Made by a program: the position numbers and the translations under genes
Notes under the pieces: model-generated
The model's input: the letters and a program-made list of their open reading frames with translations, nothing else
What the model was told of the DNA's origin: nothing
The model's database searches: none
Assembly (NCBI GenBank): GCA_003574885.1
Contig: PJFC01000001.1
Span: forward strand, 620,001-684,000
Reading direction: 5' to 3'
Source of the DNA: Geobacter sp.
Lineage (GTDB): Bacteria > Desulfobacterota > Desulfuromonadia > Geobacterales > Geobacteraceae
DNA: 64,000 bases
In this document: positions 1 through 64,000 of the stretch, in pieces
Position numbering within the stretch: the first letter of the stretch is position 1
Layout of the letters: every line of letters begins with the position of its first letter

Positions 1-3000
1 GTCGAGATGTTTCCCAACGTGGAATTTCCGCTGGTTTCGGTGGTTACCACCTTTCCCGGCGCTTCGCCGGAGACGGTGGAGCGGGAGATATCCAAACGGA
101 TCGAGGAATCGGTGAACCAGATTGCCGGGGTGAAGCATGTATTCTCCACTTCCCGTGAAGGGGTTTCCACGGTAACCATCCAGTTCCAGTTGGAGCAGAA
201 GGTGAACGACTGTGCCCAGGAGGTTCGGGCCAAGATCGGTTCCATCCGTGGCATTCTTCCCCAGGGGATCGAGGAGCCGATCATCCAGAAGCTCGACTTC
301 AACGCCGCGCCGGTGGCGTCCCTGGCGGTGCAGTCCAACACCCTCTCACCCCGCGAACTGACGACCCTGGTGGAGAAGCGGATCAAGAAACGGTTCGAGA
401 GTGTGGCAGGGGTAGGCAAGGTGGAGATGGTCGGCGGCCAGAAGCGCGAGATCAACGTGCAGATCGATCCGGTGCGGCTCGATAGCCTGGGGCTCGGCGT
501 CAACGATGTGGTTGACGGTATCCGCTCCGAGAACACCAACACCCCCCTGGGGCGGCTGACCAGGGGGACCTCCGAATACCCGATGCGTATCGAAGGGAAG
601 CCGGACCGGGCCGAGGAGTACCGCCGCATGGCCATTGCCCAGAAGGGGGGGCGTCCCATCCCCCTGGGGGAAGTTGCCGTTGTTGCCGACGGCACTGAGG
701 AGCGGCGTAAGCTGGCGCTGGTCAATGGCCAGCCGGCCATCGGTCTCGACATCTACAAGCAGTCGGGGGGTAACGAGGTAGAGCTGGTGGACACGGTCAA
801 GAAGAACATGGCCAGGGTCCAGAAGGAGCTGCCGCCGGGGGTGACTCTGACCATGGTGCGCGACGGCACCATCATGACCCGCGAGTCCCTGGCCGACGTG
901 AAGGAGACCCTGATCATCGGCGGCATCCTGACGGTGCTCATCGTCTTCTGCTTCATCAACTCCTGGCGTTCCACGGTCATCACCGGCGTGACCCTTCCCA
1001 TTTCCGTCATGTCGTCCTTCATCATCATGAACGCCATGGGGATGACCCTCAATGTCATGACCCTCATGGCGCTGTCACTGGCCATCGGGCTCCTGATCGA
1101 CGACGCCATCGTGGTGAGGGAGAATATCGTCCGCCACCTGGAGATGGGGAAGGACCACATGGAAGCGTCCCGCTTCGGCACCAGCGAGATCGGCCTGGCG
1201 GTCTTCGCCACCTCCATGTCCATCGTTGCCGTCTTCATCCCGGTTGCCTATATGCGGGGCATCGTGGGGCGCTTCTTCTTCCAGTTCGGCATCAGCGTCG
1301 CCTTTGCCGTGCTGGTGTCGCTGTTCGTCTCCTTTACCCTGGACCCGATGCTGTCGTCCCGCTGGCACGATCCGTCCATCAACCTGCAGGGGAAGCGGAT
1401 GGGGCTTGCTCGCTGGCTGGAGCGCTTCAACGACTGGTTCGACCTGACGGCGGACAAGTACCGCCGCGCCATCGGCTGGGCCCTTGACCATCGCAAAACG
1501 GTTATGCTCTCGGCCGCTGCTGCATTCATCGGCGGGATCGTCATCTTCGGCACCCTGGAATCTTCCTTCATGTCCAAGGAGGACAAGGGAGAGTTCCAGA
1601 TATCCTTCAAAACCTCTCCCGACGCGGCACTTGCCGAGACCGAGGATCGACTGAACGCCGTGCTCGCTACCGTCAGGGAGATTCCGGAGATCGACCACAC
1701 CTATGCCACCATCGGTGCCGGCGACAGCGGTACCGTCCGGGACGGCCTGCTCTATGTCAAGCTGAAGGAGCGCCAGGAACGAAAACGGAACCAGTTCGAA
1801 CTGCAACGCGATGTCCGTCGGCGACTCCAGAAAATTGCCGGCATCACCTTCTCCATCGAAGAGGTGGGGCAGATGGGGGGCGCCCGGAAACCGCTCAATG
1901 TGGACTTGAAGGGGGACGACCTGGCGACCCTGAAGCAGCTGGGACAGCGTCTCAAGGAAGAGCTGTACAGGGTGCCGGGGATCGAGGACCTTTCCGTCAC
2001 CCTGGAGCACGACATCCCCGAGTACCGGATGAAGGTGGATCGGGAAAAGGCATTTTCCGCAGGTGTCACCACCAATGACGTGGTGGCCGCGCTCTCCCGC
2101 CTGGTGGGGGGAGAGGCAATCTCGACCTACGAAGACGAGGATGGGGATGCGGTCGACGTGCGGGTGCGGCTGCCCGAGTCCCTGCGTCGCAATCCGGGGC
2201 AGGTCGCCGATCTGAAGATTTCGATGCCGGCCGCCTCCGGCGGAAGCAAGCTGGTGCCGCTGGCAAGCCTTGTCAGTACCCGCGTTGCCACCAGCCCGAC
2301 CGAGATCAACCGCCGCGACCTGGCCCGTCAGGTGACGGTCTCCGCCAACCTTGACAACCTCCCCATCGGCACGGCGGTCAAGCATGTCGAGGCGGCGGCC
2401 AAACGGATCAACATGCCGCCGGGATACAGCATCAGCATGTCGGGCGAGGCTGAAGACATGGCCGAGTCTTTCGGCTACATGGCCGAGTCGCTGCTGCTGG
2501 CGGTCATATTCGTCTATCTGATCCTGGCGGCCCAGTTCGAGTCGTTCTTCGAGCCTCTGGCGATCATGCTGTCGCTCCCCCTCTCCATCGTCGGGATGGC
2601 GGGGATGCTCAAACTGACCGGCGACACGGTGAACATCATGGCGCTGATCGGCCTGATCATGCTGATGGGGCTGGTGACCAAGAACGCCATCCTGCTGGTG
2701 GACTACACCAAAGTACTCAGGCGACGGGACGGCATTCCACGGCGCGAGGCGATCATCCAGGCGGGGCGGACCCGGCTGCGGCCGATCATCATGACCTCCC
2801 TGGCCATGATCTTCGGCATGCTGCCGCTCTTTCTCGGGATCGGCGCCGGCGGCGAAGGGCGCGCCCCCATGGCCCGGGCGGTGGTGGGGGGGCTTCTGAC
2901 CTCGACGCTTTTGACCCTGCTGGTGGTGCCGGTCATGTACACCTACATGGACGACCTGGGGGGGTGGGTGAAGCGGAAGTTCGGGAAGGTGAAGGAGGTC

Positions 3001-3012
3001 CCCCATGCGTAA
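1..3012 (+). CDS. RND-family efflux permease (AcrB/HAE1-like), N-terminus cut by window edge
   Basis: Frame open to base 1; FPNVEFPLVSVVTTFPGASPETVE, GLLIDDAIVVRENI and LMGLVTKNAILLVDY are RND permease motifs. Confidence 0.95.
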   Translation, partial: VEMFPNVEFPLVSVVTTFPGASPETVEREISKRIEESVNQIAGVKHVFSTSREGVSTVTIQFQLEQKVNDCAQEVRAKIGSIRGILPQGIEEPIIQKLDFNAAPVASLAVQSNTLSPRELTTLVEKRIKKRFESVAGVGKVEMVGGQKREINVQIDPVRLDSLGLGVNDVVDGIRSENTNTPLGRLTRGTSEYPMRIEGKPDRAEEYRRMAIAQKGGRPIPLGEVAVVADGTEERRKLALVNGQPAIGLDIYKQSGGNEVELVDTVKKNMARVQKELPPGVTLTMVRDGTIMTRESLADVKETLIIGGILTVLIVFCFINSWRSTVITGVTLPISVMSSFIIMNAMGMTLNVMTLMALSLAIGLLIDDAIVVRENIVRHLEMGKDHMEASRFGTSEIGLAVFATSMSIVAVFIPVAYMRGIVGRFFFQFGISVAFAVLVSLFVSFTLDPMLSSRWHDPSINLQGKRMGLARWLERFNDWFDLTADKYRRAIGWALDHRKTVMLSAAAAFIGGIVIFGTLESSFMSKEDKGEFQISFKTSPDAALAETEDRLNAVLATVREIPEIDHTYATIGAGDSGTVRDGLLYVKLKERQERKRNQFELQRDVRRRLQKIAGITFSIEEVGQMGGARKPLNVDLKGDDLATLKQLGQRLKEELYRVPGIEDLSVTLEHDIPEYRMKVDREKAFSAGVTTNDVVAALSRLVGGEAISTYEDEDGDAVDVRVRLPESLRRNPGQVADLKISMPAASGGSKLVPLASLVSTRVATSPTEINRRDLARQVTVSANLDNLPIGTAVKHVEAAAKRINMPPGYSISMSGEAEDMAESFGYMAESLLLAVIFVYLILAAQFESFFEPLAIMLSLPLSIVGMAGMLKLTGDTVNIMALIGLIMLMGLVTKNAILLVDYTKVLRRRDGIPRREAIIQAGRTRLRPIIMTSLAMIFGMLPLFLGIGAGGEGRAPMARAVVGGLLTSTLLTLLVVPVMYTYMDDLGGWVKRKFGKVKEVPHA

Positions 3013-4438
3013 CAGGACAACCTGCCACAGAGGCACAGAGGGACAGAGGGAAAAATATGCCGGGATGTCCCTGCTTGGCTGCATTGCGAAGGGGAATCAC
3101 ATTCCTTTATCCCTGCCGCTACTCTCTTTCTGCATCTCTGTATCTCTGTGTCTCTGTGGCGGATTTTTTTCAACGGTAAAGGCGGCCGAGGTCCGCACTC
3201 TCACCCTGGATCAGGCACTGGAGATTGCCGCCGCACGCAACCGGGACATCCTCAAGGCGCGGGAGTTCTACAAACAGGTGCAGGGTAAATACATGGAGGA
3301 ACGGTCCGCTGCCCTTCCCCAGATAACTCTTACCGGCCAGCTTTCCCGGCAGCAGAATGACAGCCAGAAGATCCTGACGGGAGGTTTCATTCCCACCCGT
3401 CAGGACACAGGAGGGGCGGAACTGGGCATTTCCCAGGTGGTCTACTCCTGGGGGAAGGTGGGGGCTGCCATCCGCGCCGCCGACATCGGCTTCCGCACTG
3501 CTGACGAGCGTCTGCGCATGGCCCGGCAGGGGACGTACCGGGACGTATCCACCGCTTTCTATGACATACTGCTGGCCAGGGAACTGCACGCCATTTCCCG
3601 GCAGAACCTGGAACAGAAGAGCCGTCATCTGGACGAGGCCCAGCGCAAGTACACGGCCGGCGTTGCCACCGACTATGACATCCTGGCTGCGGAGGTTTCG
3701 GTACAGAACGCCCGTCCCGACCTGATCCGGACCGGAAACCAGCTCCGCTCCACCAAGGACCGGCTCCGTTTCATTCTTGCCCTGGAGGAAGATGTAGACG
3801 TGGTCGGGGCGCTGGAACTGACGCCGGCCGGTCTCCCCTCCTATGAAGAATCCCTGGCGATAGCCCGCAAGCACCGGCCGGAGCTGGAGGAGCTGAGACG
3901 CCGGAAAGAGATCGCCGGCGAGCTCGTGACCATTGCCAATGCCGACGACAAGCCCCGCCTCGACATCAAGGGAGGATACGGCTGGCGACGACTGGCGGCG
4001 GGAGATGCCCGGGGTGACGGCCAGGACTGGAACGTCGGGCTCTATCTTTCGTTCCCCTTTTTTGACGGTCTGAAGACGCGCGGCAAGGTGGCCCAGGCCG
4101 AAAGCGAGCTGCACGCCCTGGAGATCGACGAGGCGAAGCAGGCAGACGCAATCTCCCTGGAGATCCGGGATGCACTCAACCACGTCCGGGAAGCGCAGGA
4201 GATCGTCACCGCCCTTACCGGGACGGTGGAACAGGCGGAGCGTCTTCTCATCATGGCGGAAAAGGGGTATGAGCTGGGGGTGAAGATCCGGCTTGAGGTG
4301 GACGATGCGGAACTGAATCTTAATCAGGCGAAGGGAAATCTGGCCCTCGCCCGGCGGGATTACCTGGCGGCACTCGTCAACCTGAACTGGACGACGGGGG
4401 TCCTTGGCGAAGGGAATGTACCCGCTTCCTCCCCCTGA
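3005..4438 (+). CDS. TolC-family outer membrane efflux protein
   Basis: TLDQALEIAAARNRDI..., coiled-coil OEP repeats; GGAGGT upstream of ATG 3005; start overlaps RND stop. Confidence 0.9.
   Translation: MRNRTTCHRGTEGQREKYAGMSLLGCIAKGNHIPLSLPLLSFCISVSLCLCGGFFSTVKAAEVRTLTLDQALEIAAARNRDILKAREFYKQVQGKYMEERSAALPQITLTGQLSRQQNDSQKILTGGFIPTRQDTGGAELGISQVVYSWGKVGAAIRAADIGFRTADERLRMARQGTYRDVSTAFYDILLARELHAISRQNLEQKSRHLDEAQRKYTAGVATDYDILAAEVSVQNARPDLIRTGNQLRSTKDRLRFILALEEDVDVVGALELTPAGLPSYEESLAIARKHRPELEELRRRKEIAGELVTIANADDKPRLDIKGGYGWRRLAAGDARGDGQDWNVGLYLSFPFFDGLKTRGKVAQAESELHALEIDEAKQADAISLEIRDALNHVREAQEIVTALTGTVEQAERLLIMAEKGYELGVKIRLEVDDAELNLNQAKGNLALARRDYLAALVNLNWTTGVLGEGNVPASSP
3025..3163. repeat. 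Inverted repeat with ~9-bp-periodic CACAGAG arms, inside the 5' end of the tolC-like ORF
   Basis: Left arm CCACAGAGGCACAGAGGGACAGAGGGAAAAA (3025-3055); right arm ctgcatctctgtatctctgtgtctctgtgg (3130-3159) is its imperfect reverse complement. Confidence 0.75.
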
Positions 4439-4531
4439 TTTTTCCGTTCCGTCGAACCGCTGTTGCAAAATGCTGCCGGTTCTCTATACTGGGGCGGCGG
4501 CAGGATGTTCCCTGCACAGGAGAATGGTTTC

Positions 4532-5677
4532 ATGCTCAAACGGATAAACATGCTCAGGGAGTTCTCCTTCCCCCTCATCGCCGGGGTGGTGATGGCTCTC
4601 TACTGGGCGAACCACGACCCGTCCGGATACCATCACTTCATCCATGGGCCGCTGGTCGGCACTTTAAGCTTTCACTTTCTCTCCAACGATCTGTTCATGG
4701 TCTTCTTCTTCGGGATCGCGGCGGTGGAGATTACCCAGAGCTGTCTGCCGGGAGGGGATCTGAACCCGCCACGCAAGGCGGTTAACCCTCTCCTGGCGAC
4801 ATTGGGAGGGGTGCTGGGTCCGGTAGTGGTCTATCTGATCCTGAACGGTGTCATCGGTTCGCCGGAGCTCGCCAATGGCTGGGGGATTCCTACTGCCACG
4901 GACATCGCCCTGGCCTGGCTGGTGGCGCGACTGGTGTTCGGTGCCAACCACCCGGTCATTTCCTTCCTCCTTCTCCTGGCCATTGCCGACGATGCCGTCG
5001 GTCTTGCCATCATTGCCATCTTCTATCCCGACCCCGCTTTCCCTGTGGCGCCAGCCTGGCTTGGAGTGACGGTGGGGGGAATGGTCGTTGCCTGGCTCAT
5101 GCGTCGCCGCAGGGTTGGCAGCTACTGGCCTTACCTCATAGCCGGGGGAGTGCCGAGCTGGATCGGCCTCCATAAAGCCCACCTCCATCCTGCCCTGGCC
5201 CTTGTCTTCATCGTTCCGTTTCTTCCCCATGCAGCCCGGGAGAAGAAACACCTGTTTGAAGAAGACGCCCGGGATACCTCCCCCCTGGCGAGCTTCGAGC
5301 ACGAGTGGAAGGTGATTGTCGATTTCGGCCTCTTCACCTTTGGTCTGGCAAACGGCGGGGTGGAGTTCTCCTCAGTCGGGCAGGTTACCTGGCTGGTCCT
5401 TGCAGCACTTCTGGCGGGGAAAACTTTGGGCATCTTCAGCTGCGGCATGCTGGCACGTGCGCTCGGTTTTCCTCTCCCCTCGAGGATGGGAGCGCGTCAC
5501 CTTCTGGTGGCGGGCATGGTTGCCGGTATAGGCTTTACTGTCGCATTGTTCGTGGCGGGGGAGGCATTCACCGACCCGGTGCAGGGTGCTGCCAAGATGG
5601 GGGCGATGCTGAGCATTGTCGCCGCGGTTCTGGCCTTGCTTATGGCGAAGCTATTGGGCATCAGGAAGGTTCGGTAG
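4532..5677 (+). CDS. nhaA: Na+/H+ antiporter NhaA
   Basis: NGWGIPTATDIALAWLVARLVFG, LLLLAIADDAVGLAIIAIFY (NhaA signature); start at ATG 4532 with AGGAGAA upstream. Confidence 0.93.
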   Translation: MLKRINMLREFSFPLIAGVVMALYWANHDPSGYHHFIHGPLVGTLSFHFLSNDLFMVFFFGIAAVEITQSCLPGGDLNPPRKAVNPLLATLGGVLGPVVVYLILNGVIGSPELANGWGIPTATDIALAWLVARLVFGANHPVISFLLLLAIADDAVGLAIIAIFYPDPAFPVAPAWLGVTVGGMVVAWLMRRRRVGSYWPYLIAGGVPSWIGLHKAHLHPALALVFIVPFLPHAAREKKHLFEEDARDTSPLASFEHEWKVIVDFGLFTFGLANGGVEFSSVGQVTWLVLAALLAGKTLGIFSCGMLARALGFPLPSRMGARHLLVAGMVAGIGFTVALFVAGEAFTDPVQGAAKMGAMLSIVAAVLALLMAKLLGIRKVR

Positions 5678-5700
5678 CCCCACCCATGTCAGGCTGCACG

Positions 5701-5729
5701 AAAAAAGGCTTCACGGATCAGTGAAGCCT
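5701..5729 (-). terminator. Rho-independent terminator (minus strand)
   Basis: AGGCTTCAC/GTGAAGCCT stem; A-tract 5701-5706 gives a U-tract on the minus strand. Confidence 0.75.
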
Positions 5730-5755
5730 CTTCCCAAAACAACAGCAGTTTCTGG

Positions 5756-7708
5756 TCAGCTTGACAGGGGCTGTCCTCCCGGTTTCTTCCCGTCACCCGG
5801 GAGAGAGCTCTCTCCCGGAAGCTTGATGACGAACTCAGCCCCGTCCGAGCCGTTTCGTACCGTTATGCTCCCACCCATGTTTTTTTCGATGATCATCTTC
5901 GCCATGTAAAGACCGATGCCGGTTCCGTGCCCCTTTGCCTTGGTGGTGAAATAGAGTTCGAATACCTTGTCTGCATCAGCAGTACTGATTCCCCCTCCGT
6001 TATCATGTACCGTTATGACTGCGTTTCCCCCCTCCTGCCGGCAGCAGATCTCCACGAAGGGCTTCACCGTGCCGCGATCCAGGAAAACGTCCTTGGCATT
6101 GTAGAGGATGTTCAGGAGCGCATGGGAAAACTCGTTGGGATAGCCGTTAACCAGGATGTCGGGTGCATGGCCCACGAAGCGCAGGTCGATGCCATTCTGG
6201 ACAAAGTAGGACTGGACGAAGAACATGCTCTTCTCGATTGCCCTTTCAAGATTGAAGGGGTGGGGTGCTTTCTCCGGACGGAAAAAGTTCCGAAAGTCGG
6301 TAATGGTGTCCGCAAGGTAGTCGAGTTTGTCCAGGCAGGCTGCCACTTCCCGGTCAAATATCTCGGGAGTAAGCTCTTTGTCGTGGTACGCCTGCTGCAG
6401 GTACTGAAACCGGAGCCCGATAGTGGTCAGGGGCTGGCTCCACTGGTGGCCGATGAAGTTGATCATCTCTCCCATGGAGGCCTGGCGGGACTGCTGGAAC
6501 ATAATCCGTTCCTTGCGATTGTTTTTCTCCACCTCTTCGGCAACCCGCTGCTCCAGAGTCGCGTTCAACCCCTCCAACTGCAGTTGCTTTACCACCAGTG
6601 CATCCTGGGCCACTTGCCGTTCCTGCTCCCGGTCCGCCAGTTTTCTGGCCATGGTGTCGAACGCCTGTCCCAGTTCGCCCAGTTCGCCCCCTGTCACATG
6701 ATCGGCAACCCTGACATCGAGATTCCCTTGGGCCATGGTGTCAACGGTTTTTTTCAGGGTAGTGACCCGGTCGACGATGGAGCGTCGGCCAAGGTAGAGG
6801 ACAACAATGAACGATACGACCAGGAAGGGGGCCAGAAGGAGAATGTTGCGGACAAGAGCGCGATTTGCCTCAGCCACTGCATCATCATAGGGAATCCCCG
6901 TGCGGATGTACATGTAAGGGGTCTCTTCGTGCTCCAGGCGCTGCTTTCTGAAGATGATGAGCCGTTCAAGGCCGTCGTGGGCCATTCCCCTGAACGAGCC
7001 GACACCCTCGATTCCCTGCATCTCCGCAAAATATTCCTTCTTGTCGGTCTTTCCCACCAGTTTGGGTTCACGGCCGCTGTAGAGAATGGTCCCCTTGTGG
7101 TCCAGAATAATGTATGACGTCGCAGAGGGAAGTCCTGTGTTGAGGAGTATCTTTTTGAAACTAGCCAGATTGACGGCAAAATTGAACACCCACGTGATGG
7201 TGCCGCTCTGGTCCTTGATAGGGAGTGCGAAGTCGAGGGTGAAATCCTGACCCTCCGCCGATGGCCGGTATTCGCCTGATGAGAGGCGGCCGGTTGCCCG
7301 GGCATTCACGAACTGACGCTGGTCGGCGATGGACTCATTTTCTTTCAGAGGGGGTGCTGCTGCCCATATTTTCCCATTGATATCTGCAAGCGCCAGGTGG
7401 CTGATTTGTGGATTGCGCTGGCTGATTTCGTTTAAGAGTTGACTGACCTTCGCCCTGTCCCTGCCTTTGACACGGTCGAGGCGTGCCACGGTCTCAAGGA
7501 GCTGCTGGCTGCTGCTCAGGAACTGGTCTTGAGCGAGGCCGATATTGTTGGCCAACTCCCGGATGTTCTTCGTCGCGACATCCAAGGCTTCCTGGCGTTG
7601 ATTCAGCCCCGAATAGACAATGATGCCGGTGGTCGGGAGTGCCAGGAGCAGGGCGAGGGTTGCCAGCTGCATGTTGATTGGCAATGAGAAAAAACGGTTC
7701 ATCTGCAA
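5756..7708 (-). CDS. Sensor histidine kinase with double-Cache-like sensor, HAMP and HATPase domains
   Basis: N-terminal TM, Cache-like periplasmic domain, HAMP, FIGHQWSQPLTTIGLR H-box, HDNGGGI and GTGIGLYMAK motifs. Confidence 0.92.
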   Translation of the reverse strand: MQMNRFFSLPINMQLATLALLLALPTTGIIVYSGLNQRQEALDVATKNIRELANNIGLAQDQFLSSSQQLLETVARLDRVKGRDRAKVSQLLNEISQRNPQISHLALADINGKIWAAAPPLKENESIADQRQFVNARATGRLSSGEYRPSAEGQDFTLDFALPIKDQSGTITWVFNFAVNLASFKKILLNTGLPSATSYIILDHKGTILYSGREPKLVGKTDKKEYFAEMQGIEGVGSFRGMAHDGLERLIIFRKQRLEHEETPYMYIRTGIPYDDAVAEANRALVRNILLLAPFLVVSFIVVLYLGRRSIVDRVTTLKKTVDTMAQGNLDVRVADHVTGGELGELGQAFDTMARKLADREQERQVAQDALVVKQLQLEGLNATLEQRVAEEVEKNNRKERIMFQQSRQASMGEMINFIGHQWSQPLTTIGLRFQYLQQAYHDKELTPEIFDREVAACLDKLDYLADTITDFRNFFRPEKAPHPFNLERAIEKSMFFVQSYFVQNGIDLRFVGHAPDILVNGYPNEFSHALLNILYNAKDVFLDRGTVKPFVEICCRQEGGNAVITVHDNGGGISTADADKVFELYFTTKAKGHGTGIGLYMAKMIIEKNMGGSITVRNGSDGAEFVIKLPGESSLPGDGKKPGGQPLSS

Positions 7709-7779
7709 AACTCAATAGCCATTTCAGTTCTCGTGTCGACCCTGTTGCGGGAATTGGCGAAGGAGGGGTGTCAGTGGGA

Positions 7780-8061
7780 TCATGGCTGCCGATTGATGGC
7801 GTGCCTCAAGACGGTGCTCGGTTTGAACGTCAGGACCCTGCGGGCGGAGATTCTGATTGTTTCGCCCGTGTGCGGGTTTCTTCCCCGGCGGTCTTTTTTC
7901 TCTTTTATCTCGAAATTGCCGAAACCGGTAATTTTGAGGTTTTCTCCGGCTTCCAGGGTGCTTTTTATGATGCTGAAAGCAGTTTCCAGCATGTCTGCGG
8001 ACTCTTTAAGGGGAAAACCGGTGTTGAGGTGGATTTTTTCGGCGATGCAGGCTTTTGTCAT
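7780..8061 (-). CDS. ihfA: Integration host factor alpha / HU-family DNA-binding protein
   Basis: GFGNFEIKEKKDRRGRNPHTGETIRISARRVLTFKPS. Confidence 0.9.
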   Translation of the reverse strand: MTKACIAEKIHLNTGFPLKESADMLETAFSIIKSTLEAGENLKITGFGNFEIKEKKDRRGRNPHTGETIRISARRVLTFKPSTVLRHAINRQP

Positions 8062-8180
8062 AGGGTACCTCGTTGGGTCGTAGTCACGGCAATGATATTG
8101 CTCGTAGCATAAATACGGTTAAAATCCAAGAGTTTATTGGGGTGTTAATTGTTTTTTCCCCGGTGACTCGTCATGGAATA

Positions 8181-8666
8181 TCAATCGCTCAGATCGATCT
8201 TATCGCGATGGCCCAGGCCGACCGAATTATCGATGAAATAGAGATTACGGGGGACAATGCTGTACCAGCGGACCTTGGTCAGGGCCATGACGATGGCTGC
8301 GGGGGCCTGCGCCAGCATGCCGACCACGGGGAACTTCTCCCCGTAGAGCCTCCGGGCTTTTTCCTCCTCCTCCCCGGAAATTTCGCTGACCGTGCCTTCC
8401 ATCTGTACTCCCTTGATGTCCGTCCAGTCGGAGTAATCCTCCTGGATAGTCAGGGCGACATACGGGTTCTGCGCCAGGTTCAGGCAATGCCGGCTTTCGG
8501 GTGATGACAGGAAATACAGGGTATAGCCATCGTTGACATAGAACACCGCAGAGGCCCAGATATCGTTGCCGCTGCCCGTGGCCAACGTTGCGACATTGTG
8601 ATTCCGGAGGTAGCGTTGAACTTGTGTGCTCGGTCTGTTTTTCATAGGATGGGCCAATCGACGCAT
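8181..8666 (-). CDS. Pyridoxamine 5'-phosphate oxidase-family protein
   Basis: NVATLATGSGNDIWASAVFYVNDGYTLYFLSSPESRHCLNL... flavin split-barrel pattern; start could be ATG 8645. Confidence 0.8.
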   Translation of the reverse strand: MRRLAHPMKNRPSTQVQRYLRNHNVATLATGSGNDIWASAVFYVNDGYTLYFLSSPESRHCLNLAQNPYVALTIQEDYSDWTDIKGVQMEGTVSEISGEEEEKARRLYGEKFPVVGMLAQAPAAIVMALTKVRWYSIVPRNLYFIDNSVGLGHRDKIDLSD

Positions 8667-8819
8667 AGGGGCACCTGAACGTGACGTCGGTCTGTACTGT
8701 TGAGTAGCTGCTGAAAGCTGAATGGGGGGAGCAGGTCCCGCGGGAGAGATCAGGCAGGGTTATACTACCATTCGATGCGGCAAGGCTGCAAGCAGGAAAC
8801 TGGTCATTTCCCTACGCAA

Positions 8820-8852
8820 AAAGGGCTTCACGGGACAGCCGTGAAGCCCTTT
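8820..8852 (-). terminator. Hairpin terminator downstream of pckA
   Basis: AAAGGGCTTCACGG/CCGTGAAGCCCTTT, 14-bp perfect stem. Confidence 0.7.
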
Positions 8853-8924
8853 GTCTCAACTCACCATCTGGGCAATGAGAGAGAAAAGTTTCAAGATCGA
8901 CGCAATGACACGCGCAATCGGTTG

Positions 8925-10517
8925 CTACATGACACCGGCCACCTCTGCCGAAACGTGCGACGCATATTTTTTGAAGTTTTCCTTGAACATGCCTACCAGT
9001 TTGGTTGCGGTCGCATCGTAGCCGGTTTTGTCTGCCCAGGTATTGCGGGGATTGAGGACTTCCTTCGGCACTCCGGCACAGGCGGTCGGGATATCGAGAC
9101 CGAAGAAGGGGTCCTTTTCGAAGGAGCCGGCGTTCAGGGACCCGTCCAGGGCGGCATTGACCAGGGCACGGGAGTACGCAATCTTCATGCGGGAACCTAC
9201 GCCGTAGGCACCACCGCTCCAACCGGTATTCACCAGCCAGCAGGTCACGTTATGCTGGGCAATCTTGTTGCGCAAAAGCTCTCCGTACACGGTCGGGTTG
9301 AGGGCCATGAACGGGCCGCCAAAACAGGTGGAGAAGGTAGCCGACGGCTCGGTGATCCCAGCCTCCGTGCCGGCCACCTTGGCGGTATAGCCGGAGAGGA
9401 AGTGATACATGGCCTGCTCCGGTGTCAGGCGGGCAATCGGCGGCAGTACGCCGAAGGCATCGCAGGTGAGCATGATGATGTTGGAGGGGTGGCCGCCGCA
9501 GCCGCTTTTCACGATATTGGGGATGTGGGTCAGCGGATAGGAGGCACGGGTATTTTCGGTAAACGAGTCGTCATCCAGGTCAACCCGGCGGGTATGGGTA
9601 TCGATAGCCACATTTTCCAGGATGGTGCCGAAGCGGCGGGTTGTCTCATAAATCTCCGGTTCCGCTTCCTTGGAAAGGTTGATGATCTTGGCGTAGCAAC
9701 CGCCTTCGAAGTTGAAGACCCCCTTGTCGTCCCAGCCATGCTCATCATCCCCGATCAGGGAGCGGTTAGGGTCAGCGGAGAGGGTTGTCTTCCCCGTGCC
9801 TGACAGGCCGAAGAACACGGCGGAATCACCATTCGGTCCCACGTTTGCGGAGCAGTGCATGGACAGGATGTTTTTCTCTACCGGCAGGAGGTAGTTGAGA
9901 ATCGTGAAGATCGCCTTCTTGATCTCACCGGCGTAACTGGTGCCGCCAATGATGATCATCTTGCGGGCGAAGTTGATGATGATGAAGGTCTCGGAATTGG
10001 TGCCGTCCATGGAGGGGAGGGCGTGAAAGTGTGGCATATTGACGACGGTGAATTGGGGGGAGTGGTTAACCAGTTCCTCCGGCGTTGCCGAGACGAACAT
10101 GTTGCGGGCAAACAATGAATGCCATGCATTCTCCGTAATGACGCGGATCGGCAGACGGTGATCCTTGTCGGCGCCGGCAAAGCAGTCCTGCACAAACAGG
10201 TCGCGACCATGCATATAGGCGCACATGCGATTATAGAGCGCATCGAACTTTGCCGGTTCAAAGGGGCGATTGACCTTGCCCCAGGCGACATGATCGTGGC
10301 AGCCCGGCTCGTCGACGATGAATTTCTCGTTAGCCGCGCGCCCCGTATAATGTCCTGTCTTGACCGCTACCGCTCCCAGGTGTGAAAGCAGCCCTTCCCC
10401 CCGTTTCACAATCAGTTCGTAGAGCACCGCCGTCGGCGGAGTCCAGTAAATAAGATTGGCATTGGTGATGCCATGTGCTTCAAGCCCCGTCCCTCGGGTG
10501 ATATCGTTAAATGTCAC
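8925..10517 (-). CDS. pckA: Phosphoenolpyruvate carboxykinase (ATP)
   Basis: FFGLSGTGKTTLSADPNRSLIGDDEHGWDDKGVFNFEGGCYAK; likely GTG start at 10517 (VTFNDITRG) behind GGGAGG. Confidence 0.96.
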   Translation of the reverse strand: MTFNDITRGTGLEAHGITNANLIYWTPPTAVLYELIVKRGEGLLSHLGAVAVKTGHYTGRAANEKFIVDEPGCHDHVAWGKVNRPFEPAKFDALYNRMCAYMHGRDLFVQDCFAGADKDHRLPIRVITENAWHSLFARNMFVSATPEELVNHSPQFTVVNMPHFHALPSMDGTNSETFIIINFARKMIIIGGTSYAGEIKKAIFTILNYLLPVEKNILSMHCSANVGPNGDSAVFFGLSGTGKTTLSADPNRSLIGDDEHGWDDKGVFNFEGGCYAKIINLSKEAEPEIYETTRRFGTILENVAIDTHTRRVDLDDDSFTENTRASYPLTHIPNIVKSGCGGHPSNIIMLTCDAFGVLPPIARLTPEQAMYHFLSGYTAKVAGTEAGITEPSATFSTCFGGPFMALNPTVYGELLRNKIAQHNVTCWLVNTGWSGGAYGVGSRMKIAYSRALVNAALDGSLNAGSFEKDPFFGLDIPTACAGVPKEVLNPRNTWADKTGYDATATKLVGMFKENFKKYASHVSAEVAGVM

Positions 10518-10621
10518 AGCCTGCCTCCCTGGTGGTTGCATCCTGTCCGCTGGACAGCAATGCATCGCATTTGATCTGCCTGTTCAACAAACGGTCGGTT
10601 GTGCTTTTCATTCTACCATAT

Positions 10622-12070
10622 TCAGCTGGGTATGGCGGGAAGTTCCACCCCGGCCATTTTTTGTACCATGCGCACGACCTGGCAGCTGTAACCGAATTCA
10701 TTGTCATACCAGACATAGAGAACGCAACGGTTACCCTCGGCGATCGTGGCCAGGGAATCGACTATCCCGGCGTGCCGCGAACCGACGAAGTCGCTGGACA
10801 CTACCTCGGGCGAATTCGTGTAATCTATCTGGTTCTGGAGGGGAGAATCGAGAGAGATGTCACGCAGATAGGCATTTATCGTCTCGACAGATACCGGTTG
10901 CGCCAGCTCCAGATTGAGGATTGCGAGAGAGACATTGGGGGTCGGCACCCTGATGGCGTTGCCGGTCAATTTACCGCTCAGCCCGGGAATGACCTTGGCG
11001 ACAGCCTTGGCAGCGCCGGTCTCGGTGATGACCATGTTCAACGGGGCGCTGCGTCCGCGCCGGGATGCCTTGTGGTAGTTGTCGATCAGATTCTGGTCGT
11101 TGGTGTAGGAGTGGCAGGTTTCCATGTGGCCATGCACGATGCCGAAGCGATCGTTGATAGCCTGCATGACCGGGACAATGGCGTTGGTCGTGCAACTGGC
11201 GGCGGAGAAGATCTGTTCTGCCGGAGTGATCAGCTCGTTGTTGACCCCGGCGACCACATTGGGGATATCTCCCTTGCCAGGGGCGGTAAGGATCACTTTG
11301 GATATCCCCGGTGCCTTTAGGTGCCGGCCGAGCCCGTCCCGGTCGCGCCACTTGCCGGTATTGTCGATGAGGATTGCATTCTGGATGCCGTAGGCGGTGT
11401 AATCAACCTGCTCCGGCGCATCGGAATATATGATGCGGATCATATTGCCGTTGGCGATAATGGCATTTTCTTCTTCGTCAATGGTAATGATGCCGTCGAA
11501 ATGACCGTGTATGGAGTCGCGGCGCAACAGGCTGGCCCTCTTGACAAGGTCATCCCCCGCCCCCTTGCGGACAACTGCGGCGCGTAACCTGAGTTTCTCG
11601 CCGCTTCCGGCCTTTTCTATCAGGATGCGGGCAAGGAGCCTGCCGATGCGGCCGAAACCATAGAGAACGATGTCCTGTGGCTCGGAAAGCACGGGACCTC
11701 GTCCGGTAAGGACCGTCGTCAGCTCCTTGCGGACAAATTCCTCGACGGGGCAATCTCCTCCCCGGGAGAGAAACCGTGTGGTCAATTTGCCAAGGTCAAT
11801 TCGAGCGGGGGCAAGATTACCAAGCCCGCTGATCGCTTCAAGCAACGGAAACGTTTCCTTGACGGTCAGGTCGGCGTCGAGCACAAGGCGGGCGAAGCGG
11901 TGCGCCTTCAGGATGTCGTTGACCGTGTTGTGTGTCAAAGATCGGCCATAGACGGTGGTGACTATGTTGTTGTCCCGGTACAGATGGCCGATCATGGGGA
12001 GCATGCGCTCGGCCAGTTCCTCCTGCAGCTGCCATTCTTTGAGGTGCGTCACCTGCTTTTTCAGATTCAT
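10622..12070 (-). CDS. Glyceraldehyde-3-phosphate dehydrogenase with N-terminal extension
   Basis: YGFGRIGRLLARIL Rossmann motif, FSAASCTTNAIVPVM active site, WYDNEFGYSCQVVRMV C-terminus; about 110 extra N-terminal residues. Confidence 0.92.
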   Translation of the reverse strand: MNLKKQVTHLKEWQLQEELAERMLPMIGHLYRDNNIVTTVYGRSLTHNTVNDILKAHRFARLVLDADLTVKETFPLLEAISGLGNLAPARIDLGKLTTRFLSRGGDCPVEEFVRKELTTVLTGRGPVLSEPQDIVLYGFGRIGRLLARILIEKAGSGEKLRLRAAVVRKGAGDDLVKRASLLRRDSIHGHFDGIITIDEEENAIIANGNMIRIIYSDAPEQVDYTAYGIQNAILIDNTGKWRDRDGLGRHLKAPGISKVILTAPGKGDIPNVVAGVNNELITPAEQIFSAASCTTNAIVPVMQAINDRFGIVHGHMETCHSYTNDQNLIDNYHKASRRGRSAPLNMVITETGAAKAVAKVIPGLSGKLTGNAIRVPTPNVSLAILNLELAQPVSVETINAYLRDISLDSPLQNQIDYTNSPEVVSSDFVGSRHAGIVDSLATIAEGNRCVLYVWYDNEFGYSCQVVRMVQKMAGVELPAIPS

Positions 12071-12110
12071 TCAATACGTCCTTTCCCTGTGATTATGATG
12101 ATTTTTGCGG

Positions 12111-12857
12111 TCATTTGAGCTTGTCGAGTATGCGTAGCAGCCCGTCAAGGATGGTTGCCGGGTTGGGCGGGCAGCCCGGGATGTAGAGATCGACCGGGAT
12201 GAGGCTGTCTACGCCGTTCAGAACCCGGGGCGAATCAAGGTACGGTCCGCCGTTGATGGCACAGGCACCACAGGCGACGACGATCTTGGGGGCGGGAATC
12301 GCCTCGTAGGTGGTGAGCAGTGCCTGGTGCATGTTTTCGGTCACCGGCCCGGTCACCCAAAGGCCGTCCGCATGTCGTGGCGAGGCCACGAACTGGATGC
12401 CGAAGCGCCCCAGATCCCACCCGATGGTGGAGAGGACATTGGTGTCGGCTTCGCAGGCGTTGCACCCTCCCGCACTGACCTCCCGGAATTTGAGCGACCG
12501 GCCGAACATCCGCAGCAGATCGGGAGGGAGTGGGCTTGCATGGCGCCGGTCTGCTCCCGGGCCAACCATGAGATGGTCCCGCCGGGTAACGGCGAGCTGA
12601 TAGTCGGTGGTAAATTCAACAGTTCCGGCGGAGCATTCGGCACAGAACAGGCATTTCCCCATGTCCAAACACCCCCCCCCTTCAGCGGTATAGGCGCCGT
12701 AGGGGCACGGGGATGCCTCATCTTTTTCCTCTGCGGCTCGTTCCAGGGATGAGACAACAGGGTAACCACGAAAGCGTTCCGGCATCTGAAGCGGCGCAGC
12801 GGGATAGGGCATGGTGCGATGACCCTGCCTGATGCGGGCAATAAGTGCTCTGATCAT
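12111..12857 (-). CDS. Ehr/complex I-like small subunit (NuoB/HyfI-like) with N-terminal Cys-rich ferredoxin-like segment
   Basis: GGCNACEADTNVLS...ACGACAINGGPY...PGCPPNP (N2 cluster ligands); N-terminal CPYGAY..CLDMGKCLFCAEC. Confidence 0.88.
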   Translation of the reverse strand: MIRALIARIRQGHRTMPYPAAPLQMPERFRGYPVVSSLERAAEEKDEASPCPYGAYTAEGGGCLDMGKCLFCAECSAGTVEFTTDYQLAVTRRDHLMVGPGADRRHASPLPPDLLRMFGRSLKFREVSAGGCNACEADTNVLSTIGWDLGRFGIQFVASPRHADGLWVTGPVTENMHQALLTTYEAIPAPKIVVACGACAINGGPYLDSPRVLNGVDSLIPVDLYIPGCPPNPATILDGLLRILDKLK

Positions 12858-12862
12858 GGGGA

Positions 12863-13717
12863 TTATCCTCTCTCCGGGTGAGCCGGGGTATATCCGAGAC
12901 GGGTTGATATGCGGGCCGCCGCATCACGGATCAGGGGGATGAGCATGTCCCGCTGCTGGTCCGGCGAAATCCTTATTGCCGGGGCGGAAATGACGACCGC
13001 GGCGATAATCTGGCCGGCATGGTTGCGGATTGGCGCGGCCAGCCCGGATACCCCGGATTCAAGTTCTTCGTTGTTGACGGCAAACCCTTGTGTCGCCACC
13101 TGCCGCAGGTGGCGCTCCAGAGCGGGACGGTCGGTGATTGTTGCAGCCGTGTACGCGACGAACTCCGTGCTCTCCAGGTAGGCGGCCAATGCCTCGGGGG
13201 GCAGACCTGCAAGCATGACCTTGCCTCCGGCCGAGCTGTAGGCCGGGAGTTGCGATCCGAACCGCGATACCACCCGGACCGGATGCCGGCTTTCGACATG
13301 CTCCAGGTAGACCGACTGGCCATCCTTGAGAACGGCGATGTAGACGGTTTCGCCGCATTGCCGGCTCAGTTCTTCGATGATCGGACGGGAATGATGGAAC
13401 AGAGCGGCCTGTCGGATGAAGGTCTGGCTCAGTTCAAGTGTTTTAAGCGAGAGCTGGTAGTGGTCGGTCAGGCGGTCCAGCTCCAGGTAGCCCCGTCGCT
13501 CCAGGGTTGTTGCCAGTTTGAAGGCAGTGTCTGCAGAAAAGCCAAGATGTTTCCGCAGCCCTTCGAGATTCATGCCGTTAGCAGATGTGGCGACAAGTTC
13601 CAGGATATCAATGGCATTTGACACCGACTGGATCTGGTAACAGGACTTGTCATCATGGCGTGACCACGGTTTGACTGCAGAGTCCGCCGTATTATTGCTG
13701 TCCGGATTGTATGTCAT
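12863..13717 (-). CDS. IclR-family transcriptional regulator
   Basis: SNAIDILELVATSANGMNLEGLRKHLGFSADTAFKLATTLERRGYLE wHTH; FAVNNEELESGVSGLAAPIRNHAG effector domain; start MTYNPDS at 13717. Confidence 0.92.
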   Translation of the reverse strand: MTYNPDSNNTADSAVKPWSRHDDKSCYQIQSVSNAIDILELVATSANGMNLEGLRKHLGFSADTAFKLATTLERRGYLELDRLTDHYQLSLKTLELSQTFIRQAALFHHSRPIIEELSRQCGETVYIAVLKDGQSVYLEHVESRHPVRVVSRFGSQLPAYSSAGGKVMLAGLPPEALAAYLESTEFVAYTAATITDRPALERHLRQVATQGFAVNNEELESGVSGLAAPIRNHAGQIIAAVVISAPAIRISPDQQRDMLIPLIRDAAARISTRLGYTPAHPERG

Positions 13718-13733
13718 GGTTGTCCCGTATCTC

Positions 13734-15254
13734 CTACAGATCGAATCCGCAATAGGAGAGGTTGAAGCTCTTGTTGCAGAGCGGGAAGTCGGAAATCTGC
13801 TGCCCCCTGAGTGCCATGGCGAGGCCGGGCCAGTTATGAAACGAGGGGTCAACGACCTTGTAACGGGCAAATCGTCCCAGGTCATCGGTGATGGCCACAT
13901 GGCATATTTCGCCACGCCATCCTTCGGTCATGGCTACGACAAGCTGCCCGGCCGCAAGCGGTGATGTCGTTACCCGGTGGTCGCCGGACGGCAGCTGGCG
14001 CAGCTGTTCATCGATAAAGTCCATCGACTTCTGCGCTTCCTGCCAGCGAATCATGGTTCGTGCGCAGACATCACCGTGGAACGCCGTGGCAACCGGCAGA
14101 TGGGTCATGCGGAAGATGCCGAAGGGATAGCCATGACGTACGTCGCGCTTGATGCCGCTGGCACGTGCGGCCGGGCCTACCATGCCGAGCTCCAGTGCCA
14201 TTTCCAGTGAAACGGTGCCGGTTCCTTCCAGACGTCCCATGACCGAAGGTGTGTTCCAGAGCAGATCTATGGCGCCGGTCAGATCGCGTCGTGCCTCTGC
14301 CAGACGCCTGAGCAGATCGTCTCGCTGCCCCTGCGTCAGGTCGAAGACCGTGCCGCCCGGGGTGAGGAGCCCCCGCCCAAAACGGCTGCCGCAGAGAACC
14401 GCCGTCATGTTGAGAAAATCACCCCTGATACGACCGCAGAAGGAGGAGGTGGGGAGATAGCCCACGTCTCCGGCAATTGCTCCCAGGTCGCCGGTGTGGT
14501 TTGCCAGGCGCTCCAGTTCGAGTGCGATGCCGCGCAGCACCTCGCCGCGGGGCGTAACCTTGAGGCCGGCCAAGGCTTCCACAGCCATGCAGTAAGCCTG
14601 TCCGTGGCCAATGGTCGTGTCGCCGGCCAGCGTCTCCATGTGATGGAGGGTCCGCGGGTGCGGCCCACCGAAGAGGTCCGCCTCGATACCCCGGTGCTGA
14701 TAGCCGTGGGAGATTTCCAGGTGAAAGACCTCCTCACCGTGGCACTGGAAACGGAAATGTCCCGGCTCGATGATTCCGGCATGGACCGGCCCGACCGCAA
14801 CCTCATGCACTTCCGGGCCTTCTACCTGGAAATAGTCCATGACCCCGACGGGGATGGGTTCGCCTGCCGGGCGGTTCCAGGCGTCGCGACCGGGGGTGAA
14901 CGGACGATGAAACCGTACCGGTTTGAACCAGGGGTGATCGTCGAAGATCAAGCCGCACTGTTCCGCAATCTCACGTTCAAAAAGCTGTGCCTGTGGACAG
15001 AGATTGGCCAGGGAGGGGAAGTGGCCGCCACCTGCTGCCGTGCGGGTCACTCCGAGACGCCCTTCGCTCTTGTCGGCCAGCACGCAGACGAGGGTAACGG
15101 CATCCTGACCGGGGATCCCGAAGTAGGAGACGATCCGCCGCCCCCGGTCAATGGCATCCAGGATGGTCTGGAGGAATTGACCGGCGTCGGCCTGGGGAAT
15201 GCCGGCAAACGGGATCGCCAATCCGTTATACAGCGGGTGCAGGGAGTTGTTCAT
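13734..15254 (-). CDS. Ehr-type large subunit (NuoCD/HyfG-like) lacking [NiFe] ligands
   Basis: VGPVHAGIIEPGHFRFQ, HRGIEADLF...LAGDTTIGH where hydrogenases have VCGICG; C-terminus NLSYCGFDL where hydrogenases have DPCxxC. Confidence 0.9.
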   Translation of the reverse strand: MNNSLHPLYNGLAIPFAGIPQADAGQFLQTILDAIDRGRRIVSYFGIPGQDAVTLVCVLADKSEGRLGVTRTAAGGGHFPSLANLCPQAQLFEREIAEQCGLIFDDHPWFKPVRFHRPFTPGRDAWNRPAGEPIPVGVMDYFQVEGPEVHEVAVGPVHAGIIEPGHFRFQCHGEEVFHLEISHGYQHRGIEADLFGGPHPRTLHHMETLAGDTTIGHGQAYCMAVEALAGLKVTPRGEVLRGIALELERLANHTGDLGAIAGDVGYLPTSSFCGRIRGDFLNMTAVLCGSRFGRGLLTPGGTVFDLTQGQRDDLLRRLAEARRDLTGAIDLLWNTPSVMGRLEGTGTVSLEMALELGMVGPAARASGIKRDVRHGYPFGIFRMTHLPVATAFHGDVCARTMIRWQEAQKSMDFIDEQLRQLPSGDHRVTTSPLAAGQLVVAMTEGWRGEICHVAITDDLGRFARYKVVDPSFHNWPGLAMALRGQQISDFPLCNKSFNLSYCGFDL

Positions 15255-16687
15255 GGCTGTACCCCCAGCATGGAGGCGCCGTCCCGTAACAGTGTGACCA
15301 GAAACGCCGGTGGCCAGATGCCGAGCATCAGGATGACTGTCATCATCAGTAACGGCGGGCCGACCGTCAGCAGCCGGTCCCGGTAATCGGTCGGTTCAAT
15401 GTCGGACGGCGGGGCGCCCATGACCATCGGCAGCACGGTCAGCGCCATGCCGATGAAGACGATGACGAGAAAGAGCAGAAACAGCCCCCCCACCAGATGG
15501 TGCCCTTCGATAAAGGCGCTGCTGACGATGGTGTATTCGCTGATGAACGGCGAGAAGGGGGGTGAGCCGGTGATGGCGATGAACCCGGCCAGGAAGAGCC
15601 CCCCCGACCACGGGAGCCTGGTCAGCGCTCCCTTGACGACGTCGGTAGTCTTGTTGCTGTACGAACGGTGGATGTTGCCTGAGGAAAGGAACAACACCCC
15701 TTTGGTCAATCCGTTGTTGAGCAGATGAAAGAGCGCGCCGTAGATCGCACCCCCGCCGAGACCGAGTCCGATGGCAAGAATTCCCACATGCTCGATGCTC
15801 GAATAGGCCAGCATTCTCTTGAAGTCGGCCTGACGGGCCATGAAAACGGCAGCAAAGGCCATGGAGATCAGTCCCATGCCGAGCAGGGACTTCTGAAAGA
15901 ACTGAATCTCGATCCCCGAGGCAAGGCAGATCTGGTAAACCCGCAGGATGGAGAGGAATGCACAGTTGACCAGCCCGCCGGCAAGCAGTGCGCCCACCAG
16001 GCCCGGCGCCTCGCCGTAGGCATCGGGCTTCCACGTATGCAACGGGGCCAGCCCCATCTTGGAACCATAACCGACCAGAAGGAAAATGGCGGCTGCGTGC
16101 AGCCAGCCCGGATTCAATCCCCGCGCCGAAGCCATGAGCGGACCGAGCAGAAGGGTTGCATCGTGCTGTGCCACATAGGTGGAGTAGGCCAGGAAGAGAA
16201 GTCCCAGCAGCGCCAGGCCGATCCCCACGGAACAGATCAGGAGATACTTCCAGGTTGCTTCGATGGAACGGGCGTTGCGGTTGAAATAAATGAGCGGAGC
16301 CATGGAGACGGTGGTTGTTTCCAGTGCCACCCAGAGCAGTCCCAGGTGCTGGCTCACGGTTACCAGCCCCATGGCGGCAAGGCAGACCAGAAGCCCCATG
16401 CAGAGGATCCTGTTGGAGCGTTCCTGGCGATAGGAGAGGTACCCGACCGCATAAAAAGCGCAGACGGCGAAGAGCAGACTGATGCAGAGGAGCACCACCT
16501 TCCCCAGCGGGTCGAGCCATATCCAGCCACCGGCGGAGGGAGCCGGGGTATTCCCCAGGAGAAGCGCCGTCAGCACGAGATGAATGCTTCCCATAACCGG
16601 CAGGATGAGGGGGCGCAACCGGTTGTCCGGCACGATCCAGGCGACCAGCGCCCCGACCAGGGGGAGCAGAATAAGAGCAAAAATCAT
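15251..16687 (-). CDS. HyfF/NuoN-like proton-translocating membrane subunit
   Basis: VGYGSKMGLAPLHTWKPDAYGEAPGLVGALLAGG, RMLAYSSIEHVGILA. Confidence 0.9.
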   Translation of the reverse strand: MIFALILLPLVGALVAWIVPDNRLRPLILPVMGSIHLVLTALLLGNTPAPSAGGWIWLDPLGKVVLLCISLLFAVCAFYAVGYLSYRQERSNRILCMGLLVCLAAMGLVTVSQHLGLLWVALETTTVSMAPLIYFNRNARSIEATWKYLLICSVGIGLALLGLLFLAYSTYVAQHDATLLLGPLMASARGLNPGWLHAAAIFLLVGYGSKMGLAPLHTWKPDAYGEAPGLVGALLAGGLVNCAFLSILRVYQICLASGIEIQFFQKSLLGMGLISMAFAAVFMARQADFKRMLAYSSIEHVGILAIGLGLGGGAIYGALFHLLNNGLTKGVLFLSSGNIHRSYSNKTTDVVKGALTRLPWSGGLFLAGFIAITGSPPFSPFISEYTIVSSAFIEGHHLVGGLFLLFLVIVFIGMALTVLPMVMGAPPSDIEPTDYRDRLLTVGPPLLMMTVILMLGIWPPAFLVTLLRDGASMLGVQP

Positions 16688-16690
16688 CCG

Positions 16691-17332
16691 CTACTCCTCC
16701 TTAAGGGTCCGCAACCGGGAGGTGTCGAGGGATGAAAACTCCCGGCTGATATGATTGATGACAATTCCCATGACAAATATCCCCACCAGTAGATCGAGAA
16801 GTGCGCCTGCCTCCACCATGACCGGCATGGCTTCGGTCAGCAACATGCCGAATATGAAGATGCCGTTCTCCATGACCAGGTAGCCGATAACCTGGGAGAT
16901 GGCCTTGCGGCGGGTGGTCAGGAGCAGAAAGCCGGTCAGCAGTGTGGCAATGGCCGCCGGGACAAACAGCAGATCCTTGTGTTCCGGCGCAAGGGGCAGT
17001 TTTTCGGCAAAGGCGAAGGAGAGGGCGGTGAAAACGGCGCCGAGCAGCAGGGTCGGCACGTACCCGAGAAACGGTTCAAACTCGCGCCTGATCTGGGCTT
17101 TTCGAACGGCGTCGCTGATCAGGTACGGGATGAGAATCCCTTTGGCCAGGATTATTCCGGCGGTGATGGCGGCCAGGTGACCGGAAAATGGGTGGATCAG
17201 ACCCGGCAGGATGCCGAGGATGACCCCCTGGGCGGCCACGGCACGGATGGAAAAGATCAGCCGGCTCGACCCGAGCATCACCAGGTTGATCAGCATTACC
17301 AGAACCAGCAATTGATCGGCAAAAGCACTCAT
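16691..17332 (-). CDS. HyfE-like membrane subunit
   Basis: RRKAISQVIGYLVMENGIFIFGMLL (HyfE/NuoK-like). Confidence 0.85.
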   Translation of the reverse strand: MSAFADQLLVLVMLINLVMLGSSRLIFSIRAVAAQGVILGILPGLIHPFSGHLAAITAGIILAKGILIPYLISDAVRKAQIRREFEPFLGYVPTLLLGAVFTALSFAFAEKLPLAPEHKDLLFVPAAIATLLTGFLLLTTRRKAISQVIGYLVMENGIFIFGMLLTEAMPVMVEAGALLDLLVGIFVMGIVINHISREFSSLDTSRLRTLKEE

Positions 17333-17336
17333 AAGA

Positions 17337-18254
17337 TTACCTCAAAACCAGCAGCATGGCGAATGCCGACAGAATGGTTGCTCCCACCAGAAGTTGCGGA
17401 ATACGCACCATGCGCAGCCTTGCCATTACCGACTCGACAACCCCGATGGTTACCGCCAGCCCAAGCATGGCGGCAATAAAGATTCCCCAGTCCGCCAGCG
17501 GGTTGCCTGTGGTAAGGGGAAGGGCGACATTGACGAAAACCGCGCCAAGGACAAACAGTTTCAGGGCAGCCCCGTAGAGAATGATACCAAAAGCGGGACC
17601 GCTGTGATCCAGAACCATAACCTCATGGATCATGGTCAGCTCCAGGTGGGTATTGGGATCATCGAAGGGGATGCGGCTGTTCTCTGCCAACAGGGTGATA
17701 AAGAGGGCTCCCACCAGGAGGAGCATGCTGGCGCCGGCGGCGAGCCAGTTGGCGGGGGTCGGATAGGTGAGAATGGTGGACAGGCTGAGGGACTTGCTCA
17801 TCCTCGCCAGGGTTATCAGGGTAATAAAGAGCGTCGGCTCGGCAAGGCAGGAGAAGGTCACCTCCCGGGCCGCGCCCATTCCCTCGAAGCTGGAACCGGT
17901 ATCAAGGGCCGCGATGGTGGTGAAGAACCGTGACAGACCGAACAGATAGGCAAACAGGATCATATCTCCGCTGAAGGAGAGCGGTGCGGCATGGCGACCC
18001 AGCGGTACCAGCAGGGCCGCTATGAGCGTGGCGGCCAGCGTGATTACAGGACCGGCACGGAACACCCAGGTGGTGGTCTCACTGAAGACCGTACCTTTCC
18101 GGAACAGTTTGAACAGATCGTAATAGGGCTGAAAATACGGAGCCCCGACCCGGCCGGCGAAAGCCGCCTTGGTCTTGTTGATGACCCCGAGCAGAAGAGG
18201 GGGCATGAGAAGTGCCACGCTGCAGTGAATTATGATGTCGGTCATGGGTGTCAT
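17337..18254 (-). CDS. HyfC/NuoH-like membrane subunit
   Basis: FQPYYDLFKLFRKGTVFSE, ENSRIPFDDPNTHLELTMIHEVMVLDHSGP. Confidence 0.92.
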   Translation of the reverse strand: MTPMTDIIIHCSVALLMPPLLLGVINKTKAAFAGRVGAPYFQPYYDLFKLFRKGTVFSETTTWVFRAGPVITLAATLIAALLVPLGRHAAPLSFSGDMILFAYLFGLSRFFTTIAALDTGSSFEGMGAAREVTFSCLAEPTLFITLITLARMSKSLSLSTILTYPTPANWLAAGASMLLLVGALFITLLAENSRIPFDDPNTHLELTMIHEVMVLDHSGPAFGIILYGAALKLFVLGAVFVNVALPLTTGNPLADWGIFIAAMLGLAVTIGVVESVMARLRMVRIPQLLVGATILSAFAMLLVLR

Positions 18255-18289
18255 CCTCGTCGTACCAGAAGCGTCGGCAGGAACTCAGC

Positions 18290-20275
18290 CTAATGCGTCC
18301 ATATCATCAGGACGAACAGCGTTACAAAGATGTAGAGCATATATACATGGATCTGGCCATGCTGCAATCTCCTGACATAGGAGAATGCCAGTCCTGTCCA
18401 GTGGAAGACCGGTGTCAGTACCTGATTCAGGACCGTTTCCGTGACCTCGTAGTGGAATTGTGCCGGGCGGGGGAGAACGACGCAATCCAGTCCGGGCCTC
18501 TGGCGACGGGGGGCAACCAGGGTTCCGAGCAGATTGACGACCAATTCGCTGAACGAAGTGCCCGTGTACTGTATCCTGGGTGTTGGTGCCAGATAGCCGC
18601 AGCCCCATGTTGAACCGTAGAGTGCGGGTTGCCGGTGAAGCCGCCGCAGGTATACGGCTCCAATTGCCAGGCCCAGTGCTATCAGCATGCAGTTGGCGAT
18701 AGTGAGCGGCACGAGCGGCACCTGTCCGGTTACCTGCACCATGACGTCTCCTGCCACGTTCCCGTAATATTCGACTACGGGAGCCACCAGTCGCATCAGC
18801 AGCACGGGTGCCATGCCGGCAATCAAACAGCCCGCTGCCAGCAGGACCATCGGGCCGGTCATCATTGCAGTGGCTTCATGCCCGTGGGCAGCCGCTGCCG
18901 AACGGGGAGAGCCGAGAAAAACAATTCCGTATAGTTTCACGAAGGTGATGACCGCCAGCCCCCCGACCAATGCCAGTACCGGTGCCACCAGGGCTGCCAG
19001 CGGCAACGGGGCAGTGACGCCGTCCGTAATGGCACCGACATAGAGAAACAGTTCGCCGACAAAACCGTTCAGCGGCGGCAGGCCGCAGATGGCGAGCGAG
19101 CCTATGAGAAAGAGCGGTGACGTTACGGGCATGCGCCGGGCAAGCCCACCCATCAGATCGATCTCGCGGGTGCCGGTGCCATGGATCAGCACCCCGCTTC
19201 CGAGGAAGAGGAGTGATTTGAACAGGCTGTGATTGATAATATGGATAAAGGCGCCGAAGAAACCGCATACCACCAGATAGGGCGATTGGGTCTGCATGCC
19301 GACCAGGGCCAGTCCGATCCCGATGAAGATGATGCCGATGTTTTCGATGCTGCTGCAGGCCAGCAAGCGTTTCAGATCGCGCTGGCCGGTTGCCAGGGCA
19401 ATGCCGTTCAGTGCCGACCACGCGCCAAGCAGAAGAATCAGCCAGCCAAGCCAGACGGGGAGAGCGTCGAAGAACGACAGCGTGCGGAGGATGCCGTAGA
19501 CTCCCATCTTCAGCATGAGGCCGGACATCATGGCCGAGACGTGGCTGGGAGCATTCGCATGGGCGCCGGGGAGCCAGAAGTGCAAGGGCATGAGGCCTGC
19601 CTTGCCGCCGAAACCTATCAGGGCCGTTACGATGATTGCCGTTGCATACGGCACACCTTGGGAAAGGGTGTGGGGCAGGGGGAACGCGAACGTTCCGGTC
19701 GTTCCGCGCAGGAGCGAAAACAGGGCAAACAGCGCCATGGTGCCGGTATGGGTGGCGAGGAGGTAGACGGTTCCGACGCGCTGTACATCCGAATCCTGCT
19801 GATCGGTTGTCAGGAGGAAATAGGCGGACAGCGCCATGCCTTCCCACGCCATCAGGAACAACACGCCGTTACGGGCCATGACTACAATCACCATGGCTGC
19901 GGCAAAGAGACCGAGGAATAGCGTCAGTTTCCCCGCGCTGCTTTTCTCCCTGGCCGGCCAGTACGCGAGCGAGTAAAGGGAGGCGCAACCGGTTACCAGG
20001 AAGAGGGGGAGCAGGAAGATCGTGGAAAGAAGATCAGCGGAAAACAGGGCGGGGCCGAATGGTAACGGCCAGTCGATCTGCCAGGTGGCACCGGGGGTGC
20101 CGCCGAGCAGGGCAATGACGGCGCATTCCCCCAGAATCGAGGCGCCGACAGCGCAGAGAGCGGCACTGCGCTGTCCGAACAGGGGGCGATTGAGAAGGAG
20201 TCCCGGTACTCCGGAAAGAGCCAGGAGAGCCGCTGCTATGAGAAGGTATGCCGTTGGATCAAGGGAGATGGTCAC
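18290..20275 (-). CDS. HyfB/NuoL-like antiporter-type subunit
   Basis: IGFGGKAGLMPLHFWLPGAHANAPSHVSAMMSGLMLKMGVYG; C-terminal TWGCGYLAPTPRIQYTGTSF typical of HyfB. Confidence 0.92.
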   Translation of the reverse strand: MTISLDPTAYLLIAAALLALSGVPGLLLNRPLFGQRSAALCAVGASILGECAVIALLGGTPGATWQIDWPLPFGPALFSADLLSTIFLLPLFLVTGCASLYSLAYWPAREKSSAGKLTLFLGLFAAAMVIVVMARNGVLFLMAWEGMALSAYFLLTTDQQDSDVQRVGTVYLLATHTGTMALFALFSLLRGTTGTFAFPLPHTLSQGVPYATAIIVTALIGFGGKAGLMPLHFWLPGAHANAPSHVSAMMSGLMLKMGVYGILRTLSFFDALPVWLGWLILLLGAWSALNGIALATGQRDLKRLLACSSIENIGIIFIGIGLALVGMQTQSPYLVVCGFFGAFIHIINHSLFKSLLFLGSGVLIHGTGTREIDLMGGLARRMPVTSPLFLIGSLAICGLPPLNGFVGELFLYVGAITDGVTAPLPLAALVAPVLALVGGLAVITFVKLYGIVFLGSPRSAAAAHGHEATAMMTGPMVLLAAGCLIAGMAPVLLMRLVAPVVEYYGNVAGDVMVQVTGQVPLVPLTIANCMLIALGLAIGAVYLRRLHRQPALYGSTWGCGYLAPTPRIQYTGTSFSELVVNLLGTLVAPRRQRPGLDCVVLPRPAQFHYEVTETVLNQVLTPVFHWTGLAFSYVRRLQHGQIHVYMLYIFVTLFVLMIWTH

Positions 20276-20397
20276 ACATGCCTCACGACCACCCGCTGGT
20301 ACGTGCTAAAAGTGAACGTGGAGTTGGGGGGCGGCATTAAAACTGTATGCGTCGTAAAAAAATATAACACCTGATAAAAATATATGGTATAAATACG

Positions 20398-20437
20398 CAT
20401 ACGTCAATTAAAATGTGAGACATGAACATTACGTATG
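20398..20437. promoter_or_regulatory. Inverted repeat CATACGT...ACGTATG upstream of the antitoxin ORF; possible operator
   Basis: CATACGT 20398-20404 and ACGTATG 20431-20437 in an AT-rich divergent intergenic region. Confidence 0.35.
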
Positions 20438-20461
20438 ACCAGTAACCAAAGGAGTGACGTC

Positions 20462-20698
20462 ATGCCGAGCACGCGACTGAACATCACGTTACCGACCCCG
20501 ATCGTGGACGACATCAAGGCCCTGTACGGTCAGCGCGGGTTGAGCCAGTTCCTGGAAGAAGCTGCCAGGGAAAAGCTTGCGGAAGTAAAGAAGAAGGCTT
20601 ACAAGGGCGTGATAGAAGGGTATCAATCCACCGCCGAAGAGACCAAAGAGGTGCTCAAGAAATTCGAAGCGGCGGTCACGGAGAAACGGGATGTTTAA
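20462..20698 (+). CDS. Ribbon-helix-helix antitoxin-like protein
   Basis: MPSTRLNITLPTPIVDDIKALYGQRGLSQFLEEAAREKL; GGAGTGACGTC before ATG 20462. Confidence 0.75.
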   Translation: MPSTRLNITLPTPIVDDIKALYGQRGLSQFLEEAAREKLAEVKKKAYKGVIEGYQSTAEETKEVLKKFEAAVTEKRDV

Positions 20699-21059
20699 GC
20701 GTGGCGGGATATATGCGGTAAATCTGCCCCATGTCGGTGTGCAGGAACCGGAAGTCTGCCCCTGTCTGGTAGTGAGCAACAATATCAGCAACGAATACTC
20801 TCCGGTCGTAACCATCATCCCTCTGAGTTTTACCCGGCTTGAGAAGATCTACGATTTTGAGACATTCCTGCCGGCTGCAGGAAGCGGTCTGAAGCGGGAT
20901 GCAAAAATCAGTTCCCATATCCTGATTACTATCGATAAGGCCAATGTGGTAGGGGACCGTCTCGGCTTCCTGACCAAAATGCTGATGAGCCAGGTTGACA
21001 AGGCGCTCTGTTTTCAGCTCGGCATTGAAGAAACACCCGGTATCGCAAAAGGACAATAA
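20691..21059 (+). CDS. MazF/PemK-family protein, divergent at expected catalytic positions
   Basis: MFKRGGIYAVNLPHVGVQEPEVCPCLVVSNNISNEYSPVVTIIPLSF; 8-bp overlap with antitoxin. Confidence 0.8.
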   Translation: MFKRGGIYAVNLPHVGVQEPEVCPCLVVSNNISNEYSPVVTIIPLSFTRLEKIYDFETFLPAAGSGLKRDAKISSHILITIDKANVVGDRLGFLTKMLMSQVDKALCFQLGIEETPGIAKGQ

Positions 21060-21064
21060 CGATT

Positions 21065-21751
21065 ATGCTGCTTGAACCGATCGAGGCTGCCCAGGCCCTG
21101 AATGTCGATGAAAAAACCGTTATCCGCTGGATCAGGAAAGACAAGCTCCCTGCCGAGTCGCTCAATGGGGATTACCGGATCAACCCGGTTGACCTCCTTG
21201 AATGGGCAACAGAACGTGGCATCAAGGTAAGTCCTGCTCTGTACAAGATGCATGATGCCGATAACCGTCCGCTGCCGACCCTGGCCCAGGCGCTGGAGTC
21301 GGGTGGCATCCATTGCTCTGTCGCCGGATCCGACAAGGAAACGGTCCTCCGTACGGTTGTGGACCAGTTGGACCTGCCGCCGGAACTTGACCCCGATTTC
21401 ATCCTGCAGGTGCTCCTGGCGCGTGAGGCCATGGGTACGACGGCAGTTGGTGACGGCATAGCCATTCCCCATGTCCGCAATCCCATCCTGCTGCAACTGC
21501 CCGTTCCGAAAGTGTCACTGAGCTATCTCGCGGAGCCGGTCGACTTCGGCGCCCTCGACGGCAAGCCGGTACAGATCCTCTTTACCCTTATTACTCCTAC
21601 CATCAGGATGCACTTGCATCTCCTCTCGAACCTGGCATACTGCCTGCGTGATCCCCGTCTGCGCCGGATTCTGGGGCAGGAATGCAACCCTGACGCAATA
21701 ATCTCGGCCATTCGGGAAATTGAAAGGGATATCGGGAAAGGTTCCTCATGA
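21065..21751 (+). CDS. HTH (MerR/excisionase-like) DNA-binding domain fused to PTS EIIA (PtsN-like) domain
   Basis: PIEAAQALNVDEKTVIRWIRKDKLPAESLNGDYRINPVDLLEW HTH; REAMGTTAVGDGIAIPHVRNP EIIA phospho-His motif. Confidence 0.88.
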   Translation: MLLEPIEAAQALNVDEKTVIRWIRKDKLPAESLNGDYRINPVDLLEWATERGIKVSPALYKMHDADNRPLPTLAQALESGGIHCSVAGSDKETVLRTVVDQLDLPPELDPDFILQVLLAREAMGTTAVGDGIAIPHVRNPILLQLPVPKVSLSYLAEPVDFGALDGKPVQILFTLITPTIRMHLHLLSNLAYCLRDPRLRRILGQECNPDAIISAIREIERDIGKGSS

Positions 21752-23748
21752 CTGATGAACTAACGGCTACACTCCCGGCGGTACTGCTCATCGGCGCAGC
21801 ACTGCTGGCAGCACTCTCCGGGATGCCGATGATCGTGCGGGGCGTCAACTCGCGCTTCGGCCAGCGCTTCGCGACGCTGACAATGGTCCTTGCCGCACTG
21901 GCAGGGGTTGGCGGCGCATTCATCTCTCTCCTGAATCGCAGTCGCATCCTGTTCCAACTGGCCTGGCCGTTTCCCTTCGGTCCCGCAGAAATCGGCATCG
22001 ACCCCCTCACCGCGTTCTTTTCCCTTCCCATTCTCATAGTCGCACTCTGCTGCAGTCTCTATGCACTCGATTACTGGCCGGCCCGGGATAACCCCCGCAC
22101 CGTCCGGAAGCTGACACTCTTTTTCGGTCTCCTCGTTTCATCCATGCTTTTTGTCCTGATGGCGCGCTCTGCCGGCCTGTTTCTGCTGGCCTGGGAAATC
22201 ATGGCCCTTGCCTCCTATTTTGTCCTCACCACCGACGACCATACAGCTGAAGTGCGTGATGCCGGCTCCCTCTACCTGATCTGCACCCACACGGGCACCC
22301 TGGCCCTGTTTGCTGCCTTTGCCCTGCTCAAGAGCATTTCCGGGGGATACACCTTCCCCGGGGCCGGTTCCCTGTCCGCCGTCGCGCCACTGGCCACCGC
22401 TTTCTATCTGCTGGTCTTGGTCGGATTCGGCTTCAAAGCTGGAATCATGCCGCTGCATGTCTGGCTCCCTTCGGCCCATGCCAACGCACCCAGCCACGTA
22501 TCCGCCATCATGTCCGGCGTTATCCTCAAGGTCGGCATCTACGGCATCGTGCGCACCCTGTCGTTTTTTACCGATCTGCCGCTCTGGTGGGGAATGGTGC
22601 TCCTGGTGCTCGGCATGGTGTCCGGGATCGCCGGGGTCCTCTACGCCCTGGGACAGCATGATCTCAAACGGCTGCTCGCCTATCACAGCATCGAAAACAT
22701 CGGCATCATAACCATGGGCATCGGTATGGCGCTGATCGGAGCATCCCTCGGGTCACCGGTCCTGGTCCTTCTCGGGATGGCCGGTGCTCTTCTGCACGTG
22801 CTGAATCATGCCACGTTCAAGGCGCTCCTCTTCCTCGGCGCCGGATCGGTCATTCACGCCGTCGGCACACGCGAAATCGATCGCATGGGGGGACTTCTGC
22901 GTCGCATCCCGTGGACTGCCGCGGCCTTCCTGGTCGGTGCCGCTGCCATCTGCGGCCTGCCGCCGCTCAACGGTTTCGTCAGCGAACTGCTTATCTATCT
23001 GGGATTTTTCAATGGGGTGATCGGTCATTCCGGAGCCGCGGTCATCGGGCTTTCCCTGGCCGCCCCGGCGCTGGCCCTGATAGGCGGCCTGGCGGTTGCC
23101 TGTTTCGTGAAGGTCTTCGGCGTGGTTTTCCTCGGAGTTCCCCGGGTGCCGTCCGCCACGGTCCCCCATGAGGCCGGGGGGTGGATGCGGCTCCCCATGA
23201 TGATTCTGGCAGGCGTCTGCCTCGTGATCGGCGTGGCGCCCGTGGCGACTGTTCCTCTGCTGGATGCCGCAGTTGCAACCTGGTACCAGGGGTCGGGGGA
23301 GTACCTGAGCCTGACGGCTATTACTCCTCTCTCGTGGATTACCTATCTTGCCGTCGGCCTGCTTGCGACAGCCCTGATGACGATGCTCCTCTACCGTCGG
23401 CAGCTGGGGAAATCAACCGTTACCACCTCGGCTACCTGGGGGTGCGGCTATCTCGCTCCTGACGGTAGAATGCAGTACACCGCGTCGTCCTTTGCCGGGT
23501 CACTCGTCGATCTGTTCTCAGGTATTCTGTGTCCCGACCGGCATGCACCGGCCATTAAAAGCATATTCCCCACACGGGCTCGCTTTGAAAGCCATGTGCC
23601 GGAAACCGTACTCGAACGGGTCTATCTGCCAATCCTTGCCTATGTCTATGAAAAGTTTGTCCCCCTGCGGCGACTTCAGAACGGGCAGATCCATCTCTAC
23701 ATCCTGTACACCTTTATAACCCTGGTCGTCCTGTTGACGATCACTTAG
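21748..23748 (+). CDS. HyfB/NuoL-like antiporter-type subunit, translationally coupled to the HTH-EIIA gene
   Basis: VGFGFKAGIMPLHVWLPSAHANAPSHVSAIMSGVILKVGIYG; TWGCGYLAPDGRMQYTASSF; ATGA overlap at 21748. Confidence 0.92.
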   Translation: MTDELTATLPAVLLIGAALLAALSGMPMIVRGVNSRFGQRFATLTMVLAALAGVGGAFISLLNRSRILFQLAWPFPFGPAEIGIDPLTAFFSLPILIVALCCSLYALDYWPARDNPRTVRKLTLFFGLLVSSMLFVLMARSAGLFLLAWEIMALASYFVLTTDDHTAEVRDAGSLYLICTHTGTLALFAAFALLKSISGGYTFPGAGSLSAVAPLATAFYLLVLVGFGFKAGIMPLHVWLPSAHANAPSHVSAIMSGVILKVGIYGIVRTLSFFTDLPLWWGMVLLVLGMVSGIAGVLYALGQHDLKRLLAYHSIENIGIITMGIGMALIGASLGSPVLVLLGMAGALLHVLNHATFKALLFLGAGSVIHAVGTREIDRMGGLLRRIPWTAAAFLVGAAAICGLPPLNGFVSELLIYLGFFNGVIGHSGAAVIGLSLAAPALALIGGLAVACFVKVFGVVFLGVPRVPSATVPHEAGGWMRLPMMILAGVCLVIGVAPVATVPLLDAAVATWYQGSGEYLSLTAITPLSWITYLAVGLLATALMTMLLYRRQLGKSTVTTSATWGCGYLAPDGRMQYTASSFAGSLVDLFSGILCPDRHAPAIKSIFPTRARFESHVPETVLERVYLPILAYVYEKFVPLRRLQNGQIHLYILYTFITLVVLLTIT

Positions 23749-23889
23749 GCGTGAGGTCATGGCATAGCTTGCCACTTCGCAGTTTTAAAATAGTACTGTG
23801 TCGGTAATGCGCCTGTAGCCTGCTGGACCGCAAGCGGTTTGTCCCGACGACTTGTTTCCGTTCATGACTCATATGCGGAGGCCCTTGTG

Positions 23890-25932
23890 ATGTCCCCTCT
23901 CGATATTGCCGGTTTTTCGGTCCTGCTCCTGCTTGGCGGAGCTCTCTGCGCCATGCTTCTCTCGCGCTTTGAGCGACTGCTCATCCCTGCCGCCTTCTCC
24001 CTGGCAACCCTCACTTCACTTGCTACCGCAGTTGCCGGCTTTCTGGCGGTTCTGCAGGGCACGAACAACGCGGCAACCGTAGCAATGGGACTTCCCGGCC
24101 TTCCCTTCAACCTTCGCCTCGATCCCCTGGCCGGATTCTTTCTCGTGGTCATCGGCCTCCTGTCAACCTTTGTCTCCCTCTATTCCATCGGCTATTTGCG
24201 AGCCTACCGGGGCAAGCGCCCAATCACCCGCCTGGTGGTCTGTTATCTGCTTTTTCTGGCAGGCATGTCCCTGGTGGTTCTGGCGGACGACGCCTATTTT
24301 TTCCTCCTGGCTTGGGAGCTGATGGCCGCTTCTTCGTACTTCCTGGTCATGTATGAGGACGAACAGGCCGCAAACCGGCGCGCGGCTTTCCTCTACCTGC
24401 TGGTAGCCCATGTGGGGGCCATCGCCATCCTGCTTGCCTTCGGCATCATGGCCGGCCTGACGACCGGCGTCGCAAGTTTTTCGAACTACACCTTCGACGC
24501 CATGAGAGCGGGGCAGCTGTCACCAGCCTGGGCCGGCGGCGCATTCTTCCTGGCTTTTTTCGGGTTCGCCGCCAAGGCAGGGGTGATTCCGCTCCATGTC
24601 TGGCTGCCTGAGGCCCATCCCGTCGCCCCGTCCAACGTGTCGGCTCTCATGAGCGGTATCATGCTCAAAACCTCTATCTACGGCATGATGCGGGTCGCCT
24701 TCGACCTGATCCACGGCTTTCCCTGGTGGTGGGGAGGGATCGTGCTCTGCTTCGGCCTGGTTTCGTCGGTCCTTGGTGTCCTCTACGCACTCATGCAGCA
24801 CGACCTGAAACGCCTGCTGGCCTACCATTCGGTGGAAAACATCGGGATCATCCTCATCGGGCTGGGGCTCTCCATGATCTTTACCTCATTCGACTTTCAA
24901 TCCCTCGCGGCTCTGGCGCTGGTGGCGTCCCTGTACCACACCCTGAACCACGCCCTCTTCAAAGGGCTGCTCTTCATGGGTGCGGGTGCCGTCATTCACG
25001 CCACCCACGAGAAGAACATGGAGGAGATGGGGGGACTGATCCATCTGCTCCCCTGGACATCGGCGCTGTTCCTGGTGGGATGCATCTCCATCGCCGCCCT
25101 TCCCCCCTTCAACGGTTTCGTCTCGGAATGGCTCACGTTCCAGGCGTTACTCCTCTCACCGGCTCTCCCCCATCCCCTTCTGAAATTGCTGGTTCCCCTG
25201 GCCGCGTCACTGCTGGCCCTGACCGGGGCGCTGGCCGCCGCCTGTTTCGTAAAGGCGTTCGGAGTCACGTTCCTGGGGTCCTGGCGCGGTCACCGAAAAA
25301 AGGAGCAGATCGGTGAAGTCGCCTTCTCCATGCGGCTGGGGATGCTCCTGGCTGCGCTCTCCTGCCTGGCACTGGGAGTGCTGCCGACCCTGGTTATGGG
25401 GTGGATGGATACCGTCCCCCTCAAGCTCTGCGGCGCACGGATCGCCACGTCGGCCGGAAGATTTGGCTGGCTCTGGCTTACACCTTCTTCCCAGGAACGG
25501 GCATCCTATTCGGGCCCGGTGGTCTTTTTCGGCCTTATTGCCGTAGTGGCGGCCACCTATCTCCTGCTCCATGTCCGCCGCACCGCAATTCGCCGTGCCC
25601 CCCTGTGGGACTGCGGTTTTGAGCGGATCACTCCCCGCATGCAGTACACCGCTACCTCCTTCGCCATGCCGATCAGGAGGGTCTTCGGATTTTTCTTCAG
25701 CATCCGCGAACAGGTAGAGGTGACTTCCCCCCCGAATCACCCGGTGATGGCCGACTCCTTGCACTACCGTCTCAGGGTCAGGGACCGTTTCTGGAACTGG
25801 TTCTACGAACCCCTTTCCGACATCGCCTTCTGGATTGCCCGCCGGGTCGGGCGCCTTCAGCAGGGGCGGATCCAGATATATCTGCTCTATTCCTTCGTCA
25901 CTCTCATAGTTCTCCTGGCGTTCCTGGGATGA
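23890..25932 (+). CDS. HyfB/NuoL-like antiporter-type subunit of cluster B
   Basis: FGFAAKAGVIPLHVWLPEAHPVAPSNVSALMSGIMLKTSIYG; WDCGFERITPRMQYTATSFAMP; ATG 23890. Confidence 0.92.
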   Translation: MSPLDIAGFSVLLLLGGALCAMLLSRFERLLIPAAFSLATLTSLATAVAGFLAVLQGTNNAATVAMGLPGLPFNLRLDPLAGFFLVVIGLLSTFVSLYSIGYLRAYRGKRPITRLVVCYLLFLAGMSLVVLADDAYFFLLAWELMAASSYFLVMYEDEQAANRRAAFLYLLVAHVGAIAILLAFGIMAGLTTGVASFSNYTFDAMRAGQLSPAWAGGAFFLAFFGFAAKAGVIPLHVWLPEAHPVAPSNVSALMSGIMLKTSIYGMMRVAFDLIHGFPWWWGGIVLCFGLVSSVLGVLYALMQHDLKRLLAYHSVENIGIILIGLGLSMIFTSFDFQSLAALALVASLYHTLNHALFKGLLFMGAGAVIHATHEKNMEEMGGLIHLLPWTSALFLVGCISIAALPPFNGFVSEWLTFQALLLSPALPHPLLKLLVPLAASLLALTGALAAACFVKAFGVTFLGSWRGHRKKEQIGEVAFSMRLGMLLAALSCLALGVLPTLVMGWMDTVPLKLCGARIATSAGRFGWLWLTPSSQERASYSGPVVFFGLIAVVAATYLLLHVRRTAIRRAPLWDCGFERITPRMQYTATSFAMPIRRVFGFFFSIREQVEVTSPPNHPVMADSLHYRLRVRDRFWNWFYEPLSDIAFWIARRVGRLQQGRIQIYLLYSFVTLIVLLAFLG

Positions 25933-26873
25933 CGCTCCATCCCATGGGCATAGAGCTTCTCCAGCTCATTCTGCTTCCGTTGCTCGCCCCCGCCTTCGCC
26001 GGTTGGGTCAAGATCGTCAAGTGCCGCATGCAGGGGCGAACGGCTCCCGGCATCCTCCAGCCCTATCGCGATATCAGGCGCCTGTTCAACAAGGACGTGG
26101 TGCTGGCGGATAACGCATCCTGGATCTTCCGCGTCACCCCCTACCTCGCCTTCGGCGTCACCCTGATGACGGCGGGGATCATCCCGCTGATTTCCGTCGA
26201 TCTCCCCCTGGCGGCCACCGCCGACATCATCGCCCTGGTCATGCTCTTTGCCATCGTCCGGTTCTTCACCGCCCTGGCCGGCATGGACATCGGCACCGCC
26301 TTCGGCGGCATGGGCTCCAGCCGTGAAATGATGATCTCCTCCTTGGCCGAACCGGCCATGCTGATGGCGATATTTACCGTCTCTCTGGCAAGCAGCTCGA
26401 CATCCCTTCCCCAGATGGTCAGCGTCATGGCAAACGGCCATTTCATGATCCGTCCTTCCCTGGCCTTTTCCCTGATCGCCTTTATCCTCATCGCCCTGGC
26501 GGAGACGGGGCGCATCCCGGTGGACAATCCCGCCACCCACCTGGAACTGACCATGATCCACGAAGCCATGATCCTGGAATATTCCGGACGCTACCTGGCG
26601 CTGATCGAGTGGGCCGGCATGATGAAGCTGATGGTGTTTTTCTCCCTCGGGATCGCCGCCTTCCTCCCCTGGGGGATTGCGGGGAGTGGCGAACCGCTGT
26701 CGCTCCTCCTGCGGGGACTTTACTTCGTGGCAAAACTGGCGGTTGGCGGAGTCGTCATGGTGCTGATCGAAACGGGCCTCGCCAAAATGCGCATCTTCCG
26801 GCTCCCCGAATACCTGGGGAGCGCCTTCCTGCTGGCGACCCTGGGGATGATCGCCTTTTTCATCCTGGAGTGA
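25929..26873 (+). CDS. HyfC/NuoH-like membrane subunit
   Basis: QPYRDIRRLFNKDVVL, ETGRIPVDNPATHLELTMIHEAMILEYSG. Confidence 0.93.
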   Translation: MTLHPMGIELLQLILLPLLAPAFAGWVKIVKCRMQGRTAPGILQPYRDIRRLFNKDVVLADNASWIFRVTPYLAFGVTLMTAGIIPLISVDLPLAATADIIALVMLFAIVRFFTALAGMDIGTAFGGMGSSREMMISSLAEPAMLMAIFTVSLASSSTSLPQMVSVMANGHFMIRPSLAFSLIAFILIALAETGRIPVDNPATHLELTMIHEAMILEYSGRYLALIEWAGMMKLMVFFSLGIAAFLPWGIAGSGEPLSLLLRGLYFVAKLAVGGVVMVLIETGLAKMRIFRLPEYLGSAFLLATLGMIAFFILE

Positions 26874-26876
26874 CAT

Positions 26877-27542
26877 ATGTCCACTGAACTGGTTATTCAA
26901 CTCAACACCCTGCTGGCCGCCATGATTCTGCTCACCTCGTTTGCCCTGCTGGTGCAGCGGCGCATGTTCGCCATCCTCCATATCTTTGCCTGGCAGGGGT
27001 TCTTCCTGGGGCTGAGCACTGCAGTCATCGGCTTTGCCACCGGCGAGCATCACCTGTACATCTCGTCGCTGCTTACCCTGGTCATGAAGGTGATACTGCT
27101 CCCCTACATCCTTTACACCCTGATCCACAAGCTGAAGATTCACCGCGAAATAGAGTCGGTCATGAATACCCCGGCAACCATGCTGGCGGGAATCGGTCTG
27201 GTGATCTTCTCCTACCATCTGACCGCGCCGGTCCGCCAGCTCTCTACCCTCATGACTCGCTCTACCCTGGCGGTGGCTCTGGCAACGGTTATGCTGGGGC
27301 TCCTGATGATGGTTACCCGGCGCCACGCCGTCAGCCAGATCATTGGCTTCCTGGCCATGGAAAACGGCCTGTTCTTCGCCGCCACCAGCGCCACCTACGG
27401 CATGCCGATGGTGGTGGAACTGGGGGTGGCGCTGGACCTGCTCATCGCGGCCTTTATCTTCGGCATTTTCTTTTTTCACATCAACACCACCTTTGACAGC
27501 CTGGACGTGGATCAGATGGCCAAGCTCAAGGAAACGGACTAG
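26877..27542 (+). CDS. HyfE-like membrane subunit
   Basis: RRHAVSQIIGFLAMENGLFFAATSATYGMPMVVELGVALDLL. Confidence 0.88.
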   Translation: MSTELVIQLNTLLAAMILLTSFALLVQRRMFAILHIFAWQGFFLGLSTAVIGFATGEHHLYISSLLTLVMKVILLPYILYTLIHKLKIHREIESVMNTPATMLAGIGLVIFSYHLTAPVRQLSTLMTRSTLAVALATVMLGLLMMVTRRHAVSQIIGFLAMENGLFFAATSATYGMPMVVELGVALDLLIAAFIFGIFFFHINTTFDSLDVDQMAKLKETD

Positions 27543-27549
27543 GAACCTC

Positions 27550-28998
27550 ATGGCACTGGTGACGCTGCTCTGGATATCGGTTTTGGTCGCCCTGGTTCTG
27601 GCCTTCGTGGGTGACTGGCGTTTTGCGCCCGAAATCAATATTGCCGGATCCGCTCTCACCTTTGTCGCATCCCTGGTTCTTGCCCTGGAGGTCTACCAGC
27701 GGGGCGCCTTCACCGCCGGCGGCAATTTCTTCTTCGTTGACGCCTTCAACGTCTATCTGGTGGTGCTGACCACCTTCGTTTCCACCACCACGGCGGTCTT
27801 CAGCCGCCGCTACATGCGGGTGGAGAGGGATCACGGCAAAGTCGGGCACTGGCGGATGCGCTTTTATCATGCCATGTTCCAGCTCTTCATCTTTGCCATG
27901 CTGATTGCGCTCCTGACCAACAATTTCGGCGTTCTCTGGATCTCCATGGAGCTGGCAACTCTCGCCACGGTGCTTCTGGTCTCCCTCTACCGCACCCCGA
28001 CCGCCATCGAGGCGGCCTGGAAATACTTCATCCTCTGCGGAGTCGGGATCGCCCAGGCACTGTTCGGGACCGTTCTCCTCTACTTCGCGGCCGAACGGGT
28101 GCTGGGGGTGGGGGGCAACGCCCTGCTCTGGACAAACCTGAGCCAGGTAAGCTCCCAGCTGGAGCCGACGGTGCTCCGGCTGGCCTTTGTCTTTCTCATG
28201 GTCGGTTACGGAACCAAGGCGGGTCTGGTGCCGGTACACAACTGGCTGCCCGATGCCCACAGTGAAGGGCCGACGCCGATCTCTGCCGTCCTTTCCGGTC
28301 TTCTGCTCAATGTCGCGCTCTATGCCCTGGTGCGCTGCAAGTCGCTGGTGGACATCTCCACCGGGACACGCTTTGCCGGCAACATGATGATCGGTTTCGG
28401 CCTCCTCTCCCTGCTGGTCGCCGCCTTTTCCCTTCTGCGTCAGAAGGATATAAAACGGCTCTTCGCCTATTCATCCATCGAACATATGGGCATTGCCACC
28501 TTTGCATTCGGCCTGGGCGGCTCGATTGCCACTTTCGGCGGGATGCTCCACATGCTGGTGCACAGCCTGACCAAATCCTCCGTTTTCTTCAGCGTCGGTC
28601 ACGCTTCCCAGATGCATGGCACCCAGGAGATGGCCCGCATCCGGGGGCTTCTGCGGGGCAATCCTTCAGTCGGCTGGGGGCTGATGCTGGGGGTCATGTC
28701 ACTGTCGGGGATGCCTCCCTTCGGCCTCTTTGCAAGCGAGTTTCTGATCCTCACCGCCACCATCAATCAGATGCCGCTCATGGCTATCCCCCTGCTGATC
28801 GGCCTTGCCGTTGCCTTTGCCGCGCTGTTCCGCCGGGTGCAGCCCATGGTGGCCGGTGCCACCCCCCCCTGGCAGACGCCGCTCAAGGCAGCCAACATCC
28901 CGGTTTTTCTCCACCTGGCTCTGGCGGTACTGTTCGGCCTCTACCTTCCCCCCTTTCTGTCCCGCTGGTTCGAGATGGCGGTGGAGTTGTTGCGATGA
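27550..28998 (+). CDS. HyfF/NuoN-like proton-translocating subunit
   Basis: VGYGTKAGLVPVHNWLPDAHSEGPTPISAVLSGLLLNVALYALVR; true start ATG 27550 (listed ORF begins upstream). Confidence 0.92.
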   Translation: MALVTLLWISVLVALVLAFVGDWRFAPEINIAGSALTFVASLVLALEVYQRGAFTAGGNFFFVDAFNVYLVVLTTFVSTTTAVFSRRYMRVERDHGKVGHWRMRFYHAMFQLFIFAMLIALLTNNFGVLWISMELATLATVLLVSLYRTPTAIEAAWKYFILCGVGIAQALFGTVLLYFAAERVLGVGGNALLWTNLSQVSSQLEPTVLRLAFVFLMVGYGTKAGLVPVHNWLPDAHSEGPTPISAVLSGLLLNVALYALVRCKSLVDISTGTRFAGNMMIGFGLLSLLVAAFSLLRQKDIKRLFAYSSIEHMGIATFAFGLGGSIATFGGMLHMLVHSLTKSSVFFSVGHASQMHGTQEMARIRGLLRGNPSVGWGLMLGVMSLSGMPPFGLFASEFLILTATINQMPLMAIPLLIGLAVAFAALFRRVQPMVAGATPPWQTPLKAANIPVFLHLALAVLFGLYLPPFLSRWFEMAVELLR

Positions 28999-30572
28999 AC
29001 AACCTGAGTGAGCAGATAGCAGCACGTTTTGGTGCGGATGCCATTCGCGGGACCGGCCATTTCCCCGCTACCGTTCCGCTGCTTTCCATCCCCCGTGACG
29101 GTTTCGAGGATGCCGCCATTCTTATGAAGAAGGTCGGCGCACGGCTTGCGGCGCAGTGGGCGGTTGATGAAACAACCATGGGGCGGGCTTTTGCCGTCAT
29201 TGCCTGCTACGCACTGGAGAGCGACTACCTCCTGGTGCGCTGCGAGATACCCCGTGACGATCCCACCTTTCCCAGCCTGACGAAGAAGTACATCCCCGCC
29301 TTCCGTTTCGAGCGACAGATTGAAAGCCTGATGGGGCTGGTTCCCGTCGGCCATGTCCATTCCGACCACCGTCCCTGGATCAAGTTTGAGGATTGGCCTG
29401 CCGATGCCTGGCCCTTGCGGAAATCATTCGATCCCGCCCAAAAGATGCCGCGCGTGCCGGGTGAATACCGCTGGGCCAGGGCGCGGGGCGAGGGGGTCTA
29501 TGAGATCCCGGTGGGGCCGGTGCATGCCGGGATCATCGAGCCGGGACATTTCCGCTTTCAGGCCATGGGAGAGGATATCCTCAACCTCGAAGAGCGGCTC
29601 GGCTACACCCATAAAGGGATTGAGAAGCGGTTCGAGGCCCTTTCCTGGAAGGATGGGGTGCGCCTGGCCGGCCGGGTGTCCGGTGACTCGACCGTTGCCC
29701 ATGCACTCTGTTACTGCCGCTCGCTGGAGGCCCTTTGCGGGATCGAACCGCCCCCCCGGGCACTCTGGCTGCGCGCCATTCTGCTGGAGCGGGAGCGGAT
29801 CGCCAACCATCTCGGGGATATAGGCGCCGTTGCCAATGATGCGGCTTTTGCGTTTCTCCTCTACCAGTTCAGCCGCCTGAAAGAGACGCTTCTGCGGCTC
29901 AACCGCCGTCTCTTCGGTCACCGCTATCTGATGGACCGGGTTGTGCCGGGGGGAGTGGCGGTTGACCTGACGCCGGAAGGGACGGAGGCGATCCTCGCCG
30001 AGCTTGACTGGCTGACCGATGAGTTCGAGCGGCTCATCACCATCTACGATCTGAATCCTTCCCTGGAGGACCGGGTGCGTACCACCGGCATTCTCTCTGC
30101 CGATCTGGCAAGAGATCTGGGAACGGTCGGTTTTGTGGCGCGGGCAAGCGGCCAGCCCCTTGACTGCCGGGTGCAGACGCCGTTTCCCCCCTACGACCGG
30201 TTTCCTCCATCCATGACGGTCCTCAACTCGTGCGACGTTCATGCCCGCGTCTGGGTGCGGGTGTGCGAGGTACGGGACTCCGTCCGGCTGATCCGCGAGT
30301 TTCTGGCGACCCTTCCCCATGGGGAGATTTTGGCGAAGTCCATTCCGCCGACCCCCCATGCAAGCGGTTTTGCCGTGGTGGAGGGATGGCGTGGCGAGAT
30401 TGTCTACTGGCTGCAGGCAGGGGGAGAGGGGGTAATAAACCGCTGCATGATCCGTGATCCCTCCAGCGTCAACTGGCTGGGGCTCGAACAGGCGGTACTG
30501 GGGAACATCGTCCCCGATTTCCCTCTCTGTAACAAGAGCTTCAACCAGTCCTATTCGGGACATGACCTGTAG
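28995..30572 (+). CDS. Ehr-type large subunit (NuoCD/HyfG-like) lacking [NiFe] ligands
   Basis: VGPVHAGIIEPGHFRFQAMGEDILNLEERLGYTHKGIEKRFE...GRVSGDSTVAH; C-terminus NQSYSGHDL. Confidence 0.92.
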   Translation: MNNLSEQIAARFGADAIRGTGHFPATVPLLSIPRDGFEDAAILMKKVGARLAAQWAVDETTMGRAFAVIACYALESDYLLVRCEIPRDDPTFPSLTKKYIPAFRFERQIESLMGLVPVGHVHSDHRPWIKFEDWPADAWPLRKSFDPAQKMPRVPGEYRWARARGEGVYEIPVGPVHAGIIEPGHFRFQAMGEDILNLEERLGYTHKGIEKRFEALSWKDGVRLAGRVSGDSTVAHALCYCRSLEALCGIEPPPRALWLRAILLERERIANHLGDIGAVANDAAFAFLLYQFSRLKETLLRLNRRLFGHRYLMDRVVPGGVAVDLTPEGTEAILAELDWLTDEFERLITIYDLNPSLEDRVRTTGILSADLARDLGTVGFVARASGQPLDCRVQTPFPPYDRFPPSMTVLNSCDVHARVWVRVCEVRDSVRLIREFLATLPHGEILAKSIPPTPHASGFAVVEGWRGEIVYWLQAGGEGVINRCMIRDPSSVNWLGLEQAVLGNIVPDFPLCNKSFNQSYSGHDL

Positions 30573-30712
30573 CAGGTTGTTGAAAAGCAGCCATCTCGCT
30601 GCTGTCCTCGAAAGCCTCCTTGTGCGGCGTAGCGCGGCTAAGCCTCCGCGGGACTCTCTGTGGGTGCAACGATCTGACTGTTTTTGAACAACCTGAGTTT
30701 TTCAACAACCTG
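30573..30712. repeat. ~140-bp MITE-like element with terminal inverted repeats
   Basis: CAGGTTGTTGAAAA (30573-30586) and TTTTTCAACAACCTG (30698-30712); no ORF inside. Confidence 0.75.
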
Positions 30713-30732
30713 TCAGGGGGCAAGGAAGAACA

Positions 30733-31263
30733 ATGCTGAGAATACTGCACCAGATATTCAGGACCGGCGTGGTCACGGAGCCCCTCCCTGCCGAGGTTGA
30801 GGCCGAGGTGGTCATGGTGGGGAAGAGGCTGGAGGAGGCGGTCCGGGAGCGTTTCAGCCGGAGTCTTGTCATCCGCGAGGTGGATGCGGGTTCCTGCAAC
30901 GGCTGCGAGCTGGAGATCATTGCCATGAACAACCCGATCTACAACTGCGAGCGCTTCGGCATCAGCTTTACCGCCTCCCCCCGCTTCGCCGACATGCTGC
31001 TGGTCACCGGGCCGGTCTCCCACAACATGGAGATCGCTCTCAAACGGACCTATGACGCCACCCCCGATCCCAAACTGGTGGTGGCGGTGGGTGATTGCGG
31101 CATAAACGGGGGGATTTTCGGCGAAAGCTACGCTTCGCTGGGGGGGGTGGAGTCGGTTATCCCGGTCGATGCCGTTATCCCCGGCTGTCCGCCGACCCCA
31201 ACGGATCTGCTCGCCGGAATCCTGGCGGTAATCACAGCCGGGAAGGAGCAGGACTTTGTTTAA
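30733..31263 (+). CDS. Ehr/complex I-like small subunit (NuoB/HyfI-like)
   Basis: AGSCNGCELEIIAMNNPIYNCERFGI...VGDCGINGG...PGCPPTPTDLLAGIL. Confidence 0.93.
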   Translation: MLRILHQIFRTGVVTEPLPAEVEAEVVMVGKRLEEAVRERFSRSLVIREVDAGSCNGCELEIIAMNNPIYNCERFGISFTASPRFADMLLVTGPVSHNMEIALKRTYDATPDPKLVVAVGDCGINGGIFGESYASLGGVESVIPVDAVIPGCPPTPTDLLAGILAVITAGKEQDFV

Positions 31264-31314
31264 CACGTCCGTTTAACCGTGAAACTCACGAAACAACCAA
31301 AGGAGGATAGTGCC

Positions 31315-31497
31315 ATGGGTTGTAAAGCGACATGCAATTGTGAAGAGAAACATCAGGGACATCTCTGCGTACTCCGCAGCAAGGAGCTCACTGACGAGAT
31401 AGCGCAACTGACGGATAATCCGAAAGTCGCCTGTTTCACCTGTGGAGCGGAGGCCAATTCACCTGATAACGTGTGCGCTCCCGTCACCATTAATTGA
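31315..31497 (+). CDS. Small Cys-rich protein (60 aa, 7 Cys)
   Basis: MGCKATCNCEEKHQGHLCVLRSKELTDEIAQLTDNPKVACFTCGAEANSPDNVCAPVTIN; AAGGAGG upstream. Confidence 0.65.
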   Translation: MGCKATCNCEEKHQGHLCVLRSKELTDEIAQLTDNPKVACFTCGAEANSPDNVCAPVTIN

Positions 31498-31679
31498 CCC
31501 TGAAACCGGTATAACCGCAAATGAGGCATCCAATGGACCTTTTCGGGTAGCATTGTTTCGCGTCATCTTTGCGATATTGTATAATATCTAGCAATTACAG
31601 CAGGATATGGTTTTGAAATATATTGGCATCATCCATGCTGTAACTATAAACAAACCAACCCCTTTAGGAGGAAGTAAAA

Positions 31680-31919
31680 ATGAAAAAAGTTCTGTCCACC
31701 ATCGTTGCTGCTCTTGTTGCTGTTTCTTTCGCTGGCATTGTGTGCGCTGCTGAGCCGGCTGCTCCTGCTGCTGCCCCGGCTGTAGAAAAAGCTGCTCCTG
31801 CCGAAAAAGCACCTGTGAAAAAAGCAAAGAAAAAAGCCAAAAAAGCAAAGAAAGCCAAAAAAGCCGTGAAAAAAGAAGAAGCACCTGCTGCAGCTCCGGA
31901 AGCTCCGGCTGCCAAGTAA
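31680..31919 (+). CDS. Exported Lys/Ala/Pro-rich small basic protein
   Basis: Signal peptide MKKVLSTIVAALVAVSFAGIVCAAE; KKAKKKAKKAKKAKKAVKK core; AGGAGGAAG RBS; downstream terminator. Confidence 0.75.
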   Translation: MKKVLSTIVAALVAVSFAGIVCAAEPAAPAAAPAVEKAAPAEKAPVKKAKKKAKKAKKAKKAVKKEEAPAAAPEAPAAK

Positions 31920-31937
31920 TTCTTTGCCACAGGCAAC

Positions 31938-31971
31938 AAAAAAAGCCATCCGGAAACGGGTGGCTTTTTTT
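31938..31971 (+). terminator. Rho-independent terminator
   Basis: AAAAAAGCCATCCG GAAA CGGGTGGCTTTTTTT. Confidence 0.9.
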
Positions 31972-32025
31972 GTATGTTAACTGATGGACATCGGCAACGT
32001 TCTCATATTCTCTTTTTCGCGCACA

Positions 32026-33552
32026 TCATTTCTTCCCATCCAGGATGCTGTCATCCTCGAACATTCCGCTCCCCGTGATATTCTCAGCGACCATCCTGAA
32101 GTGAAATCCGTAAACCGCATAGGTTATGGCCAGGGGGAAAAGCCGTGGCCGCCTCGCGAGAGACCAGAAGAAAAGCTTCCAGAAGTACAGCCTCTCCCGT
32201 CCGAGCACCCCCAAAAACAGGATAGATTTGCAGAGGGCGCCGATGTACCCCGGCTGCAGGTGAAACTTCTTCAGATGCAGTGGCCGGTACTCCCTGAGGA
32301 GTCTGATCACACGCTGGTAGTAGTTCCTGGGCGAGTAGATGGTATCGAGTATCTTTCGATAACCGCCGATGAGTGCCCCGGTGTCCATCCGGGGGATGAA
32401 GTTGAGGGCGATGTCCGTATTGTTGCCGGAGGCGTCTCCCAACAAACGATCCTCCCGATCCAGGCGCTGGTAAAGCCTGGTGCCCCGCAGTGCGGTCAGC
32501 ATCCCGACCATGGCGGTGACGATGCCGCTCTCCTGAATAAAGCGGATCTGCCGGTCAAAGATCGAGGGAGGGTCGGTGTCGAAACCGACAATAAAACCGC
32601 CGTGGACCTGCAGTCCTGCCTGCTGGATATGCTTTACCGACGCGAGCAGATCGCGGTTCCTGTTCTGCCGCTTGCCGATCTCGGCAAGGCCTTCATCGTT
32701 GGGTGTCTCGATGCCGATGAAAACTTCCTCGAACCCGGCTCTGACCATCAGTGACATGAGCGGGTCGTCGTCGGCCAGGTCTATGGATGCCTCGGTGTAA
32801 AAGTAGAATGGATACCCGTTGTTCTCCATCCAGCCAATCAGGGCGGGGAGGACATCCTGTGTCAGCTTTCTCCGATCGCCGATGAAGTTGTCATCGACGA
32901 AGAAAATCGCCCCGCGCCAACCCCGGGCATGGAGACTGTCCAGCTCGGCGATGAGCTGCGCAAGCCCCTTGGTACGTGGTTTATGCCCCAATAGGGCAGT
33001 GATGTCGCAGAACTCGCAGTCGAAGGGACATCCCCGCGAGTACTGGATGTTCATGGCTGCATAGTTCCCCACGTCTATCAGGTCCCAGAGCGGCATGGGC
33101 GTAGTCCTCAGGTCCGCCCGCTCCTCGTCGGCGTAGAGATGCCGTGGCTCGTCCCTCTGCAGGTCCGCCAGGAACGGGGGGAGCGTGAGCTCCGCCTCGC
33201 CCAGCACCAGGTGGTCAACTGCGGGGAAATCCTCATGACAGGTGGTGAAAAGGGGCCCGCCTGCGACGGTTTTCACCCCCAGTCGCCGACAGCGGGCGAT
33301 CACCTCCTGTGCCGATTCCCGCTGGACGGTCATGGCGCTGATGAAAACGTAATCCGCCCATTCAATCTCTTTGTCGGACAGAGGGCGGACATTCATGTCG
33401 ACAAGCTTTTTGTCCCATGCGGCCGGGAGCATGGCTGCCACGGTAAGAAGCCCCAATGGGGGAAAGCTTGCCTTCCTGCCGATGAATTTCATGGCGTGCC
33501 GAAAGCTCCAGAAGGTGTTCGGATAGTGGGGATATACAAGAAGAATTTTCAT
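32026..33552 (-). CDS. B12-binding-domain radical SAM protein
   Basis: MKILLVYPHYPNTFWSF..., YSRGCPFDCEFCDIT (CxxxCxxC), GIETPNDEGL; RBS GGAGG before ATG 33552. Confidence 0.9.
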   Translation of the reverse strand: MKILLVYPHYPNTFWSFRHAMKFIGRKASFPPLGLLTVAAMLPAAWDKKLVDMNVRPLSDKEIEWADYVFISAMTVQRESAQEVIARCRRLGVKTVAGGPLFTTCHEDFPAVDHLVLGEAELTLPPFLADLQRDEPRHLYADEERADLRTTPMPLWDLIDVGNYAAMNIQYSRGCPFDCEFCDITALLGHKPRTKGLAQLIAELDSLHARGWRGAIFFVDDNFIGDRRKLTQDVLPALIGWMENNGYPFYFYTEASIDLADDDPLMSLMVRAGFEEVFIGIETPNDEGLAEIGKRQNRNRDLLASVKHIQQAGLQVHGGFIVGFDTDPPSIFDRQIRFIQESGIVTAMVGMLTALRGTRLYQRLDREDRLLGDASGNNTDIALNFIPRMDTGALIGGYRKILDTIYSPRNYYQRVIRLLREYRPLHLKKFHLQPGYIGALCKSILFLGVLGRERLYFWKLFFWSLARRPRLFPLAITYAVYGFHFRMVAENITGSGMFEDDSILDGKK

Positions 33553-33737
33553 AAGGTGTTCCTCCATTGGCATTTGTGCGGAAAAATGCCGAATTCAAGT
33601 GTATACTTATTCTTTGCAGATATGTCTCAAACAGTGTAAAAATTACGTAAAAGGTGAACGTCCTGGGCGTGGATCGGTAGTGACGCCTTGCAACACATGC
33701 TCTGACGAATCATCTGTCTAACGAAAGGGAGGTAACT

Positions 33738-34706
33738 ATGCGGAAACTACGCTATGGACTCATTGTGATGGGGATGGTGTTATGTCTGGCGACTTCTGCC
33801 ACAGCCGACGTGAGCATCGGGATCGGGTTGCCCAACGTGAGCATCGGGATCAACCTGCCGTTGTTCCCGGACCTCGTCCGGGTGCCGGGCTATCCGGTCT
33901 ACTACGCTCCGCGGGTGGATGCCAACTACTTCTTCTACGATGGGATGTACTGGGTTTTCATGGACGATTACTGGTACGCGAGTAACTGGTACAACGGTCC
34001 CTGGTCGCGGGTGGATCCTTATTATGTGCCGGCGTACATCCTGCGTATCCCTGTGCGCTACTACCGGCAGCCTCCTGTGTACTTCAGGGGATGGCGGGCT
34101 AATGCGCCTCCCCGTTGGGGGCAGCACTGGGGTCGTGAATGGGAGCAGCGTCGGGGCGGATGGGACAAGTGGAGACGCGGCTCTGCTCCGGCTCCGGCTC
34201 CGCTGCCTGTCTACCAGCGGCAATACACGGGTGACCGCTATCCCCGCCAGGTAGAGCAGCAGCAGAGACTCCGCAGCGAGCATTACCGTTATCAGCCGCG
34301 TGATAGGGCAGTCCGCCAGCACTTTCAGCAGCAGAAAGAGCAAAGAGCGACTACGCCTGCTCAACGGGGGAGGCAGGAAGAGCCCCGGATGAGAAGCCAA
34401 GGGCCGCAGGGTTACCAACGTCCGGAACCGGTTCAGCAGGGCGCTCCGGGCGGGCAGCGGATGCAGGCTCCGCGCCAGGGTGGCGAGCAGATGCAGAGGC
34501 CCCCTCAAGGCCGGCCTCAGCCGCAGCAGCGAGGTCCGGCAATCAATGAGCAGCGGGGTCCGGGAAATCAGCCGCAGCGGCAGCAGCCGGGAGCTGGACA
34601 GCGCGAACAGATTGCCCCAAGGCAGCAAGGCCCTGAACGGGGAATGCAGGAGAGAGGTCCCTCACAGGAACCGAGGCAGGGACGGGGGGAAGACCGCGGG
34701 CGGTAG
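33738..34706 (+). CDS. Exported protein: aromatic-rich N-terminal domain plus long Q/R/P/G-rich low-complexity tail
   Basis: Signal peptide; YYAPRVDANYFFYDGMYWVFMDDYWYASNWYNGPW; tail of QQRGPxx-type sequence. Confidence 0.75.
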   Translation: MRKLRYGLIVMGMVLCLATSATADVSIGIGLPNVSIGINLPLFPDLVRVPGYPVYYAPRVDANYFFYDGMYWVFMDDYWYASNWYNGPWSRVDPYYVPAYILRIPVRYYRQPPVYFRGWRANAPPRWGQHWGREWEQRRGGWDKWRRGSAPAPAPLPVYQRQYTGDRYPRQVEQQQRLRSEHYRYQPRDRAVRQHFQQQKEQRATTPAQRGRQEEPRMRSQGPQGYQRPEPVQQGAPGGQRMQAPRQGGEQMQRPPQGRPQPQQRGPAINEQRGPGNQPQRQQPGAGQREQIAPRQQGPERGMQERGPSQEPRQGRGEDRGR

Positions 34707-34779
34707 CGCAATAACCGACCCGCCTGTACGGGTTGATCAAGGGCTGAAGATCCTTTTACCCGGAAGTTGAGCACAATAC

Positions 34780-34808
34780 AAAGGGGCGTACCGAGGTGCG
34801 CCCCTTTT
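34780..34808. terminator. Convergent (bidirectional) terminator
   Basis: AAAGGGGCGTACC GA GGTGCGCCCCTTTT. Confidence 0.75.
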
Positions 34809-34837
34809 CCCGTATCTGCTTGAAAAAACCGCACCTG

Positions 34838-35512
34838 TCAGCTGCGGGTGGCGATCCAGATTGTGTGACGATTCCCCCCGGCGGTGCCTCGCGCCCGCAC
34901 AGCGACCTCTTCCACGTTAAAACCAACCCTGCACAAACGTTTGGTGAAGGCCATGTCAGGACCTGCCGACCATACGGCCAACACGCCTGAGGGGTGCAAT
35001 GCCGCAAAGGCTGCCTTGACCCCGCCTTCGGTGTAGAGCCAGTCGTTGCCTTTTCGGGTTAAACCTTCAGGTCCGTTATCCACATCGAGCAGAATGGCGT
35101 CGTAGGCCTGACGTTCTGTTCGCAGGATGAGGGCGACGTCGGTCTCCCGGACGGTGACGCGGGAATCCCGAAGAGGATGGCCGGTCAGTTCCCCGAGGAA
35201 TTTTCGGTTCCAATCCACTACCGCCGGCACCAGTTCGGCGACGACCACCCTGCTTTGGGTGTCGAGCCGTGCCAGAGCTGCTGCGGTGGTAAACCCCATG
35301 CCCAATCCTCCGATCAGAATGCAGGGCGATGGCCTGTTAACGATGCGTGCACATGCGTACTCGGCCAAAGCATCTTCCGAGCCATGAACGCGACTGTTCA
35401 TGAGTTCAGAGCCGTTTACCCGGATCGAAAACTCGCCGCCCCGGGCATAGAGGCTGAGTTCGGCGCTGCTGCCGGGTACCCTGGTGCTGTCCAGGAACTT
35501 CCAAGGAATCAT
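34838..35512 (-). CDS. Spermidine synthase-like / class I SAM methyltransferase-fold protein
   Basis: CILIGGLGMGFTTAAALARLDTQSRVVVAELVPAVVDWNR, YDAILLDVDNGPEGL; start MIPWKF at 35512. Confidence 0.8.
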   Translation of the reverse strand: MIPWKFLDSTRVPGSSAELSLYARGGEFSIRVNGSELMNSRVHGSEDALAEYACARIVNRPSPCILIGGLGMGFTTAAALARLDTQSRVVVAELVPAVVDWNRKFLGELTGHPLRDSRVTVRETDVALILRTERQAYDAILLDVDNGPEGLTRKGNDWLYTEGGVKAAFAALHPSGVLAVWSAGPDMAFTKRLCRVGFNVEEVAVRARGTAGGNRHTIWIATRS

Positions 35513-35995
35513 GACTGTCTCCCGTGAGGGCTCAAAGAATTGTCTGCCGGTACGTCCTGGGCGGAGAATTGCCCGTTCCATGATGCGCTTTACCTTGAAT
35601 TTTGAGCATCGTAGCCATGACACAGCCATTTGTCAAAGTCATTTGTCAGGTCGGCACCGAAGTTCAGTGGCTGATTACAAATTGCAAATACGTGCTTTGT
35701 TGAGTAATGTATGGTGCGGGGGTGTTGGTGCCCAGGCAGCGATGCTCAGTTGCGTAACCGTTAAGAATCTAAAATCAAAACCAGCCACAGAGGTCAAAGA
35801 GAGAGGCAACATACCGCGAACCGTCGGGTTGCCAGCGATTTTCTCGTGGTCTCTCCGTTCTTGTGACAAAAGGAGCTTTTCAGAACCGGGCAGGGGCCGG
35901 TGACGTCAGGTGCGACGGGAGCGACCATACCGGGCGTATGGACTAACATGGCCTTGCGTTCCATTCCATGGCTCATCGCGGTAGCGAGGTAACCC

Positions 35996-36982
35996 ATGAT
36001 CATCTCTGCCAGCAGACGCACCGACATCCCGGCATTCTACAGCGAATGGTTCATGGGGCGCATCCGCGCAGGGTTTTTCCACCGGGTAAACCCCTTCAAC
36101 AGCAAACAGGTCTCCGGCTTCAGCCTGAAACCTGAAGATGTGGATGCCATCTGCTTCTGGACCAAGAATCCGCGCCCCCTGATGGAGCACCTGGACGAGC
36201 TCGACAGGCGGGGACTCGACTACTACTTCCAGTTTACCCTCAACCCCTACGGTTTGGTATTCGAGCCGAAGGTTCCCCCTCTCGATGAGCGCATCGCCAC
36301 CTTTCGGGAGCTGGCGGGCCGCATCGGCCCGGATCGGGTGATCTGGCGCTACGACCCGGTCATCCTGACCAGCGTCACTCCCGTTTCCTGGCATCTGGAA
36401 CAGGTCGAGCGTATGGCCGGGAAGCTCAAGAAGGCAACCCGCCGCCTGCTCTTCAGCTTCTGCGATTTCTACGGAAAGGGGCAGGGCCGGCTGCACGCCG
36501 CGCTCAAAGGGACCGGTATCGCCCTGGAGGAGATCACCGCCCCGGAGAACCTTGGGGAACTTCTGAAACTGGTCCGCGGCTTCAAGGAAGTGGCCGACCT
36601 CAACGGCCTGCGCATCCTTTCCTGCTGCGAAGCAATCGATCTGTCGGACGACGGTATCGGCCATGGCGCCTGCATTGACGGCACTCTGGTACGGGAGCTG
36701 TTCGGCAGGAGCGCCTCGGAACGGAAGGACAAAAACCAGCGCGCCGCCTGCGGCTGCGTGGAATCGGTGGATATGGGGATGTACAACACCTGCCGTTTCC
36801 GGTGCAGCTACTGCTATGCCAACTTCAACGAGGGGATGATCGAGGGGAACTGCCGGAAGCATCACCGGGACAGCCCGTCTCTCCTGGGTCGCTTCGATGG
36901 GAACAGAGAGATTCAAAGGTCGCTGGAAAGAGAGAGGAAATGCACCAACCGTCAGCAGTCGTTATTCGATGCGGAGGTTTGA
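35996..36982 (+). CDS. DUF1848-family protein
   Basis: MIISASRRTDIPAFYSEWFMGRIRAGFFHRVNPFN...FWTKNP; C-terminal CRFRCSYCYANFN. Confidence 0.88.
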   Translation: MIISASRRTDIPAFYSEWFMGRIRAGFFHRVNPFNSKQVSGFSLKPEDVDAICFWTKNPRPLMEHLDELDRRGLDYYFQFTLNPYGLVFEPKVPPLDERIATFRELAGRIGPDRVIWRYDPVILTSVTPVSWHLEQVERMAGKLKKATRRLLFSFCDFYGKGQGRLHAALKGTGIALEEITAPENLGELLKLVRGFKEVADLNGLRILSCCEAIDLSDDGIGHGACIDGTLVRELFGRSASERKDKNQRAACGCVESVDMGMYNTCRFRCSYCYANFNEGMIEGNCRKHHRDSPSLLGRFDGNREIQRSLERERKCTNRQQSLFDAEV

Positions 36983-37066
36983 GCTGTAAGGCGTTCCCTG
37001 TGTACCACGTTTGACTGCATTTTTTAGATGAATCGCCAAGGGACATAAAGGACGTATATTCTGGTC

Positions 37067-37100
37067 AGGCACGTGCAAGATTTCTTGCAGGTGCCTTTCT
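37067..37100 (+). terminator. Rho-independent terminator
   Basis: AGGCACGTGCAAG ATTT CTTGCAGGTGCCT (one mismatch) then TTCTCGTTTT. Confidence 0.75.
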
Positions 37101-37133
37101 CGTTTTGCCGTCAATGGTTTTAAAAATACGGCG

Positions 37134-37163
37134 TTGACATTTTATACCCTGTGGGGGTATGTT
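37134..37163 (+). promoter_or_regulatory. Predicted promoter of the csoR-copA operon
   Basis: TTGACA (37134-37139), 18-bp spacer, TATGTT (37158-37163). Confidence 0.6.
37144..37160. promoter_or_regulatory. CsoR-type operator 1
   Basis: ATACCCTGTGGGGGTAT, lies between -35 and -10. Confidence 0.75.
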
Positions 37164-37175
37164 GAATGCTAGGAT

Positions 37176-37192
37176 ATACCCATAGGGGGTAT
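37176..37192. promoter_or_regulatory. CsoR-type operator 2
   Basis: ATACCCATAGGGGGTAT, 32 bp downstream of operator 1. Confidence 0.75.
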
Positions 37193-37215
37193 TGAAGTGA
37201 TTCGGGAGGAGAGCT

Positions 37216-37506
37216 ATGAATGGGTCATCTCAGAAAAAACTGACGACACGGGTCAAGCGTATTGCCGGACAGGTGGCGGGGATAGAGCGGATGCTCGGCG
37301 ACAGGCGGTATTGCGTGGATATCCTGAACCAGATAGCAGCGGTACGTTCGGCCCTGGATGCCCTGGGGGTCGAATTGCTCACGAGGCACCTGGAGACCTG
37401 TGTGCTGGGGCATGGGAGTGATTCATCCCATGAAAATGCCCGGCCGATGAGCCAGGAACAGCTTCTGGCAGAAGTCAAGATGGCTCTGTCGAGGTTTTTG
37501 AAGTGA
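37216..37506 (+). CDS. csoR: CsoR/RcnR-family metal-sensing repressor
   Basis: [58 protein letters not shown]...H..xC metal site. Confidence 0.88.
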
Positions 37507-37523
37507 GGGGGGAGGAGAATGCC

Positions 37524-40007
37524 ATGTCAGCTGCAACAATGACGAAGGACCCGGTATGCGGTATGGACGTGACCCAGTCAACCGCAGCTGCAACGAGCAG
37601 ATATGGCGGGAATGCCTATTATTTCTGTTCCATCGGCTGCAAGCAGAAGTTCGCTGTCGATCCTGGCCGTTACCTGCATGGGGAGTCACCAGCTGCGCCA
37701 TCGGCTGCGGCCTCACAATCTGCAGAGCGCTGCGAGCTACCGCTCGTGGGAATGCATTGCGCTTCGTGTGCCGGCCGCATCGAGAAGGCGCTCGGGAGCG
37801 CCCCGGGGGTCGTCACAGCCAACGTCAATTTCGCCACGTCACGCGCCACCGTCAGCTTTGATCCGGAGGCGACGGATGTGGGGGCACTCAGTCAGGTGGT
37901 GCGTGATCTGGGGTATGACGTGATCGAGCCTTCATCGGTGCCGGGGGAGGCGGGTGACGAAGGTATACATGCTGCCGAGGAGCAGCTCCGCGAAGACGAG
38001 TACCGGCATCAGAAAGTGCGGTTCGTCGTGGCTCTGGTCCTGACGGTGCCGGTTGCCCTGCTCGCCATGGCGGGCCACCTGGTGCCTGCCCTTGATCCTA
38101 TTCTGAATTTCCCCGGCCGTCCGTGGCTGGAACTGGCTCTGACGACACCCGTACTGTTCTGGTCGGGGCGCGGGTTTTTCACCGGGGCATGGGCCGCAGC
38201 CCGGCACCGCGTGGCGGACATGAACACCCTTGTCTCCCTGGGGACTCTGTCTGCCTACCTGTACAGCGTCGTTGCCACGGTTGCGCCGTGGCTGCTTGCT
38301 GGAAAAAACGGCATACACCAGGAGCACGGCATGGCATCGCCGGTGGGGGTCTATTACGAGGTGGCGGCGATCATCGTCACGCTGATCCTGATGGGGCGGC
38401 TCCTGGAAGCACGTGCCCGCAGCAAGACCAGCGGTGCCATCCGTGCCCTCATCGGCCTGCAGCCGAAAACGGCCCGTGTGGAGCGCGACGGCAGGGAACA
38501 GGATATTCCCGTGGCCGAGGTGCAGGTGGGAGATCTGATCCTGGTGCGCCCCGGTGAAAAGGTTCCGGTGGATGGCGAAGTCGTCGAAGGCGGATCGTCG
38601 GTGGATGAAAGCATGCTGACCGGCGAGCCGATGCCGGTGCAGAAAAAGGGAGGGGATACCGTCATCGGTGCCACCCTCAACAGGACCGGCTCCTTCCGCA
38701 TGCGCGCAACCAGGATCGGCAAGGACACGGTACTGCAGCAGATCGTGCGGATGGTGCAGGAGGCCCAGGGGAGCAAGGCCCCCATCCAGAAACTGGCGGA
38801 CATCATTGCAGGCTACTTCGTGCCGATCGTCATCTGTATCGCGATCGCGACCTTTGTGCTCTGGTTCGACCTGGCACCACCTGAAACACGGCTTACCATG
38901 GCCCTCCTCACCTTCGTCTCGGTGCTGATCATCGCCTGCCCATGCGCCCTGGGGCTTGCGACGCCGACAGCCATCATGGTCGGCACCGGCCGCGGCGCCC
39001 AGAGCGGCATCCTCATCAAGGGGGGGGAGGCGTTGGAAACCGCCCACAAGGTGACTACCATTGTCCTCGACAAGACCGGCACCATCACCCGCGGCGTGCC
39101 GACGGTTACGGATATTGTGGCCCCTGGCGTGGACGAAACCACCCTGCTCCGGCTGGCGGCATCGGCGGAATCGGGAAGCGAGCATCCCCTTGGCGAGGCG
39201 ATCGTCCGCTCGGCTGACGAGAGGGGATTGTCCCGCTCTCCGGCTCGCGAATTTGATGCGATCCCCGGCTACGGTATCGAAGCGGAGGTGGAGGAACGGA
39301 AGGTACTTATCGGCACTTCCCTGCTGTTGCGCAATCGAGGCATCGATCCGGATGAGGCGGCGGCCCATCTGTTGGCCGACGAAGGGAAAACGCCGATCTT
39401 CGTCGCACTGGATGGCGTCTTTGCCGGCATCATCGCCATTGCCGACCCGGTCAAGGAGGGGTCGTCAAGCGCCATTCAGCGGTTCCATGCCCTGGGGCTG
39501 GAGGTGATCATGCTCACCGGCGACAACAGCCGCACGGCCGGTGCAATTGCCCGTCAGGTCGGAGTCGATAAGGTCCTGGCAGAAGTGCTGCCCCACGGAA
39601 AGAGTGAAGAGATAAAGAAACTCCAGTCCCAGGGGAAGGTGGTGGCCATGGTCGGCGACGGTATCAACGATGCTCCTGCCCTGGCCCAGGCCGATGTGGG
39701 GATTGCCATGGGAAGCGGCACCGACGTGGCCATGGAGACCGCCGACATTACGCTGGTACGTGGCGATCTGAACGGGGTTGTTTCAAGCATTGCCCTCTCC
39801 CGGGCAACCATCGCCAACATCAAACAGAACCTGTTCTTTGCCTTCATCTACAATATCCTCGGGATTCCTCTGGCGGCGGGGGTGCTCTACCCTCTCACCG
39901 GCTGGTTGCTCAGTCCCATCATCGCATCCCTTGCCATGGCGCTCTCCTCGGTCAGCGTCGTAACTAACGCCCTGCGGCTCCGCGGTTTCCGCGTAGAGAG
40001 GAGTTGA
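37524..40007 (+). CDS. copA: Copper-translocating P1B-type ATPase with N-terminal YHS domain and one HMA domain
   Basis: [11 protein letters not shown]...[16 protein letters not shown] (YHS); [15 protein letters not shown] (HMA); [27 protein letters not shown]. Confidence 0.95.
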
Positions 40008-40011
40008 GTAG

Positions 40012-40221
40012 ATGGATATCACGGCATTAGGCGTAACTGTCGGCGGTGTGGTGTTGATGGGGCTGACACTCTGGTTTTTCTTCGGAAAACAGGGCGGAAG
40101 CCGACCTGCACGGGATGGAGGGCTCTATTCCTGCCCGATGCACCCGTGGATTACCAGCAACGACCCGACGGCAGAGTGCTCGATCTGCGGCATGAAACTG
40201 GTGCGGGGTACCCAGAAGTGA
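40012..40221 (+). CDS. Membrane-anchored heavy-metal-binding-domain small protein
   Basis: N-terminal TM; YSCPMHPWITSNDPTAECSICGMKLV. Confidence 0.8.
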   Translation: MDITALGVTVGGVVLMGLTLWFFFGKQGGSRPARDGGLYSCPMHPWITSNDPTAECSICGMKLVRGTQK

Positions 40222-40311
40222 CGGAACCTGTGCCGGCAGGTTCAATATTGACAGAACTACCCGAACCGGCTATTGTATATAGATATTTGAATATTAAGGG
40301 GGAGGTGACGT

Positions 40312-40494
40312 ATGCCACTCATCGAATATACCTGTCTTGATTGCGGAAACCGCTTCGAGAAATTGCAGAAGGCTGACGCCGCCGGTCAGGCAGAATGCTC
40401 CACGTGCGGTTCTGTTAACGTGAAGAGGGAATTGTCGACCTTTTCGTCGGCGGGGAGTTCGTCGTCGGCAGCCGGATGTTTCAGCGGCGGCTGA
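40312..40494 (+). CDS. FmdB-family zinc ribbon protein
   Basis: MPLIEYTCLDCGNRFEKLQK...CSTCGS. Confidence 0.88.
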   Translation: MPLIEYTCLDCGNRFEKLQKADAAGQAECSTCGSVNVKRELSTFSSAGSSSSAAGCFSGG

Positions 40495-40569
40495 GGGGTC
40501 TGATAACGCCGGTCTGGCGTTATATGAGAATCTGCCGCGTCTGTTATCAACGCAGTTGAAAGGAAGGGC

Positions 40570-42321
40570 ATGGCTATGCTAAGGGCAATCCTTGTTGGGA
40601 GCATTATAGCCGGAGCCGCGATCAGCGTCGAAGCTTCTGACAGCTGTAACGACTGCCACGGCAATCGTCAACGGATGGAATCCCTCGGTTACGGCCCTTT
40701 TACCGTTACCCGCCAGGAAACCGAAGCCCAGACACGCATGCCGGCCATCTGCAGCGAGTGCCACCTGGGGAACCCGGGGGCAAAGGAGAAGGAGGGTGCC
40801 CATAAGGGGCTGGCCCGCCTCCTCGTCGTGGGGAAGAGAGGGTTCGGGGTCATCACCTCGGCCCGGCAGTACCCGCTCGTCTACGGCACGAATCCCATGA
40901 ACCGCCTCTATACCGTTGTCGAGAAGAATGGCAAGCCGGTAAAGGATACAGCGGTTGTCGCCCTCTCTTGGCACGACAAGAAGACCGATACCCTGAGCCA
41001 GGACTTCGACGTCATGAAGAAAACCTGCGGGGCATGCCACCGGAAGGAGTTCGACGAGTTCTCCCGCAGCACCATGGGGACCAACGGCAAGCAGAGCCAG
41101 TACAAGGGTTGGATTACGCCGGAGCGTGGCCCCCACAACTGCGGCCCCTGGTTTGACGGCAACTTCGGGGCGATGCAGGCGAACACCCTCGTTCCCCTGT
41201 CGCCGGAGAGCAACCGCATCAACCAGAAGGCGTGCAATACCTGCCATGTGGGATGCCTGGACTGCCATTTCAATCCCCAGGAGAAACGTGCTGCCGATCC
41301 TTCCCGCGGACCCCATACCTTCGTGAAAACTCCGCCGTCCGAGAGCTGCTATGGCAACGGCCGGGCTTCCATTTGCCATGCGGGGCCCGAAGACCGGCGC
41401 CGGGGAGCGGGATATTTTGGCGGTTCATTTTCGTTTCCCGAAGGAAATGAGCCCGACGTCCACCTGAAAGCCAAGGTAGGCTGCCTCGACTGCCATGAGA
41501 GCACGAGAAGCAACCCCGCCATCGGCCATGGCATGGTCAAACGACAGGCCCAAGGCTCGTGCGAACGGTGCCATCCCGAAGCGGTGAAAAGCCACGCGAC
41601 GTCCCGGCACCGGAATCTCTCCTGTGAAGCGTGCCACATTCAAAAGGTGGCCGGCTACCAGGGGACCTACTGGGGACCGGGGAAGATTGCGGGAGCGTCT
41701 ACCCCCTATTTCAAGTACAAGGCCTATTACGGCTACATGCCGGAACCGATCCTGATCAAAGACCAGAAAGGGCGCTGGATACCGGTCAAGCCCTTCCCCA
41801 TGGCGGTCATGAACCAGAAGGCGTCCCCCTTCAAGCCCGGCCTGCGCTGGCGTTACCCCTCCGACCTCCCGGATCTGAAACGGACTGATGATGCCTGGGG
41901 CTATGTGGGACTGTTTGACGGCCTGCCGGAGAACAACAACGCCCTCCTCTGGATCCAGATGGACAAGATGTCCCACAAACTGGGGAAAAGCCGTAACTGC
42001 GATTCGTGCCACGCCTCCCCGGACGGCGCCCAGCTGCAGAAAGTCACCTGGGATTACAGCGACCCCGGCTCGCAGATGTTCAGTGGCAGCCACGAAGTGC
42101 TCGCCGATCGCAATGGTCTGTTCATCAAGGGGATGCAGTCGGAAAAGATCGAGCTGGAACCGGGGTCTTCTCTCTCTGATTTCGCCCCGTGGGTCTACCT
42201 GAAGGACGCGTGGCGGATCAGGGGTGATTTCTCCCTGCCGGTCATAAAAGACAGGAAACAGTACGAGACGCTCAGGGCAAGCTCCGTTGATGCGCGAGAA
42301 TCCGGCATTGTCCATCGCTGA
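40570..42321 (+). CDS. Exported multiheme c-type cytochrome (9 CXXCH motifs)
   Basis: CNDCH, CSECH, CGACH, CNTCH, CLDCH, CLDCH, CERCH, CEACH, CDSCH; signal peptide; plus an atypical CYGNGRASICH. Confidence 0.9.
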   Translation: MAMLRAILVGSIIAGAAISVEASDSCNDCHGNRQRMESLGYGPFTVTRQETEAQTRMPAICSECHLGNPGAKEKEGAHKGLARLLVVGKRGFGVITSARQYPLVYGTNPMNRLYTVVEKNGKPVKDTAVVALSWHDKKTDTLSQDFDVMKKTCGACHRKEFDEFSRSTMGTNGKQSQYKGWITPERGPHNCGPWFDGNFGAMQANTLVPLSPESNRINQKACNTCHVGCLDCHFNPQEKRAADPSRGPHTFVKTPPSESCYGNGRASICHAGPEDRRRGAGYFGGSFSFPEGNEPDVHLKAKVGCLDCHESTRSNPAIGHGMVKRQAQGSCERCHPEAVKSHATSRHRNLSCEACHIQKVAGYQGTYWGPGKIAGASTPYFKYKAYYGYMPEPILIKDQKGRWIPVKPFPMAVMNQKASPFKPGLRWRYPSDLPDLKRTDDAWGYVGLFDGLPENNNALLWIQMDKMSHKLGKSRNCDSCHASPDGAQLQKVTWDYSDPGSQMFSGSHEVLADRNGLFIKGMQSEKIELEPGSSLSDFAPWVYLKDAWRIRGDFSLPVIKDRKQYETLRASSVDARESGIVHR

Positions 42322-42351
42322 TTTCCTGAACATTCAACAACGGAGTACGAA

Positions 42352-43020
42352 ATGTTCTGCAACAAAATGCTCAGGCTGCAGGAGCTTTACCGAACCGCAG
42401 CGCTTCTGGCGCTCATAACCATTTACTACAACATCGCTGAGGGGGTGATCTCGGTCTGGTTCGGCGCTGCCGACGAGACCCTTTCGCTTTTCGGCTTCGG
42501 GCTCGATTCCTTCGTGGAGGTGATCTCCGGCATCGGTATCTGGCACATGGTCAGGCGGCTCGGTCATGGGGAGACGGCAGACCGGGACCCCTTTGAGCGG
42601 CGGGCACTGCAGATAACGGGGGGATCCTTCTATCTTCTTGCCGTCGGGCTGGTGGCGACGGCCATCATCTCCTTTTTCGAGCACCACCGGCCGGTAACCA
42701 CCAAGTGGGGCATCGTTGTTTCCCTTATCTCAATCGTTGCCATGCAGGCGCTGATCCACTACAAGGTGAAGGTCGGAACCTCCCTCAACTCCCCTGCCAT
42801 CCTCGCCGATGCCGCCTGCACACGAACCTGTCTGCACCTCTCGGTGGTTCTGCTTTTGGCCAGCGTCGGGTATACGCTGACCGGTATCGGCTGGCTGGAC
42901 TCCATCGGCTCAATGGGAATTGCCATCCTCTCCTTCCGCGAAGGGAGGGAGGCGTTCCAGAAGGCCAAGGGACTCGCCTGTTCCTGTTCCTGTTCCGGGG
43001 CTTGCGATACTGCCCCGTAA
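42352..43020 (+). CDS. Cation transporter (CDF-like) with Cys-rich C-terminus
   Basis: Multiple TM, ETLSLFGFGLDSFVEVISGIGIW, C-terminal ACSCSCSGACDTAP. Confidence 0.75.
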   Translation: MFCNKMLRLQELYRTAALLALITIYYNIAEGVISVWFGAADETLSLFGFGLDSFVEVISGIGIWHMVRRLGHGETADRDPFERRALQITGGSFYLLAVGLVATAIISFFEHHRPVTTKWGIVVSLISIVAMQALIHYKVKVGTSLNSPAILADAACTRTCLHLSVVLLLASVGYTLTGIGWLDSIGSMGIAILSFREGREAFQKAKGLACSCSCSGACDTAP

Positions 43021-43090
43021 CCTGTCACCATTATTGAATCATCACGCTCTGTCGATCGATTTGGGCAGATTGCAGGGAAAGGATTGCAGC

Positions 43091-43690
43091 ATGAACTGGG
43101 ATGAACGATACAGCGAACCTGGCTTTGCCTACGGCACGGCACCGAATGAGTTTCTCCTGTCCGTGGCGGACCGGATTCCGAAAGGAAAGGTCCTCTCCCT
43201 GGCCGAGGGGGAGGGGAGGAATGCCGTCTACCTGGCATCGCTCGGGTATGAGGTGACGGGCGTGGACGGCTCGTCGGTTGGTTTGGGCAAAGCCTTGGAA
43301 CTCGCAACTCGGCGGGGTGTCACCATCACCACCGTACATGCAGACCTGGCTGCGTTCCCCATTGAGCCCGCATACTGGGACGGTATCATTGCCATATATT
43401 GCCACCTGCCGTCGTCGATCCGTATTCCGCTCCACCAGGCGGCCGTCAAGGGGCTGAAGCCGGGGGGCGTCTTCGTGCTGGAGGCGTTCAGCAAGGAGCA
43501 ACTCGCTTACGGGACCGGGGGTCCCCAATCCCTTGACATGCTCATGTCCCTGGATGAGCTGAAGCAGGAACTTGCCGGACTGGATTTTATCCATGCCGCA
43601 CAGATGGAACGTGATGTTTTGGAGGGTAACAGGCATACCGGCATGGCGTCGGTCGTGCAGGTGCTTGGAGTCAAGTCGCTCGAAACGTAA
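43091..43690 (+). CDS. Class I SAM methyltransferase (TehB-like)
   Basis: WDERYSEPGFAYGTAPNEFL...VLSLAEGEGRNAVYLASLGYEVTGVDGS. Confidence 0.88.
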   Translation: MNWDERYSEPGFAYGTAPNEFLLSVADRIPKGKVLSLAEGEGRNAVYLASLGYEVTGVDGSSVGLGKALELATRRGVTITTVHADLAAFPIEPAYWDGIIAIYCHLPSSIRIPLHQAAVKGLKPGGVFVLEAFSKEQLAYGTGGPQSLDMLMSLDELKQELAGLDFIHAAQMERDVLEGNRHTGMASVVQVLGVKSLET

Positions 43691-43749
43691 CGGCGAAGGG
43701 CGATGCAGTTATGGAACATAATCTTTAATGTACATGTGAGGTGGGGTGA

Positions 43750-43986
43750 ATGGCCTGTCAACTGTTGGACTGTTGCCAGTTTTTCAAGAGCTTGGAGAAT
43801 TTTCCCAAAACAGCGGAGTTCATACAACAGACGCTATGTTATGACGACTACGCATCCTGCAGCAGATTCAGGTTCTTCAAGGGGTATACCGGGGAAGATC
43901 CCAACGGATGCTTTGATCCCGGCGATGAGGAAGCGGTGAAAAATGCCATACGGTGCATGCAGAAAAAACAGCAGGCCCGAGAGTAA
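43750..43986 (+). CDS. Small conserved-looking Cys-containing protein
   Basis: MACQLLDCCQFFKSLENFPKTAEFIQQTLCYDDYASCSRFRFFKG. Confidence 0.55.
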   Translation: MACQLLDCCQFFKSLENFPKTAEFIQQTLCYDDYASCSRFRFFKGYTGEDPNGCFDPGDEEAVKNAIRCMQKKQQARE

Positions 43987-44028
43987 CGGCAGCTTGCCGA
44001 AGAACAGCTGAAGGTAACGGAAATCCAC

Positions 44029-44727
44029 GTGATTCAGGACCCGACAAATCAGTACATAGCAGCGATTCTGTCGCAGTGTGGCATCAGTGGCAGAGACGTT
44101 CTTGAAATAGGATGTGGCAAAGGGCGGATCACTCGTGACCTGGCGAAGCATGCCGGACGGGTGGTGGCCAGCGACCCCGATGCCGGGTCACTCGAAACCG
44201 CACGTGCCGCCGTTGCCGCTGATAACGTGCAGTTCGTACATGCGCCGGCCGGGGTGCCCGATATGCCCGCCGGCACTTTCGATCTGGTCATCTACACCCT
44301 TTCCCTCCACCATGTCCCTCTGGAAAAAATGTCCGAAAGCCTGAGGAGGGCCGCCCGCCTTCTCCGCAAGGGGGGCGTGATCGTTGTCGTCGAGCCGGCA
44401 GAGGGGGGCGCGTTGGCCGAAGCAAAGGAGCGTTTCGGTGCGGGGAGCGGCGACGAGCGCCCTGCGCAGGCTGCCGCAGTGCGAGCCATGCAGGCGCTGG
44501 AGGGGTGGAAAGTTGGAGAGACGGTACCGTTCCAAACCCTGTTCAGGTTTTCCGATGACGAGGATTTCTTTGCCAGCATGCTGCCGGGCTACCGGCAGCA
44601 GCCGGAATCTTTTCTGCACGAAGTCAGGGCATTTCTCGACCGGCACCGGACCGGCGACGGGATCATCCTTGATGCCAACCGCCGGCTGAACGTGCTGCGG
44701 GCATCCGAATCACGGAAACAACCATGA
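44029..44727 (+). CDS. Class I SAM methyltransferase
   Basis: VLEIGCGKGRITRDLAKHAGRVVASDPDAGSLETAR; GTG start. Confidence 0.85.
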   Translation: MIQDPTNQYIAAILSQCGISGRDVLEIGCGKGRITRDLAKHAGRVVASDPDAGSLETARAAVAADNVQFVHAPAGVPDMPAGTFDLVIYTLSLHHVPLEKMSESLRRAARLLRKGGVIVVVEPAEGGALAEAKERFGAGSGDERPAQAAAVRAMQALEGWKVGETVPFQTLFRFSDDEDFFASMLPGYRQQPESFLHEVRAFLDRHRTGDGIILDANRRLNVLRASESRKQP

Positions 44728-44942
44728 AAGATCTGCTCGACTACAAGTTTCTCATCCCGCTGGTACTCATCCTCGGCTTTGCCCCCTTTTATCCCCAGCC
44801 CCATATCGTGGAAAAGCTCAGAATGCTGTCGACGGGCACGCTGAAAAGGCCGATCGACATATTCGATCTTGTCTGGCACGCCTGGCCCTTTGTGCTTTTG
44901 TTGTACCGGATTTACCGGGACATGGGACGGCAAACGGGATAG
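44724..44942 (+). CDS. Small membrane protein, translationally coupled to the upstream methyltransferase
   Basis: ATGA overlap; two hydrophobic segments; FAPFYPQPHIVEKLRMLSTGTLKRPIDIFDLVWHAWPFVLLL. Confidence 0.6.
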   Translation: MKDLLDYKFLIPLVLILGFAPFYPQPHIVEKLRMLSTGTLKRPIDIFDLVWHAWPFVLLLYRIYRDMGRQTG

Positions 44943-44988
44943 TTTCCCGCTTTTTTTGCAGGCTACAAACATGTTAAGGAGTCCATTC

Positions 44989-46665
44989 ATGAAGATGCAC
45001 ATTGTCGTTATCGGTGCCAATGCCGCAGGGGCGAAGGCCGCTTCCAAGGCAAAGCGGATGAATTCCCATGTGGATGTAACCCTGATCGACCGGGGGAGCT
45101 TCATCTCCTACGGGGCGTGCGGCATCCCCTATTACGTGTCCGACACGGTGGCCGACGTGAAGGAGCTGATGACCACGCCAGTCGGTGTTGTGCGTGATGC
45201 CGCCTTTTTCAACAAGGTGAAGGGGGTGAAGGTCATCACCGGCACGGAGGCAGTGGCTGTCAACCGGGAGGCCGGGACCGTCGAGCTGCTTGAGGCGGCC
45301 ACCTCGAAAAGGTACACCCTTGAGTACGACCGGCTGGTGCTTGCGACGGGGAGCACTCCGTTTCTGCCCCAATTCGACAACTGCGAGCTCGAAGGGATCC
45401 TGACGGTGAAATCCATCGAGGATGCCGAACTGCTCAAGGCCAGTGCCGTTGCGGGGAAACAGGCGTGCATCGTGGGGGCCGGGCTCATCGGGCTGGAAAC
45501 CGCCGAAGCACTCAGGCAGCAGGGGCTTGAGGTGACGGTGATGGAGATGCGTGATCAGGTCCTGCCGGGGGTACTGGATGCCGAGATGGCCGCACTGGTG
45601 GAAAAACACCTCCGGATGAACGGGGTGCGGGTCATGACCTCATGCAAGGTTACCGGTTTTGCCGGTACAGACCGGGTGCAGGGGGTTATTGCCGACAAGG
45701 AGGAGGTAGCCGCCCAGCTCGTCGTGGTTGCGCCCGGCGTGCGGCCGAACACTAAGCTGGCCAAGGAGGCAGGGCTGGAGATTGGTGTCACCGGGGCAAT
45801 TGCGGTCGATTCCCGCATGCAGACCAGCGATCCCCGGATTTTTGCCTGCGGCGATTGCTGCGAGTCCCTCAATCTTGTCACCGGCGGAAAGGTGTACGCT
45901 CCCCTCGGGAGTACGGCAAACAAGCAGGGGAGAGTGGCCGGAATCAATGCGGCAGGTGGGGAGGCCTCCTTCGCGGGGATTCTGGGGACCTCCATCCTCA
46001 AGGTTTTTGCCGTCAATGCCGGCAGGACCGGTTTGACCGAGACCGAGGCCAGGGGGTGCGGATATGAGGTGGAGACCGTCCTCTCCCCGGCCCCCGACAA
46101 GGCCCACTTCTTTCCCGGGGCCAAACCGATTGCGCTGAAGATTGTTGCGGACCGGAAGACCGGCAGGATTCTCGGCCTCCAGGCGGTCGGCGAGGGGGCA
46201 GTGGACAAGCGCCTCGATGCGGCGGCAGCTGCCATAACCTTCAAGGCCACGGCCGACCAGCTCTCCCAACTCGATCTCGCTTATGCCCCCCCCTATTCGG
46301 CTGCCATGGACAATCTTCTCGTCGCCGCCGATATCCTCAAGAACAAGCTTGCCGGCCATGCGCGGGGCATCTCTTCCCGTGAGGTAAAGCGGAAACTCGA
46401 TGAGGGCGACGACTTCATTCTCCTTGATGTCCGTTCTCCCGCCGAACATGCAGAGGTGGGGATCGAGGGAGCGAAACTCATTCCGCTTGGCGCCCTGCGG
46501 GAAAAACTGGACTCCCTCCCCAGGGACAAGGAAATTGTTACCTTCTGCAAGATCAGTCTTCGCGGCTATGAAGCACAGAAAATCCTGGATGGGGCAGGCT
46601 TCGGCAAGACACGCTTCCTGGATGGCGGCATCATGATGTGGCCCTACGAGCTGAGGCGGGGATAA
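44989..46665 (+). CDS. CoA-disulfide reductase-like FAD/NAD(P) oxidoreductase with C-terminal rhodanese domain
   Basis: VVIGANAAGAKAASKAKR, SYGACGIPYYVS active-site Cys, C-terminal DDFILLDVRSPAEHAEVGIEGAKLIPLGAL...VTFCKISLRG. Confidence 0.9.
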   Translation: MKMHIVVIGANAAGAKAASKAKRMNSHVDVTLIDRGSFISYGACGIPYYVSDTVADVKELMTTPVGVVRDAAFFNKVKGVKVITGTEAVAVNREAGTVELLEAATSKRYTLEYDRLVLATGSTPFLPQFDNCELEGILTVKSIEDAELLKASAVAGKQACIVGAGLIGLETAEALRQQGLEVTVMEMRDQVLPGVLDAEMAALVEKHLRMNGVRVMTSCKVTGFAGTDRVQGVIADKEEVAAQLVVVAPGVRPNTKLAKEAGLEIGVTGAIAVDSRMQTSDPRIFACGDCCESLNLVTGGKVYAPLGSTANKQGRVAGINAAGGEASFAGILGTSILKVFAVNAGRTGLTETEARGCGYEVETVLSPAPDKAHFFPGAKPIALKIVADRKTGRILGLQAVGEGAVDKRLDAAAAAITFKATADQLSQLDLAYAPPYSAAMDNLLVAADILKNKLAGHARGISSREVKRKLDEGDDFILLDVRSPAEHAEVGIEGAKLIPLGALREKLDSLPRDKEIVTFCKISLRGYEAQKILDGAGFGKTRFLDGGIMMWPYELRRG

Positions 46666-46681
46666 CCATCACTCGATGTGC

Positions 46682-46707
46682 GGGGGGTGCCGTCGCGGCA
46701 CCTCCCC
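46682..46707. terminator. GC-rich hairpin between convergent genes
   Basis: GGGGGGTGCCG TCG CGGCACCTCCCC. Confidence 0.45.
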
Positions 46708-46720
46708 ATGCGGCGGAACA

Positions 46721-47515
46721 TCAACGCTCAAGAATGCGGAGCAGCTCCGGCAATTTCTCCTCCTCCAGGAGGACAGGTCGCATGGTGGTGCCGGGGCGCA
46801 CCTTGCGCGGATTCTTAAGCCAGGTTTTCAGCCTCTCTTCAGTCCACGCCCGTTTTCCCTCAAAAGTATGCGGATAGAATTCGGAGAAAATACCCGAAAG
46901 ATTCGGTCCCGCATCCCCCGTCCCCAATCCGCCGTACTGTTCCGAAAGCAGCCTGTGGCACGGGCCGCAGTTGGCGGTAAAACTATCCTCCCGTTTCTCC
47001 CCGCTCTCCACGAAATGCACTACCTGCGGCAGTTCTCTCCGTTCCTCACCGGCAGCCCTCCCCCCGGCCATGATTGCATTGACTAGTGCAATTCCCTGTT
47101 GTTCGGTAACATGAAAATCGGGCATGAACACCGCCGGTTTGGTAATTGCCTGCTGTATGGCCTGGGGAGGGGTCGTTGCGTAGAGTCTGTCCAGATTGGA
47201 GGCGCGGCGGCTACCTTTGCCTGAAATCCAGTGACATCGCCGGCAGGCGAACCGGTCGATCAACTGCTTCCCCTCCCGCACCTGGGGGGCATCCCCAAGA
47301 GTGAAGTGGGCCATACTTCCGGGAATCATGTCCCGATGGGCGATGTTCTTCCGGTCGGAACGGTCGTTCCCCCGATGGCATGACGTGCAGTTGCCCCGGT
47401 CGGCATAGTGGACACCATGGCAGGAGATACAGAGGGATGGCCTCTTCCTGGTTCCGGCTTCTGCTCCACCTGCGATGGCCAGGAACAGCATCAGAATGGC
47501 GACACGAAGCTCCAA
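46721..47515 (-). CDS. Tetraheme c-type cytochrome (last gene of ext-like cluster)
   Basis: CISCH, CTSCH, CRRCH, CGPCH; likely TTG start at 47515 (LELRVAILMLFLAIAGGAEA), overlapping the upstream gene. Confidence 0.8.
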   Translation of the reverse strand: MELRVAILMLFLAIAGGAEAGTRKRPSLCISCHGVHYADRGNCTSCHRGNDRSDRKNIAHRDMIPGSMAHFTLGDAPQVREGKQLIDRFACRRCHWISGKGSRRASNLDRLYATTPPQAIQQAITKPAVFMPDFHVTEQQGIALVNAIMAGGRAAGEERRELPQVVHFVESGEKREDSFTANCGPCHRLLSEQYGGLGTGDAGPNLSGIFSEFYPHTFEGKRAWTEERLKTWLKNPRKVRPGTTMRPVLLEEEKLPELLRILER

Positions 47516-47904
47516 TTCTCCCCCCGAAAAAACATGGCGACAATGGTGAGCAGCACAATAATGAAAAAGATGACGAGGGTGAACAAGGAGAGGGGGAGGC
47601 GTTCCCGGGCATACCATCGTGCCCGGTCCGGAACGGGAATGAACCTGAACCATGGCAGGAAGAGAAAGATGAAGGCGATGCCGATTACGCCGTAGATGAG
47701 AATTTTATCGTAACTCACCAGTTCCTGTATCCAGAGAAGAAACCAGGCCGATTTCACCGGATTGGGGACCTTGCCCAGGGATGCCTGTTCCTGGAGCGGG
47801 GCGGGAATGAAGGCAGCCATGGCCATCAGGGCGCAAACGGTCAATGCCAGGGCGATTTTCACCAGCCGGAAAAATGCAGGGGAACTTTTTACATATCCTC
47901 TCAT
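47491..47904 (-). CDS. Cytochrome b C-terminal / subunit IV-like membrane protein
   Basis: KVPNPVKSAWFLLWIQELVSY followed by TM segments; adjacent to cyt b6-like gene. Confidence 0.78.
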   Translation of the reverse strand: MRGYVKSSPAFFRLVKIALALTVCALMAMAAFIPAPLQEQASLGKVPNPVKSAWFLLWIQELVSYDKILIYGVIGIAFIFLFLPWFRFIPVPDRARWYARERLPLSLFTLVIFFIIVLLTIVAMFFRGENWSFVSPF

Positions 47905-48521
47905 AGGTAGGGGAGAACTCCCTTGTTCTTGCGGATATAGTAGAAGTGAAGGAGCGAAAGGAACAGGGTTACCGTCGGAATGACGATGATGTGGAGCGCA
48001 TAGAAGCGGATGAGCGACAAGGTCTCTCCCACACCGTCAGGCACCAGTACGGCTTTCACCAGATGTCCGAGGGGAGCCGTTTCGAGCAGTTTCATGCCGG
48101 TCTGGGTCGCCCAGAGAGCGAGCTGGTCGAGGGGGAGGAGGTAGCCGGTGTAGGCCTCGAATACCGCCAGGCAGAGGAGGGCGAACCCGATGATCCAGTT
48201 GCGCTCCCGGGGCTTTGCATAGGCACCGGTGAGGACGACCCGCAAGGTGTGGAAGAAGATGAGCACCAGGAATCCGTGGGAAGCCAACCGGTGGAGGCTC
48301 CGCACGTAACGTCCGCCGAAAACGGAGGTTTCGAGGAAAAGGATGGAGTCGAACGCCCCCCGCGGTGATGGACGGTAGTAGAAGAGAAGCAGTACTCCGG
48401 TGACGGCAAGCACCATGAAGGAGGTGAAGGCCATCCCGCCGAGACAGAAGGTATAGGTTATCCGAAGGTTCTTTTCAAGAACGACCCGCGGAAAGAGATG
48501 TTTGAAAAAATCCTTGAACAT
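47901..48521 (-). CDS. Cytochrome b6-like subunit
   Basis: RSLHRLASHGFLVLIFFHTLRVVLTGAY...FALLCLAVFEAYTGYLLPLDQLALWATQTG...RFYALHIIVIP (heme-ligating His pairs). Confidence 0.88.
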   Translation of the reverse strand: MFKDFFKHLFPRVVLEKNLRITYTFCLGGMAFTSFMVLAVTGVLLLFYYRPSPRGAFDSILFLETSVFGGRYVRSLHRLASHGFLVLIFFHTLRVVLTGAYAKPRERNWIIGFALLCLAVFEAYTGYLLPLDQLALWATQTGMKLLETAPLGHLVKAVLVPDGVGETLSLIRFYALHIIVIPTVTLFLSLLHFYYIRKNKGVLPYL

Positions 48522-48522
48522 G

Positions 48523-48936
48523 TCAGACGCTCCCTGCCCGGGACCTCCCCGTAACCACCAGATACTCCCCGTCAGATTCAAGAGCCAGTATGGCCAAAGG
48601 CTCCGTGGCCGGCCCGCTTAGCAGCTCACCCTTCCGGTTGAACCTGCTGCCGTGGCAGGGGCAGATCATCCCCGTCGGTGTCACCGATACCGTGCATCCG
48701 AGGTGGGGGCAGACGAGACTCAGGGCGATGATGTCCCCCCCCTCATGGACGAGGGCAATGCGCGATTCCCGGTAGACGAGGGCGCCGTTGGCGGGCAGCT
48801 CGGCTTTCGGCACCCTGAGCAGCGCTTCCCGCCTGGCCTTCCGAGGCACGAGAAATCGCCACATCCCTCCCGCAAGAGCCAGCATTGCTCCTAACGCGAC
48901 GAGGAACTGTCGACGCGATTGACGAGGCTTTTCCAT
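48523..48936 (-). CDS. Rieske [2Fe-2S] protein
   Basis: SRRQFLVALGAMLAL TM/Tat-like N-terminus; CPHLGCTV...CPCHGSRFNRKGE. Confidence 0.93.
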   Translation of the reverse strand: MEKPRQSRRQFLVALGAMLALAGGMWRFLVPRKARREALLRVPKAELPANGALVYRESRIALVHEGGDIIALSLVCPHLGCTVSVTPTGMICPCHGSRFNRKGELLSGPATEPLAILALESDGEYLVVTGRSRAGSV

Positions 48937-50141
48937 TTCTCCACATACCCCTTCGTATAGGCCGGCTTGCGTGCCGCCATCTCCTGATATCTGCCCGCAT
49001 CAAGGAACGAGCCGTTCACCACCCGCTGGCCGGTGCGATCCCAGAAAGAGTCCAGGGACATGCCGTCCTCCCTGAGCCGGTAGATCCGCTCTTCCGGTTT
49101 TTCCAGGAGAAAGCGGCGTCGATTGTCGTGGCAACCGTCGCACATGGGTGCCCCCCGCCTGACGGTGTGGGGGAAAAAGGCACGCCATTCCGCAGCCAGG
49201 AGCCGGTTCTCGACCCCTTCCGGCCGGTCGTTGCACAGATGGGAATAGTAGGCGATGAACTCCGGCCTGACGGGCGAGACCATCCCCCGGCCATTAACCC
49301 CGAGAGGGGGGGCATCCTGCTTCTTCAGGTAGACGCTCTTCACGTACTCACCGTTGTTGTCGCGCAGCCGGTACAGGTTCTGGACCGTGCTGTCGGTGAA
49401 GCGGAGGTAGAAGGTCCCGTATTCCTGGGGTGCCCAGGCGGAGTGGCAGGCGTAGCATTCCATTTTGTCGAGATGGGCTGCGATCCGGTGTTCAAGGACC
49501 TTCCGGCTTGGTTGATGGCACCCGGTGCACTTTTTGGCGGACTTCCGGCCGGCGAGAAAGCTTGCCATGTCGTGGCAGGCGGCGCAGGTGAGCCCCTTTT
49601 CGAAATGGACGTCGGGGAGCATCTTCAGGTACGGCTCACCCTCAATTTCCACACCCCGCTGGTAACGCTCATGTTCCTCCCGTGGGGCCCTGCCTGAATA
49701 CTCGGCGCCGGTGAAGTATCCCTTGTGGCAGGAGAGGCAGGCATTGAGGTCGGGACGCACGATCCGGTGACCGTCGCTGCCGTGGCAGTCGAGGCAGCTC
49801 CTGACGTGACATTCGCCGCAGTTGTTCGTGAAAAACGCCGGGTCATGCCGACCGTAGGTCCGTTGTACGAAGCCCCGTTCCCCACTCAGGGTGGCCATGA
49901 CGTGACCCGCCATTCCCCCGTATCCCCGGTGGCAGCCGGTACACCCTGCGGCGTTATCGACAAACGATGCGGGGTTCGGGGACGGACGCACCTCTTTTCC
50001 ATGGCAGGAGAGGCAGGGGAGCTTTCCGTGCTTCCCTGCGAGGGTGACCCGGTGACAGACCGTGCAGTTTTCAGCCCCCCTGGCGTCAGCGGGACCGGCT
50101 GCCGTCAAGAAGACGGCGATGAAGAGCATCATCAAGCGCAC
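48891..50141 (-). CDS. Decaheme c-type cytochrome
   Basis: 10 CXXCH motifs; ORF open to 50186, best start GTG 50141 behind AAAGGA. Confidence 0.87.
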   Translation of the reverse strand: MRLMMLFIAVFLTAAGPADARGAENCTVCHRVTLAGKHGKLPCLSCHGKEVRPSPNPASFVDNAAGCTGCHRGYGGMAGHVMATLSGERGFVQRTYGRHDPAFFTNNCGECHVRSCLDCHGSDGHRIVRPDLNACLSCHKGYFTGAEYSGRAPREEHERYQRGVEIEGEPYLKMLPDVHFEKGLTCAACHDMASFLAGRKSAKKCTGCHQPSRKVLEHRIAAHLDKMECYACHSAWAPQEYGTFYLRFTDSTVQNLYRLRDNNGEYVKSVYLKKQDAPPLGVNGRGMVSPVRPEFIAYYSHLCNDRPEGVENRLLAAEWRAFFPHTVRRGAPMCDGCHDNRRRFLLEKPEERIYRLREDGMSLDSFWDRTGQRVVNGSFLDAGRYQEMAARKPAYTKGYVEKWKSLVNRVDSSSSR

Positions 50142-51930
50142 GGTAATCGATCCTTTTCCGGTAGATGGGGTCCACAGCCTTTTCATGGCAGATCAGGCAC
50201 TCGTTGAGCGCCAGTGCCCGTTTTACCTCGTTGCCGTTGAGAGGACGGGAGTTTTCACGGGTGATAGCGGAGAAGGCTTTTACCTTTCCTTCCCGCATGG
50301 TGAGGAACCCGTCGAGCGGTTTGTCTGCCGATTTTTCGCAGATAAGGGTTCCCCTGATGGTTCCCCCCTCGACCACATGCTGGCCGAAGCCAAGAAACGC
50401 CGGGTTGCCGTGGCACTCCGAGCAGTCAACCGCCTTTTTGCCGGTATTATGGGAGTAAAAGGGGGCGAAGCGGAGCTGGGGCTTCCCCTTGTACCGGGCA
50501 ACGTATTCGTTCCGCGATAAGGTGCCGTCCGGCTCGACGACGGTAACGAAGGTCTGGCAACCCGGCGTGACGGGGGATATTTTGCCGCGCTGGTTCAGTG
50601 CGAGGGGGAAGGGGTAGAGCATCCGGTAGTCCTCGGTTTCACTGAAGCGCCCAGGTGTCTCCCTTTTCTTGATGAAATCCATACCGTCCAGAGTCTTGTC
50701 GTAGCGGGTATGGCATCCGTAGCACTGGACGACCGTGCGCGAATGGCAGGCATGGCATTCCAGTCGTCTGTGGCCGACAATCGTATGTTCAGGAGTACCG
50801 GTGATCACCTTGCTCCGGAATATCCTGCCGCTCTTCTTGCCGAGGAGCAGGACATTGCCGTCGGCGACAAAAACGTTGGAGTAGGGACGCCCCTTGGCGG
50901 TCAGGATCATTTGCATTCCCGGCCGCATCTGCATTTTGTACCGTTTCGACTCCCTGACCGGTTCTTCGTTTTCCCTCGTGATGACGGCGTAGCCTGGGGG
51001 GGATTTTGCACTGCCGTGGCAGTCCTCGCAGGCGATCTCGGTCTGCAGGTACATGTTTTCGTAAGCGTACCCGTCTCCCATGATATCACGGGACGTGTGG
51101 CAATCGATGCACTCCATCCCGGCAACGTGATGGACGTCGGGTGCGATCTGCACCACATTGCGCCCTCCGCTGATCATGACGGGGCCCGGCTTTCCCCCGC
51201 TGGTGGGGACGAGGCTGTTGTTGCCGTCGTAAAGCCCCTGGTAGGAGAGGGCAATCCTTCCGCTCCGGTTGTGGCAGCGGAAACAGACGTCATTGCCGGG
51301 CAGAGGGGCAAGGGCGTGGCTTGCCGCAGCAGGTCGTTTCCCCCGCATCGTCCGATCGTTCCCTTCGTAAGTCCCCCGGTCATTGTAGGGGAAGTGACAG
51401 GCTGCGCAGCCCGCGGCATGGCTCGCGGCGAAAACATCTCCTGTTTCGTTCCCCACATGGCACTGGGAGCAGAACTTGCGGTACAGCTCTCCCGACAGAT
51501 TGTTCAGTCCCACAACTCCGGCCAGCTGCAAGGGCTCGCCGGCAGCGTCGAACGTTTTGGTCTGCATGGTGGCGAAGAGCCGCGGGTCGTTTCCTTCCCA
51601 TGTGAGCTGGATATTTTTTATCATCCCCGTATTCGTGTGCATCAGGTTCGACTGCACCCGTTCGAGCTGATAGCGGTGACAGGCTCCGCATGACTTTTCC
51701 CACGTTTCGGGAGCCGCGGGGTTCTTCCGGCCGTACATGCCGCGATGGGATGTATCCTTGTCTTTTGTCCGGTCATTACCACCGTGGCAGGATATGCAGG
51801 ATGCATGGCTTTCTGAGGTCTTTTCGATCCCCCGGTGACACGATTCGCAGGTTGACCTCCCCCGGTCGCATCCGGAGAGGAGGAGAAGAAGTATGAAAAG
51901 GCGCACTGCATTGTTGGGTATGATGGTCAT
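50086..51930 (-). CDS. Dodecaheme c-type cytochrome lipoprotein
   Basis: 12 CXXCH motifs; lipobox LLLLSGC. Confidence 0.9.
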   Translation of the reverse strand: MTIIPNNAVRLFILLLLLSGCDRGRSTCESCHRGIEKTSESHASCISCHGGNDRTKDKDTSHRGMYGRKNPAAPETWEKSCGACHRYQLERVQSNLMHTNTGMIKNIQLTWEGNDPRLFATMQTKTFDAAGEPLQLAGVVGLNNLSGELYRKFCSQCHVGNETGDVFAASHAAGCAACHFPYNDRGTYEGNDRTMRGKRPAAASHALAPLPGNDVCFRCHNRSGRIALSYQGLYDGNNSLVPTSGGKPGPVMISGGRNVVQIAPDVHHVAGMECIDCHTSRDIMGDGYAYENMYLQTEIACEDCHGSAKSPPGYAVITRENEEPVRESKRYKMQMRPGMQMILTAKGRPYSNVFVADGNVLLLGKKSGRIFRSKVITGTPEHTIVGHRRLECHACHSRTVVQCYGCHTRYDKTLDGMDFIKKRETPGRFSETEDYRMLYPFPLALNQRGKISPVTPGCQTFVTVVEPDGTLSRNEYVARYKGKPQLRFAPFYSHNTGKKAVDCSECHGNPAFLGFGQHVVEGGTIRGTLICEKSADKPLDGFLTMREGKVKAFSAITRENSRPLNGNEVKRALALNECLICHEKAVDPIYRKRIDYRALDDALHRRLLDGSRSR

Positions 51931-52010
51931 GGTTTATCGATAGATGCTTTCCGAAATGGCTTACTATAATTCAACCATGATGAAATATCCAGTTGCTCGC
52001 CGTCTGTTTC

Positions 52011-52042
52011 GAAAAAAAGACCGGCGGTGGTTTCCGCCGGTC
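52011..52042 (-). terminator. Rho-independent terminator inside the ext-like cluster
   Basis: GACCGGCGG TGGTTT CCGCCGGTC; A7 tract at 52012-52018 gives a U-tract on the minus strand. Confidence 0.85.
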
Positions 52043-52080
52043 ATAACAAGAAGGAGTCTTTTGGTTTTCTAAAATGATAG

Positions 52081-53433
52081 CTATTTGCCGCTCTTGCTGA
52101 TGCTGACTGTTTTCGTAAACTCGTCCCAGACAAAGGGATCGCTGTTGGGGGTCCCGAACGGCAGGTAGGTGAGTTTGACCTCGATGTCCAGGTCGTATGT
52201 CTGCGGTCTGGTAATAGTTTTGCCGTTTTCCTCGACTTCTTCCAGAGGGTAGAAGATGTCGAAGCGCTCATGGACCGTCTTGCCGGGAGGAAGTCCCATG
52301 TCTTCTATGATGCCGCTCTTTTCGTAGGGGCCGCGCCCCATCCGGTCGCCACGGGCAAGCTGTTGCGGAACCGGCATGTAAATCTTCTCCTGGTTGAACA
52401 CTTCTTTGCCATCTTTGGTTTTTGCAATTACCGACAGAACCAGTCGGTTGGGGGTCGGTCAGCCATCGGGTATGGAGTGGCCGGCACGGTTGATCATTTC
52501 CACCTTTACTACCGCTTTGGGCTTGATCTGTGCTCCATCACGCCAGTAATAACCAAACGCCTCGGTTTTGAAATCCACTGCTGTCTTGCTCATCGTCGGG
52601 TCACGGTAAGACTGGATGTTGTGGCCGAGCTTGCTCTCCTTCATGTGGCAATCCTGGCAGTTCTTCTGGCCAATCTCGGATTTGTAGGACCAGAGATAGC
52701 TGCCGTAGGAAGTGCAGCACTGGGTCGGTTCATCCAGTTCCAGGTTCGGTCCCATGCCGTGGCATTGACCGCACTGGATCGCTTCGCCCATGATGGGGCT
52801 CGCTGCCATTTTGGGAAACTTGTCCGAAGGATGGTCCCCGTCCTTTGAGCCGTAGACAACCCCCGCCTTCGCATAGCCGTCCTGCCACTTGTGGGTTATG
52901 GCATTCCGGTTGTGACAGATAAGGCAGCTGATGTTGACACTCTTGAGTTTTTCCTCCGCCTGCTTTGCTGCGATCTTATCCTTCTTCTTCAGGGCGGCTT
53001 TCCAGTCGTAAAGCGTGGTGACAAGCTCCTGTGCCACCGAATCTTCCGCATCGGCAAGCTGGGGCAGGTGACATTTGGCGCACCCCATAAGATGCTCTAC
53101 CTTGACGTCCTTCGGGCTTTTCACACCGGAATACGGTTCTTCCATGAGACCATTTTCGATGGCGGACATTATGGTCATTGCCGTCCGTCCCGTCCCGTAG
53201 ACGGAGCGTGAGTGTATGGATTTCTGCGCTTCGTCGTGCTTATCCTGGTGGCATTCGATGCAGGAACTGGAGTCGTACATCTTTGCCAGTTCGGCAAGTG
53301 TCTTCGCCTTGCCCGATTTGGCGGCAATGGTTTCCTGCCTGCCTATCCCCACCTTGCCGTCGGCAAAGGCCGTGCCGGCAAACAGGGCAGTGGCTGCAAG
53401 AAGGGCCAGTGCGCCGGTAATGCGTTGTTTCAT
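52081..53433 (-). CDS. extL: Pentaheme c-type cytochrome with in-frame TGA, candidate selenocysteine protein (extL position)
   Basis: ORFs 52459-53451 and 52081-52401 are in the same frame; only TGA at 52459-52461 separates them: ...INRAGHSIPDG(TGA)PTPNRLVLSVIAKTKDGK...; 5 CXXCH. Confidence 0.75.
52430..52448 (-). promoter_or_regulatory. SECIS-like hairpin downstream of the in-frame TGA
   Basis: mRNA ACCGAC UGGUUCU GUCGGU, 6-bp perfect stem, loop with GGU, 16 nt between UGA and apical loop. Confidence 0.65.
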
Positions 53434-53477
53434 CGTGTTCCTCCCATTCATAAATCAGAAGCAGGGTGCTAAGCCTT

Positions 53478-53795
53478 TCAGCATCCCTGAAGTTCGTCAC
53501 CCGCAGCCTCGCTGATGGTAACGGTGCTGTCGGTCTTGATCTTGGCAGCTTTGGCCTTGCCGAATTTCAGCACGACTTCATTACCCTTAACCTCGACTAC
53601 TGTGGGTGCGCCCCCCAGTGCCTCGACGTTGACGCCCTTTTTGACCCAGGCGGGGAGGTCCCTTTCCGTCGTTACCGTCACTTTTTCACCATCGACAGCG
53701 GTCACTTTTCCCTTAACTGCTTCGGCAGCAAAGGCTGCTGTGGCGAAGGCGGCCATGGCGAACAGAACGGCAAGTTTCGTGATTAATCGTTTCAT
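53478..53795 (-). CDS. extK: Small exported protein (extK position)
   Basis: Signal peptide MKRLITKLAVLFAMAAFATAAFAA; KVTAVDGEKVTVTTERDLPAWVKKG; symbol from cluster order only. Confidence 0.6.
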   Translation of the reverse strand: MKRLITKLAVLFAMAAFATAAFAAEAVKGKVTAVDGEKVTVTTERDLPAWVKKGVNVEALGGAPTVVEVKGNEVVLKFGKAKAAKIKTDSTVTISEAAGDELQGC

Positions 53796-53854
53796 TGCAG
53801 ATTCTCCTTTTGTTAGTGGTGTTACCATGGTTGAGAAACCCATGGGTTTCTCGG

Positions 53855-54178
53855 TCATTCTACCGGCGGTGCCCATTCGATGCGGACTTCGGGTTTACCG
53901 TTTCCCTTGGATGTGCCGGTTTTTTTCTGAGGTGTCTTTGCTGCTTCACCGTCAGTTCCCGCGGTGCCAGGCTCTGCGGGGTGGGATGGCGATGGCTCGG
54001 CTGCCGAAGCATTGTTTTCCTGATAGCTGATGCTGGCAATACTGCTGCTTGGTTCGTCGAGACGGATGGTCTGGACGTTGCCGGAGCGGTATTTTATGGT
54101 TATGTTGTCAGCGAAAGCGTTGCCTCCTGACAGGGTAAAGCAGGCAGTCATGAGTAAGAGAGCGCTGCTGGTTTTCAT
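53855..54178 (-). CDS. extJ: Small exported protein (extJ position)
   Basis: Signal peptide MKTSSALLLMTACFTLSGGNAFA; symbol from cluster order only. Confidence 0.6.
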   Translation of the reverse strand: MKTSSALLLMTACFTLSGGNAFADNITIKYRSGNVQTIRLDEPSSSIASISYQENNASAAEPSPSHPAEPGTAGTDGEAAKTPQKKTGTSKGNGKPEVRIEWAPPVE

Positions 54179-54290
54179 CGGGATCCCTTTCATGCCCTTG
54201 TGCAATGCTGCGGCGCGGGGCATGTTGTTGTGCCGGAAACGACGGCCAGGAATGGTTTGACTTCCTGACCGCCGTCTCCGCTTTGATGTA

Positions 54291-55496
54291 TCAGAATATC
54301 AGCTGCAACTGGGTGATGAAGGTCGTGAAGTCTTTGCTCTGAAGTCCACCAACGGTTCCCTCGGTATTGAAGTCGGTGCGGGAAAGCTCTGCGGTAAGTT
54401 TAAGGTTCTGACCGCGGAAGTAGTAATTGGCGCCGCCGCCGTACCAGTCAACTTTCTGGTCAAAGATGTTATTGAGGCTGGCGAACCGCCACTTCTCGTA
54501 ACGGCCGAAGAATTGCAGCGGCAGGTTGGGGAGCATGTAGCCTGCCTTGGCATACCAGCCGTTTTTCTGCCCGTTGATGCCGATGGTTCCCGCATCGGGA
54601 CTGGTGCTTTTGTAGGCATCATCCAGGTCAACATCTTCATAGGCAGCAGAAGCGGTAACGGTACCGATTCCTTCAAGGGGATACTCGAAGAAGCCGTCAA
54701 CCGTCCAGGCCTGGTAATCCTTCTTGTCGGTTCTGGTTGCTGTATTGCCATAGGCGACTTCCGGCTCGAACTGATAGGCGCCGCCGATAGTCAGGACTTT
54801 CTTTTTCCCCAGGTAGGTTCCCTTGTAGCCATAGTCGTTCTCGGGGTCGAGGAGTGTAACGTGGCCGCGGAAGGAGTAGCGGAAATTGGAACTGGGAGCG
54901 GTGTCGCCGGAAACGGCCTTGCGCCCTTCCATGGCATCGATGCGGTACTGGAAGATGTCGTTGAACAGATTTCCCCACACCGCTACCCCGGTGTCGCGGG
55001 TGCTGGTATAGGCGGTACGAACGAATAGTGACCGGTCGAGGGTCAGGGGCATCTCGCATGCCTCCAGGTTTTCGCGAGAGAGGTTATACTTGAACTTGCC
55101 GGCGTTCACGTGGAAACTGTCATGGAGCTTGAAGCGCATGACCGCGTCGAGGAGCTGGAATTCCGTTCCCTGGTTGGTGCTGGCGACGCCGAGGGTGGAG
55201 ATGTTCTGGTCCTCGGTGAACTCCGTCTGGACATAAAGACTCAGCATCTCACCGTATTTGCCCATGAAGGCAAGCCGGTTGCGGCGGAAGTTGAAATTGG
55301 TGGTGGTATCGTCGTTGTTGTCTCCTGATCCGGTGTCCCGGACCGTCATCTGGAACTGTCCCTTGTAGTCGATCTGCAGGGCACCTTCGTCGTTCGGGCC
55401 AAAGGTGATCTTCGGCCCGGCGAAGGCTGTGCCGGCAACTAGAAGCAGACTGGCTGCAATTGTTGATATTCTTCCTGCCTTGGTCATCTTTATCAT
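54291..55496 (-). CDS. extI: Porin-like outer membrane beta-barrel protein (ExtI-like)
   Basis: Signal peptide, alternating beta-strand sequence, C-terminal FITQLQLIF; next to the rhodanese lipoprotein. Confidence 0.8.
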   Translation of the reverse strand: MIKMTKAGRISTIAASLLLVAGTAFAGPKITFGPNDEGALQIDYKGQFQMTVRDTGSGDNNDDTTTNFNFRRNRLAFMGKYGEMLSLYVQTEFTEDQNISTLGVASTNQGTEFQLLDAVMRFKLHDSFHVNAGKFKYNLSRENLEACEMPLTLDRSLFVRTAYTSTRDTGVAVWGNLFNDIFQYRIDAMEGRKAVSGDTAPSSNFRYSFRGHVTLLDPENDYGYKGTYLGKKKVLTIGGAYQFEPEVAYGNTATRTDKKDYQAWTVDGFFEYPLEGIGTVTASAAYEDVDLDDAYKSTSPDAGTIGINGQKNGWYAKAGYMLPNLPLQFFGRYEKWRFASLNNIFDQKVDWYGGGANYYFRGQNLKLTAELSRTDFNTEGTVGGLQSKDFTTFITQLQLIF

Positions 55497-55560
55497 GCAT
55501 GAACTCCTTTTTGTCGGGTTTACCCCCTGCCAGGGCAGGGGGTGTCAAGCCTTGACGCGA

Positions 55561-56928
55561 TCAGCAGCCACCACCGCCACTAGAGGCCCCGCCGCCAGTC
55601 GTACTGCTAACCGCGCTGCGATATGCTTTATCTGCTGTTTCGATCTGGTTCCCTTCGGCGAAACTCGGCTCTACGCCATAAACACGAGCACTATAGTCGA
55701 CTATTGCCAGACCACGGTCAATGTTCCACGTCAGACTGTCCATCAGTGAGGTGGTATCCCAGACGGATCCGACGTGCAGCTTACCGCCGGCATTGCTGCC
55801 GTTGAGGGCGAGGTGGTCGGACGAGGCCATCAGGTTCCACTGGCCTAGCGAGCCGTCGTACCATTTGATATCCACGTTAGAATTGTAATATGCGATACCG
55901 TCTAGGACAAAATATGCTTGAGAAGCGTTATTTCCAGCCCGACACATAGTAATGAAGGTTTTTGCTGAATCACGGTTGGCATCGCCAATGGTACTGGTTG
56001 AGCTAAAGGCTGCACTGATGGCAGCTTTTATCTCGTCAGCAGTTTTGAATGTTACACCGGTTATGACACTGGAGAGAGGGAAACCGTAAGAGCCTTTAAC
56101 ATAACCATCGAAAGGGGTATACACTTTTGGAGATGCTGGAGCAATAAGGTCCTGTGTTGAAAAAACACCAGGGTTTGCAGGACGAACTGTATCAAGAATA
56201 TATACGTTATCAACATTGCCGGCCACTATACCTTTGACATATGCAATCATCTCGCTGAGCGATACACGCATGTCAGTATTTATGTTGGTTGTTCCATTCT
56301 GGGCAACACCATAGGTTGACTTCTGAATGGTTGGTGCATTGGTTGTCAGAGCGTACCCTGCTGCAGTCCACCCAGCATTGCCACCTTGCAGAACCTTGAT
56401 GCGGTTTTTGGGGAATCCCCAGTAGCGGAATGTTGCATATGCTCTGGTCATATCGAGGGCAGATGTGCTGTTGGTTGTCAGCACTACTGTCGTGTTTGCG
56501 TCAATACCAGCTTTCTGTATCAGGGCATCAATCGTGGCACCGCTACAGACCATCTGGCCCGTGGCAGCCAGTGGCCCTTCGGCACGCGTTTCATAGAAAG
56601 TAGCGGGGCCGGCTGAGATCGACTGCGCGCCAGGGATATGACCGACGGTGTCGTAAGCGTTTGAACCGTTAGTTGCATTGGTGGTGGACATATCGAGAAT
56701 GACTACCCGGTCATACCCTCCCGCTTTGTTCACCAGTCCGGCATCTGCCCACTGTTTCAGATCGGCTGCCTGAATCAGGGCGGTTGCGGTTTTTGTCGTT
56801 ACGACCTCAGACGAGGGACTGTCGTATCCGTTCGTGCCGCAGCCAGACAGCCCGATGAGCGTGAGCATGGCGACGCCGAACAGGCCCGCCAAAATGATCC
56901 GCCCTTTTCTCCACACCTGCTGTGTCAT
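55561..56928 (-). CDS. extH: Rhodanese-like lipoprotein with tandem domains (ExtH-like)
   Basis: Lipobox TLIGLSGC; VVILDMST...HIPGAQSI, CRAGNNASQAYFVLDG active loop; C-terminal GGGASSGGGGC. Confidence 0.82.
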   Translation of the reverse strand: MTQQVWRKGRIILAGLFGVAMLTLIGLSGCGTNGYDSPSSEVVTTKTATALIQAADLKQWADAGLVNKAGGYDRVVILDMSTTNATNGSNAYDTVGHIPGAQSISAGPATFYETRAEGPLAATGQMVCSGATIDALIQKAGIDANTTVVLTTNSTSALDMTRAYATFRYWGFPKNRIKVLQGGNAGWTAAGYALTTNAPTIQKSTYGVAQNGTTNINTDMRVSLSEMIAYVKGIVAGNVDNVYILDTVRPANPGVFSTQDLIAPASPKVYTPFDGYVKGSYGFPLSSVITGVTFKTADEIKAAISAAFSSTSTIGDANRDSAKTFITMCRAGNNASQAYFVLDGIAYYNSNVDIKWYDGSLGQWNLMASSDHLALNGSNAGGKLHVGSVWDTTSLMDSLTWNIDRGLAIVDYSARVYGVEPSFAEGNQIETADKAYRSAVSSTTGGGASSGGGGC

Positions 56929-57071
56929 AGTACCTCCTATTGAAGTGAATTCCGGCCGGGGTGTCCCGGGCTCGGGAGACTAACCCTGCATACGCAAGGC
57001 CCTGTTTTGTCGCTAATTAAGTAATATTAAGCATAATTTAATTATTGACATTATACGATAGATTTGGTCTA

Positions 57072-57090
57072 AGTATTAGTGAGTAATACT
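57072..57090. promoter_or_regulatory. LysR-type operator palindrome in the extH/lysR divergent region
   Basis: AGTATTA GTGAG TAATACT, perfect 7-bp arms; extH-direction TATAAT at 57051-57056. Confidence 0.7.
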
Positions 57091-57113
57091 CATACCCCCC
57101 TTGCGTAAACCGC

Positions 57114-58076
57114 ATGTCCGAATCCACAGAGGGTACTCCCATGGACCTTGTACTCTTGAAGACCTTTGTGAAGGTCGCGGCGACCGGCAGTATCACCAAG
57201 GCCGCCGTCGTGCTGTTTGTCACCCAGTCGGCGGTGTCTCGGCGAATCAAGCAGTTGGAAGAGTATGTGGGGAGTCCTCTCTTCGAACGCTCCGGTACGG
57301 CCCTGAAACCGACAAGTGCAGGCTACATGCTGATCGACAGGGCACACAAGATTCTCGAAATCGAGCGGGACATTTTCGCCAATCTTACTCCTCCCCAGAG
57401 CAAGCAAAAGATTTCATGCTGTTGCACTCCATGCCTCGGCATGCACCGCCTTTCCGGATTCCTTAGCTCCTTCGTTACCAGTCATGCAAAAACCATCGAT
57501 CTCAGCTGTGCCTTCACCATGCCGGAGGAGGCGCTTGCCGGCATCGACAGCGGAAAGTTCGATCTTGCCCTCATCGAGCACTGCGACGAACTTGAGCTGA
57601 AAAATTACGTCTGCCGTCATCTTCCTGATGACGAAATGGTCTTTGTCAGCAATCCCTCCCGGGGAATAGACCAGGCCGAAGTGGAGATCGGGCGACTGTT
57701 TGAAGAGCGGCTCTATCTGAAAAACCAGACCGGCTGTGCCAAGCGTTTCATCGATAAGAACCTGCTGGCTCTCGGGCGAACCATCAACGACTTTGCCGGC
57801 GTTGTCTACTTCGATGATCTTCTGTTTGTCATTGGTGAGGTGAGGGCGGGGAACGGGATCAGTTTCGTATCAAAGGAGTTTGTGCAGAGGGAGTTGCACG
57901 CCGGGCAGCTGGTGGCCCACAAGGTTGTGGGGTTTCATCACTTTCGGCCACGCACCATGGTTCTTTCCCGGGAACATCTGTCGCCCCTGGTGGAATCTTT
58001 TGTCGATGCGCTCTGTGACGAATTCCATGTCAGCGGTCCAAGCTGCTCCGGTGAATCTGTAGCCACCGGAACCTGA
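57114..58076 (+). CDS. LysR-family transcriptional regulator
   Basis: MDLVLLKTFVKVAATGSITKAAVVLFVTQSAVSRRIKQLEEYVGSPLFERSG. Confidence 0.95.
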   Translation: MSESTEGTPMDLVLLKTFVKVAATGSITKAAVVLFVTQSAVSRRIKQLEEYVGSPLFERSGTALKPTSAGYMLIDRAHKILEIERDIFANLTPPQSKQKISCCCTPCLGMHRLSGFLSSFVTSHAKTIDLSCAFTMPEEALAGIDSGKFDLALIEHCDELELKNYVCRHLPDDEMVFVSNPSRGIDQAEVEIGRLFEERLYLKNQTGCAKRFIDKNLLALGRTINDFAGVVYFDDLLFVIGEVRAGNGISFVSKEFVQRELHAGQLVAHKVVGFHHFRPRTMVLSREHLSPLVESFVDALCDEFHVSGPSCSGESVATGT

Positions 58077-58105
58077 AAATGCCATGCGGCAAATTGTAGC
58101 GAATT

Positions 58106-58140
58106 GAGGTCACTTTCCATAAGGGAAGTGACCTCTTCTC
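58106..58140 (+). terminator. Rho-independent terminator
   Basis: GAGGTCACTTTCC ATAA GGGAAGTGACCTC then TTCTCGTT. Confidence 0.75.
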
Positions 58141-58249
58141 GTTACAGATGAAGTGGCGGTTTTCATGCAATTCACCTATGCAGCCCCCTGGCGACGGCAA
58201 GGTTTGACTTGAACCCCAAAGGATTTAGAATTTGTGTGTAGCTGATCCC

Positions 58250-58846
58250 ATGGAGAGAGTTAAGAAAAGGATGCGGAGAATGATCACGAAGGCTCCCGCT
58301 CTTATTGTCGTACTTTTTGTTATCGGCATCGTTTCCGGCTGCGCGGGTCTCCTCCCTTCCGGAAAGGAGGAGACCCGTTCCCCCTGGAAGAGTTTCGACG
58401 ACGCCAAGGCCGCTTACGACCGGGTCGTCCTGAACAGTACCAACGTGGCTCAACTCCGGAACATCGGGTTCAACATCTATTCAACTCCGAATGTGCGCAT
58501 CCTCAACTACGTTGATATCGCCCAGACCACCCAGACCATCGAGAGGGGAGAGCTGGACGAAGGTTTCCAGAAGTGCCTGAAGGCAAAAAACGGCTGCCGG
58601 GGATACGTGCTTGAGCCGAAGGACATCAAGAGCAAGCGATACGGGAATGTTTTTCTCGATATCCTGAATTTCAGAAGAAAGACGAAAGAATCGGGATGGA
58701 GATTCAGGGTGCTGTTTGTTGTTGTCGACGACATCGTGGTCGAAAAACTCTGGAGCGGTGAGCCGATGATCGAAGAGGTACGGGATACCAAGAACCCTCT
58801 TGGCCCCTTTCAGGATGCCAGTCGCCTCGTGCCGAACTTCTGGTGA
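58250..58846 (+). CDS. Hypothetical lipoprotein
   Basis: TM plus lipobox IVSGC; no recognised catalytic domain. Confidence 0.65.
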   Translation: MERVKKRMRRMITKAPALIVVLFVIGIVSGCAGLLPSGKEETRSPWKSFDDAKAAYDRVVLNSTNVAQLRNIGFNIYSTPNVRILNYVDIAQTTQTIERGELDEGFQKCLKAKNGCRGYVLEPKDIKSKRYGNVFLDILNFRRKTKESGWRFRVLFVVVDDIVVEKLWSGEPMIEEVRDTKNPLGPFQDASRLVPNFW

Positions 58847-58986
58847 GCCAGAAGGACTGACTCGAGACAGGTTGTACGGTACGGGCCCCCTTAAGCTGTT
58901 GTCTTGCGCCGCCGTTGTGGTATGATACCTCCACAGATGTTCAATAGAAGTCTTTCTGCATCATTTTCCGCCAAGGAGTACCCGCT

Positions 58987-59322
58987 ATGAAAACTCTTGT
59001 TCTCCTTCTTCTCCTCGGGGCCGTTGCCCTCGTTTCAGGCTGTTCCATGTTCACTGCATGGAAAACCATCCCTCCTCCGGGTGGGTGTGACCAGTGTCAT
59101 ACGGTTCCCATCAGCGCCAACTGGAAGGTCGCCTACACGGCACCGATGCTATCGGACGAGAGGGGAGGGGAATATTTTCAGACTGCCCAACATACCTTGC
59201 CCCCCTCTCCGCGTCCCGCCTCAGCCCTCGAACTGCGAAAGGTGGAGGAACTGGCCTGCTTTGAATGTCACAAATCCCCCACTCCTGCTCACACGGGTCG
59301 GAAGGGGAAGTTCCACCACTGA
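58987..59322 (+). CDS. Small diheme c-type cytochrome lipoprotein
   Basis: Lipobox LVSGC; CDQCH and CFECH. Confidence 0.8.
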   Translation: MKTLVLLLLLGAVALVSGCSMFTAWKTIPPPGGCDQCHTVPISANWKVAYTAPMLSDERGGEYFQTAQHTLPPSPRPASALELRKVEELACFECHKSPTPAHTGRKGKFHH

Positions 59323-59379
59323 CTCTAGAGCCCAACGTCTTCGCGTAAGATAATTCCACTTCAGGACGGTTGTCATTTA

Positions 59380-60813
59380 ATGCTAAAAAACAGACGCAGA
59401 ACCAAGATTATTGCGACACTCGGTCCCTCCAGCGCTGCACCCGCCATGATCGAGCAGCTCATCGTGTCGGGCGTTGACGTGTTTCGCCTCAATTTTTCCC
59501 ACGGTGCCAACAAGGACAAGGCGGAGATCATTGCCACTGTCAGGAGCATTTCCCGGCGGCTCGGCAAGGCGGTGGCGATTCTGGCCGACCTCCAGGGGCC
59601 GAAGATCAGGACCGGCCGGATGGAGAATGGGGCCATCCAGCTGATCAAGGGGGATCGCCTCGACATAACCACCGATGAGGTAATGGGGCGCCCCGGACTC
59701 ATTTCCACCATCTACAAGCCCCTTCCCCACGACGTGAAACCGGGGTCGCGCATTCTCATGGATGACGGGCTCATAGAGCTCAAGGTGCAGTCGGTGACCG
59801 GTAACACGGTCCACTGCATAGTGGTGGAGGGGGGAACCCTGAAGGACCTGAAGGGGATCAATCTTCCCGGTGTCAACGTTTCCAGCCCATCCCTTACCCC
59901 CAAGGACCGGATCGACCTGGAATTCTGCCTGGAACACGATGTTGACTACCTCGCCCTCTCCTTCGTCAGGAAGAGTTCCGATGTGGAGGAGTTGAAACAG
60001 ATCATTGCCGACCGTGGCCTGACCATCCCGGTCATCGCCAAGATCGAGAAGCCCGAGGCGCTCCGCAACTTCAAGGCGATCCTGAAGGTGGTTGATGGGG
60101 TTATGGTGGCCCGCGGCGACCTGGGGGTGGAGATCGAGGCGGAGCGTGTCCCCCTCATTCAAAAGAAGATCATTCAGGCCTGCAATGCTGCCGGCAAGCC
60201 GGTCATCACCGCCACCCAGATGCTGGAATCGATGATCAGCCATCCGCGGCCGACCCGCGCCGAGACCTCGGATGTGGCCAATGCCATCCTGGACGGTACC
60301 GATGCGGTCATGCTCTCCGGCGAGACTGCATCGGGTCAGTTCCCGGTGGCTGCGGTCCGGACCATGGCCAAGGTGGCCCGTGATGTGGAGAGTGCCGGTC
60401 TGCTGCTCCCCCCTGCCCAGGCTGGTGTGCGCCGGTACAGCACAGCCGAAGCGGTGGCGGAAGCTGCCTGCCATGCGGCTGCAACCCTTAAGGCTCGTGC
60501 GCTCGTGGTCTTCACACAGTCGGGCAGTACGGCTGCCCTTATTTCCAAATTCCGTCCCCAGTTGCCGATCTTTGCCTTTACCCCGTTCCTGGAGATCGAG
60601 CGGCGTTTGGCCCTTTACTGGGGGGTTCAGACCTTCCATGTGGGGAGCATGTCGGGAACGGATCAGCAGATTGCGGCGGTTGAGGAAACACTGCTGGCTG
60701 CCGGCTTCAAGAAGGGGGATGTGGTGGTCATCACCATGGGAGTGCCGATCGAACTGCGGGGGTCGACCAACCTGATCAAGGTGCACAAGCTGGGAGAGGG
60801 GTTCTGCATCTGA
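59380..60813 (+). CDS. pyk: Pyruvate kinase
   Basis: RRTKIIATLGPSS, MVARGDLGVEI, ATQMLESMI. Confidence 0.97.
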   Translation: MLKNRRRTKIIATLGPSSAAPAMIEQLIVSGVDVFRLNFSHGANKDKAEIIATVRSISRRLGKAVAILADLQGPKIRTGRMENGAIQLIKGDRLDITTDEVMGRPGLISTIYKPLPHDVKPGSRILMDDGLIELKVQSVTGNTVHCIVVEGGTLKDLKGINLPGVNVSSPSLTPKDRIDLEFCLEHDVDYLALSFVRKSSDVEELKQIIADRGLTIPVIAKIEKPEALRNFKAILKVVDGVMVARGDLGVEIEAERVPLIQKKIIQACNAAGKPVITATQMLESMISHPRPTRAETSDVANAILDGTDAVMLSGETASGQFPVAAVRTMAKVARDVESAGLLLPPAQAGVRRYSTAEAVAEAACHAAATLKARALVVFTQSGSTAALISKFRPQLPIFAFTPFLEIERRLALYWGVQTFHVGSMSGTDQQIAAVEETLLAAGFKKGDVVVITMGVPIELRGSTNLIKVHKLGEGFCI

Positions 60814-60859
60814 AACCTGAGGCCTTGAGCGGACGGATTGTTGGGGAGAGGGTATCTGT

Positions 60860-61984
60860 ATGAGAAAACTGTTTGATGAAACCAGGATCAACGGCATGTT
60901 GTTGCAGAACCGTCTGGTACGTTCTGCCACCTGGGAGGGGATGTGCGAGGATGACGGGCGTCCGACGGCAAAGCTTGCCGCCTATTACCGTACCTTGGCG
61001 CGGGGAGGGGTCGGCCTCATTATCACCGGTTACGCCTTCATCCGCCCCGACGGCAAACAGCTCCCCGGCCAGCTTGGCATCCATGCCGACAGCTTTGCCG
61101 CCGACATGCTCGCCTTGACCGATGCGGTCCACCGGGAGGGGGGGAAGATCTGCCTCCAGCTGGTCCATGTGGGGGGACAAACGAGCTTTAAAGCCATCGG
61201 GACCCAACCGGTGGCCCCGTCGGCAGTCAAAGTGGACCAGTATCCGGAGGAGCCGACCGAACTCTCCTCCGGCGACATTGGGGAGCTGGTGTCCCTTTTC
61301 GGAGAAGGCGCGTGCCGGGCCAGGGAGTACGGATTTGACGCAGTCCAGCTCCATGCCGCCCACGGCTACCTCATCAACCAGTTTCTTTCCCCGCTCACCA
61401 ACCGGCGTACGGATGGCTATGGCGGCAGCATTGAAAACCGGTGCCGCTTTCTCTTGGAGGTCTACCGGCGGGTCAGGAGAGTAGTGGGGAATGAGTTTCC
61501 GGTGTTCGTGAAGCTTAACGGCACCGACAACCTCGCGGGCGGACTCACGCCGGACGACGCACTGGTGGCGGCCCGTTTACTGGATGAGGAAGGGGTCGAC
61601 GCCATTGAAGTGAGTGGCGGCACGCCCGCCTCCGGCAGTGAAATCCCGGTCCGGCAGGGGATTGAGACCCGCGAGCAGGAGGCCTACAACCTCTCCTGTG
61701 CCTATCGCATTAAGCAGACAGTTTCCTGTCCCGTTATGGTGGTGGGGGGGCTCCGCTCTTTCGGGGTCGTCGACGGGATAATTCGCCGTGAAGAGGCGGA
61801 CTACGTCTCCATGGCTCGTCCCTTCATCCGCGAGCCGGACCTTTCCCGTCGCTGGCAGGGTGGGGACGAAGCCCGCGCCCGCTGTATCTCCTGCAACGGC
61901 TGTTTCAAGCCGGGGCTGAAAAGCGGGGGGATTTACTGCGTGATTGACAAGATCGAACGGGAGAACAAGGGAACGTCACTGTAA
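60860..61984 (+). CDS. NADH:flavin oxidoreductase / Old Yellow Enzyme family
   Basis: RLVRSATWEGM, GFDAVQLHAAHGYLINQFLSPLTNRRTDGYGGSIENR. Confidence 0.93.
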   Translation: MRKLFDETRINGMLLQNRLVRSATWEGMCEDDGRPTAKLAAYYRTLARGGVGLIITGYAFIRPDGKQLPGQLGIHADSFAADMLALTDAVHREGGKICLQLVHVGGQTSFKAIGTQPVAPSAVKVDQYPEEPTELSSGDIGELVSLFGEGACRAREYGFDAVQLHAAHGYLINQFLSPLTNRRTDGYGGSIENRCRFLLEVYRRVRRVVGNEFPVFVKLNGTDNLAGGLTPDDALVAARLLDEEGVDAIEVSGGTPASGSEIPVRQGIETREQEAYNLSCAYRIKQTVSCPVMVVGGLRSFGVVDGIIRREEADYVSMARPFIREPDLSRRWQGGDEARARCISCNGCFKPGLKSGGIYCVIDKIERENKGTSL

Positions 61985-62889
61985 TGGTAAATGTCATTCT
62001 GCTCGTCGTCTGTTTCGGTGCCGGTATCTTTCTTCAGAAGACCGGCCGCTTCCCGGCGAGCACCCCCGCGGTCCTGAACGGATTCATCATCCACATCTCC
62101 CTCCCCGCCTTGGCACTCCTCCATATTCACCGGCTCCATCTGGACAGCTCCCTCCTCTTTACCGCCGTCATGGCCTGGTGTCTGTTCGGCGCGGGAGTTC
62201 TCTTCTTCCGTGCCGTGGGGCGTCTGGCGGGGCTTTCTCGGGGCACCACCGGTGCCCTCATGCTCGTGGGGGGGTTAGGGAACACCTCCTTCGTCGGGCT
62301 TCCCATGATCGAGGCCTATTACGGCAAGGAGTTCCTGGGGATAGGGCTCATTGCCGACCAGCTGGGATCGTTTCTCGTCCTGTCCACTCTCGGTATTGTG
62401 GTGGCGACGGTTTACTCCTCCGGTGACCTGTCACCCCGCCTGATGGTGCGGAAGGTCCTCCTCTTCCCTCCGTTCCAGGCCCTTGTGCTCGCCTTTCTCC
62501 TCATCCCCGTCCCCTTTCCCGACTGGCTTCCTACCATCCTGCAGAAACTGGGGGATACCCTGACCCCTCTCGCCCTTGCATCCGTCGGTTTCCAGCTCCG
62601 CCTGAGCCATATCCGGGGGGAGATCAAACCCCTCTCTTTCGGCCTCCTCTACAAGCTCGTCCTCGGACCGGCGCTCCTTACCCTCCTGTTCGTCGGCCTT
62701 CTGGGGGGGAGCGGCAAGGTGATGCAGGTAACCCTCTTCGAGGCGGCCATGGCCCCCATGATTACCGCAGGGATCATTGCCGTGGACCACGATCTCAACC
62801 CTCCCCTCGTCACCCTCATGCTCGGGATCGGCATACCCCTCTCCTTCCTGACACTGCCGGTCTGGTGGTGGCTGTTGCAGGGAGTGTAA
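61984..62889 (+). CDS. AEC-family (auxin efflux carrier-like) transporter
   Basis: LNGFIIHISLPALALLHI; GGLGNTSFVGLPMIEAYYG; 10-TM hydrophobic profile. Confidence 0.88.
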   Translation: MVNVILLVVCFGAGIFLQKTGRFPASTPAVLNGFIIHISLPALALLHIHRLHLDSSLLFTAVMAWCLFGAGVLFFRAVGRLAGLSRGTTGALMLVGGLGNTSFVGLPMIEAYYGKEFLGIGLIADQLGSFLVLSTLGIVVATVYSSGDLSPRLMVRKVLLFPPFQALVLAFLLIPVPFPDWLPTILQKLGDTLTPLALASVGFQLRLSHIRGEIKPLSFGLLYKLVLGPALLTLLFVGLLGGSGKVMQVTLFEAAMAPMITAGIIAVDHDLNPPLVTLMLGIGIPLSFLTLPVWWWLLQGV

Positions 62890-62901
62890 CGGGATACAAG
62901 A

Positions 62902-62930
62902 AAAGCCCTCCGGGGATGGAGGGCTTTGGT
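62902..62930 (+). terminator. Rho-independent terminator
   Basis: AAAGCCCTCC GGGGAT GGAGGGCTTT. Confidence 0.75.
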
Positions 62931-62944
62931 TTCTTACGGCACAG

Positions 62945-63045
62945 GAAAAAGCTCCAGATGCAAGGCGCGCAAGGTCTGAGGAGTGAGGCGTACATCAGGT
63001 ACGCCGCAGGGACGAAGAGCTTGTGTAACGCCGCAGATGGACTTT
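62945..63045. repeat. Copy of a dispersed Geobacter-type intergenic repeat
   Basis: CAAGGCGCGCAAGGTCTGAGGAGTGAGGCGTACATCAGGTACGCCGCAGGGACGAAGAGC...CGCCGCAGATGGACTTTT; internal hairpin GGCGTAC ATCAG GTACGCC. Confidence 0.6.
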
Positions 63046-63057
63046 TGCCGAAGCCGT

Positions 63058-64000
63058 TTAGCTGCGTTCTCTTGTCGAGTGGAACTGCAGCTCCTTCCAG
63101 TTGTCCATGGTGTTGTCCAGGCGCCACTGGCTCCCCGCCAGGTAGGCAAGATTCCCTTCCCCATCCCAATAGAGGTGCATAGCTTCTTTCTTTTCGAACT
63201 CCTCAAGCTTCTTCTTCTCGCCGGTGACCCAGCGGGCGGTGACGTAACTGACCGGTTCGTAGGTCGCCTTGACGTTGTATTCATGCTCCAGACGGTGCAT
63301 GACCACGTCGAACTGGAGGAGCCCGACGGCTCCCACGATCCAGTCGCTTCCCATGAGGGGGCGGAAAACCTGGGTGGTCCCCTCCTCGGCCAGCTGTACA
63401 AGCCCTTTTTCCAGTGCCTTTGACTTCATCGGGTCAAGAAGCCGCACCTTGCGGAAGTGTTCCGGGGCGAAGTTGGGGATGCCGGTGTATTTAAGCTCTT
63501 CACCCTGGGTAAAGGTATCGCCGATCTTGATGGTGCCGTGGTTGTGGATGCCGATGATGTCGCCGGGGTAGGCTTCGTCCACGTTTGTCCGGTCCTGGGC
63601 CATGAAGATGGTGGCGTTGGCAATCTGCACCTCCCGGCCGAGACGGTTGTGCCGGACCTTCATGCCGCGGGTGAATTTTCCTGAGCAGATTCGGAAGAAG
63701 GCGATCCTGTCCCGGTGGGCCGGGTCCATGTTAGCCTGGATTTTGAAGGTGAACCCTGAGAACAGCTCCTCGTAGGGGGATACGATCCGGCTCTCGGTCT
63801 CACGGGGGAGCGGGGACGGGGCGTGTTCGATGAAGGTGTCGAGGAGCTGCTGGATGCCGAAGGTGTTGATGGCGCTGCCGAAGAAAACGGGGGTTTGCCG
63901 TCCTGCCAGGTACGCCTCTTGTTCGAAGGGGTGGGCCGCTCCCTCCAGGAGCTCGACGTCGTTGCGGAGTTCCTCTACCTGGGAGCCCAGGAGTTCGTCG
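63058..64000 (-). CDS. prfC: Peptide chain release factor 3 (partial, N-terminus beyond window)
   Basis: [25 protein letters not shown] (translated to window edge), [51 protein letters not shown]-type C-terminus. Confidence 0.93.

Follow-up and report, generated by a model that had tools for sequence, protein, structure and literature searches.

A predicted selenocysteine-containing ExtKL pentaheme cytochrome within the ext cluster of a Geobacter species

The window considered here is a stretch of 64,000 nucleotides from Geobacter sp. (GenBank assembly GCA_003574885.1, contig PJFC01000001.1, positions 620,001 to 684,000). On its reverse strand a single reading frame, 53451–52081, is broken by one TGA at 52461–52459. 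Direct translation through this codon gives a product of 456 residues from the ATG at 53451, or of 450 residues from the ATG at 53433; the TGA is codon 331 in the first numbering and residue 325 in the second. The ATG at 53433 fits better as the start because it is preceded, at a distance of 6 nt, by a Shine–Dalgarno-like GGGAGG (53440–53445, reverse strand) and followed by a signal-peptide-like segment, MKQRITGALALLAATALFAGTAFA. The read-through product contains five CXXCH motifs (CIECH, CAKCH, CLICH, CGQCH and CQDCH) and terminates at a TAG (52083–52081), 125 codons past the TGA. Just 3′ of the gene, on the same strand, is a hairpin with a T-rich tail that resembles an intrinsic terminator (52019–52042). 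An earlier note on this DNA had described one TGA between two same-frame ORFs, a protein of about 450 residues with five CXXCH, a normal stop some 125 codons past the TGA, and a gene that standard callers would truncate or take for a pseudogene. Each of these points holds: the reverse strand from 53433 to 52081 is continuous apart from 52461–52459, and standard gene calling does divide it, into the ORFs 52459–53451 and 52081–52401.

What protein does this frame encode? It matches the NCBIfam equivalog model NF040886, ‘multiheme c-type cytochrome (seleno)protein ExtKL’, at 582.3 bits against a curated cut-off of 250. Its five CXXCH motifs are accompanied by an in-frame TGA placed after GHxxPDG, and the coding sequence (52081–53433) lies inside a complete extHIJKLMNOPQS cluster, all of it on the reverse strand. 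Upstream are extJ (53478–53876; NF040942), extI, an outer-membrane porin-like protein (54291–55496; NF040900, Pfam Porin_O_P), and extH, a rhodanese-like protein (55561–56928; NF040901). Downstream are the multiheme cytochromes extM (50086–51930; NF040943) and extN (48891–50186; NF040967), the Rieske Fe–S protein extO (48523–48936; assigned by Pfam Rieske and its place in the cluster), the b-type cytochrome extP (47901–48581; Pfam Cytochrome_B, with NF040969 at 218 bits, under its cut-off of 290), the membrane protein extQ (47491–47904; NF040970) and the cytochrome lipoprotein extS (NF040971), whose true start is probably internal to its ORF, 46721–47653.

The flanks of the cluster and one of its profile models deserve comment. 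A LysR-type regulator (57114–58076, forward strand) adjoins extH divergently. It matches NF041036, ‘multiheme cytochrome-associated’, at 297 bits against a cut-off of 210, and matches a ‘selenium metabolism-associated’ LysR model below cut-off; it is a candidate regulator of the ext cluster. Beside extS, on the opposite strand, lies a CoA-disulfide-reductase-like flavoprotein (44869–46665) that scores 399 bits, under the equivalog cut-off of 579. The ExtN cytochrome scores 660 bits against NF040968, a model of 416 positions named ExtO, Fe–S subunit, to which the Rieske ExtO of 137 residues gives no match. To judge by these scores, NF040968 looks mislabelled.

If the TGA of extKL is not a stop, how is it read? 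The earlier note had proposed selenocysteine (Sec), and the homologues, the machinery of the host and the recurrence of the codon across assemblies all support this. Across 195 genomes searched within the class, all 51 near-full-length homologues (identity at least 56%) carry an in-frame TGA at the codon matching 331. When 395 genomes from the phylum were searched using NF040886, the cut-off was exceeded in 39; most of these copies have one TGA and several have no stop. When the fetched copies are aligned, the TGA of the near family falls at exactly the same column. Distant copies have Cys there (L068 and L069, both Nitrospirota; L122, L125, L126 and the second copy of L123), and two others have Ile (the first copy of L123) or Val (L124). 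Among the aligned homologues of the class and phylum searches, neither TAA nor TAG was seen at the Sec codon. On a tree of 65 rows the Cys label takes three changes, a number that the well-supported branches already impose as a minimum. That TGA and Cys replace each other in several lineages, TAA and TAG being absent, is the classic signature by which selenocysteine is predicted.

The host genome encodes what such a reading would require: a tRNA-Sec (74.7 bits, over the gathering score), selA (617 bits), selB (369 bits, in one frame) and selD (370 bits, with one in-frame TGA). The note had named both the Sec genes and the residue at this site in homologues as points to check, and both checks came out in its favour. 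The selD gene (L019; G000:C1:974792-975715) has its TGA within KAAG-U-AAKLG, which makes SelD, too, a predicted selenoprotein, as has been reported for other Geobacter. Three metagenome-assembled copies of extKL show extra stops. At L104 and L105 this is only the natural gene end nearby, while the copy at L048 has a TAG inside the gene, which probably reflects faulty assembly or a pseudogene.

What might mark this UGA for recoding? The SECIS-like hairpin ACCGAC-UGGUUCU-GUCGGU lies at 52448–52430 on the reverse strand, with the position, spacing and sequence that the note had given it. Its 5′ arm begins 11 nt past the UGA and its loop begins after 16 nt; the apical loop bears the G and U characteristic of the SECIS hairpins that follow UGA in bacterial selenoproteins. 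We examined codon usage in 27 homologues that are less than 90% identical to each other (range 52–90%, median 60%). The codons AAC CGA CTG GTT CTG TCG (residues 335–340) are invariant in 27/27. At residues with four- to six-fold degeneracy, the mean frequency of the commonest codon is 0.93 over residues 332–341 versus 0.58 elsewhere (Mann–Whitney P = 9e-6), and the limits of this frozen stretch coincide with the proposed stem. Among 97 windows, a loop GGU at equal offset occurs in 85 of the 89 Sec copies versus none of the eight non-Sec copies. A GGU-loop hairpin near the site was found in 65/89 Sec copies versus 3.6% of codon-shuffled controls. By the synonymous-codon test and by the homologues, the predicted hairpin is far above chance expectation.

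The form of this putative SECIS is not uniform across the ExtKL family. Four of the 89 Sec copies are without the exact GGU, and the simple criterion applied here detects no hairpin in 24; distant copies have a shorter stem in a shifted register. What we claim is a conserved RNA element, predicted from sequence, and not one proven identical fold; within the near family the sequences vary too little to inform on covariation. In an isolated 50-nt RNA a competing fold (−11.5 kcal/mol) is favoured over the proposed hairpin (−9.1 kcal/mol) because ACCGAC is present twice. When the first 11 nt are omitted (the UGA and 8 nt, which a ribosome would cover), the proposed stem is the minimum-energy fold.

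Is this protein new? The note had left in doubt whether homologues were already described as selenoproteins, and they have been from 2007 onwards. Fujita et al. (2007) listed GSU2937 together with GSU2936 as an unassigned TGA cluster expected to represent a novel selenoprotein family (PMC1914089). Jahan et al. (2018) described the complete ext cluster and named ExtKL a cytochrome c-like selenoprotein candidate linked to selenite reduction, the basis of the link being an extI mutant together with a ‘preliminary study’ of extKL (PMC5877670). In the same year Jimenez Otero et al. pointed out the TGA and the predicted selenocysteine (PMC6148476), and a 2026 review places ExtKL among the prokaryotic selenoprotein families (PMC13188914). 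The main text of the two papers that this review cites for the family is silent on cytochromes; the 2007 paper is therefore the earliest verifiable source. Moreover, five deposited structures (PDB 9wt8, 9wt9, 9wta, 9wtb and 9wtc) are of a ‘multiheme cytochrome c selenoprotein (MccSep)’, a U325A mutant included. In the literature we found no structure paper for MccSep, the name matching only unrelated neuroscience work. These entries are absent from the matches of our fold search, which drew on a library up to 8 April 2026, and so they are probably recent. The Sec-containing ExtKL is thus already known, and the novelty of the claim is nil.

Could extK and extL nevertheless be separate genes, with translation stopping at the TGA and restarting downstream, for example at the GTG at 52401? 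The two ORFs of standard gene calling have that appearance, and in the annotation of G. sulfurreducens the gene appears as GSU2937 and GSU2936, two separate loci (PMC5877670). However, the segment that links the TGA to the GTG (PTPNRLVLSVIAKTKDGKE) shows high conservation, the Cys homologues are each one uninterrupted protein and the deposited MccSep chain spans both halves; a pair of genes is exceedingly improbable. A stop codon in frame would also be left by a pseudogene or by a sequencing error at codon 331. Yet the same TGA, never TAA or TAG, recurs in dozens of independent assemblies and in many families. It is therefore not a sequencing error, and this third check of the note also came out in favour of Sec. 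The chance of either such origin is practically nil, and we reject both as refuted by the homologues.

The UGA might instead be read as another amino acid, Trp or Arg for instance, by a near-cognate tRNA. That one branch tolerates a different residue is evident from its Ile and Val copies. But the usual replacement is Cys and not Trp or Arg, the SECIS-like element is conserved in Sec copies and lost in the others, and the deposited structure is named a selenoprotein, with a mutant named U325A. We consider decoding as any residue other than Sec to be very improbable. The gene is almost certainly a Sec-containing ExtKL, a pentaheme c-type cytochrome, as far as its sequence and those of its relatives can tell. 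The UGA at 52461–52459 would be decoded as Sec by SelB and tRNA-Sec, helped by the hairpin at 52448–52430.

Where would the Sec lie in the protein? In the predicted structure (mean pLDDT 92.9) a helical part for the five hemes extends to about residue 291 and a beta-sandwich follows; these would be the N-terminal and the C-terminal domain of the exported protein. In the 456-residue numbering, the heme-binding His 68, 128, 180, 231 and 269 are invariant in 65 homologues, as are His 80, 277 and 325, Cys245 and Tyr200. Since the invariant candidate distal His are three and the hemes five, at least one heme is without an invariant His ligand. The Sec closes the motif GHxxPDG-U at the start of the beta-sandwich, six residues past an invariant His. 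This His may serve one heme, and the Sec may lie near a heme, where it would take part in electron transfer as a redox residue or a ligand; we offer this mechanism tentatively, as rather less probable than its contrary. Sec331, Cys245 or Tyr200 may lie at the heme that is without an invariant His ligand.

The literature connects the ext cluster with the reduction of selenite and tellurite and with growth of G. sulfurreducens on Fe(III). It follows from this literature that the likeliest role for ExtKL is to reduce oxyanions or to relay electrons.

Genomes G220, G465, G508 and G472 carry, besides a Sec copy, further ExtKL copies in which Cys or Ile occupies the Sec column. At L123 two of them stand in tandem (308–1687 and 1695–3059). 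Other non-Sec copies are at L124 (184–1548; Val), L122 (348–1568; Cys), L125 (343–1572; Cys) and L126 (Cys). The Ile and Val copies retain Cys245 and every heme motif. A different duplication is seen at L121 (G050:C1:508000-526000), where two Sec-containing extKL genes, 86–87% identical to the window gene, are about 5.7 kb apart. Might Sec, Cys245 and Tyr200 together form a site at a heme without an invariant distal His that is catalytic and does more than carry electrons, the tandem Cys, Ile and Val paralogues of some genomes being specialised forms with catalysis changed or lost? We think this unlikely. Our literature search found no description of these tandem paralogues or of an invariant Cys and Tyr possibly sharing the Sec site.

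What, then, is gained? A selenoprotein, to all appearances real, had been split in two by gene callers and was recovered together with its hairpin by a tool-free reading of the raw sequence. Selenocysteine in a multiheme cytochrome is unusual. The tabulated homologues, with their Sec, Cys and Ile/Val forms and their invariant partners, provide a guide for the design of mutants of the solved MccSep. A modest interest is left in the Cys and Ile/Val paralogues and in the role of the Sec.

How does the window protein compare with known systems? Remote multiheme cytochromes of the same phylum (for example L148, L144 and L145) share the motif before the Sec column, in the form GHxxP(T/S)G, but have Ser, Asn, Thr, Leu, Met or others where the Sec would stand. 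These proteins fall far under the cut-off of NF040886 (L148, 46 bits versus 250). Since these cytochromes share the motif without Sec, the Sec seems to have been added to a scaffold that is older. The best fold match of the model is the pentaheme cytochrome c552 of Thermochromatium tepidum (5ze8; TM 0.50–0.58). The profile match (3.7e-20) aligns the motif H-x-x-P-x-G, but 5ze8 is only 15% identical and has Ala at the Sec position (PTGAPFRN). MccSep (9wt8, 9wt9, 9wta, 9wtb and 9wtc) is far closer, with E = 1.5e-231 over window residues 17–456. Aligned with the Sec column are an unknown residue (X) in the Sec form and Ala in the mutant, and the number in U325A is that of the window TGA, residue 325 from the ATG at 53433. 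The two proteins differ by scattered substitutions, and MccSep is an orthologue from another species. With ExtKL of Geobacter sulfurreducens (GSU2937–GSU2936) the window gene shares the cluster, the gene order, the five hemes, the Sec and the match to NF040886. We see no substantive difference between them; the window gene is the orthologue from another species of the Geobacteraceae.
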